39,367 nucleotides of DNA. It comes from Candidatus Rokuibacteriota bacterium (GTDB lineage Bacteria; Methylomirabilota; Methylomirabilia; Rokubacteriales; CSP1-6). A program made the position numbers and the translations under genes. The stretch spans positions 1 through 39,367 of the forward strand of contig QHSQ01000028.1 in NCBI GenBank assembly GCA_003221615.1. Reading direction: 5' to 3'. Under the pieces are notes generated by a model. The model was not told the origin of the DNA. It saw nothing but the letters and a program-made list of their open reading frames with translations, and made no database searches. Below, piece after piece: positions 1 to 39,367 of this stretch (the first letter of the stretch is position 1; each line of letters begins with the position of its first letter).

Positions 1-1
1 G

Positions 2-427
2 TGCATGGTCGACGGGCCGGATCTCGCCGAGGCGGTCAAGACGCACACGCGCGGCGCGCCGATCCGCCTAGGCCTCGACGCCGTGTCGGGACGCGCGACG
101 GCGCGGCTCTCCGCGTGCCTGGCCGAGGGCGGCGTCGTCTGCAACTACGGCTCGATGACCGGCGAGGACCCGGTCATGTCGCGCAACGCGCTGATCTCGG
201 GCGGCCAGACTCTGGTCGGCTTCATTCTGGGCCGCGGGCTGGCCACCCGTTCGCTCGAGCAAATCCGGGCAATCTATGCCGATCTCGGCCAGCAGGTGGC
301 GAAGGGCAACCTGTCGGCGCCGGTCGAGATGGTCTATCCCATCGAGGACATCAAGGAAGCGGTGGCCCACGCTCAGCGCGGCGAGCGCAGCGGCAAGATC
401 CTGGTCGCCCCGAACGGGCCCGTGTAG
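2..427 (+). CDS. MDR-family NAD(P)H oxidoreductase, C-terminal part (5' partial)
   Basis: The reading frame is open from the window edge to a TAG at 425-427, so only about 141 C-terminal residues are present. They look like the C-terminal half of a medium-chain dehydrogenase/reductase of the quinone or 2-enoyl-thioester reductase (MECR/ETR-like) branch. A cofactor-domain stretch reads LGLDAVSGRATARLSACL, followed by GGVVCNYGSMTG, and the family's closing pattern PIEDIKEAVAHAQRGERSGKILV is recognisable in pieces. Such enzymes reduce enoyl thioesters or quinones with NADPH. The N-terminal catalytic domain lies outside the window, so substrate cannot be assigned. It faces the CHRD gene across a strong hairpin. 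Confidence 0.7.
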   Translation, partial: CMVDGPDLAEAVKTHTRGAPIRLGLDAVSGRATARLSACLAEGGVVCNYGSMTGEDPVMSRNALISGGQTLVGFILGRGLATRSLEQIRAIYADLGQQVAKGNLSAPVEMVYPIEDIKEAVAHAQRGERSGKILVAPNGPV

Positions 428-429
428 GA

Positions 430-470
430 GCCATGCCGGCCGGGTCTCGCTGAGACCCGGCCGGCATGGC
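430..470. terminator. Perfect 19-bp inverted repeat between convergent genes
   Basis: The arms at 430-448 and 452-470 are perfect reverse complements (arm GCCATGCCGGCCGGGTCTC) around a 3-nt loop. The element starts 3 nt after the oxidoreductase stop and ends 26 nt before the stop of the opposing CHRD gene. Its position suggests a bidirectional terminator. There is no long T-run, so termination is inferred from stem strength and location. Confidence 0.7.
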
Positions 471-496
471 GCTAGTTCTCGTGGCGGATCGTCGAG

Positions 497-1096
497 CTAT
501 CTGCCGTTGTTCTTGCCGTCCTGATCCTTGTCATCGTGATCGCGCCGAGCCTTGTGGATCTGTCCACGGATCTCGCCTGCTCCGAGAGCCGTCGTGTGGA
601 TATTGGCATACGCGGTGTTCGACTCCAGGGCGTCCACCAGCGCGTCGAAGTCGGCGGCCTTGACGTTCTGGCCGGCGATAGCGACAACGCTGGCGCTCGT
701 GAATGTGCCGCTCACGGTCCCGGAGTTCAACGGGCACGCAGGAGTCCCAGCCGGGCCGTTACCCAGGTTCGAGCAAAAGAACACGAGGACTCCGCCGGCC
801 ACGTGCCTCTTACCGAAGTGGATGTGCGCCTGCGTCACGGTCCCGGTGAGCGGCAGGGTGGCGCCCACGTCTGTGAAGGTCAGCGTGAAAGTTGCGGTAC
901 CCGCGTTTTTGTCGAGCTTGAGCTGCATCGTCCCACTGCCGTTGGATCGGATCGCTCCGGTCGGGCCGACCAATGCCCCGATCTCCTGGAACCCATTCAG
1001 GCGCGCAACAAATTCATCGGTCGCGTACGCGTAGCTCGCTGAGAAAACGACGAGAGCGGCGACCATCACGGCCTTGAAGAGCTTGTCCCGGCGCAT
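497..1096 (-). CDS. Secreted CHRD-domain protein
   Basis: The product is 199 residues from the ATG at 1096. This start is chosen over an upstream in-frame ATG because GGAGG lies 5 nt before it and a signal peptide follows at once (MRRDKLFKAVMVAALVVFSASYAYA, roughly residues 1-25). The rest is one CHRD domain, first described in chordin and common in secreted bacterial proteins. Recognisable pieces are FVARLNGFQEI near the start, a central TQAHIHFG, and NIHTTALGAGEIRGQI at the end. A charged tail rich in D, K and R follows. The biochemical role of bacterial CHRD proteins is not established; an extracytoplasmic location is likely. The gene is alone on its strand and converges on the oxidoreductase gene. 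Confidence 0.85.
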   Translation of the reverse strand: MRRDKLFKAVMVAALVVFSASYAYATDEFVARLNGFQEIGALVGPTGAIRSNGSGTMQLKLDKNAGTATFTLTFTDVGATLPLTGTVTQAHIHFGKRHVAGGVLVFFCSNLGNGPAGTPACPLNSGTVSGTFTSASVVAIAGQNVKAADFDALVDALESNTAYANIHTTALGAGEIRGQIHKARRDHDDKDQDGKNNGR

Positions 1097-1402
1097 AACG
1101 TCCTCCATTGCGGGTCGGTTGACACGTGCCCCCCAACCGGGGCCCTCCATCCACAGCGGTCGACCTAAGAGACACCCCCTCTCCTGGCTGTTCAAGTGAA
1201 TTTCAGGCGACGCTCAGGTGAGGACGAGGCGACGAAGCAGATCGCCACGGTCGCGCGCGATGATCTCGAGAAGCAACCGCACCTCGTTGGCCCGGAAGCG
1301 TCGGCGCCGCCCTACTAACGAATGGTTCCCGTGCGCGGTTCCCGCGCGGACGGCCGGCGCGGTGTAAGATCCCCTGGCGAATTCTCGACGACCGGAGGGC
1401 TT
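1097..1402. other. Intergenic region between divergent CHRD and TPR genes
   Basis: I find no convincing gene in these 306 nt. An imperfectly spaced inverted repeat CGGTTG/CAACCG sits at 1116-1121 and 1134-1139, just upstream of the CHRD start. A possible extended -10 box (TAAGAT, 1365-1370) lies 32 nt before the TPR start, without a clear -35. An open minus-strand frame at 1214-1320 has no start signal or recognisable domain. Confidence 0.4.
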
Positions 1403-1933
1403 ATGCGTCACGCATCCCGACGCGCCGCGGCAGAGCCGCGGGGCCGTCGGTACTGGGTCGGGCACCTCGCCGGGTTGTTGCTCGTCGCGGTCGTCGCAGC
1501 TCCGCTGTCGTCGTTCGCCGAGCCCACGGAGACGCGGCCGGACGCGGCGTCGGCGGACCCCGACTACGCGGCCGGTAAACATGCGCTCGACCGCAAGGAC
1601 TGGGACGAAGCCGCGCGGCGCTTTGTCCAGGCGGCCCTGCGAGACCCCGACAATGCCGATCTTCAGAACTACCTCGGCTACTCCTACCGCAAGCTCGGGC
1701 GCCTCGACATCGCGTTCGAGCACTACCGGCGCGCCCTCGAGCTGAATCCCCGCCACCGCGGCGCTCACGAATACGCGGGAGAAGCCTACCTGATGGTCGG
1801 CGATCTCACGCGTGCCGAGGAGCACCTGGCCGCCCTACGCAAAATTTGCCTCCTGCCGTGCGAGGAGCTCGGCGATCTCGAGCGCGAGATCGCGGCCTAT
1901 CGCAAGCGGACCGGCGCCGGCAGGACACCCTGA
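1403..1933 (+). CDS. Exported tetratricopeptide repeat protein
   Basis: The product has 176 residues. The ATG at 1403 is preceded by GGAGGG (1394-1399) and followed by a signal sequence (hydrophobic core HLAGLLLVAVVAAPLSSFAEP, about residues 24-44). Two to three TPR units follow from about residue 54. They include DPDNADLQNYLGYSYRKLG and NPRHRGAHEYAGEAYLMVG, which match the TPR consensus. A C-terminal CLLPCEELGDLE segment holds two cysteines spaced CxxxC, a pattern I associate with small periplasmic TPR proteins in proteobacteria. The likely role is protein-protein interaction in the periplasm; the partner is unknown. The stop lies 22 nt before the start of the molybdenum hydroxylase gene, so the two may be co-transcribed. 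Confidence 0.8.
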   Translation: MRHASRRAAAEPRGRRYWVGHLAGLLLVAVVAAPLSSFAEPTETRPDAASADPDYAAGKHALDRKDWDEAARRFVQAALRDPDNADLQNYLGYSYRKLGRLDIAFEHYRRALELNPRHRGAHEYAGEAYLMVGDLTRAEEHLAALRKICLLPCEELGDLEREIAAYRKRTGAGRTP

Positions 1934-1955
1934 GACGGCCGAGGACCCGCTTGCC

Positions 1956-4280
1956 GTGATCGGCCAATCGCCACGGCGCAAAGAGGACCAGCGGCTGATT
2001 ACCGGCCGAGGTCGCTTCATCGACGACATCGCCCCATCCGGTGTCGTGCACCTCGCCCTCGTGCGCTCGACTCACGCACGGGCCCGAATCGTCGCCGTGG
2101 ACGCGACGGCGGCCCGCACGCTGCCGGACGTGTCGGTGTTTCTCGCCGACGATCTTCCCGGGCTGGCTGACCCACTCTCCGCGTCGCGCGCGGATCGCAC
2201 GAACCCCTATGTCCGCCTCGACACGCCGAGGCCCCAGCGGCCGCTTGCCCGCAGCGAGGTCCGCTACGTCGGCGAGCCGGTCGTCGCCGTGATCGCGCCC
2301 GATCCGTACCGGGCCGCCGACGCAGCCGAGCTGATCCGGGTCGAGTACGAGGCGTGGCCGGCCGTGGTCGACGCCGAGGCCGCGATGAGCGCGGCGTCGC
2401 CGTCCGTCCACGAAGGCGCGAGCAACGTCGTGGGCCAGGTCGTCAAGGTCATCGGCGACGTCGAGCGCGCGTTTGCCGAAGCCGATCTGATCGTCGAGGA
2501 CCATCCCACGCACGGGCGCGTCACCTCGATGGCGATCGAGACACGCGGCCTCTGCGCCGCGTTCGATCCGGCCGTCGGCACCATGACCGTGTGGGCCGCG
2601 CACCAGGCGCCCTACCACCTGCGCAGCGCCATCGCGGCGCGACTCGGGCTGCCCGCCGAGAGCATTCGCGTGATCGCGCCCGACACCGGGGGCGGCTTCG
2701 GACCCAAGGAAGGCATCTATCCCGAGGACGTGCTCGTGCCGCTGCTGGCCCATCGCCTCGGCCGGCCCGTGAAGTGGATCCAGACGCGCACGGAATTCCT
2801 GTCGAGCTCGCATCAGGCGCGACAGCAAACGCATCACGCCCGGCTCGCGGCGACGCGGGACGGACGCATCCTCGGCCTCGACGTCCGTCTCGTGAAGGAC
2901 GTCGGCGCCTATCACTACTTCTCCGTGCACGAGCCGACCAACACGATCAACCACCTACCCTCTCAGTACAAGGTGCCGGCGTTCCGCGCGGAGGGCTTCT
3001 CGGTAGTCACCAACAAGACGCCGAGCGCGCCGTATCGCGGCGCCGGCCGGCCCGAGGCGATCCTGGTCGTCGAGCGTCTGCTCGATCGTCTGGCGGCCAG
3101 GCTCGGCCTCGATCCCGCCGAGGTCCGCGCGCGAAACCAGATCGCGCCGCAGGAGATGCCCTATCGCCCGGGGCTCGTGTACCGGGACGGCATCGCCGTG
3201 AGCTACGACGGCGGCGACTACCCGCTCGAGCTCCGGCGCACGCTCGATCTGCTCGATTACGCCGGCTGGCGCAAGCGGCAGGCGGACCTGCGCGCGAAGG
3301 GCCGACGGATCGGCCTGGGGATCGCGGGCTATCTCGAGGCCGGCGGCAGCGTGCGACCCGGCGAATGGGCGACGGTCAAGGTCGACGAGCGCGGCCACGT
3401 CGAGGTGCTCATCGGCGTATCGGGCTCGGGCCAGGGACACGAGACCGTGTTCGCCCAGGTGTGCGCGGAATACCTCGGCGCCGCGTTCGACGACATCCGC
3501 GTACGCGGCGGCGACACGACCCTCGTGCCTTACGGGTACGGGACCGGCGCCAGTCGGGTCGCGGTGAACACCGGGAACGCGGTTGCCGTCGCGGCGACCG
3601 AAGTGAAGGTCAAGGCGTGCCGCGTCGCCGCGGGTCTGCTCGAGTGCGCCGCCGACGACGTGCGGATCGAGGATGGACGCGCCTTCGTGGTGGGCGCGCC
3701 CGGACGCGCGGTGCCGCTCGCTCAGGTCGCGCGGCTCGCGCTGAGCGATCGCGGCCTCGTCGAGCTCGGCGGCCCGGGGCTCTGGGCCACGAGGTTCTAC
3801 GCGCCGCCGACCGTGACGTGGTCGAGCGGCGTCCACGCGGCGGTCGTCGAAGTCGACGTCGAGACCGGCCGCGTCACGATCATCCGCTACGCGATCGTGC
3901 ACGACTGCGGCCGTCAGCTGCATCCGGTGATTGTCGACGGGCAGATCGTCGGCGGGTTCGCCCAGGGGCTCGGCGTCGTGCTCGGCGAGCACGTCGTCCA
4001 CGACGACAGCGGCCAGCTCCTCACGAACACGCTGATGGACTATCCCATCCCGCGGGCGGACGACATGCCGCCGCTCGTGATGGAGCATCTCCAGTTCGCC
4101 ACCGATCACAACCCGCTCGGCGTTCGCGGGGTCGGCGAGGGCGCCACCGGCCCGCCGACGGCGGCGATCGCCAACGCGGTGGCGGACGCGTTCGAGGGCC
4201 GGCTCGACGTCACCGATCCGATCCTGACGCCCCATCGGGTCTATGCGCTGCTTCGAGAGGCGGGATTCGCGCCCGACTGA
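1956..4280 (+). CDS. Xanthine dehydrogenase-family molybdopterin-binding large subunit (CoxL-like)
   Basis: The protein is about 774 residues from a GTG at 1956. That start is chosen because family homology (VIGQSPRRKEDQRLITGRGRF) begins there and GAGGA lies about 10 nt upstream. It carries both molybdopterin-binding domains of the xanthine oxidase family. Visible motifs are GGGFGPKEGIYPED (about residue 246), the active-site loop APYRGAGRPE (about 358), GVSGSGQGHE (about 488), and the C-terminal GVRGVGEGATGPPTAAIANA with the likely catalytic Glu. The loop YRGAGR matches the form II CO-dehydrogenase-like type, not the CysSeMo loop of true CO dehydrogenase, so an N-heterocycle or aldehyde hydroxylase is more likely. 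The usual FAD and 2Fe-2S subunits are absent from both sides, so partners must come from elsewhere. Substrate is unknown. Confidence 0.9.
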   Translation: MIGQSPRRKEDQRLITGRGRFIDDIAPSGVVHLALVRSTHARARIVAVDATAARTLPDVSVFLADDLPGLADPLSASRADRTNPYVRLDTPRPQRPLARSEVRYVGEPVVAVIAPDPYRAADAAELIRVEYEAWPAVVDAEAAMSAASPSVHEGASNVVGQVVKVIGDVERAFAEADLIVEDHPTHGRVTSMAIETRGLCAAFDPAVGTMTVWAAHQAPYHLRSAIAARLGLPAESIRVIAPDTGGGFGPKEGIYPEDVLVPLLAHRLGRPVKWIQTRTEFLSSSHQARQQTHHARLAATRDGRILGLDVRLVKDVGAYHYFSVHEPTNTINHLPSQYKVPAFRAEGFSVVTNKTPSAPYRGAGRPEAILVVERLLDRLAARLGLDPAEVRARNQIAPQEMPYRPGLVYRDGIAVSYDGGDYPLELRRTLDLLDYAGWRKRQADLRAKGRRIGLGIAGYLEAGGSVRPGEWATVKVDERGHVEVLIGVSGSGQGHETVFAQVCAEYLGAAFDDIRVRGGDTTLVPYGYGTGASRVAVNTGNAVAVAATEVKVKACRVAAGLLECAADDVRIEDGRAFVVGAPGRAVPLAQVARLALSDRGLVELGGPGLWATRFYAPPTVTWSSGVHAAVVEVDVETGRVTIIRYAIVHDCGRQLHPVIVDGQIVGGFAQGLGVVLGEHVVHDDSGQLLTNTLMDYPIPRADDMPPLVMEHLQFATDHNPLGVRGVGEGATGPPTAAIANAVADAFEGRLDVTDPILTPHRVYALLREAGFAPD

Positions 4281-4306
4281 ATGCTCGATCGATCAAGGAG
4301 GAATTC

Positions 4307-4852
4307 ATGGCCAGGCTGACACCGATCACCAGCAAGACCCAGGTCGCCGAGAAGGATCAGGCGATCGTCGACTCGATCGTCGCGAGCCGCGGCGCCCTGC
4401 AGGGGCCGTTCACGATGTTCTTGCACTCACCCGAGCTGGCCGGACGTCTCGCGCATCTCGGCGCCTACGTCCGCTTCGAGGGCTCACTCGACATGCGCGT
4501 GCGCGTGCTCGCCGCGATGACCGTGGCGCGCGAGCTCGAGGCCGTGTACGTCTGGGGGGCGCAGACCGGTGGCGCCCGACGGCTGGGCGTGCCGGAGTCC
4601 ACGATCACCGCCATTCGCGAGAATCACAGCCGCGGGATCCCGGCCGAGGACGCCCAGATCGTCGAGTTCACGCGGCAGCTCATGCGCAAGCATCGGGTCG
4701 ACGAAGCCACCGTGAAGGCGCTGACCGGGCGCTTCGGCAACGACGGCTTCATCCAGCTCACCGGCGCGATCGGCTACTACAGCATGCTGGCGATGACGGT
4801 GAACGCCTGCGAGCTCGAGGCGGCGCCCGGCGCCGAGGTGCTGAAGGCCTAG
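4307..4852 (+). CDS. Carboxymuconolactone decarboxylase (AhpD-like) family protein
   Basis: The protein is 181 residues from the ATG at 4307, with a strong AAGGAGG Shine-Dalgarno at 4295-4301. It is an all-helical CMD-family protein: ELAGRLAHLGAYVRFEGSLDMRVR leads into the core helix LAAMTVARELEAVYVWGAQTGGARRLGV. The CxxC of AhpD peroxidase reductases is absent. The His usually found after the Trp in the decarboxylase-type motif (E...W..H) is Gln here (WGAQ), so classical chemistry is doubtful. It follows the molybdenum hydroxylase by 26 nt and probably shares its transcript, which suggests a role in ring or lactone catabolism. Its TAG overlaps the stop of the convergent selenoprotein gene. 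Confidence 0.85.
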   Translation: MARLTPITSKTQVAEKDQAIVDSIVASRGALQGPFTMFLHSPELAGRLAHLGAYVRFEGSLDMRVRVLAAMTVARELEAVYVWGAQTGGARRLGVPESTITAIRENHSRGIPAEDAQIVEFTRQLMRKHRVDEATVKALTGRFGNDGFIQLTGAIGYYSMLAMTVNACELEAAPGAEVLKA

Positions 4853-6450
4853 ACGATCTTCCGGGTCACCGACTTCGAGGTGCCGAAGGTCGGGATGAAG
4901 GCCGAGTGCTTGCCCGGCCCGCCGGTCACCACGATGTGGATGTCCTCCGGCTTGCCGACGATCGGGCAGAGCGCCTCGTCGTCGTTCTGGTCGACCCAGT
5001 CCGGCCAGTTCTCTGCCTTGTACATCGCGCGCAGCTTGAGCAAGCCGACCTTGTTGCGAGCGCGCTCGTAGAGGAACTTCTGCACGTCGCCCCTGGACAT
5101 ATCGCCCGAGGCGATCGTGTGCGCGTGCTCCGGGCCGAACGCCACCAGGACGTCGCCGCGAACCACGGAGCCGGCGTTGTTGTGGCCGATCGTCGTCATC
5201 GTGTCGGCGACGACGGTCAACGTGGTCTCGGCCGACGTGCAGACGTGGTCGTTGATGTTGTGCGGGCCCTCGCCGGAGAAGACCGTGACGGTGCTGTCGC
5301 CCCTGCCGAACCCGCGCGTCACCCGGAAGGGTTCCCAGGGCGTGGCGGCCTCGTTCTCCGCGACGCAGTAGCTGAACTTGGCCGGCGAGCCGTGCGTGGC
5401 CTGATCGCCCTCGCCCGGGATGCCGCCGCCGACGTTCATGAGGACCAGCCGCATGGCCCGGCCGATCGACGCGTTGGCCCGGAAGCCCGGGCCGAACGCG
5501 CCGTGGCGGAAGTTGAGCCCGAGCTCCTGGACGATCGGGCCCGAGACCAGCATCAGGACCGCGCAGGGATGCGTGGTCGCCTGGACGCTGTAGAGACCGA
5601 ATGCGGGATCGGCCGCGGCCTGGAGCGCGGCGATCAGCACGGGCATGTATGGTGGCCGGCAGCCGGCCATCACGGCGTTGATCGCGATGTTCTCCACCGT
5701 GGCCTCGGCCCACCGGGGCGGCACGACCGCGATCACTTCGCCGGCGCGCCGGCCCGAGCCCGCGATCATCGCCTGGACGCGCTCCGCGATCGGCAACACG
5801 AACGGCAGACCGTCGGTGAACCGCCGCGCGTGAAAGGTCTCCAGGGCTTCGTCCTCGTCGGCGAACGTGAAGCGCGGGCTCACCGCCGATGCGGCGCCCG
5901 AGGCGACGCTTGCCGGACGAGCCGCGGGGTCACTCGTCAGGCCGCGAATCACCTGCGGCAGCGCGTCCTCGGCGCGCTGGTGGATGACCGTGAGGGACTC
6001 ACCGCCGATCGGATGCTTGATGATGGCCAGCGGCAGATCCGGCATGCCCAGGTTCTTCGATTCTTCGCGCGCCAGCCCGATGAACGCCTCGGTACAGATG
6101 GTCACCGTGGCGATGCCCTTGCGCTCCAGCTCGACCGAGTCGTGGATACACCACGACGTGCACGAGCCTCAGTCGCTGATCGCGGTGATGACCGCGCCGA
6201 CCTCCTTCGCGTAGGCGTCGAGCCCGTCGGCGCCGATCGCGGCGTTGGGCTTCTGCTTCGTGACGGTGCCGGCCACCGGGTGACTCTTCCCGAGCAGCTC
6301 GACCACGCGCTGCTGGAGCTCGAGCGAGTTCGGCTTGTTGTTGTTGAGAATGCCCAGGGTGACGCCGTCGAGGGATCGCAGGCGCGGCGCGAGCGGCTGC
6401 GACCCGGCCCGGTTGATACCCAACGGGCTCAGCACGGTGATCGAGCTCAT
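4849..6450 (-). CDS. UGSC-family selenoprotein fused to a large uncharacterised domain
   Basis: Conceptual translation needs UGA at 6171-6169 read as selenocysteine. It then gives 533 residues with Sec94 in the motif U-G-S-C (Sec94, Cys97). Both halves are in the same frame with no indel: VGAVITAISD before the UGA, GSCTSWCIHDSVELERKGI after. The ATG at 6450 has GGGAGGA 7 nt upstream. Residues 1 to about 171 form the UGSC domain, which includes LGILNNNKPNS near the start and ALPQVIRGL at the end. Residues about 190-533 form a second domain (GLPFVLPIAERV, VPPRWAEATVENIAINAVMAG, VFSGEGPHNINDH) that I cannot assign. U-x-x-C suggests a thiol/selenol redox site; substrate is unknown. A SECIS-like hairpin follows the UGA. 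The 3' end overlaps the CMD gene by 4 bp (CTAG), and the CoA-transferase gene is divergent. Confidence 0.85.
6139..6157 (-). promoter_or_regulatory. Candidate bacterial SECIS hairpin downstream of the in-frame UGA
   Basis: On the minus-strand RNA, 11 nt after the UGA, a perfect 7-bp stem GUCGUGG/CCACGAC closes a 5-nt loop UGUAU. The loop begins 19 nt after the UGA and has G as its second base. This agrees with the known bacterial SECIS model: a short stem-loop immediately 3' of the UGA inside the coding sequence, with a G in the first two loop positions. It is the expected binding site for SelB. Confidence 0.7.
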
Positions 6451-6470
6451 GTGAGTCCTCCCGGCTTGTA

Positions 6471-6520
6471 GTGCGCGCTGCAGGCCGTCGCGGGGCTGGG
6501 GCCCGGCCGGCCGAGGTGCG
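6471..6520 (-). repeat. 50-bp hairpin leader repeat, copy A
   Basis: This element matches 10855-10904 at 48 of 50 positions. Read on the minus strand, it ends 20 nt before the selenoprotein ATG and directly precedes the Shine-Dalgarno. It can fold as an outer stem GGCCG/CGGCC, a GA bulge, and an inner 7-bp stem with one C-C mismatch around a CCCA loop. It may be a leader regulatory element or a REP-like repeat. Confidence 0.7.
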
Positions 6521-6531
6521 ACTCTGAACTG

Positions 6532-6537
6532 TACAAT
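6532..6537 (+). promoter_or_regulatory. Possible -10 box for the CoA-transferase gene
   Basis: TACAAT is one base from the sigma-70 -10 consensus and sits 25 nt upstream of the ATG at 6563. No convincing -35 lies at the right distance. The assignment rests on this hexamer in GC-rich DNA. Confidence 0.35.
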
Positions 6538-6562
6538 AGCCCAACCAACGCGGGAGGATTCC

Positions 6563-7750
6563 ATGAGGCCATACGAGGGCATCAAGATCATCGACATCAC
6601 GCATGTGCTGGCCGGGCCGTTTGCGGCGTATCAGCTGGGGCTTCTGGGAGCCGACGTCATCAAGGTCGAGCACCCGACGGAGTACGACCAGAGCCGCGAT
6701 TCGGGCGGCGACCGCGCCCTCAACCAGCAGCAGATGGGAACGGGCTACCTCACCCAGGCCTCGAACAAGCGCGCGATCACCTTGAACCTCAAGCACGAGA
6801 AGGGCCGGGCAATCTTGAAAAAGCTCGTGAAGGACGCCGACGTCCTCGTGGAGAACTGGCGCTCCGGCGCCTTCCCGGCGCTCGGGCTCGGCTGGAACGA
6901 CCTCAGGCCGCTCAATCCGCGGCTGATCTACTGCTCGATGACCGCGTTCGGCCAGGAAGGCCCGCGCGGCGTGCAGACGGCCTACGACCAGCTGATCCAG
7001 GCGACGTCAGGCATGATGGCCATGACCGGCACGCCGGACGTGAACCCGATCAAGACCGGCGCTCCCGTGATCGACTACGCCACCGGCACCATGTGCGCCT
7101 TCGCGATCTCGGCCGCACTCTTCCAGCGCGAGCGCACGGGCCGCGGCCAGTATATCGACAGCGCGATGCTCGACGTATCGCTGATGCTGATGGGCTCGCA
7201 CATCACCTCGTACCTGCGCACGGGCCACGAGCCCAGGCCCAAGGGCAACCGGATGGACCGCGCCAGCAGCCAGCTCTACGAGGCCAAGGACGCGCCCCTG
7301 ATGATCGCCGCCGGCAACCGCGGCCAGCACGAGCGGTTGTTCCGCGCCGTCGGCCGTCCGGACATCGCCGCGCAGTCGACCCACGACGAGCGCGAGGAGC
7401 TGTACGACCAGCAGACCGAGGAGCTCCAGAAGATCATCGAGCAGAAGACCGCCGACGAGTGGGAGCAATACCTCCAGGGCAGCCACGTCCCGGCCGGCCG
7501 TGTGCGTCGTCTCTCGGAGTCGCTGGCCGACCCGCAGCTGAAGGCACGGAACGTACTGCACCGGCACGAGAAGATCGAAGGCATTGAAGGCCCCGTGACC
7601 GTCCCGCTCGCCGCATTCAAGTTCGCCGACGGCGGCCCGAGTATCGAGACCCCGCCGCCGCGCCTGGGCCAGCACACCGACGAGGTGCTGGCGAGTCTCG
7701 GCTATTCGAAAACCGAGATCGCGAAGCTGCGCGACGAGGGCGCGATCTGA
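6563..7750 (+). CDS. Family III (CaiB/BaiF) CoA transferase
   Basis: The protein is 395 residues, normal for the family, with CGGGAGGA upstream of the ATG at 6563. The N-terminal Rossmann-like segment VLAGPFAAYQLGLLGADVIKVEHP is typical of CaiB/BaiF transferases. NKRAITLNLKHEKGR and the conserved GAPVIDYATGTMCA follow. Asp171 in that last motif aligns with the catalytic aspartate that forms the acyl-anhydride intermediate in formyl-CoA transferase. The C-terminus closes with PPPRLGQHTDEVLASLGYS. The enzyme moves CoA between carboxylic acids; donor and acceptor cannot be read from sequence. It is divergent from the selenoprotein gene and may belong to the same catabolic neighbourhood. Confidence 0.92.
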   Translation: MRPYEGIKIIDITHVLAGPFAAYQLGLLGADVIKVEHPTEYDQSRDSGGDRALNQQQMGTGYLTQASNKRAITLNLKHEKGRAILKKLVKDADVLVENWRSGAFPALGLGWNDLRPLNPRLIYCSMTAFGQEGPRGVQTAYDQLIQATSGMMAMTGTPDVNPIKTGAPVIDYATGTMCAFAISAALFQRERTGRGQYIDSAMLDVSLMLMGSHITSYLRTGHEPRPKGNRMDRASSQLYEAKDAPLMIAAGNRGQHERLFRAVGRPDIAAQSTHDEREELYDQQTEELQKIIEQKTADEWEQYLQGSHVPAGRVRRLSESLADPQLKARNVLHRHEKIEGIEGPVTVPLAAFKFADGGPSIETPPPRLGQHTDEVLASLGYSKTEIAKLRDEGAI

Positions 7751-7753
7751 GGC

Positions 7754-7772
7754 GATCGCGCCGCGGGCGATC
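7754..7772. terminator. Weak hairpin between convergent genes
   Basis: GATCGC (7754-7759) pairs with GCGATC (7767-7772) around a 7-nt GC-rich loop. It lies 3 nt after the CoA-transferase stop and before the stop of the opposing Uma2 gene. A terminator role is inferred from position only. Confidence 0.35.
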
Positions 7773-7800
7773 AGCAACGCGCCACCGAGGGAGGCGACTG

Positions 7801-8376
7801 CTACGGCAGCAGATCGGTGACCGCGATTCGGCTCGACGCGAAGCCGAGTGGAACGGCGAAAGCCGGCGGGGTCAAGGTCGTGACTGACCGGTACCGCCAT
7901 CCGTACAGCGCGGACGGATCGGGACCCGGATCTCGGTAGATCTCGAGGACGCGATCGACGAGGTTGACGATCCAGTAGTCGTCGATGCCGGCCCGCGCAT
8001 ACAGGCTGCCCTTGTGGTGCCGATCGAAGCGAAGACTCGAATCCGAGACCTCGACGGCGAGAGCGGGGCGCTGCGGGTGCGCGTGGCGATAGTCGGCCGG
8101 ACGACCAGGCACAACGACCAGATCGGGTTCGGGCTCGGACTCGTCGTCGAGCGAAACGGGCGCCTGCGTTCTCACGATCCACCCGGCCGGTAGTACGGCT
8201 CTGAGCGCGTAGTCAGCGGCGCTGACCGCCGAGCTGTGATAGGTCCCCTTGGGCTCGGCGACGATCAGCTGGCCGCCGAGCAGCTCGAGCGGCTCGCCTT
8301 CGAACACGCCGAAATCGACGAGCCGGTCGTACTCCGCACGGGTCCAGCGACGAAGCGTGTGCGGCGTCTGCGTCAC
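7801..8376 (-). CDS. Uma2-family (DUF820) restriction-endonuclease-fold protein
   Basis: The product is 191 residues from a GTG at 8376. It has the Uma2 pattern in order: LRRWTRAEYDRLVDFGVFEGEPLELLGGQLIVAEP, then EPEPDLVVVPG, LAVEVSDSSLRFDRHHKGSLYARAGI and DYWIVNLVDRVLEIYRDP. The D of PDLVV and the E of VEVSDSS are the PD-(D/E)XK-type acidic residues; the Lys follows in HHKG. These proteins are widespread, often multicopy and of unknown physiological role; nuclease activity is predicted from the fold. No clear Shine-Dalgarno is present: a GAGG sits only 2 nt before the start, while TAGAGT lies 6 nt upstream and could be a -10 box for a leaderless mRNA. Confidence 0.88.
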   Translation of the reverse strand: MTQTPHTLRRWTRAEYDRLVDFGVFEGEPLELLGGQLIVAEPKGTYHSSAVSAADYALRAVLPAGWIVRTQAPVSLDDESEPEPDLVVVPGRPADYRHAHPQRPALAVEVSDSSLRFDRHHKGSLYARAGIDDYWIVNLVDRVLEIYRDPGPDPSALYGWRYRSVTTLTPPAFAVPLGFASSRIAVTDLLP

Positions 8377-8546
8377 GTCCTCACTCTAGCCAACTCGAGT
8401 GGGTCGATCAATGTCCCGCTCTGTATGCGCCGAGCGTGCTCGTCTCGAGCCGGTAGGCACCGCGACGCGGCGCGCGGTATCATCCTCACGCGCGGCTGCG
8501 CCGTGTGTGTGTGTGCGACGACGCCGCACGCTGAAAGGAGCCGGCC

Positions 8547-10004
8547 ATGACGTCCCGGCCAACACCTCTCTCGGTGATCCTCTTCGGGCTGGCGCTGATA
8601 TCGCTCACCGCCGGGCCTGCCTCTTCGCAAACGCCGGCCCGCGGTCACGGCGCAGAAGCCCGTGACATGGAGCTGGTCGGCCACGACGATCTGCAGGGGC
8701 GCTCGGCTTACCAGCCGACGATCTTCAAACAAGGCGACCGCTTCATCGCCTACGTCGGCCATCACGGCGGCAAGGCGCGCAATCCGCTGACCGGAGTAGA
8801 GGAAGACAACGGCACCTCGATCGTCGACGTCACCGACCCGGCGCGGCCGCGCTATCTGGCTCACATCCCGGGCGCGTCCGGCGGCTCTGAGCAAGGCGGC
8901 GCCCAGATGGCGCGCGTCTGCGAGAGGCAGGGCAAGACCTATCTCTTGCGGACATTCGGCAATGCAGTTCCCAGCTCGGGCCACGAGGTCTGGGATGTGA
9001 CCGATCCGGCGAAGCCGAAGAAGGCGAGCACGGTCGTGTCGGGGCTCACCACGACGCACAAGAATTTCTGGGAATGCGACACGGGCACCGCGTATCTGGT
9101 CTCCGGCGATCTCGCCAAGGCCGATCCGTTGCAAGTAGGCGCGTCGGGCTGGCGCACCGGACGCATGACGAAGATCTACGACCTCAGCGATCCGACCAAG
9201 CCCGTCTTCGTACGTGATTTCGGCCTGGCCGGCCAGGAGCCCGGCTCCACGGGGCCCGTCACGATCCCGCAGGGCGTGCACGGACCGATCGTGGCCGGCA
9301 GCCGCGTCTATTTCGCGTACGGCACCAGCGCCGACGGCGCCCTGCAGATCGTCGACCGGCGGAAGCTGCTCTCGGGCCCGAAGGAGCCGACGCCGGCGAA
9401 CCTCAACGCACCCGAGATCAGTCGGCTCTACATGTCGCCGAACTGGGGCGGCCACACGGCCTTCCCCGTGCTCGGCATCACGATCGGCGACTGGGCCACG
9501 AACACCAAGGGCAACGTGCGCGACTTCGTCGTCCTCGTCTCGGAGGCCATCGCGAACGAGTGCCGCGAGTTCCGTCACGCCACGTTCATGGTCGACATCA
9601 CCACCGAGACGCGTCCGTTCTCGGTGGCGACCTTCCAGGTGCCCGAGTCGCTCGGCGGCTTCTGCCGGCGCGGGGGCCGCTTCGGCCCGCACTCGAGCAG
9701 CGAGTCGTTCGCGCCGATCTTCTACAAGAAGCTCGTGTTCGTCGCCTACTTCAACGCGGGCGTGCGCGCGGTCGACATCCGCAACCCCTACGCGCCGCGG
9801 GAGGCCGCGTTCTACATCCCGGCGACGACAGAGCGGACGGCGGACCGCTGCGTCACGGAGCCGACGCGGAGCTGCAAGGTGGCGATCCAGACCAACAACG
9901 TCGAGGCCGACGAGCGCGGCTACGTGTACCTCGCCGACCGCGCGAACACCGGGCTCCACATCGTGCGGCTCACCGGGGAGGCCGCGAAGATCGTGGGCAA
10001 TTAG
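8547..10004 (+). CDS. Secreted LVIVD-like beta-propeller protein
   Basis: The protein is 485 residues, with AAAGGAG upstream of the ATG and a signal peptide (SVILFGLALISLTAGPASSQ, about residues 9-28). Repeated strands of the type TSIVDVTDPARPRYLAHI, HEVWDVTDPAKPKKAS, MTKIYDLSDPTKPVFV and VRAVDIRNPYAPREAAF are the LVIVD/choice-of-anchor beta-propeller signature. I count at least four clear copies. Six or so cysteines suggest disulfides in an oxidising compartment. No catalytic motif is recognisable, so binding or scaffolding outside the cytoplasm is the safest call. It converges on the small cupin gene, with a 4-bp overlap of stop regions. A TATCAT hexamer at 8478-8483 may be its -10. Confidence 0.75.
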   Translation: MTSRPTPLSVILFGLALISLTAGPASSQTPARGHGAEARDMELVGHDDLQGRSAYQPTIFKQGDRFIAYVGHHGGKARNPLTGVEEDNGTSIVDVTDPARPRYLAHIPGASGGSEQGGAQMARVCERQGKTYLLRTFGNAVPSSGHEVWDVTDPAKPKKASTVVSGLTTTHKNFWECDTGTAYLVSGDLAKADPLQVGASGWRTGRMTKIYDLSDPTKPVFVRDFGLAGQEPGSTGPVTIPQGVHGPIVAGSRVYFAYGTSADGALQIVDRRKLLSGPKEPTPANLNAPEISRLYMSPNWGGHTAFPVLGITIGDWATNTKGNVRDFVVLVSEAIANECREFRHATFMVDITTETRPFSVATFQVPESLGGFCRRGGRFGPHSSSESFAPIFYKKLVFVAYFNAGVRAVDIRNPYAPREAAFYIPATTERTADRCVTEPTRSCKVAIQTNNVEADERGYVYLADRANTGLHIVRLTGEAAKIVGN

Positions 10005-10372
10005 CTGTCGCTCAGGGGAACGATCGCGTACATCCGGGGCTGATTGCCGACGACGCGGGTGACGTGGCCCTGCCCGGTGAGATCCTCGGCCAGCACCACG
10101 TCGCCCGGGCCGACCCGCGCGACCGTGCCGTCACCGACCTCGATCTCGGCCGTGCCCGAGAGCGAGATCGAGTACTGTCGCCGCGGCGCGCAGTGCCAGC
10201 TGAGCACGTAGCCGGGCGGCGCCACGCGAAACGCGATGCCGCTCGCCGACTGCATCGGCGTCCCCTCCCCGTGCGCCCCTTCGACGTCGGAGAAGGGCTT
10301 CATCGCCAAGGGCACTTCCGCGATGTGCGACTTTCCGTCCGAGCCGCTGTATACCCGAAATACTTTCGGCAT
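10001..10372 (-). CDS. Small cupin-fold protein
   Basis: The product is 123 residues. A single cupin beta-barrel is suggested by PPGYVLSWHCAPRRQYSISLSGTAEIEVGDG followed by VARVGPGDVVLAEDLTGQGHVTRVV, the two conserved cupin motifs. The metal-ligand histidines are reduced: motif 1 has only WHCAPRRQ. Metal binding is therefore uncertain. It lies 28 nt downstream of the larger cupin gene on the same strand and is probably co-transcribed with it. Substrate unknown. Confidence 0.8.
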   Translation of the reverse strand: MPKVFRVYSGSDGKSHIAEVPLAMKPFSDVEGAHGEGTPMQSASGIAFRVAPPGYVLSWHCAPRRQYSISLSGTAEIEVGDGTVARVGPGDVVLAEDLTGQGHVTRVVGNQPRMYAIVPLSDS

Positions 10373-10400
10373 GGCGTTCGTCCAGGCGTCGCCGGCGCGC

Positions 10401-10829
10401 TCAGCGCGCGGCGGCGACGGCCTCCGGCGTGCGATTGACGACTACGGTCTCGTGCACAGCCGGCGAGTAGATCTCCAGGACTTCGAGGTCGTCGGAGCAG
10501 TCGAGCTCGTTGTGCACGATCCCCGGCGGCTGCAGGATGCAATCGCCCTTGCCAAAGGTGTGCTCACCGTGGCCCTCGTAGACGAACTTGATCCAGCCGT
10601 TCAGCACGTAGAACATCTGGAAGTCGCAGTGGTGCTGGTGCAGGCCGGTCGTGTGCAGCGCGTGGTTGCCGGCCGATTCCTTCTTGATCCGGATCGTGTG
10701 AGCCCGGAACTTGCCGTGCGTGGCCTTCTCGATGCCGAGGTCGCGGTACTCCATGAAGCTGCGCAGGCCGGGCTTGTAGACGGCCTCCCGGGCCAGGCTC
10801 GCGCTGAACAGCTGCTTGGGCTCGCTCAT
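10401..10829 (-). CDS. Cupin domain protein
   Basis: The product is 142 residues from the ATG at 10829, chosen because AGGAGGG precedes it. The upstream open frame runs through the 50-bp repeat and is not coding. Motif 1 is GLHQHHCDFQMFYVLNGWIKFVYEG and motif 2 is GDCILQPPGIVHNELDCSDDLEVLEI. Together they give the usual His/Glu-like metal pocket of small cupins, here with His in HQHH and VHNE. It could be a dioxygenase, isomerase or binding protein. It sits between the second cupin and the metallo-hydrolase, all on the minus strand. Confidence 0.85.
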   Translation of the reverse strand: MSEPKQLFSASLAREAVYKPGLRSFMEYRDLGIEKATHGKFRAHTIRIKKESAGNHALHTTGLHQHHCDFQMFYVLNGWIKFVYEGHGEHTFGKGDCILQPPGIVHNELDCSDDLEVLEIYSPAVHETVVVNRTPEAVAAAR

Positions 10830-10854
10830 GGTCGATCCCTCCTGGGTAGTGGTG

Positions 10855-10904
10855 GTGCGCGCTGCAGGCCGTCGCGGGGCTGGGGCCCCGCCGGCCGAGG
10901 CGCG
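10855..10904 (-). repeat. 50-bp hairpin leader repeat, copy B
   Basis: This is the second copy of the element at 6471-6520, with two mismatches. On the minus strand it ends 25 nt before the cupin ATG at 10829. Here the fold is perfect: outer GGCCG/CGGCC, a GA bulge, inner GCGGGGC/GCCCCGC and a CCCA loop. Orientation and spacing to the start codon match copy A. Confidence 0.7.
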
Positions 10905-10914
10905 CTTACAAATC

Positions 10915-11859
10915 CTAATCGGGCGCGGCGAACTCGAACGTGGTGCCGACCGAGCTGGCGGTGAAGCGCCCGGGCAGCCGTTGCATGACCGCGCAGATGG
11001 CCTCGATGCCGGTGCAGTGCTGCGGCACGACATGCTCGACGTCGAGGTCGCGAAAGGCGTCGACGACCCGGGTGATGCGCGCGTCGTCGAGACCGCTCAG
11101 ATGGAAGCCGCCGATGACGGCGTGAACCCGGGGAACCCCGGTGAAGCGGACGGCGTTGCGGCAGATGCCGACGATGCCGCGGTGCGAGCACGACGTGACC
11201 ACGACGAGCCCGCGGTCGCGCACGTTGGCCACCAGGGTCTGCTCGCCGATGAACGTATCCTGGAGGAGCTCGCCCTCCTCCTCGACGCGGAGGTTCGCCG
11301 GAATGATCTCCCACTCCTCGGTGGCGTGCATCTCGCCCGAGAGCCAGAGCCCTTCCGCGATCGGCGTCGGCTTGGCGACCAGCCGCACGTCGATCTCGTA
11401 CCGCTCGATCTCGTCACGGGACAGGCGGCCGCTGTAGACCCGGCGCTCCCCGCGCTGCTGCCAGCGCGGCCGGAAATGATCGACGCCGCCGTAGAATGCC
11501 AGATCGCGGCGGAGCCGCCGGCGCCACCCGTGCAAGAAGCCGGTCAGCCCGCCCCAGTGGTCGCGGTGGCCGTGGGAGAGGGCGAGCGCGTCGATCGCGG
11601 CCGGCTCGAGCGCCAGCTCGCGGAAGTTGTGGTTCATCGTGTCTGGCGTCAGCCCGAAGTCGAGAGCCATCGTGAACCGGTCACCGCCCCGGGCGACCTC
11701 GACCAGGTGCGCCAGGCCGTGCTCGGCCCGAAGATCCGGCATCTTGCCGGCCACGAACGCGCTGTAGCGGCGGGCCACCGCGTCGTCCTGCCGTAGGTTA
11801 TCGACGTAGTTGTCGACGACGGTCGTGACGCGGATGCGATCGACGGCGCCGCCCGGCAT
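10915..11859 (-). CDS. MBL-fold metallo-hydrolase, COG1237 type
   Basis: The protein is 314 residues. The metallo-beta-lactamase core is clear: LSHGHRDHWGG (HxHxDH), TSCSHRGIVGICR, VIGGFHLSGLDD and VPQHCTGIEAI supply the metal ligands in order. The N-terminal TTVVDNYVDN and the DFGLTPDTMNHNFREL region place it with COG1237. That group includes proteins annotated as 7,8-dihydropterin-6-methyl-4-(beta-D-ribofuranosyl)aminobenzene-5'-phosphate synthase. That specific activity is not supported for most bacterial members, so I call it a generic metal-dependent hydrolase. It is first of a minus-strand set with the two cupins. TAGGAT lies 6 nt before the ATG and could be either a weak AGGA Shine-Dalgarno or a -10 of a leaderless mRNA. 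Confidence 0.88.
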   Translation of the reverse strand: MPGGAVDRIRVTTVVDNYVDNLRQDDAVARRYSAFVAGKMPDLRAEHGLAHLVEVARGGDRFTMALDFGLTPDTMNHNFRELALEPAAIDALALSHGHRDHWGGLTGFLHGWRRRLRRDLAFYGGVDHFRPRWQQRGERRVYSGRLSRDEIERYEIDVRLVAKPTPIAEGLWLSGEMHATEEWEIIPANLRVEEEGELLQDTFIGEQTLVANVRDRGLVVVTSCSHRGIVGICRNAVRFTGVPRVHAVIGGFHLSGLDDARITRVVDAFRDLDVEHVVPQHCTGIEAICAVMQRLPGRFTASSVGTTFEFAAPD

Positions 11860-11893
11860 GCGCGTATCCTACCAGCGGAACACATCCAGGGAG

Positions 11894-11920
11894 TGTCGAT
11901 TCGTGGCAGGCTCGGGCGTC
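11894..11920 (+). promoter_or_regulatory. Candidate ECF42-type promoter before the DGPF gene
   Basis: TGTCGA at 11894-11899 is followed after 17 nt by CGTC at 11917-11920. This matches the promoter signature I recall for ECF42 sigma factors (TGTCGA at -35, CGA/TC-type -10). It lies about 70 nt upstream of the DGPF gene, the usual ECF42 target, and the ECF42 gene itself is next downstream. Confidence 0.6.
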
Positions 11921-11989
11921 GTATTGGTGAGGCTCAGCGGGCCCGATCCGGGGCCCGGAGGGCCGAAACTCTCACGAGGAGGAAGGCTC

Positions 11990-12334
11990 ATGCGCTACAT
12001 GCTGCTGATCAATTCGGACAGGAACGCGCCACCCCCGCAGAAAAGCGAGATGGAGGCCATCATGCAAGGCCACCAGCGCTTCGGCGAGGAGCTGCTGGCC
12101 GCGAAGAAGATGGTCCACGGCGAGCGCCTGCGCTCGGACGACGAAGCGAGTCGCATCCGCCTCAAGGCCGGACAGCGCCAGGTCACCGACGGGCCCTTCA
12201 CCGAGACGAAAGAGGTGCTCGGCGGCTTCTATCTGATCGAGTGCGACACCAAGTCGGAGGCCGTGGCGTGGGCCAAGAAGATCCCGCTCCGCGAGGGCGG
12301 CTCCATCGATGTCGTCCCGGTCTGGCCGATGTGA
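11990..12334 (+). CDS. YciI/DGPF-domain protein, ECF42 partner
   Basis: The product is 114 residues from the ATG at 11990, preceded by GAGGAGGAAGG. The YCII-related (DGPF) domain is complete: MRYMLLINSD at the start, the name-giving DGPFTETKEVLGGFYLIE in the middle and IPLREGGSIDVVPVWPM at the end. DGPF proteins are the standard genomic partners and regulatory targets of ECF42 sigma factors. They have a ferredoxin-like fold, and their biochemical function is unknown. The sigma gene starts 80 nt downstream, so both are probably in one transcription unit. Confidence 0.93.
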   Translation: MRYMLLINSDRNAPPPQKSEMEAIMQGHQRFGEELLAAKKMVHGERLRSDDEASRIRLKAGQRQVTDGPFTETKEVLGGFYLIECDTKSEAVAWAKKIPLREGGSIDVVPVWPM

Positions 12335-12414
12335 GTGACGTCGAGTCGTAGCGGCCGCCGGCGCGAGCCGGCGTTCCGGGAGGACCAGCGGCGCATCGAG
12401 TAACATCTCTGCTC

Positions 12415-13689
12415 GTGAGGTCGGACGATCACGGGCAGGGCTCCGGCGCCCACGCACGCGTGGCGGATGCGTTTCGTCTGGAGTACGCACGCGTCGTGGC
12501 GTCGGTGTTGCGGACGGTGCGCGACATCGACCTGGCCGAGGAGATCGTCCAGGAAGCGTTCGAGCAGGCGCTCGACCGCTGGCCCAAGACCGGAACGCCG
12601 GATCGACCGGGCGCCTGGCTCGTCACGACGGCGCGCCGACGCGCAATCGATCGTCTGCGGCGGGGGCGCCGGGCGGAAGCGAAGGCCGACGCGCTCGCCT
12701 ACGAGGCCGCACTCGCTGCGGATGACGAGATTCCAGACGTGACCGACCCCGAGACGATTGCGGACGACCGACTCCGGCTGGTCTTCACGTGCTGTCATCC
12801 GGGCCTGCCGGCCGACAGCCGCGTCGCCCTGACCTTGAAGCTGGTCGGCGGCCTCTCGACCGGGGAGATCGCGCGCGCCTTTCTGGTACCCGAGCCCACG
12901 ATCGCCCAGCGGCTCGTGCGCGCCAAGCGAACGATCCGCGACCGCGCCCTGCCCTATGAGGTGCCCGAAGGCGTCGAGCTCTCCGAGCGCCTGCCGGCCG
13001 TGCTCGCGGTGGTCTACCTGATCTTCAACGAGGGCTATGCCGCGCACACCGGAGACACGCTCGTGCGTCTCGATCTGTGCGACGAGGCGATCCGGCTGGG
13101 GCACATGCTGGTCGAGCTGATGCCGGTCGAGCCCGAGGTGCTCGGGCTCGTCGCGCTGATGGAGCTGCAGACCTCGCGCGCCGCGACGCGCGCCGACGCC
13201 GACGGCAACCTGGTGCTACTCGCGGATCAGGACCGTTCACGCTGGGATCGGGCGCGGATCACGCGCGGCCTCGTCCTGCTCGAGCGTGCGGGCCCCGTCT
13301 CGCGCGCGGGCCCCTATCAGCTTCAGGCCGCGATCGCCGCCTGCCACGCACGTGCGGCATCCTGGGACGCGACGGACTGGGAGGCGATCGTGACTCATTA
13401 CCGCGCACTCGCGGAAGCCGTACCCTCTCCCGTGGTCGAGCTCAATCGCGCGGTGGCGATCGGCTTCGCTCGCGGGCCCGCAGCCGGGCTCGTCGCCCTC
13501 GACGGCATTGATACCGCGACGCTCCGCGGCTATCACCTCTTGCCCGCCGCGCGCGCGGACTTCCTGCGCCGGCTCGGGCGCTGGACGGAGGCGGCCGCGG
13601 AGTATCGACGCGCCCTCGAGCTCACGGACAACGCGCGCGAGCAGCGCTTCTATGCGGCGAGGCTCGCGGCGTGCGAGGCCGCCGGCTAA
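12415..13689 (+). CDS. RNA polymerase sigma factor, ECF42 group (with C-terminal TPR-like extension)
   Basis: The protein is 424 residues, far longer than a minimal ECF sigma. Region sigma2 is RLEYARVVASVLRTVRDIDLAEEIVQEAFEQAL (about 22-55). Region sigma4 includes SRVALTLKLVGGLSTGEIARAFLVPEPTIAQRLVRAKRTIRD (about 138-180). The extension begins with LPAVLAVVYLIFNEGYAA (DUF6596 type) and continues into TPR-like helices near the end (AEYRRALELTDNAREQRFYAARLAACE). In studied ECF42 proteins this extension is needed for activity, and no classical anti-sigma factor is present; none is seen here. The GTG at 12415 has no Shine-Dalgarno; TAACAT lies 8 nt upstream, which fits a leaderless transcript. 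A later GTG near 12460 is a possible alternative. Confidence 0.92.
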   Translation: MRSDDHGQGSGAHARVADAFRLEYARVVASVLRTVRDIDLAEEIVQEAFEQALDRWPKTGTPDRPGAWLVTTARRRAIDRLRRGRRAEAKADALAYEAALAADDEIPDVTDPETIADDRLRLVFTCCHPGLPADSRVALTLKLVGGLSTGEIARAFLVPEPTIAQRLVRAKRTIRDRALPYEVPEGVELSERLPAVLAVVYLIFNEGYAAHTGDTLVRLDLCDEAIRLGHMLVELMPVEPEVLGLVALMELQTSRAATRADADGNLVLLADQDRSRWDRARITRGLVLLERAGPVSRAGPYQLQAAIAACHARAASWDATDWEAIVTHYRALAEAVPSPVVELNRAVAIGFARGPAAGLVALDGIDTATLRGYHLLPAARADFLRRLGRWTEAAAEYRRALELTDNAREQRFYAARLAACEAAG

Positions 13690-13784
13690 ACGGGCGAGCG
13701 CTACGTGCGGCTGCGTCCCGCCGATCGCCTCCCGCTGCGACGTCCGTCCCGCGTGTGCACGCGAGACCGCCCCCGTTCGAAGGG

Positions 13785-14133
13785 CAAAATAATCAGGTCG
13801 ATACCTTTTCGGCACTCCTCAATGCGACACCGCTTTTCTCGCAAGACTCTTCCACCCTTCCGACTTGTAGCCGCTGCCAGGAGCGCTAGCACTCAGCTAG
13901 TTCAAAACCCGTTCAGCCAGACGCTCGTTGGTCTCCTACCCGGGACGTATACGCTGAGCTTCGCGCTTGTCGAGCAAAGCGGCAATGCGAGTAACACCGC
14001 GGCAGGCATTGACAGTGTCTCGGTCACGGGGAGTAGCAGTGTTCCGGAACCCGGCTCGCTGTTACTCATGGGGGCTGCTCTCGTAGGTCTGGGTCTGCTC
14101 GCCCGTCGCGCCAGACGCACAATGAGCCTGTAA
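13785..14133 (+). pseudogene. Decayed C-terminal fragment of a PEP-CTERM protein
   Basis: In one frame (from about 13785) VDTFSALLNATPLFSQDSS resembles the body of a PEP-CTERM surface protein. From about 13885 the continuation is in another frame: PFSQTLVGLLPGTYTLSFAL, then a classical sorting tail. The tail has PEP (VPEPGSLLLMG, about 14040), a hydrophobic segment and a basic end (ARRARR). The N-terminal signal peptide and most of the body are missing. The tail is what an exosortase would cleave, so this fragment shows that such a system is or was present. The exosortase gene is not in the window. Local base composition is less GC-rich than in region 1. Confidence 0.65.
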
Positions 14134-14227
14134 CATTTCGACGCGATTCGGTTAGACCTGCGTTCGTCGCGGCCCTAGCTGCCCAGTTCCGCAGCAGCTC
14201 AAAATCTGTCTCGGCTTTTGCCCTACG

Positions 14228-17194
14228 TCAGGAGGCGCCGAGCTCTCGCAGTACGCGACGCGCCTCGTCGGCATCGGAGAACTGCCCGTCCAGCTGGAGC
14301 GAGCGTTTCAGCGACGCGATCGCGTCTTCCTGTTTTCCCAGCCGGTAGTACGTCATGCCCAGGTGATAGTGGATCGGCGCCATCTTCGCGCCCAGCTCGG
14401 CCGCCCGCCTGAGAACCGGCTCGGCCTTCGAGTACTCTTTGCGCTTGTAGTGCACGAAGCCGACGGTGTCGAGGATCGCGGGCGAATCGGGCGCGAGCTC
14501 CTGGGCACCCAACGCGAGCGACAGTGCCTCCTCCAGATTCTCCGACCGAGAGGCATAGATCCAGGCAAGGTTGTTCAGGACCGCGGGATTTTTCGGACTC
14601 AGGCTCTGCGCTTTCCGGTACGCCACGATGGCTCGATCGCGCTCGCCCTTCCGCTCGTGCACGGTCCCACGCAGGAAGTATGCCGCACCCAGGTTGGGCT
14701 GCAGACTGATCGCGGTGTTCAGCGCGTCTGCAGCCTGTTGGAGGTCGCCGCGCTCCAGCTGTAGCTGGCCCATGACGTAGTGGCCAGCGGCCAGTTTCGG
14801 TTGGCTCGTGGTCACCTCCCTCGCGAGCACCAGCCCTTGCTCGATGCGGCCGGACTGCGCATACAGCGCGGCTAGTCGGAGCTTCAGCTCGATGCTCGGG
14901 GGACTCACCTTGTAGGCCGTTTCCAGGTGCTGGATCGCGGCCTCCAGGTTGCCCTTTCCGCGGAAGTAGTCGCCGAGGAGCAGGTTGGCCTGGAGATTCT
15001 GCGGCTCGGTGCGGACGACTGCCTTGAGAAAATCGGCCGCCTCATCGAGCTTGCCGTCCTGGAGCCGCAGCATCGCGACGGCGAGATTCGCCGGAACGAA
15101 CGTGGGCGCGACCGCGAGGATCCGCCGATACTCGGCTTCGCCCTCTTTTCGCTGGTTCCTCGACAGGTACGCGCGCGCCAGCGCGTGACGGATGGCGATA
15201 TTGCCGGGATCGCGGTCGAGCGCGCCCTTGAGCTCGACGACCTGCGAGGCGAGCAGCGCGTCGTCCGGTTTCTGGCCGGACAGCGCGGCGAGCTCGATGC
15301 GAATCCCCTTCGAGTCCGGCGCGAGCGCGAGCGCCTGCTGATACGCCTTTCGGGCGCCGTCCACATCGCCCCGGGCCAGTAACGCTCGCGCCAGATAGTA
15401 GTGGCTCTCGGCGATCTTCGGATTGATCTGGTTCACCTGTTCGAACTGCTTGATCGCCTCAGCCGTGTTGTACTTGCCGAGGAACCCGAGGCCGAGCAGA
15501 ATCCGTGGCTGCACGAAGCTCGGATCCGCCGACACCATGGGAGAGAGCAGCGCCACGGCGTCGTCGAATCGGGCCTGCTTGATGTAGAGGTCGCCGAGCG
15601 CGAGCGTCAGCTCACGGGCGGCCGACCTGGCCTTGACGGCCGGCTCGAGAATCGCGATCGCCTGCTCGTAGCGGATCTGGGCGGCGTGAATGTTGGTGAG
15701 CATGAGCGTGGCGGCGACGTCGCCAGGCCGATCGGCGAGAATGCGCTGCAGCTGCGCGATCGCGTCGTCCTCACGCTTGTCGGCGAGCAGCAGCCGGGCC
15801 AGCATGAAGCGGGCCGGGACATATTTCTCGTCGGTCTGGACCGCACGCTTCAGCTCCTCTTCGGTCTTCTTCCGGTCACCCTTCTTGTCGTACAGGGACG
15901 CGAGGATCGTGATCAGCTCGGCATTCTTCGGATCGTCCTTCAGCGCCACCTGCACGACGCCCAGAGCCTCGTCGATCCGCTTCTGCTCGACGAGCGTCGC
16001 GATCTTCGCCCGGAGCGCGGGCACGTACTTCGGATTGGTGCGTAGCGCGGTCTCGTACTCAGCGAGCGCCTCTTGCGGCTTCTTCTCGATGTTGTACACG
16101 TGGCCCAGCGCGACGCGTCCGGGGCCGAAGCTGGGATCGACCTCGACCGCCTTCGCGTACATCGCCTCGGCGCGCTTGAGGTCGCCACGGGCCACGTGGA
16201 TCGTCCCGAGGACGCCCCAGGGCTGCGCGCTCTGGGGCATGAGCCCGCTGGCGACCTGCGCGGCTTTCACGGCCCGGTCGAAGTCTCCGAGCCGCAGATG
16301 GGCGCGCGCTACCTGCAGGTGATAGTCGCCGAGCTTGTCCATCGGCTTGGCGATGGCGTCGAATTCGCGCAAGGCCTCGCGCGCGCGGCCACCGGCCAGG
16401 TACGCGCTGCCGAGGCCGTAGCGCACCAGCGCGTTGTCGGGGGCACGTGCGGCGACGATCTGGAAGTCCCTGATGGCATCATCCGCGCGGTTGAGACCGA
16501 GCGCGGAGTGCGCCAGGAGGTACCGCACCACCGGTTCGTCCGGCATCACCTGGACGAGCGGCCGCAGGGTCAGATTCGCCTTCTCGAACTGCTGCGTCCT
16601 GACATAGAGACCGCCGAGCGCCAGCACGACGCGGGGTGACCACGCCTGACGCGGCAGGCCTTCGAGATCCGTGATCGCCTCGGCGAGCTGACCCTCCGCC
16701 GTGTGCACATCGCTGAGAGCCAGCGCCACCTTCGGGCTCTGCGGGGCGACCGCCTTTGCCTGATTCAGTGTCTCGAGCGCCGAGTCACGCTTTCCCTCTC
16801 GCCACAGCAGGCTCGCCAGCCCGAGCAGGGCCTCGCCGTACTTCGACTGCTGCGCGAGCGCCGCGCGGTAGGCCTTCTCAGCCTCCGCCGGACGTCCGAG
16901 CGCCGCGAGGGAGTCTCCGTAGGCCTTCTGGAGCTCTGGCTTCGGCGGTCCGAGCGTGAGTGCCTTCGACAAGAGCCTGACGGCCTGCGCGGGGTCGCCC
17001 TGCCCGTTCAGCACGAACTTCGGGTCAATCTGCAGAGCATTCTTCAGCTGGATGATCGCCTCGTTGTACTTCCCCTCGCCGTGATAGGCGATCCCGCGCT
17101 GCAGATACTGGAGCTTCTTGACGTTCGGATCCTGGGTGCAGGCTCCGACGAGGAGCACGATCACGAGGCAGGTCCTGGGACAGCGCGTCTTCAT
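14228..17194 (-). CDS. prsT: PrsT-like TPR-repeat lipoprotein of the PEP-CTERM/EPS system
   Basis: The protein is 988 residues from the ATG at 17194. This start is chosen because a lipoprotein signal follows at once: MKTRCPRTCLVIVLLVGAC, with lipobox VGAC and lipidated Cys19. More than twenty tandem TPR units fill the rest, for example YLQRGIAYHGEGKYNEAIIQ, AKAVEVDPSFGPGRVALGHV and KAQSLSPKNPAVLNNLAWIY. Size, lipobox and repeat layout match the PEP-CTERM system TPR-repeat lipoprotein PrsT (TIGR02917), found beside exosortase EPS loci. It is probably a periplasmic scaffold anchored in a membrane. The PEP-CTERM remnant lies just downstream, convergent. Only a weak ribosome site is visible. Assignment to PrsT rather than a generic TPR lipoprotein is inference. 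Confidence 0.8.
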   Translation of the reverse strand: MKTRCPRTCLVIVLLVGACTQDPNVKKLQYLQRGIAYHGEGKYNEAIIQLKNALQIDPKFVLNGQGDPAQAVRLLSKALTLGPPKPELQKAYGDSLAALGRPAEAEKAYRAALAQQSKYGEALLGLASLLWREGKRDSALETLNQAKAVAPQSPKVALALSDVHTAEGQLAEAITDLEGLPRQAWSPRVVLALGGLYVRTQQFEKANLTLRPLVQVMPDEPVVRYLLAHSALGLNRADDAIRDFQIVAARAPDNALVRYGLGSAYLAGGRAREALREFDAIAKPMDKLGDYHLQVARAHLRLGDFDRAVKAAQVASGLMPQSAQPWGVLGTIHVARGDLKRAEAMYAKAVEVDPSFGPGRVALGHVYNIEKKPQEALAEYETALRTNPKYVPALRAKIATLVEQKRIDEALGVVQVALKDDPKNAELITILASLYDKKGDRKKTEEELKRAVQTDEKYVPARFMLARLLLADKREDDAIAQLQRILADRPGDVAATLMLTNIHAAQIRYEQAIAILEPAVKARSAARELTLALGDLYIKQARFDDAVALLSPMVSADPSFVQPRILLGLGFLGKYNTAEAIKQFEQVNQINPKIAESHYYLARALLARGDVDGARKAYQQALALAPDSKGIRIELAALSGQKPDDALLASQVVELKGALDRDPGNIAIRHALARAYLSRNQRKEGEAEYRRILAVAPTFVPANLAVAMLRLQDGKLDEAADFLKAVVRTEPQNLQANLLLGDYFRGKGNLEAAIQHLETAYKVSPPSIELKLRLAALYAQSGRIEQGLVLAREVTTSQPKLAAGHYVMGQLQLERGDLQQAADALNTAISLQPNLGAAYFLRGTVHERKGERDRAIVAYRKAQSLSPKNPAVLNNLAWIYASRSENLEEALSLALGAQELAPDSPAILDTVGFVHYKRKEYSKAEPVLRRAAELGAKMAPIHYHLGMTYYRLGKQEDAIASLKRSLQLDGQFSDADEARRVLRELGAS

Positions 17195-17723
17195 CTCTAC
17201 GCCTAGCGTGTCAAGACTAGCATCGTCGTCGTGTCGTCCGCGGAAGTTGTGGTCGGTGGTCGGTACCCTCGCTTTACGTCGACTCCACTGCGCGCTCGAG
17301 CGTGTCGGTGGCAACCGCGCGGCCGCCCGCTCGGCGAGAACCGATCGGCGAGCCTCGCTAGTCTCACTGGTAATCGAACAACCCGAAACCAGGTTCCCAG
17401 TGAGGAGTCCAGATCCTGACGCCAGAGTGTCGCGAGGTGTCACATCTGCGGCTGGTCGGGTTGGTGCAGATTGTGTTATGCGTCTTTGACGACAGACCTG
17501 GCATTCTTGTGCCGACTCTGCAACGATCTCGTTGTCAATCAGACGGATCCCGTCGTGGCTAAGCTTCCGGCTGGATGCGATTAAATCGCAAACCTCACGA
17601 ACGAGGAGGTCGGGGCACAGTCATTGCAGTCGGGGCACAGTCATTGCAGACAGACTACGAGACCGCGGTGAGGGCCCATCCAATCACGGGCGCGGCGCCC
17701 TCCCGAGGATCCCAGGGGGGCTA
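17195..17723. other. Intergenic region between divergent prsT-like and glycoside-hydrolase genes
   Basis: These 529 nt hold no supportable gene. They contain a perfect 20-bp tandem duplication (17610-17649). An inverted repeat CTCACTGG/CCAGTGAG (17363-17370, 17397-17404) could be an operator or hairpin. A weak sigma-54-like GG-N10-GC match occurs at 17452-17469 (TGGTC...GTGCA). I would not call that last site without further support. Confidence 0.5.
17610..17649. repeat. Perfect 20-bp tandem duplication
   Basis: The unit TCGGGGCACAGTCATTGCAG occurs twice head to tail (17610-17629 and 17630-17649), about 75 nt upstream of the glycoside-hydrolase start. It could be a doubled regulator site or a replication-slippage product. 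Confidence 0.9.
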
Positions 17724-20114
17724 ATGCGTCGATCAATTCTCAGTATTGCGCTTCTCGCATTCCTCGCGCTCGTACCCATCCCCGCGGCCGCCGCGACGGA
17801 TCCCTATGGCGGCATTACCGAGCTCAAGATTCCAGGCGCGCCCACGGGCCGTTGGTCGGTGGCGACGCTCACGCAGGCGGATGGTACGCGTCGGCTCGTA
17901 TTCGTCACGCCTGCCGGTAACGCCTTCTGGCTCCGCGGCGTGTACGCGCTCAACACCAGCGGCTCCGTGATCACGCTCCCAGGCTATCCCGCGGGCTACA
18001 CCCATGATCAGCGAGCCATCGAAAAGGCAGGAAGCCGCGGCGCCTGGCTCGCCTATACGGTCAAGCGCGTCCGCTCTTGGGCGTTCAACACAGTGGCCGA
18101 CTATTCGCACAATCTTGCCTACCCGATCGCCGACGATTTCGGCAACGCTGGCAGCGAGAAAGTCGCGTTTACCCAGATCCAGCGCCCCGCGTACTACGCA
18201 GTGACGGCGGGAACGATCAAGAACATCTATGCCGCGACCGACCCCGCGATGTATCCGGACTACCGCGACCGGCAAGTGCTCGACGTGTACGATCCTGCGT
18301 GGGCCGCGTCGATGGATGCAACGAAGGTCAAACCGCTCACGGATCCCAACCTCGACTACTTCATCGGTCTCACGCTTGGTGACAGTGACGACATGTTCGG
18401 GATGGGGCCAGGACCCGACCTCCCGGCCAGCCGCCTCCACCCACACATCGGTGGTGCGGTGCTCATCGCGTCGCCGACACACGCGGCGAACCCCCTTCTC
18501 GGCAAGACCTATACAGACCCCAAGGTGTATTCCAAGTACGCCTTCCGCGATCAAATGAAGACCAAGTATGGAACGATTGCCGCGCTGAATACCGCGTGGG
18601 GCGCAAGCTACACGACGTTCGACTCAGATGGCGGCTGGCCGATGGGAAAGGGCTTCCTCGACGAGAGCGGCCGCAACGCGTGGATCGGCAAGGACCGGTG
18701 GGCGTTCACTGGGGCAACGGCTGGTGTGAAAGCTGACCTCGACGGCTTCCTCCTCGACTTCATGCGGACCTACTTCCGTCAGATGACGACGTACTACCGG
18801 GCGCGCTATCCAGGACGTCTCATGTTTTCGATGTCAACGTTCAATGCGTGGGGCGGGATCACGCGCGCTCCGATTCTCAAGGCGGCGGGCGAATTCTGCG
18901 ACGTGATCCACGCGGCCGCGGGAACCCAGGAGGTTCTGGACCGCACAATGGCCCTCGTAGGCGACCGTCCACTGATCGGCTGGATCGGGAACCCCGCGAA
19001 CGCGGACTCAGCGCTTTTTCGCACTCCCAAAGGCCCCGACTTCGGGGTCGACACGCAGGTCGAGCGGGGCGCCTGGTACACGACGACGATCAGGGATCTG
19101 TTGAACAAGAAGACCTCGAGCGGGCTCTACCCGTTCGCCGGTTTCAAGCATTGGGAAGTGCTCGACAACTGGGGCGAGAGCGTCAACTGGGGTCTGATCA
19201 CCTTTTATGACAACGCCTACAACGGCAAAGATGCGGTAGCTGCGCGCGGCACTGATGCATGGGGCTTCCCATCGGGCGGCGAGGAGCGCAATTATGGTGA
19301 CTACGTCACGCCGGTGACGAGGGCCAACGCAAGCGTCGATACGTTCCTCGCGACAGGCACGCCAACCGCAGCCTTGACCCTCGGACCTACGAGTGAGCCA
19401 ACTCCACCGGCTTCGGTGCTAAGCCCGCAAGCCTCGACGGCTCCCACATCGGCTACCGCGGCTGCCCTACCGGTAGCAGTCACCCAGTCGATCGCCCCGG
19501 CTAGCCAACCGGCCGCTACGGCTGCTCCGTCGGCCGCAACGTCCATCAAACCGGCCGCGACGGCCACCCAATCGACCGGAGCAACTACCCAATCCGCGGC
19601 CGTGGCCGCGCCGGCCGCAGCGGCCATCCGGCCGGGGGTTGTGCCGCCTGCCGCAGCGGTTACCCCGCAGATGACGGCGGCTGTCCCGCCCGCTACAGTG
19701 ATCACGCCATCGGCCCCGATGCGCGATCGAGCCACTACCCACTCCGCACCAGCTCAGCCGCCGGCTACCGCGGCGACCCCATCGGCCGCGGGGAGATCCC
19801 CATCGGCCGCGGGGACATCCACACCTGCCGCAAGGCTGATGGGGCGGGAGGGGGCCACCCCTCCTCCGCAAATCGTCTTCGGCTCCGCGCACTCGTGGCG
19901 ACATCGATCCCTGCCGATCACCGTGACGGACGACACAGAGCTCGCGACCGTCAAGGTCTTCATCAACAACAAGCTGCATTTGACACTGGCGACCACGTCA
20001 CCGAATCTCAAGTTCAGCCAGCCACTCCCCAACCGCAAGGTCGTGACGGTCAAGGTCGAAGCGACGGATGCGGTCGGTAACCGCAAGACACAGGAAATCA
20101 CGATTCGTCGATGA
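17724..20114 (+). CDS. Secreted glycoside-hydrolase-like protein with Pro/Ala/Thr linker and C-terminal Ig-like domain
   Basis: The protein is 796 residues from the ATG at 17724, where a GGGGGG run and a clean signal peptide (SILSIALLAFLALVPIPAAAA) begin. Residues about 30-530 look like a TIM-barrel hydrolase related to agarase/beta-galactosidase-type enzymes: RLVFVTPAGNAFWLRGVYAL near the start, then YFIGLTLGDSDDMF and GFKHWEVLDNWGESVNWGL. The E of HWEVLDNWGE is a plausible catalytic acid. Residues about 535-712 are low complexity, almost all P, A, T, S and V. The last 80 residues (LPITVTDDTELATVKVFINN, VEATDAVGNRKTQEI) form a bacterial Ig-like fold. A surface or periplasmic enzyme acting on the EPS made nearby is the natural guess; substrate and family number cannot be fixed by eye. 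Confidence 0.65.
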   Translation: MRRSILSIALLAFLALVPIPAAAATDPYGGITELKIPGAPTGRWSVATLTQADGTRRLVFVTPAGNAFWLRGVYALNTSGSVITLPGYPAGYTHDQRAIEKAGSRGAWLAYTVKRVRSWAFNTVADYSHNLAYPIADDFGNAGSEKVAFTQIQRPAYYAVTAGTIKNIYAATDPAMYPDYRDRQVLDVYDPAWAASMDATKVKPLTDPNLDYFIGLTLGDSDDMFGMGPGPDLPASRLHPHIGGAVLIASPTHAANPLLGKTYTDPKVYSKYAFRDQMKTKYGTIAALNTAWGASYTTFDSDGGWPMGKGFLDESGRNAWIGKDRWAFTGATAGVKADLDGFLLDFMRTYFRQMTTYYRARYPGRLMFSMSTFNAWGGITRAPILKAAGEFCDVIHAAAGTQEVLDRTMALVGDRPLIGWIGNPANADSALFRTPKGPDFGVDTQVERGAWYTTTIRDLLNKKTSSGLYPFAGFKHWEVLDNWGESVNWGLITFYDNAYNGKDAVAARGTDAWGFPSGGEERNYGDYVTPVTRANASVDTFLATGTPTAALTLGPTSEPTPPASVLSPQASTAPTSATAAALPVAVTQSIAPASQPAATAAPSAATSIKPAATATQSTGATTQSAAVAAPAAAAIRPGVVPPAAAVTPQMTAAVPPATVITPSAPMRDRATTHSAPAQPPATAATPSAAGRSPSAAGTSTPAARLMGREGATPPPQIVFGSAHSWRHRSLPITVTDDTELATVKVFINNKLHLTLATTSPNLKFSQPLPNRKVVTVKVEATDAVGNRKTQEITIRR

Positions 20115-20465
20115 TGTAATCCGACCCCGTAGTAGGCACCGTGCCGCGAACGGCCAGGAAGCCAACCCCGGCTTGTCCGAGAGTGGACTGTCCGTCCCCC
20201 GTCCTGTGCCAACAGACTTCTTCTCGTCCGCCGTCGCCGCCGGCAGCCGGCGGCCTCGCTCTCGTCTGAGAGCATCGCCGCACTGCGCTCGGCGGTCACG
20301 ATTCGCAGGTCGCAGCCGCCCTGAAGGGACGTAGCCCAACCTGATCTTAACTGGTTCGGATTGAAGCAGTGCTCTAAGCGGCCATATGAGTCCCCTATCA
20401 GGGAAATACCGCGCTTGATCCGAAGGCGATTGCCTGGCAGACTCCAGACCCTGACAGGAACAACC
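20115..20465. other. Intergenic region upstream of the sigma-54 activator
   Basis: No gene is supportable in these 351 nt. The main feature is the hairpin at 20236-20254. The stretch 20330-20465 is clearly less GC-rich and is the likely promoter and leader region of the regulator. No clean -24/-12 or -35/-10 pair could be placed. Confidence 0.45.
20236..20254. terminator. GC-rich hairpin downstream of the glycoside-hydrolase gene
   Basis: GCCGCCGG and CCGGCGGC form a perfect 8-bp stem around a 3-nt loop CAG, 122 nt after the hydrolase stop. There is no T-run, so a role in termination is tentative. Confidence 0.35.
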
Positions 20466-21881
20466 ATGCATGTAACTATCGTAGACGAAACCACGTTTGT
20501 GACGGAGATAGCCCATCGAGTGTTGCTCTCGATGGACGCGAAAACGTCGCTCGCTGGCTCGCTGCACGAGCTTCCGCTCATCTTCGAAACTAGTGGTTTG
20601 CCGGACCTGATGATCGTGAACGTGACGAACGATCTCACGGGTTGGGAGGTCGCGACCTGCCTGCAGCGCGCAGGCTACCAGGGGCGCCTACTGGCGTTCG
20701 TCGATGGCGACCCGGCCGATTCGCGGATCCGACATTTGACCCAGCTTCCGAATGCAGAGTGCTTCGCGTTGCCCACTTCGCCCACTCTGCTCGAGGATAT
20801 TTTGCGAAAGGCGGTCCCCGGCACGACGATCAACCGGACGAGGTCTCCTTCGACAACGACAACGTCCGCATCGGAATACCACGGCATCATCGGCGTGTCG
20901 CCGCAAATGCGCAGCATCTTCGCACGCATGGACAAGGTTGCGGCCGGCGACGTGAACGTCTGCATCCACGGCGAGAGCGGCACGGGCAAGGAGCTCATCG
21001 CGCGGGCCATCCACTATGCGAGCCCACGCCGTGATCGTCCGCTGATCACGCTCGACTGTACGACGATTCCCGAAGGTCTCATGGAAAGCCACCTGTTTGG
21101 CCACGTGAAAGGAGCGTTTACCGGCGCCACCGAACACCGCGAAGGCGTCTTCTCGTTGGCCCACACCGGGACGCTGTTCATCGACGAGCTCGGCGAGTTG
21201 AGCCCGCCGCTTCAGGCCAAGCTTCTGCGCGTCATTCAAGCGCGCGAGTTCTTCAAGGTGGGCGGGTCGAAGCCCATCCGGACGGATATCAGGCTCATCA
21301 CGGCGACCCATACGGACCTCAAAACGGCCGTCGCACGGGGTACGTTCCGGGACGATCTCTATTACCGCGTCGCCGTCTTCATGATCAACGTCCCGGCGCT
21401 GCGCGAGCGAGTGGAGGACATACCGCTCCTCATCAATCACTTCCTGCGGAAGTTCTCGGCCACGTATGGCAGGCCCGCCATGAAGATCGCGCCATCGAGC
21501 CTCGCTCGTCTGAGCTCCCTTCCCTGGCCCGGTAACGTCCGGCAACTTGAGAATTTCCTCGAGCAGGCCGTCGTTCTCGCCGAAGGTGACACGCTCGTCG
21601 AGCGCGACCTCGTCATCGACGACTTCTCGAGCACGTTTGGGGCTTCGGCGCACCCCGCCCCTGCGGGACAACAATTCGAGCCCGGCCTACCGCTGAGCGA
21701 GGTGGAGCGCCGCCACGTTCTCCGGACCCTGCAGAAGGCTCATGGCAACCGGACGGAAGCAGCGCGACTGCTTCAGATCAGCGTCCGTTCCCTTCAGTAC
21801 AAGCTCAAGACCTACAATCGGGATGCCGACGCCACGCCAAGGGCGCACCGGGGTCTCCTGCCTAAAACGGCAGCCCCTTAG
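20466..21881 (+). CDS. Sigma-54-dependent activator with a degenerate receiver domain (PrsR-like context)
   Basis: The protein is 471 residues from the ATG at 20466. The central AAA+ domain is complete: Walker A GESGTGKELIARAIH (about 169), the sigma-54 contact loop GAFTGA (about 216), Walker B GTLFIDELGEL (about 237) and the arginine-finger region. A Fis-type helix-turn-helix NRTEAARLLQISVRSLQYKLK closes the protein. Residues 1-115 look like a response-regulator receiver (MHVTIVDET at the start), but the expected phosphorylatable Asp is Asn (LMIVNVTND) and the conserved Lys-Pro is LP (FALPTSP). It therefore probably does not respond to classical phosphorylation. PEP-CTERM EPS loci carry the related activator PrsR, and this gene occupies that place. 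No histidine kinase is nearby. Confidence 0.9.
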   Translation: MHVTIVDETTFVTEIAHRVLLSMDAKTSLAGSLHELPLIFETSGLPDLMIVNVTNDLTGWEVATCLQRAGYQGRLLAFVDGDPADSRIRHLTQLPNAECFALPTSPTLLEDILRKAVPGTTINRTRSPSTTTTSASEYHGIIGVSPQMRSIFARMDKVAAGDVNVCIHGESGTGKELIARAIHYASPRRDRPLITLDCTTIPEGLMESHLFGHVKGAFTGATEHREGVFSLAHTGTLFIDELGELSPPLQAKLLRVIQAREFFKVGGSKPIRTDIRLITATHTDLKTAVARGTFRDDLYYRVAVFMINVPALRERVEDIPLLINHFLRKFSATYGRPAMKIAPSSLARLSSLPWPGNVRQLENFLEQAVVLAEGDTLVERDLVIDDFSSTFGASAHPAPAGQQFEPGLPLSEVERRHVLRTLQKAHGNRTEAARLLQISVRSLQYKLKTYNRDADATPRAHRGLLPKTAAP

Positions 21882-21926
21882 AACCAAGCGCTTTTCGACC
21901 CGCTAAGTGATATAGATTAGCGCGGT

Positions 21927-23330
21927 ATGAGAGGCGTTCTACTCCTGCTCTTGCTCCTGCTCTTGCTCCTGCTCTTGGCCCCAGCCGTCGCCGTGGGCCA
22001 GACGACGACTACCCCCGACAATGAGTTCAACCTGCGTACCCCGCCACCGCAAACGATCCCTTCGGCTCCGCGGACCGAGTTCCCGGTGCCAGTCCCTGCG
22101 GCTCGTCGGCCAGTACAGCTCTTCGATTTCCATCCACTCATCGGGGTCTCCGAGGAGTACACCGACAACTTCAACCGCACCGTCACGAATCGCCAGGACA
22201 ACTTCCGGTCGATGCTGTCGCCAGGGATGAACGTCCTGATGGATGCCGGCTTTCTCACCGGCGAGGCGACGTACACGATCTCGGGATTTTACGACACCGC
22301 CGTCGACGAGCCTGGTTACTTCAATACCTTCGCCGGGCGACTTTCGTGGGAAGCGACACCACGTCTCAAGCTCAACCTCGCGGGCGGCGTGAGTCAGAAC
22401 GATGAGCCGTCTCAGGCCGACAGTCTCGGGCTGCGCCAGGAACGCCGCAAGTTCACTACCAGCAATGCCTCACTCGGCGCCGATTGGAGTGTCATCGGCA
22501 ACGTCACCGCGTCGCCGTACTATCGGTTCCTCCATTTCGATGACGAAAGCGGACCTCAGACGACGACTCAGTTTGCCGGCGGAAACATCTCGACCTCGAT
22601 CTATCAGATCCACACCTTGACGGTGGGTTATGAATACGTGATGAGCACGACGCTGCACGCGACGACAGGCGCCAGCGACTCGGATCTCCACGGGCATCGG
22701 TTCAGCGGATCGTTCTCGCGCGATATCAGTCAGCGGATGACCGCTGGTGTCTCCGGCGGCTATGCGTTCAGGACCCTAGACGCGAGGGGTCCCGATGCGG
22801 AGACCAATTTCCAGCTGTGGAACGTTTCCCTTTTCGATAACTACGCGCTCCCGAAGCTTATTGAATTCCGGCTCAGTATCGGCGTTAGCAAGCTCTCGAC
22901 CGAGCGCGATCCCTTCGTTTCGACGTCGAGCAGCCTCGCGTACTGGTTTGGCCAGGCTGTGGCCACCGTGGCGGCGGTCCGCGGGCTCTCAGAGACTTTC
23001 GATGGGGGACAGAACCAGGGTGTCGTCAAGACGACAGGAGCCACGGGCTCGCTGGCCTATTCGTTTACCCCGTCGCTCAGCGGGCTAGCGAGTGTTGCCT
23101 ACCACGAAAATGAGTTCACGGGGGTCGGTGGGACTCCAACGCCGACCGCGGTCGGCACGAGCCCTACGCGCACTGAAAGGGTGCTGGTCGGGTCGATCGG
23201 CCTGACGTTCCAAATAGTTCGGTGGCTCAGCACGGGCCTGCACTACTCCTATTCGAGAACCACCTCGAATGACGTAGACGGCGAAATCAGGGAAAATCGC
23301 GTGAGGGCCTCCCTCAACTTCATCTTCTAA
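21927..23330 (+). CDS. Outer-membrane beta-barrel protein of the EPS/PEP-CTERM locus
   Basis: The protein is 467 residues. It begins with a signal sequence whose core is an unbroken run of 13 leucines, ending APAVAVGQ. A proline-rich spacer (about 25-60) leads into alternating amphipathic strands with aromatic girdles: FHPLIGVSEEYTDNFNRT, ATYTISGFYDTAVDEPGYF, LHYSYSRTTSNDVDGEIREN. It ends RASLNFIF, with the terminal Phe typical of BamA-recognised barrels. It resembles the PEP-CTERM/XrtA-associated outer-membrane proteins encoded beside EPS export genes. A role in polysaccharide passage is inferred. No Shine-Dalgarno is visible; TAGATT lies 8 nt before the ATG. Confidence 0.8.
   Translation: MRGVLLLLLLLLLLLLLAPAVAVGQTTTTPDNEFNLRTPPPQTIPSAPRTEFPVPVPAARRPVQLFDFHPLIGVSEEYTDNFNRTVTNRQDNFRSMLSPGMNVLMDAGFLTGEATYTISGFYDTAVDEPGYFNTFAGRLSWEATPRLKLNLAGGVSQNDEPSQADSLGLRQERRKFTTSNASLGADWSVIGNVTASPYYRFLHFDDESGPQTTTQFAGGNISTSIYQIHTLTVGYEYVMSTTLHATTGASDSDLHGHRFSGSFSRDISQRMTAGVSGGYAFRTLDARGPDAETNFQLWNVSLFDNYALPKLIEFRLSIGVSKLSTERDPFVSTSSSLAYWFGQAVATVAAVRGLSETFDGGQNQGVVKTTGATGSLAYSFTPSLSGLASVAYHENEFTGVGGTPTPTAVGTSPTRTERVLVGSIGLTFQIVRWLSTGLHYSYSRTTSNDVDGEIRENRVRASLNFIF
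21942..21977 (+). repeat. Three tandem 12-bp units coding poly-leucine
   Basis: CTCCTGCTCTTG is repeated three times exactly. The array lies inside the signal-peptide core of the beta-barrel gene and encodes most of the 13-leucine run. A change by one unit adds or removes four leucines without a frameshift. Confidence 0.9.
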
Positions 23331-23529
23331 GCCTCCTAAGCCTCCCCATTTAAGCCTTCCCCATGAAGTAAGGCTCTAAGAAGTACGCAATTTTTGCGGG
23401 GCGCACCACGCAAGATTTTGCACACCGCCTGGAAGCAGCAAGACTCCAGTCTTTGGTAGTGCTTACAACACAGAAGGTTACGACTCGATTACGACTTGGC
23501 CTCGTTTGTGCCACCCTTCACCCTGCGCC

Positions 23530-23856
23530 GTGAAGCCAGTTCCCCCCTCCGGCAGGGCGACAGCGATCCGCGATCTCTTGGCGCGCGATCTCGTCTGTCG
23601 CGACATCGTGCAGTACTTGACGCGCAACAGTGAGGCGGCGGACACCGCGCGTGGCATCGCGGAATGGTGGATCGGACGTGACCTCGCGTCCACCCAGGAA
23701 GCGTTACTGAAGCTCCAGGAGTATGGGGTGGTCCAGTCTTACCCGGTTCAGGACAACACGTTCGTCTATGTCTACGCCAAGAACCCGATCCTGCGCCAGT
23801 CGCTGGCGCGCTACCTCCAGGGACTGATCGCGCCCCACCCGGTGGAGCGGTTCTAG
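23530..23856 (+). CDS. Small winged-helix protein heading the EPS operon
   Basis: The product is about 108 residues if the GTG at 23530 is used; a TTG at 23506 in the same frame is the alternative, and neither has a good Shine-Dalgarno. The chain reads as a helix-rich N-terminus ([19 protein letters not shown]), a helix-turn-helix-like segment, and a recognition helix with wing ([20 protein letters not shown], then FVYVYAKN). This is the winged-helix layout of small transcription factors. EPS loci of the PEP-CTERM type often start with a MarR-like regulator, and this gene occupies that position 4 nt before the sugar transferase. I do not recognise a specific family. Confidence 0.6.
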
Positions 23857-23860
23857 ACCA

Positions 23861-25118
23861 ATGCCCCGCGTTTTCGGACACTATGTCCCGGCTCGCTTGC
23901 TCACGCTCGCCGCGGGCGAAGCGGCAATCGTCTTCGGCTCCGTCTTCCTCGGCCTTGCTCTGCCGCTCGTCGGATTCCACGTGATCCGCCCAGCCTGGGG
24001 TGACGGCTTCGCCCCGTCGATGGTTCTGACGACCCTGGTCCTGAGCATGGCCCACATCGCGGCGCTCTATGACACACGGCAGGACTACGGCCGCGCCGAG
24101 CTGCTCCTGCGTCTCACAATCGCGTTCGTTGCCGCGTATCTCGTGATAGCGATGCTCGGCTACTTCATTCTCCACCTGACGCTGGCCCGGAAGGCATTCC
24201 TCCTCTCGTTCGTTACCGCGTTCCCGGCGAGCTTCCTCCTGCGCCTGGTCCATGGTCGCCTCACGGCTCAGAGCCGGGCGCGACGCAAGGTGCTGCTGCT
24301 CGGCTCAGGAGAGGTCAGCCAGATGATCGCCGCGACCGTCAGAGCGTCGCGCCACACCTATGAGGTAGTGGGACGGCTGGATGCCAACGGGCGGGGTGGC
24401 GATGGCAGCGACGGCGTCTGGTCGCTCGGCACCCTGGAGGACCTCGACTGGGTGTCGAAGGTGACACGGCCGGATGTGATCGTTGTCGCGCTCGAGGAAC
24501 GGCGCGGAACACTTCCGGTCAGCGAGATCGTCGAGTCCAAGCTGCAGGGGACGGAGATCGAGGATTGGCCCAACTTCTACGAGAAGCTCACCGGTAAGAT
24601 TCCCGTTGGCAATCTCAGACCAAGCTGGCTGGTCTTCGCCGACGGTTTCAAACCCGCGCGCATCACGGTCCTGACGAAGCGGACGATCGACCTCCTGGGC
24701 TCCCTCTGCGTGGTCATGCTCAGTTTGCCGGTCATGCTTCTGATCGCTGTCGCGATCAGGCTCGACTCTCCCGGCCCGGTCTTCTTCAGGCAGGAGCGGC
24801 TCGGGCGATTCGGTCGCGTCTTCCTGATGTTCAAGTTTCGGTCGATGCTTCAAGGCGAAGGTGCCGCTCTACCTTCACCGACTGGCGGTCAAGCCGGGCA
24901 TCACGGGCTGGGCCCAGGTCAAGAACCAGTACGGTGCGACCGTCGGGAACACCTGGGACAAATTGGAATACGACCTCTACTACATCAAGAACATGTCGAT
25001 CTTTCTCGACATGCTGATCCTGCTCCACACCGTCCAGATCGTGCTTTTCACGAAGGGATCCGGAGAATGGAAGCAAAAACAAGCTCCGTCGACTACGTCC
25101 GCCTCCTACGCCGGGTAG
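23861..25118 (+). pseudogene. Broken priming (undecaprenyl-phosphate) sugar transferase
   Basis: From the ATG at 23861 the frame encodes an N-terminal membrane region ([19 protein letters not shown] and three more segments), then a Rossmann-like domain ([20 protein letters not shown]). The sugar-transferase core follows: [20 protein letters not shown], then [24 protein letters not shown]. At about 24855-24865 homology jumps to another frame, [20 protein letters not shown], ending [21 protein letters not shown] at 25118. The roughly 60-70 residues that normally lie between FKFRSM and the [10 protein letters not shown] motif (TR.GRFLR...DELPQ...GDMS.VGPRPE) are absent. So there is a deletion of about 0.2 kb that also shifts frame. 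It removes the conserved acidic residues of the active site. Transfer of the first sugar phosphate to undecaprenyl phosphate should be lost unless the join is an assembly error. Confidence 0.85.
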
Positions 25119-27298
25119 CGATCCAGCGCTGGCGGCTCATCCTCGCCGGCTTCCTGGCCGTCGTCCTGCCGACGATGGTCATTGTGATTCTCTCGACGGA
25201 GAACCTCTACGAGGCATCGGCGACGCTGTTCATTTTGCCTGAAACGAGCGACGCCGGTTTCCTCCGAGATTTCACCTCGTCGGAGGCCAGCAGTCTCTAC
25301 CTCGTGCTGCTGAGGAGTCGGTCGCTCGCTCAAGCGATCATGGAGGCTCTGCCGAACGAGAGCCGCGACGAGCTCTCCAGGCGCGTTATCTTCCGCGACT
25401 ACCTGCTGACGGTCATGAACAGTATCCGCCGTTACACCGGAGGCGCGGTCGTCGTTTACAGCCCGAGCGAGGTCGCGATTCGGGAGCTCCAAGAGGCGCG
25501 GATGAGCTTCGTCCTGGGGAAGGACGGCACCGTCACGATCACCGCGGTCGCCTTCAGCCCTCGCGTGGCGATGGACCTTGCCAACACGTATGTCGAGGTC
25601 CTCCTGAGCAAGAGCAGCTCTTTCGCGCGGCAGCAGGCGCGGGGCACACGTGACCTGCTCGAGAACCTTTGGTCGCAGGCGAAGGCGAACCAGACAGAGG
25701 CGGAAGACGCACTGCGCAAATACCAGGCCAAGAACGGGGGCACCCTCAAGCTGCCCGAAGAGGCGAAGGTCGAGCTGACGTCGCTCGCCAATCTCGAGAG
25801 CCAGCTCAACGACCTCCAGATAAATCGCGAGATCGCGGAGAACAAGCTTGCCTATCTAAAGGGCGATAAAAAGAAGCCCGGGGGCATGACGCTGGCTGCA
25901 GATCCAAGCGTGCAAGCTCTACGCGATCGCCTCGCGCAGCTCGAGACAAAACTTGCAGCCCTCACCGAGAAGTATACGGACCAGCACCCATCCGTTCAGA
26001 ACGCGCAAGCGGATATCCAGGAAACGCAGCAGCGCCTGGCGGCTGCGCTGCAGCCGCAACAATCGCCGCGGCCTGGGGGAGCGCAAGTGCCGCTCAGGCC
26101 CGTCGAGAACGCCCAGCTCTCGAAGCAGATGGCAGCGCTCGACGTGGAGATCGTCTCGCTCCAGGCCAAGGAAGACACTCTCCAGCAGCGGGCTAACCGG
26201 CTCAGGAGGTCACTCTCGGCGATGAGTGGCCGAGAGCAGGAGTACTCGGGGCTCCTGCGCGCCGTCATGACGCAGACGAAGCTGACGGACATGCTGTCGG
26301 ACAAGCTCACCGCCGCTCGCATCACCGAGCGGAGCCAAATCAGGAGCATCCACGTCATCGACCTCGCGAACCTTCCACGGCAGCCTAGCCCCCGGCAACC
26401 GCTGAAGCTGATTCTGTTCGGGCTGGTCGGCGGGCTCGGGTTCGGCATCGGAGCCGCAACGCTCCGCGAGTACATGACGCAGATCGTCGAGACCGAGCAG
26501 GAAGTGATCCATGCAACCGGCCTGCCCGTTCTCGGATCGATCCCTATCGCGGAGCACATCGAGCCGCTGGTCAAGGGGCCGCGCGAGCAGCAGCCGGTCC
26601 TCTTCGGAAGCGGCGACGTTTTCTACTCGTTGCCGGCCGATGCCTGCCGGGCCATAAGGACGGGGCTCGACTGTCAGAGCCTCAACCGGCCGCTCAAGAC
26701 GCTATTGATAACGAGCCCAGGCGCTCACGAGGGCAAGTCGACGGTCCTGTTGAACCTCGGCCGCGCGTTTCTCGAAGCGGACCGACAGCTCCTCATCATG
26801 GACGCCGACTTGAGGAGACCCGCGCTCCACAAGGCGCTGGAAGTTCCGAACGAGGTCGGCCTCGCCGACGTTCTGCGTGAGGGCACAGTGTGGCCGGAGG
26901 CCTTCCGGAGCCTCGGGCCGGGCTTGTACTTCATGCCCGCAGGGACCAGGCGCCCGAACCCGAGCAGCCTTCTCTCCTCCAGGCACATGGGCACGGTGCT
27001 GCAAGAGGCCCGCGACCGTGCCGACATCGTCCTGATTGACGCGCCGCCGGTTCTCGCCGTTGCGGACTGTCTGCCGCTGTGCCGTCAGGTCGACGGGGTG
27101 ATCCTCGTCATCCGCTTCGGCTCGACCCGGCGGCGGAGCTTGCAGCGAGCCAAGGATCAGCTCCAAAAAGTCGGCGCTAACGTCGTCGGCGTGGTGATCA
27201 ACGGCCTGTCACGGCGCGAGACGCGTCACTACTACGCCGAGTACACGCACTACGTCGGGATCCAGAAACACAGGAGAAGGGGACACAAACCCAAATGA
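25067..27298 (+). CDS. Wzz/Wzc-type chain-length determinant and tyrosine autokinase
   Basis: The protein is 743 residues from the ATG at 25067, preceded by GGAGA and overlapping the transferase remnant by 52 nt. It has a first membrane segment [19 protein letters not shown] (about 23-41), a long periplasmic part with coiled coils (about 180-430), and a second membrane segment [19 protein letters not shown] near 445-463. The cytoplasmic BY-kinase domain shows Walker [17 protein letters not shown] (about 551), Walker A' [11 protein letters not shown] and Walker [14 protein letters not shown]. The C-terminus has a tyrosine cluster, HYYAEYTHY, for autophosphorylation. It would set polymer length and coordinate export with the Wza-like protein encoded next, with which it overlaps by ATGA. 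Confidence 0.93.
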
Positions 27299-28506
27299 CA
27301 TCTGATTTCCTCCGTGTCGTTCTGTCGGCCGTCGCCATCGTCAGCCTCGGGTTGGTGACTGCCGCGACTGCGCTCGCCCAGGCGCCCCGCCCCGCACCGG
27401 CGCCAGCCCCCGTATCGGTGAAAGCACCCGTCGCGACACCGGCGCCGGCACAGGCCTCGCCCCCCGCCCCCGCCGCAGAGGCGGACTACACCATCGGGAT
27501 CGACGACGTCCTGCATGTCATCGTGTGGGACAACAAAGAGCTCGAGCAGGACGTCGTCGTACGCCCTGATGGCAAGATCTCGTATCCCCTCGCCGGTGAA
27601 ATTTACGTCCAGGGGATGACCGTGCCGCAGCTGACCGAAACCCTGAAAGAGCGCCTGAGCGCGTCGGTCAAGAACCCGAACGTCTCGGTGATGGTCAAGG
27701 AGATCCGGAGCTTCCGCGTCTATTTCGTCGGCAAGGTCGCCAAGGCCGGAGTCTATCCGATCAAGGCAGGTACGCCGCTGCTCCAGGCGCTCACGCTCGC
27801 CGGCGGCACCGCCGAGGGCGCCGACCTGCCGGCCGCCTATATCATCCGCGCCGGCCAGAAGATCCCGGTGGACCTCCGCCGCCTCATCCAGGACGGCGAT
27901 CTCAGCAAGAACCTCCAGCTCGAGACCGAGGACACGATCGTCGTCCCGGAGATCACCATCGGCACCAATCCCCAGGAGGTCCTCGAGCGCCGTATCTACC
28001 TGCTGGGCAAGGTCGCCAAACCCGGCGTCTACAGTCTCAAGAGCGATGTGCCGCTGCTCCACGCGCTCTTCCTCGCGGGCGGCGTCGCCGAGGGGGCCGA
28101 CATGGCAGCGGCATTCGTCATGCGCGGCAACGAAAAGATCCCCGTGGATCTCTGGCGACTCATCCAGAAGGGCGACGCCAGCCAGAATCTCATGATCAAG
28201 CACGAGGACACGATCGTCGTGCCCTCCGGGGGCGAGCTGCAGAACGCCGTCTACGTGATGGGCGAGGTCCTCAAGCCCGGCGTCTACCTCCAGCCCGAGG
28301 CGCTGACCCTGCTGAAGCTGGTCACGTTGGCCGGCGGCTTCACCAAGTACGCGGCGCCGAGCCGCGCCACGCTGATTCGCCGGGACGGCGACAAGAAGAC
28401 GCTGATGAAGGTCGACCTGAAGGACGTCATGAACAACCCCAAGGTCAACGAGGACCTGGCGTTGAAGCCGGGCGACGTCCTGATCGTCCCGGAGCGACTC
28501 TTCTAG
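27295..28506 (+). CDS. Wza-like polysaccharide export protein with three SLBB domains
   Basis: The protein is 403 residues, starting within the kinase stop (ATGA). It has a signal peptide ([23 protein letters not shown]) cleaved at a signal-peptidase-I-like site, then a P/A-rich spacer to about residue 60. The Poly_export domain ([20 protein letters not shown]) runs to about 140. Three SLBB domains follow (about 142-215, 232-305 and 320-400). SLBB1 and SLBB2 are nearly copies of each other. Unlike E. coli Wza there is no lipobox cysteine, so it is probably not a lipoprotein. It should form the periplasmic or outer-membrane channel for EPS together with the kinase and the beta-barrel protein. 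Confidence 0.93.
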
Positions 28507-28572
28507 CATGGCCGGCGCGCTCGCGCGGCTCGCTCGCGGCATCCTCGAACGGGTGCGCTGAGAGCCGCTCGC

Positions 28573-29745
28573 ATGCTGGCGCAATACGTCTTCCTGGCGT
28601 GTCTGTTCCTCGTGGGCTACACGTACCTTCTCTACCCGTGCGTACTCTTCGTCGTCTATGCCGTCGCCCAGGCGCGCGCGGACCTCGGCTACCTCACGAC
28701 GCGCCGTGAGCGGCGGCGCCGGGCGATCCGCGACGTCGACCTGCCGCGGGTGACCTTGATCGTCCCGGCCTACAACGAAGAGGTGCACCTCAAGGACAAG
28801 ATCGCCAACGTGCAGGAGCTCGACTACCCGCGCGACCGGCTCCAGGTCGTCTTCGTCTCGGACGGCTCGACGGATCGGACCAACGAGATCCTCGACGCTG
28901 TCGACGACCCGGTCATCGAAACGCTCCTGCTTTCCGAGCGCTCCGGCAAGGCCACGGCGCTCAACCGGGCGGTCGAGGTCGCCCGCCACGGGATCCTGAT
29001 CTTCTCCGACGCCTCGACCTTGTTCATGCCGGACGCGGTCAAGCAGCTCGTCCGCCACTTCGCCGACCCGCGTATCGGCGTCGTGTGCGGCGCGCTCAAG
29101 TTCCGTGGCGGAGACGAGTTCAAGCAGACCGAGGGCGTCTACTGGCGCTACGAAACATCGCTGCGCCTCATGGAGGCACGCCTGGGCGCCACGCTTACCG
29201 CCAGCGGCGCGATCTACGCGCTACGCCTCGAGTGCTACCGGCCGCTCGCAGCCGACGACGTCATCGACGACTTCGTCGTTCCCATGCGCGCTCGCAAGCT
29301 CGGCTTCCGCGTGGTCTTCGATCCGGAGGCGGAGGGGGTCGAGTTCGCCGGCGCGTCGGTGAAAGACGAGTTCACCCGGCGCGTGCGCATCGCGGTCGGC
29401 AGCTTTCGCGCGCTGCGCGAGCTGAGCCAGGTGCCGCTGACACCCATCGCGTGTCTGTCGTTCTTTTCACACAAGTTCCTGCGCTGGGTACTGCCCTTCC
29501 TCCTCATCGGGCTTCTGGTCAGCAACTTCTTCCTTCTCGACGAGGCGATCTACCGCGCTGCTCTGGCCGCGCAGGGCGCCTTCTACCTCTGGGCCGGCAT
29601 GGGCTTCCTCTTTCGCGAGCGCGGGCGGCGGCTGCCGCTGGCCCTCCTCTGCTATTTCCTCGTCGCCATCAACGTGGCATTTCTGGTGGGCTTTCTGCGG
29701 TTTCTCAGCGGTCGCAAGGAGACGGCATGGCAGCGCGCCAGCTGA
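28573..29745 (+). CDS. Membrane-bound family 2 glycosyltransferase
   Basis: The protein is 390 residues. An N-terminal membrane segment (YVFLACLFLVGYTYLLYPCVLF) precedes the GT-A domain. TLIVPAYNEEVHLKDKI and VVFVSDGSTDRTNEI bind the nucleotide sugar. FSDASTLF holds the DxS/DxD-type motif, VIDDFVVPMRAR the ED-like acceptor motif, and RRVRIAVGSFRAL the QxxRW-equivalent region. Two or three C-terminal membrane segments follow (WVLPFLLIGLLVSNFFLL, LPLALLCYFLVAINVAFLVGF). This is the processive or semi-processive architecture of EPS synthases. It probably extends the chain on the lipid carrier; donor sugar unknown. Confidence 0.9.
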   Translation: MLAQYVFLACLFLVGYTYLLYPCVLFVVYAVAQARADLGYLTTRRERRRRAIRDVDLPRVTLIVPAYNEEVHLKDKIANVQELDYPRDRLQVVFVSDGSTDRTNEILDAVDDPVIETLLLSERSGKATALNRAVEVARHGILIFSDASTLFMPDAVKQLVRHFADPRIGVVCGALKFRGGDEFKQTEGVYWRYETSLRLMEARLGATLTASGAIYALRLECYRPLAADDVIDDFVVPMRARKLGFRVVFDPEAEGVEFAGASVKDEFTRRVRIAVGSFRALRELSQVPLTPIACLSFFSHKFLRWVLPFLLIGLLVSNFFLLDEAIYRAALAAQGAFYLWAGMGFLFRERGRRLPLALLCYFLVAINVAFLVGFLRFLSGRKETAWQRAS

Positions 29746-30527
29746 GCCTTGGGGGCGCCCCCGTGCTCATGTACCACGGGATCGGCGTGTCGATCCCGGC
29801 GGGCGTCGGCGACCGAGAAAGCCGCTACTGGGTCTCGCCGGAATCGTTCGGGCGGCAGCTGGCGCAGATCCGTGACGGCGGACACAGCGTCGTGGGTCTC
29901 CATGCTTTCTGGGCCAGCCGGGAGGACCCCGCGCATCAACCGGTGGTGCTGACCTTCGACGACGGCCGCGCGACGGACTACGAGCTTTCGTTCCCGCTCC
30001 TTCTCGAGGCGGGAGCGCGCGCCGAGTTCTTCGTCAACACGGCCACGATCGGGCAGCCCGGCTATCTCGCCTGGTCGGAGGTCGTGGAGATGCACCGAGC
30101 GGGCATGTCGTTCCAGTCCCACGCCCACGATCACTTCGTGCTCCCTGGCCTGCCGCCGCCGATCCTCAAGAACGAGCTCGAGACCTCGAAGCGTCTCCTG
30201 GAGGACCGGGTTGGTGTCGAGGTGGGCTTTCTGGCGGCGCCATACGGCCTCCTCGACCGTCGTGTCCTGGACACTGCGCGGGAGGTCGGCTATAGGGCCG
30301 TGTGCGGCTCGCTGAGCTGGCCCGCGCGACCCGGCGCGGCCACCGTGAACCGGGTCCCCGTGTATCGGGATACGACCGCGGCGCGATTCGCGGCGATCCT
30401 CGGACGACAGCCGTCAGCGTTCCTGCCAGGCGTCGCGAGGACGATGCTCATGTACCTCCCCAAGCGGATCCTCTTGAAGGTCAGGCCGCACTATCTGGGC
30501 GCCCGGCCTCAGACGGAGGTCGCATGA
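29727..30527 (+). CDS. Polysaccharide deacetylase (NodB-fold)
   Basis: The product is 266 residues. The ATG at 29727 is preceded by AAGGAGA and overlaps the GT2 gene by 19 nt. Catalytic motifs are visible in order: VVLTFDDGRATDYEL (Asp base and metal Asp), FQSHAHDHF (His-x3-His metal pair) and FLAAPYGLLD. It is of the CE4 type and would remove N- or O-acetyl groups from the polymer or its precursor. XrtA/PEP-CTERM EPS loci usually have such a deacetylase at this place. No signal peptide is present, so a cytoplasmic or membrane-associated location is likely. Confidence 0.9.
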   Translation: MAARQLSLGGAPVLMYHGIGVSIPAGVGDRESRYWVSPESFGRQLAQIRDGGHSVVGLHAFWASREDPAHQPVVLTFDDGRATDYELSFPLLLEAGARAEFFVNTATIGQPGYLAWSEVVEMHRAGMSFQSHAHDHFVLPGLPPPILKNELETSKRLLEDRVGVEVGFLAAPYGLLDRRVLDTAREVGYRAVCGSLSWPARPGAATVNRVPVYRDTTAARFAAILGRQPSAFLPGVARTMLMYLPKRILLKVRPHYLGARPQTEVA

Positions 30528-31714
30528 GTCGCGTGGATCCTCTCGATCTTCACGTGTTCGTGCTGATCGACGCCTTCGGGTGGGAGATGGCGCAGCGGCT
30601 TGGCTTCCTGTCGGATGTGCTGCCGTACCGGGCGCCGCTCCGGACCGTGCTCGGCTATAGCTCGGGCGCGATCCCCACGATGCTCACCGGGAAAGCTCCG
30701 GTCGAGCACGGACACTGGAACCTCGTCTACTACGATCCCGACGGTTCTCCCTTCCGATGGCTCCGCCGCCTCGCCTTTGTGCCCGACCGGATCCTGAACC
30801 ACCGAGTGACGCGGAAGGCCCTCCAGCAGCTGGGTCGACGCGTGCTCGGGCTCGGGCCGCTCTTCGACTGTTGCGTGAGCCCACGGCTGCTTCCCTGGTT
30901 CAACTGGGTCGAGAAGCGCAACATCTACGAGCCGCGGGGCATCCGCGGCGCTGCGTCCATCTTCGACAGGCTCGCGCTCGCGGGCGTGCCTTACCGGATG
31001 TACTCCTACCACCGGTTCGATGACGCGACGATCCTGAGCCTGGCCCGGCGCGACATCGAGGCCGGGAGAGCCACCTTTTTCTTCCTCTACCTGTGCGAGA
31101 TCGATGCCTTCCTCCATCACCACGTCACGAACGAAGCATCGATCAAGGAGAGGTTCGCGGTGTACGAGACGAAGCTCCGCGAGCTGCTGGCGACGGCCCG
31201 AGCGCGGGACCCCCGAGCGGGCTTGACGGTTCTCTCCGACCATGGGATGACGCCGGTGCAACACCATCACGACCTCGCCCGTGACATCGAAGAGCTCGGC
31301 CTCCGGATGCCCGACGACTATCTGGCGGTCTACGACTCCACCATGGCCCGCTTCTGGTTCTTCTCGGACATCGCCCGGCAGAAGATCATCGACCGGCTCG
31401 CCGCCCTCGCGTGCGGCCGCGTTCTCACCAACGACGAGCGTGAGACGCTGGGCGTCCGGTTCGGCGACCGCCGCTACGGCGATCTCGTCTTCCTGCTCGA
31501 TCCCGGATGGCTCCTCTCGAGCAGCGACTTCAATGCGCCGGGATGGCTGCCGTCGGGCATGCACGGCTATCACCCGGACGACCTGTACTCCGACGCGATC
31601 TTCCTCAGTAATCAGGAGCCACCGGTGCCCATGCGCACGATCGCCGACGCCTACAGTTGCATGGCGCGCGCAGCGGGGCTCCACGACCGGAGAGCGGAGG
31701 CTCAGATTCGATGA
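30524..31714 (+). CDS. Alkaline-phosphatase-superfamily phosphodiesterase-like protein
   Basis: The protein is 396 residues, coupled by ATGA to the deacetylase. The metal and nucleophile pattern of the type I phosphodiesterase/nucleotide pyrophosphatase group is present: [12 protein letters not shown] (Asp16), [12 protein letters not shown] (Ser46 or Ser47 as likely nucleophile), [13 protein letters not shown] (Asp, His), [13 protein letters not shown] (Asp-His) and GMHGYHPDD (His). No signal peptide or membrane segment is seen, so it should act in the cytoplasm. Related enzymes transfer phosphoglycerol or phosphoethanolamine or hydrolyse nucleotide sugars. Which applies here cannot be told, but the operon position implies polymer decoration or precursor turnover. 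Confidence 0.8.
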
Positions 31715-32700
31715 AGAAAGCGCTCATCACGGGAATCACGGGTCAAGACGGCTCATATCTCGCTGACCTGCTTCTGGAGAAAGGCTACGAGATCCACGGC
31801 GTCGTACGCCCCGCGTCAACGTCCAATACGGGGCGCATCGATCATCTCGTGCACGATCCGGAGATTCACGACGTACGTCTGTTCCTTCATCACGCCGATC
31901 TTTCTGACTCTGCATCCCTCGCCCGGCTACTGGCCCACATCGAGCCGGACGAGATCTACAACCTGGCGGCGCAAAGCCATGTGCGCACGAGTTTCGACAT
32001 CCCGGCCTACACGGCGGATGTCACGGGGATCGGTGCCGTGCGACTGCTCGATGCTCTGCGTGAGACGGGACTGCATGCGCGGTTCTACCAGGCCGGCAGC
32101 TCCGAGATGTACGGCAAGGTCCTGGAAATTCCGCAGCGAGAGACAACGCCTTTCTATCCGCGCAGTCCCTATGCCGCGGCCAAAGTCTATGCGCACTGGA
32201 TGGCGGTCAACTATCGCGAGGCGTACAGCCTCTTCGTGTGCAATGGGATCCTATTCAACCACGAGTCGCCCCGCCGGGGCGAAACCTTCGTAACACGAAA
32301 GATCACCTCCGCCGTCGCCGCGATCAAAGCGGGACTCCAGCACAAGCTTTCACTCGGGAACCTCGACGCTCGACGCGACTGGGGCTATGCCAAGGAGTAC
32401 GTCGAGGCCATGTGGCTCATGCTCCGGCAGGAGCAGCCCGACGACTACGTCGTCGCAACGGGCGAAGCTCATTCGGTCAGCGACTTCGTCATCGCCGCCT
32501 TCGGCCATGCCGGGCTCGACTGGCGAAGCCACGTCGAAATCGATCCCCGATACTATCGGCCCGCCGAAGTCGACTTCCTCATCGGCGATGCGGAGAAGGC
32601 CAAGGCAAAGCTCGGCTGGGTGCCGAAAACCACCTTCGGCGAGTTGGTGCGTCTGATGGTGGATGCTGATGTCGCTCGACTTGATAGTCGAAAGGAGTGA
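31711..32700 (+). CDS. gmd: GDP-mannose 4,6-dehydratase
   Basis: The protein is 329 residues, starting at the ATG in the ATGA overlap. It is an extended short-chain dehydrogenase: [19 protein letters not shown] binds NADP, and [16 protein letters not shown] is the GDP-mannose-binding loop typical of Gmd. GSSEMYG and [15 protein letters not shown] hold the catalytic Thr/Ser-Glu and Tyr-x3-Lys. [19 protein letters not shown] and [15 protein letters not shown] are also Gmd hallmarks. It converts GDP-D-mannose to GDP-4-keto-6-deoxymannose, the substrate of the fucose synthase encoded 3 nt downstream. Confidence 0.92.
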
Positions 32701-32703
32701 TCA

Positions 32704-33681
32704 ATGCGCTGGGCCAATACGCGCGTGGTCGTCACAGGAGGGGCGGGCTTTCTCGGCTCGTTTGTCGTCGAGGCTCTGCACGCCCGCGGCTGTCGTGAAA
32801 TCAGCGTTCCTCGCTCACGGGATTACGACCTCCGCGAGTCCGACGACATCGCGCGGCTCTACGACCGGACGCGACCGCAGGTCGTCGTGCATCTGGCGGC
32901 GGTGGTAGGTGGCATCGGCGCCAATCGAGCGAACCCCGGGCGCTTCTTTTATGACAACGCCATCATGGGGCTCCAGCTCATGGAGTACGCGCGTCGCCTC
33001 GGCGTGGAGAAGTTCATCGCCGTCGGCACGGTCTGCGCATACCCCAAGGTCACACCGGTTCCGTTCAAAGAAGAAGACCTCTGGAATGGCTACCCGGAGG
33101 ACACCAACGCGCCATACGGCCTGGCGAAGAAGATGCTCCTCGTGCAAGCGCAGGCCTACCGCGCCCAGTACGGCTTCAACGCGATCCATCTGCTCCCGGT
33201 GAATCTCTACGGACCGAGAGACAATTTCGATCTCGAATCGTCCCACGTCATCCCCGCCATGATCCGCAAGTTCCTGGCCGCGAAAGAACGCGGGGAGCCG
33301 AGCGTCGTCCTCTGGGGCGATGGGTCGCCGACGCGCGAGTTCCTTCATGTCGAAGACGCCGCTGAGGCGATCGCGCTCGCGACCGAGCGCTACGACGGGT
33401 CCGAGCCCGTCAATCTCGGCAGTGGCGAGGAAATCTCTATACGTGAGCTCGCCGAGCTCATTGCGGCCGAGGTCGGTTTCCGCGGCGAAATCGTCTGGGA
33501 CACGACTCAGCCGAATGGTCAGCCTCGCCGCCGGCTAGACGTCAGTCGTGCCGAACGGCTGTTCGGCTTCCGGGCGAAGCACCCATTCCGCGACGGGGTG
33601 CGACAGACCGTCGACTGGTTCGTAGAGCACCGAGCCGCTCTCGCCGAGGCGGCGCTGATCGAGGCAGGACCGACCCCATGA
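32704..33681 (+). CDS. fcl: GDP-L-fucose synthase
   Basis: The protein is 325 residues with AAAGGAGTGATCA before its [21 protein letters not shown] binds NADPH, and the family pattern [21 protein letters not shown] follows. The catalytic set is GTVCAYPK (Thr in place of the E. coli Ser107, and Cys), APYGLAKKM (Tyr, Lys) and [12 protein letters not shown] (His). It epimerises and reduces GDP-4-keto-6-deoxymannose to GDP-L-fucose. With gmd just upstream, fucose or a derivative should be part of the polymer. It overlaps the next glycosyltransferase gene by ATGA. Confidence 0.92.
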
Positions 33682-34532
33682 CCTCCGAGCACCCCCGAAT
33701 CACGATCGTCACGCCATCGTACAACCAGGGTCAGTTCCTGGAGCGCACGATCGTGTCGGTGCTCGACCAGCATTATCCGAACCTCGAATACATCGTGATG
33801 GACGGTGGCAGCACCGACAACAGCATCGAGATCATCAAGCGCTACTCCAAGTATCTTGCCCACTGGGTCAGCGAAAGGGACGGCGGGCAGCCCGAGGCGA
33901 TCAATCGAGGCTTCAAGCTCTCTTCTGGAGAAATTCTCGGCTGGCTGAACTCAGATGATCGCCTGGAACCAGGGGGCCTCGAGATCGTCGCCGAGCACGC
34001 ACGACGATTTCCTCAAGCCGGAGCCTTCGTGGGCCACGGTCGCCTCGTCGACACCGCGGGCCGTCAGACGGGTCGCACTCGCCGATCGGAGAATCTTTCT
34101 TTCGAGCGGTTCTGCAACTGGCTGTCGGGCGGGGACTTCATGCAGCCCTCTTGCTTCTTCAGACGCCGAGCCTGGGAGCTCGCCGGGCCCCTCGACGAGT
34201 CCCTGTATTTCGCGATCGATCTCGATCTCTGGCTGCGGATGGCAAGACAGGTCCCGTTTCAGCCAATCGACGCCCTCCTCTCGACCTCTCTCGCGCATCC
34301 GGCGGCGAAGACCGTCGCATCGAGGCATCTCATGACCGTTGAAGCCGCACTAGTCGTCATCAAGGCGGGAGGCGTCGAGTTCGCGAAGAGACCCCTGGAG
34401 GAGATGGCGAGGTCGCTCGCGAGATACGAGGCCATGGCACAGCGAATCTTGAGCCTGCCGCTCGGCCATGTCGGGTGGCGGATCGCGCGACCGCTCCTGA
34501 GGCGGCGCGAGAGGGAGCCGAAGATCCGATGA
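33678..34532 (+). CDS. Family 2 glycosyltransferase (soluble)
   Basis: The product is 284 residues with no membrane segment. [20 protein letters not shown] and [16 protein letters not shown] form the nucleotide-sugar site, [17 protein letters not shown] follows, and [11 protein letters not shown] carries the DxD-like SDD metal motif. [16 protein letters not shown] is the acceptor-side segment common in EPS side-chain transferases. It would add one sugar to the repeat unit on the cytoplasmic face. It is joined to both neighbours by ATGA overlaps. Confidence 0.9.
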
Positions 34533-35506
34533 AGACGGCCCTCATCACAGGAATCTCCGGGCAGGATGGCAGCTATCTCGCCGAGCATCTGCTCGGTCTC
34601 GGCTATCGAGTCTACGGCGTCGTCCGTCGAGAGCCTGGAGCGATGCGCTGGCTGGCTCCGATCGCCGATCAGATCGAGCTCCTGTATGGTGATCTGCGCG
34701 ACACGACCTCTCTCGAAGTCGCCTTCCAGAAGGCCTGGCCCGACGAGGTCTACAACCTGGCCGGCCAGGTGTTCGTGCCGACGAGCTGGGAGCTGCCGGA
34801 ACAGACCTTCGACATCAACGTGGGAGGCTTCGCACGGCTCCTCAAAATCGTCGAAGGGCTCAAGCCGGACACGCGCGTGTACCAGGCGTCGAGCTCCGAG
34901 ATGTTCGGGAACGTCGACGGCCGCTGTGACGAGACCACGCCGTTCAACCCGACTTCGCCGTACGGGGTTTCGAAGATGGCGGCTCATCGGCTCTGCGAGG
35001 TTTATCGGCGGCGCGGCATCTACGTCGTCGGCGGCATCCTCTTCAACCACGAGTCGCCGCGCCGGGGCGCCGAGATGGTCACCCGCAAGATCACGAAGGC
35101 GGCCGCGGCGTGGCAGCGCGGCGACCGTAGCAAGCTGAAGCTCGGCAACGTCGGGGCCCGGCGCGACTGGGGATTCGCCGGCGACTACGTCAAGGCCATG
35201 CGCACGATGCTTCAGCAGCCGGCGCCGAAGGATTACGTGATTGGCACGGGCGAGTCGCACAGCGTGGCCGACTTCGTGGCTCAGGTGCTCGTCGAGCTGC
35301 GCGCGCTGAACGCTGGTCGCTTCACCTTCTCGACGATCGATGAGTGCGTGGAGATCGATCCTCATTTGCTCAGGAGTGGCGAGATCCTCGACCTGCGCGC
35401 TGACGCGACGCGGGCGCTTCACGAGCTGGCGTGGAAGCCCGAGGTGGACTTCCCCGAGCTCGTACGAATGATGGTCCGGGCCGAGGTTGAGGCGCTCCGC
35501 CAATGA
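34529..35506 (+). CDS. Second GDP-mannose 4,6-dehydratase-like enzyme
   Basis: The protein is 325 residues, a paralogue of the gmd product at 31711-32700. It keeps [41 protein letters not shown] and [18 protein letters not shown]. The loop that in the first copy reads SNTGRIDHL is EPGAMRWLAPIADQI here, so GDP-mannose contacts differ. It may be a second Gmd, an Rmd-type reductase, or a dehydratase for a different nucleotide sugar. The position between two glycosyltransferase genes argues for an active role in this locus. Confidence 0.85.
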   Translation: MKTALITGISGQDGSYLAEHLLGLGYRVYGVVRREPGAMRWLAPIADQIELLYGDLRDTTSLEVAFQKAWPDEVYNLAGQVFVPTSWELPEQTFDINVGGFARLLKIVEGLKPDTRVYQASSSEMFGNVDGRCDETTPFNPTSPYGVSKMAAHRLCEVYRRRGIYVVGGILFNHESPRRGAEMVTRKITKAAAAWQRGDRSKLKLGNVGARRDWGFAGDYVKAMRTMLQQPAPKDYVIGTGESHSVADFVAQVLVELRALNAGRFTFSTIDECVEIDPHLLRSGEILDLRADATRALHELAWKPEVDFPELVRMMVRAEVEALRQ

Positions 35507-36669
35507 TTTCCGTCCTCCACTTCTCGAATACGCTGGTGCGCGGGGGCGCGGAACAGCACATGCTCACGCTGCTCCGCGGGCTCGACCGGTCGCGCTTCCG
35601 GCCCCACCTGGTCTGCACGCCCGAGGTCGCGGAGAAGATTGGGCCTGATCTGCCGAGCGACGTCGAGCTGCTGCCCCTGCGTCTGCGCAAGCCGAGCGAC
35701 GTCGGCGCTGCGCGCGCGCTCGGACAGTTGCTCCGCGCGCGACGCGTGGACGTCCTGCACTCGCACCTCTTCTATGGGAGCCTCTTCGCGTCGCCTGTCG
35801 GCAAGCTCTGCGGCGTGCCGCTGGTGGTCGAGACGCCTCACGTGCGTGAGCGCTGGCGCCATGGTCTGAAGTCGCGGTTCGTCGTCGATCGCCTCGCTGG
35901 GCGTTTCGTCGATCAATACATCGCGGTCTCGGAGGCCAACCGCCGCTACCTCATCGAGGAGAAGGGCCTGCCGCCGCAGAAAATTGTCGTGATCCACAAC
36001 GGCTGCAACGTCCGGCGCTTCACACCCCACCACCAGGAGCCCGCGGGTCTGCGCCAGAGCCTCGGCTTCGGGAATGACGACCCCGTACTCGTCGTCATCG
36101 GTCGCCTGGAGCCACAGAAGGGCCATCGCGTTCTCCTCGAGGCGCTTCCCGCGGTTCGGCGTGAGTTCCCGGCGGTGCGTGTCGTATTCGTGGGCGAAGG
36201 CGCGCTGAGAGCCGAACTGGAGCACCAGGTCGCGGGCTCCGGGCTGGCCCACGTCGTGCGCTTCGTCGGCCAGCAGTCGAACATTGTCGACTGGTTCGCG
36301 CTCGCAGACGTGACAGTGCTCCCATCGTTCTACGAAGGGCTCCCGCTGGCGGCGATCGAGGCCCTCGCGGCAGGCCGGCCCATTGTCGCCACCGCGGTGG
36401 ACGGCACCCCGGAGGTCGTCGTCGACGGGGCAACCGGTCTCACCGTGCCGCCCGGCGATCCCACGGAGCTCGCCCGCGCGGTCTGCCGCCTTCTGGGCGA
36501 CCCATCGCTCGGTGAGAAGCTCGCTCTCGCCGGACGCGACTGGGTCCTCGAGCGCTTCGCCGAGGACCGGCAGGTCAGGCGGACGGAGGCGCTGTATCAG
36601 CTCGGGCTGGCCCGGCGTGGGCATCTCGTGGACCCCAGGCCCGAGCTCACGGCCGGGGGACACCGATGA
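35503..36669 (+). CDS. Family 4 glycosyltransferase (GT-B)
   Basis: The protein is 388 residues. The N-terminal Rossmann half starts VLHFSNTLVRGGAEQHMLTLL with the Gly-rich acceptor loop. The C-terminal half has VLVVIGRLEPQKGHRVLLEAL, VVFVGEGALRAELE and the EX7E donor motif in PSFYEGLPLAAIEALAAGRP. It is a retaining transferase using a nucleotide sugar, cytoplasmic or peripheral. It is bounded by ATGA overlaps on both sides. Confidence 0.93.
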   Translation: MISVLHFSNTLVRGGAEQHMLTLLRGLDRSRFRPHLVCTPEVAEKIGPDLPSDVELLPLRLRKPSDVGAARALGQLLRARRVDVLHSHLFYGSLFASPVGKLCGVPLVVETPHVRERWRHGLKSRFVVDRLAGRFVDQYIAVSEANRRYLIEEKGLPPQKIVVIHNGCNVRRFTPHHQEPAGLRQSLGFGNDDPVLVVIGRLEPQKGHRVLLEALPAVRREFPAVRVVFVGEGALRAELEHQVAGSGLAHVVRFVGQQSNIVDWFALADVTVLPSFYEGLPLAAIEALAAGRPIVATAVDGTPEVVVDGATGLTVPPGDPTELARAVCRLLGDPSLGEKLALAGRDWVLERFAEDRQVRRTEALYQLGLARRGHLVDPRPELTAGGHR

Positions 36670-37859
36670 AGGACATGATCTGCGAGACGACCGCGCGCCT
36701 GGGCCGCCAGGTCTACCACGACCGTCTGCGCGCGGTGGTTCTCACCGGGAGCCTCGCGCGCAACGAAGCAACCTTCGTCAACGACGGCCAGGGCTGGCGG
36801 CTCCTCGGCGACGCCGAGTTCATGCTCGTCTTCGGGGAGCGCGACGTGCTGCCCTCGGATGCCGATCTCACCGTGATCAGCCGGAAGATCGAAGAGCGCA
36901 TTCGGCGGGATGGTGTTCGCGCCGAAGTCACGCTGAGCGCGCTCGGGCCGAGCTATCTGCGCCGGCTTCCGCCCAGCATCTTCGCCTACGAGCTGCGGGC
37001 GTGCGGCGAGACCGTCGTCGGCGACACCGAGGTTCTCGGACTGATTCGCGAGTTCACGCCCGGCGACATCCCGCTGGAAGACGCCTGGCGCATGCTCGCA
37101 AACCGGCTCGTCGAACAGCTCGAGAGCGGGAACGAGCTGCTGGAGGGACGCCCGACGCTCTCCCCAGGTGCGTACTACCGTACCGTGAAGCTTTACCTCG
37201 ACATGGCGACATCGCTCCTCGTCTTCGTCGGTAGATACGCGCCAACGTACGCTGAGCGCGCGAAGATCCTGGCGTCGTTGGCCGAGCAGCAAGGCCACAT
37301 GACGACATGGCCATTTCCGCTCGGGCCGTTCGCCGACAAGGTGGCCGCCTGCACTGAATGGAAGCTCTCCGTTGCCGATCGCGCTACCGTGAGCCGGGCC
37401 TTCTGGGAAGACGCCGTGGACCATGCCCGGGCGCTCTGGCGATGGGAGCTGGCGCGCCTTCAGGGAGGCGATGCCAATGGGTCCTCTGCACATGTCTTGA
37501 TGGCGCGCTGGATGCAGCGCCAACCGGTGAGGGACCGCCTCCGCGGCTGGGCCTACGTCATCCGCCAGAATGGATGGCACCGGAGCTGGCTCCGCTGGCC
37601 CCAGTGGGCTCGCCTCGCGCTGGCGGCCTCTCCGCGGTACTCGGTCTATGCGGCCGCCTGCGATCTGCTGTTCGCGATCCGCTCGTCGGAGAGCCTCGTG
37701 GCAAAAGGATCGAACGGCAGGTCGTTCTGGGAGGAGCTGAGGCGACAGCTTCCCGTGGTGACCTGTCCGGGCCCGGCGAATGGCCAGCCGCCCTGGCATG
37801 ACCTGGCCACCGACGTGCTCTTCAACTATCGCAAATTTCTCGTGAACACCCGCTCATGA
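36666..37859 (+). CDS. Uncharacterised protein with nucleotidyltransferase-like N-terminus
   Basis: The protein is 397 residues, and I do not recognise the family. The N-terminus resembles the polymerase-beta nucleotidyltransferase fold: AVVLTGSLARNEATF (Gly28-Ser29) then LLGDAEFMLVF (Asp49-x-Glu51 as metal pair), with an unusually long gap. A third acidic residue may be in RAEVTLSALG near 87. The remainder is helical and rich in W and R, with no membrane segment. Possible roles are transfer of a nucleotide or of a phosphosugar to a substrate, or a regulatory role without catalysis. The ATGA coupling to both neighbours ties it to the EPS pathway. Confidence 0.6.
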   Translation: MKDMICETTARLGRQVYHDRLRAVVLTGSLARNEATFVNDGQGWRLLGDAEFMLVFGERDVLPSDADLTVISRKIEERIRRDGVRAEVTLSALGPSYLRRLPPSIFAYELRACGETVVGDTEVLGLIREFTPGDIPLEDAWRMLANRLVEQLESGNELLEGRPTLSPGAYYRTVKLYLDMATSLLVFVGRYAPTYAERAKILASLAEQQGHMTTWPFPLGPFADKVAACTEWKLSVADRATVSRAFWEDAVDHARALWRWELARLQGGDANGSSAHVLMARWMQRQPVRDRLRGWAYVIRQNGWHRSWLRWPQWARLALAASPRYSVYAAACDLLFAIRSSESLVAKGSNGRSFWEELRRQLPVVTCPGPANGQPPWHDLATDVLFNYRKFLVNTRS

Positions 37860-38734
37860 TCACCGTTCACGAGGGCCCGCATAAGAGCTTCTTGCCGAAT
37901 GCGATCCGGTCGCGCATCGCTGCGATAGGCGCCGGAATGTCGTTCAGGTGGTCCGATGTGTTCGACGCCCCGCTACATGACTTTCCGATCCGCGACGAGA
38001 TCCTGTGCCAGTACCTGCCGCTCGCAGCCGGCGCAGACGTTCTGGAGGTCGGGCCGGGCAGTGGTTTCACGGCCTTCCGCCTGGCACGCCGCGTCCGGCG
38101 CGTGACGCTTCTCGACGTCGCGCCACGGGCCGTCGACGAGTTGCGGACGACGCTCGGGAACATTCCGAACATCCAGTTCGTCTGCGCCGACGTGACGGCA
38201 TCCGATCTGCCCGGGCGGCTCGGGCATGCGTTCGACGCGATATTCGGTCTGGATGTGTTCGAATATGTGAAGGACCCGGCCGCGTGCCTCAGCAATCTCG
38301 CCGGTGTGCTGCATCCCGGCGGTGAGCTGCTCCTGACGTTCCCGAACGTGCCCCCGCCGATAGGCGACGGCGTCACGTGGTTCACCAAGCTCTCGGCGCT
38401 CGAGGCGATGGTTGCCGCCGCCGGCTTCACGACGTGGGAGATCTTCGCCGTGCGGCCGCGCCGCTTCGCCGCCGCCGTGTACGCTGCGCTCCACGAATGG
38501 CCGCTGCGGACCTACCGTCGCATACGCGCCGGCGACAAGCATGCTCGCCCGCAGATCTATGAGGCGACGTGGGCATTCCAGCATCGGGAGCGGCTATTGC
38601 CGTTCAAGGCAAGCCTCCATCTGTACTGGACCGTCCTCGGCTGGGCGATGCGACTCAGCGGACGCGTATTCATCGAAGAGCCCGTGGGCGACCGGCCCCT
38701 CGGCCGCCAGCTCGTGATTCGAGCCAGAAAATGA
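37856..38734 (+). CDS. Class I SAM-dependent methyltransferase
   Basis: The product is 292 residues. The SAM-binding motif I is DVLEVGPGSGFTAFRLA (about 61), motif II is VTLLDVAPRAVDEL, and motif IV is FDAIFGLDVFEYVKDP. LHPGGELLLTFPNVPPP follows as the post-IV strand. The N- and C-terminal extensions are not recognisable. In this operon it probably methylates a sugar hydroxyl or carboxyl of the repeat unit. Starts and ends by ATGA overlap. Confidence 0.9.
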   Translation: MITVHEGPHKSFLPNAIRSRIAAIGAGMSFRWSDVFDAPLHDFPIRDEILCQYLPLAAGADVLEVGPGSGFTAFRLARRVRRVTLLDVAPRAVDELRTTLGNIPNIQFVCADVTASDLPGRLGHAFDAIFGLDVFEYVKDPAACLSNLAGVLHPGGELLLTFPNVPPPIGDGVTWFTKLSALEAMVAAAGFTTWEIFAVRPRRFAAAVYAALHEWPLRTYRRIRAGDKHARPQIYEATWAFQHRERLLPFKASLHLYWTVLGWAMRLSGRVFIEEPVGDRPLGRQLVIRARK

Positions 38735-39367
38735 GCTCATCCGATCCACGCTACTCGCTCGAGCCTCTCAGCGAGGACCAGTCCGCGCGCTGGGACGACC
38801 TGATTGCTCCCTATGAGGGTGCTCAGCTGTTCCACCGGAGTCCCTGGCTCGACTACCTCGCGGCCAGCCGAGGCATCGAGGTCCGGCTGTGGGCGATCCG
38901 CGACGCCGAGACGAGCATCGGCTACCTCTGTGGCGGTCTCGTTCGAAAGGGCCCCTTCCTCCTTCTGGGGAGCCCGCTCAAGGGTTGGGGCACCAATTAC
39001 ATGGGCCCGATCATGGACAGCGATGCCGACCCGCTCGGCGTTGTGCGTGCACTGGACGATCTCGCCAAGCGTGAAGACCTTGCGATGACGGAGCTGGAGG
39101 GGCGCGCGCTCAGCGACAGCGTCATGCAGGCCAGCGGCTTCGAGGCTGTACGCAGCTGGACGTATGAAGTCTCGCTCGCGCCGGACGATCCACACCGGAT
39201 GTGGAACACGCTGAGCTCGACGGCGCGCAACCGTATCCGCAAGGCTCTCAAGAACGGACTCACGGTCGAGGACACGGACGATCCGTCGATTGCCGACGAG
39301 TTCTACGACCAGTATTCCGCGCTCGTGAAACACAAGGGCTTTACACCACCCTACCTGCGCGAATACC
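38731..39367 (+). CDS. FemAB/GNAT-like acyltransferase (3' partial)
   Basis: The frame is open from the ATG at 38731 to the window end, giving 212 residues. It reads MSSSDPRYSLEPL, then GAQLFHRSPWLDYLAASRG, an LKGWGTNYMGPI segment, and LSSTARNRIRKALKNGL with the charged helix typical of FemAB-like BioF2 acetyltransferases. XrtA/PEP-CTERM EPS loci carry a FemAB-related protein (TIGR03019 type), which this resembles in position and fold. It may add an aminoacyl or acyl group to an amino sugar. The C-terminal half lies outside the window. Confidence 0.8.
   Translation, partial: MSSSDPRYSLEPLSEDQSARWDDLIAPYEGAQLFHRSPWLDYLAASRGIEVRLWAIRDAETSIGYLCGGLVRKGPFLLLGSPLKGWGTNYMGPIMDSDADPLGVVRALDDLAKREDLAMTELEGRALSDSVMQASGFEAVRSWTYEVSLAPDDPHRMWNTLSSTARNRIRKALKNGLTVEDTDDPSIADEFYDQYSALVKHKGFTPPYLREY

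Follow-up and report, generated by a model that had tools for sequence, protein, structure and literature searches.

Two open reading frames on the minus strand of this DNA are parted by a single TGA, which raises the question of whether they are two genes, the remains of one, or one gene in which UGA is translated as selenocysteine (Sec), and of what such a protein might do. In the window, that is, the whole stretch of 39,367 nucleotides that was analysed, positions 4849-6450 are indicated by sequence evidence, with a probability of about 0.93, to be a real gene of the UGSC selenoprotein family, whose UGA is decoded as Sec to give one two-domain product of 533 amino acids. This soil bacterium very probably reads a UGA in the middle of the gene as selenocysteine and so makes one protein, not two fragments. 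The features of the locus are as follows.

4849..6450, minus strand: predicted selenoprotein gene, 533 amino acids including Sec94 at the UGA; ends at TAG
6456..6462, minus strand: Shine-Dalgarno-like GGGAGGA, with a spacer of 5 nt to the ATG
6169..6171, minus strand: in-frame TGA (predicted Sec94, motif D-U-G-S-C-T-S-W)
6139..6157, minus strand: SECIS-like hairpin, 7-bp stem, UGUAU loop, second loop base G
5935..6435, minus strand: UGSC domain (PF24696), about residues 6-172
4852..5883, minus strand: C-terminal domain, residues 190-533; also occurs as a separate gene
4307..4852, plus strand: carboxymuconolactone decarboxylase-like gene (PF02627), convergent; its stop overlaps the selenoprotein stop by 4 nt
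6563..7750, plus strand: CoA-transferase family III gene (PF02515), divergent

One reading frame across a UGA codon

Translation of the minus strand from 6450 to 4849 confirmed what the initial annotation had reported, namely that the two frames share one phase and are separated only by the TGA at 6171-6169. This codon, at residue 94, is the sole internal stop, and the frame is otherwise open to the TAG. The start ATG at 6450 is preceded by GGGAGGA with a 5-nt spacer, and the Sec motif of the predicted protein is U94-G-S-C97. The further proposal, that the frames join as one UGSC-family protein with Sec in U-G-S-C, is supported by profile searches with the Pfam UGSC family (PF24696, cut-off 25 bits), in which the 93 residues before the TGA score 48.4 bits, the part after it 83.5 bits and the joined sequence 153.8 bits. 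Each half alone, searched as had been suggested, matches the family independently, and the two matches fall in consecutive parts of the profile. The NCBIfam UGSC equivalog, NF041046, gives 118.6 bits, a little short of its curated cut-off of 125, and the protein is therefore filed under PF24696 and not under NF041046. For the same reason, automated annotation might plausibly divide 4849-6450 into two genes, as had been anticipated.

Conservation of the UGA codon

Homologous stretches were collected from 30 loci of class relatives and 80 loci of named genomes, some genomes being present in both sets. Codon 94 is TGA in 105 of the 106 stretches and TGC in the remaining one. The stretches that share the TGA come from many phyla, reach down to about 34% identity and comprise 101 distinct 90-nt sequences, and the codon is also found in 33 out of 33 distinct further UGSC stretches from the genome itself and its class relatives. 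Homologues that lack both Sec and Cys and end at the same stop, which had been named as evidence that would speak against the selenoprotein, did not appear; one or the other residue is kept at this position. In the alignment A1, which has 72 rows, all members match PF24696, 34 columns are invariant and both halves of the protein are clearly constrained. A1 holds 72 of the 75 full-length stretches, from which L049 and L055 (a TAG) and L104 (four TGA) were left out; the window itself took the place of L017; despite two TGA each, L020 and L021 were kept; and L022 gave no tblastn match. The only Cys form seen is L056, from a Sphingomonas MAG.

A hairpin preserved downstream of the UGA

The 7-bp hairpin with a G-containing UGUAU loop, which the initial annotation had placed 11 nt after the UGA, is present at 6157-6139 with the stem GUCGUGG/CCACGAC. 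Its folding energy is unremarkable (z -0.88, with 43 of 200 shuffles folding at least as well), and an Rfam scan of the window returned no family at its gathering score. Since the energy is not exceptional, the case for the hairpin rests on conservation. Among 101 distinct sequences, the codon that carries the loop G is TGT wherever it encodes Cys (73/73) and AGT wherever it encodes Ser (27/27), with a single Leu CTT; background use in the full-length genes is 19% TGT among Cys codons (81% TGC) and 6% AGT among Ser codons. The Ser codon in the stem is TCG or TCA in all 101.

Among 106 distinct 45-nt sequences, changes on both sides of the stem were found at pairs 14-32 (GC, AT), 17-29 (GC, GT, AT), 18-28 (TA, GT) and 20-26 (GC, CG). 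As 18 standalone-paralogue sequences had been chosen with a pattern that fixes positions 13-17 of the 5' arm, the pairs free of this selection bias are 18-28 and 20-26. The seven pairs are standard in 105 or all 106 sequences, save the outermost, 14-32, which is standard in 100 and missing in six; the loop G is missing in one (in L107). The standalone UGSC paralogues have S-S-G-S-V-L-D after the Sec in place of T-S-W-C-I-H-D, yet they retain the hairpin. In the Cys homologue L056, the site reads TCC/TGC/CAT, by which stem and loop codon are broken and the hairpin is lost. No synonymous change separates codons 80-118 from those of the two nearest orthologues (90% identical), against 75 and 69 such changes gene-wide; as unchanged stretches of similar length occur elsewhere, this is no more than consistent with a constraint imposed by the hairpin. 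Judged from these patterns, the downstream hairpin is preserved at the RNA level. Two divergent fused UGSC copies in the same genome (C147 and C595, loci L146 and L147) were left out of the pair analysis; they keep the TGA, lack the common hairpin and have other hairpins predicted.

Selenocysteine machinery and genetic code

The assembly to which the window belongs (7.24 Mb, 96.5% complete, 8.6% contaminated) encodes tRNA-Sec (69.8 bits), selA and selB together on contig C263 and selD on C106, all over their cut-offs. The four genes that the initial annotation had proposed to look for are thus all found, and the case of a genome with no such machinery, which would have counted against its reading, does not apply. 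The selD gene (L014) is itself interrupted by an in-frame TGA, with a strong hairpin after it, and SelD of this genome is probably a selenoprotein too. TGA is still a normal stop, as the XDH-like and CoA-transferase genes beside the locus terminate in it, and no internal TGA was found in eleven other genes checked.

Beyond this genome, selA was found in 38 of the 42 genomes reached through the 80 loci, and in 37 of 40 TGA-form genomes once the Cys form L056 and L053, a locus without UGSC, were removed; it was not found in the genome of L056. In the class, 72 of 95 genomes have UGSC, with 352 matches in total and one TGA in each among the matches listed, and the median per genome in the window's family (57 genomes) is six, with a range of 2 to 12. 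Within these 95 genomes, co-occurrence with selA is uninformative, since selA is nearly everywhere in the class (83/95): it is present in 64 of the 72 genomes with UGSC and in 19 of the 23 without (Fisher p 0.48, no association). Eight UGSC genomes showed no selA, some of them listed as 95-100% complete (G053, G060, G087).

These results bear on several other ways of explaining the interrupted frame. If the gene were decayed, the TGA being a nonsense mutation and the halves its remnants, the frame would be interrupted in its own genome, as is observed; decay is nonetheless extremely improbable given the recurrence of the same TGA in 105 of 106 stretches of widely differing identity, the constraint on both halves and that on synonymous sites over the hairpin, a TGA common to several phyla together with an RNA-level signal being unexpected of a decaying gene. 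An altered code, in which this lineage would use TGA for one of the ordinary amino acids, would likewise open the frame and has hardly any chance of being correct, with TGA ending the neighbouring genes and absent from their interior, selA, selB, selD and tRNA-Sec in the genome, and TGA-form homologues spread over many phyla. UGA recoding generally competes with termination, which lends some credit to a partial read-through that would leave the 93-residue N-terminal piece as a second product. This piece is only half of a UGSC domain and bears no sign of a separate function, and such a product seems quite improbable. Translation through the UGA as Sec appears, by comparison with these explanations, very likely.

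A second domain, fused or encoded separately

UGSC is a known selenoprotein family, of which the window gene is a further member. The protein shares with the family (PF24696 / NF041046; 'UGSC-containing', Zhang and Gladyshev 2008) the domain, the Sec in U-G-S-C and the SECIS-like hairpin after the UGA, and differs from it in falling slightly under the NCBIfam cut-off and in its second domain, which is about 340 residues long. The UGSC-family reading of the initial annotation holds for the N-terminal third, which is all that the UGSC domain occupies; the remainder, the second domain, is absent from that annotation and matched no consistent Pfam or NCBIfam family. A fusion of UGSC to an unnamed conserved domain of unknown function was already reported in 2008 (UGSC/Unknown_1, Figure S1A of PMC2398784). 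The window protein very probably shares this architecture, its second domain being presumably the one of that figure. A 2026 review includes the UGSC family, describes the functions of nearly all such families as largely uncharacterised, and states, via its reference 66, a number of 63 selenoprotein genes for a Methylomirabilota MAG (PMC13188914). No paper on this gene appeared in the literature listings examined on selenoproteins of Methylomirabilota or Rokubacteria and on selenocysteine in Rokubacteria, which does not prove its absence from print.

Seven UGSC matches over the cut-off, each with one TGA, are found in the genome of the window. Four are fused to the C-terminal domain in a single frame (C83, which is the window, C37, C595 and C147, the second domain of the last being matched in part only), and three have it as an adjacent gene, in both orders: UGSC precedes the C-terminal domain in C572 and follows it in C329 and C234. 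A further contig, C442, has a C-terminal domain without UGSC. Elsewhere in the class, at least 12 same-strand pairs with the C-terminal domain first were found among the matches listed (G010, G011, G014, G016, G017, G018, G019, G078, G080, G083, G084 and G094). As the two domains occur both fused and as adjacent genes, it is argued that they work together, and a partnership between them is likely. Fused and standalone UGSC genes also lie within a few kb of each other on the same strand (e.g. G041:C113, G042:C152, G059:C212 and G079:C12), and close-set genes of this kind could possibly be multi-subunit clusters. In L042, L044 and L045, an extra C-terminal domain match lies just downstream.

What might readily pass for two hypothetical proteins is in this way confirmed as one predicted selenoprotein, and several such genes are found per genome in these bacteria. 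This analysis adds models of both domains, a C-terminal domain to which no Pfam or NCBIfam family matches consistently, the split versions in both gene orders and the number of UGSC matches in the window's family, at a median of six per genome. The UGSC family gains a concrete two-domain anatomy, fused or split in both orders, together with a testable biochemical idea.

Gene neighbourhood

The gene is flanked by the divergent family III CoA-transferase gene and by convergent carboxymuconolactone decarboxylase-like and molybdenum hydroxylase genes, and this arrangement is retained in two close relatives. A carboxymuconolactone decarboxylase-like gene also lies directly upstream, on the same strand, in the betaproteobacterial loci L111, L119, L120, L121 and L126. 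The proteins of the window, L111 and L126 (three of six) are at or over the PF02627 cut-off, those of L120 and L121 are under it, and L119 gave nothing. The other copies in the genome have varied neighbours, mostly of transport or catabolism, such as binding proteins, transporters, TauD, a short-chain dehydrogenase, an amidohydrolase and a cyclase; a lone copy of the C-terminal domain adjoins MreB/MreC and a DEAD-box helicase. In a scan of 107 neighbours, out of 140 crude ORF calls at 36 loci, TctC receptors account for 22, a count that has no background rate beside it and for which enrichment is not claimed.

Possible function

Synthesis of the protein would require SelB with Sec-tRNA(Sec) to decode the UGA at 6171-6169, aided by the hairpin at 6157-6139, and the 533-residue product would consist of the N-terminal UGSC domain, a flexible linker and the second, unnamed domain. 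Sec94 is likely to be catalytic. Like its counterpart in glycine reductase protein B (GrdB), a distantly similar protein, it would be the nucleophile or a redox residue. The C-terminal domain would be an obligate partner that shapes substrate specificity, and the paralogues of one genome would handle different small compounds imported for breakdown. Taken jointly, these proposals are tentative, with odds a little short of even.

The resemblance to GrdB and PrdB, the selenoproteins of glycine, sarcosine, betaine and D-proline reductases, consists of the UxxC motif, low-scoring profile matches over the Sec region and probable work with a partner subunit. TIGR01917 gives 20.7 bits over the Sec region (E 1.6e-4; curated score 602.2) and TIGR01918 14.4 bits (curated score 65.45), and weak GrdB similarity at E<=1 was found in 38 of 72 alignment members. 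The window protein differs in remaining far below all curated NCBIfam cut-offs for GrdB and PrdB, and in a second domain unlike any listed family. The GrdE profile (PF09338) had no match in the genome; the same search matched no control genome either. In the model, Sec94 is predicted at a helix N-cap after a core strand, and the N-terminal domain appears to resemble flavodoxin/PurE/receiver-type folds. A precedent is offered by FarB/FarE of fluoroacetate-degrading Synergistota, for which PMC10838667 proposes that Sec is the nucleophile of protein-B-type complexes, each specific to a substrate. As here, one genome has several paralogues; these hosts differ in being anaerobes with GrdB/GrdE homologues.

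The weak similarity, the modelled position of Sec94, the gene context and this precedent point to nucleophilic chemistry of the GrdB kind with a variety of small substrates, which may be correct, if with somewhat less than an even chance; it is weakened by the GrdB scores far under cut-off and by the varied neighbours. The main rival is that Sec is inserted into a general thiol or peroxide redox protein and not into a substrate-specific GrdB-like enzyme. The UxxC motif would fit such a protein, as would the redox role expected for the UGSC family in 2008 (PMC2398784, section 9) and the carboxymuconolactone decarboxylase/AhpD-type neighbour seen here and in five betaproteobacterial loci, three of these six reaching the Pfam cut-off. 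The predicted fold of the N-terminal domain, the direction of the weak similarity, the uptake and catabolic neighbours and the several paralogues per genome speak against it, and a general redox role is a serious option that we would put just under evens. A broader version of the GrdB-like reading is doubtful: UGSC and its partner might form a separate GrdB-type branch in soil and ocean bacteria, beyond the classical amino-acid-fermenting anaerobes, in which every paralogue, whether fused or made from two genes, would be an enzyme specific to its substrate, its Sec would displace a leaving group from a small carboxylate-type compound and the C-terminal domain would be a new family replacing GrdE. 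Two other frames in the genome, on C145 (L187) and C393 (L188), are GrdB-like (PF07355) and are cut by a TGA, in T-P-T-U-P-N-C and V-P-S-U-P-V-C respectively, which makes them candidates for further selenoproteins.
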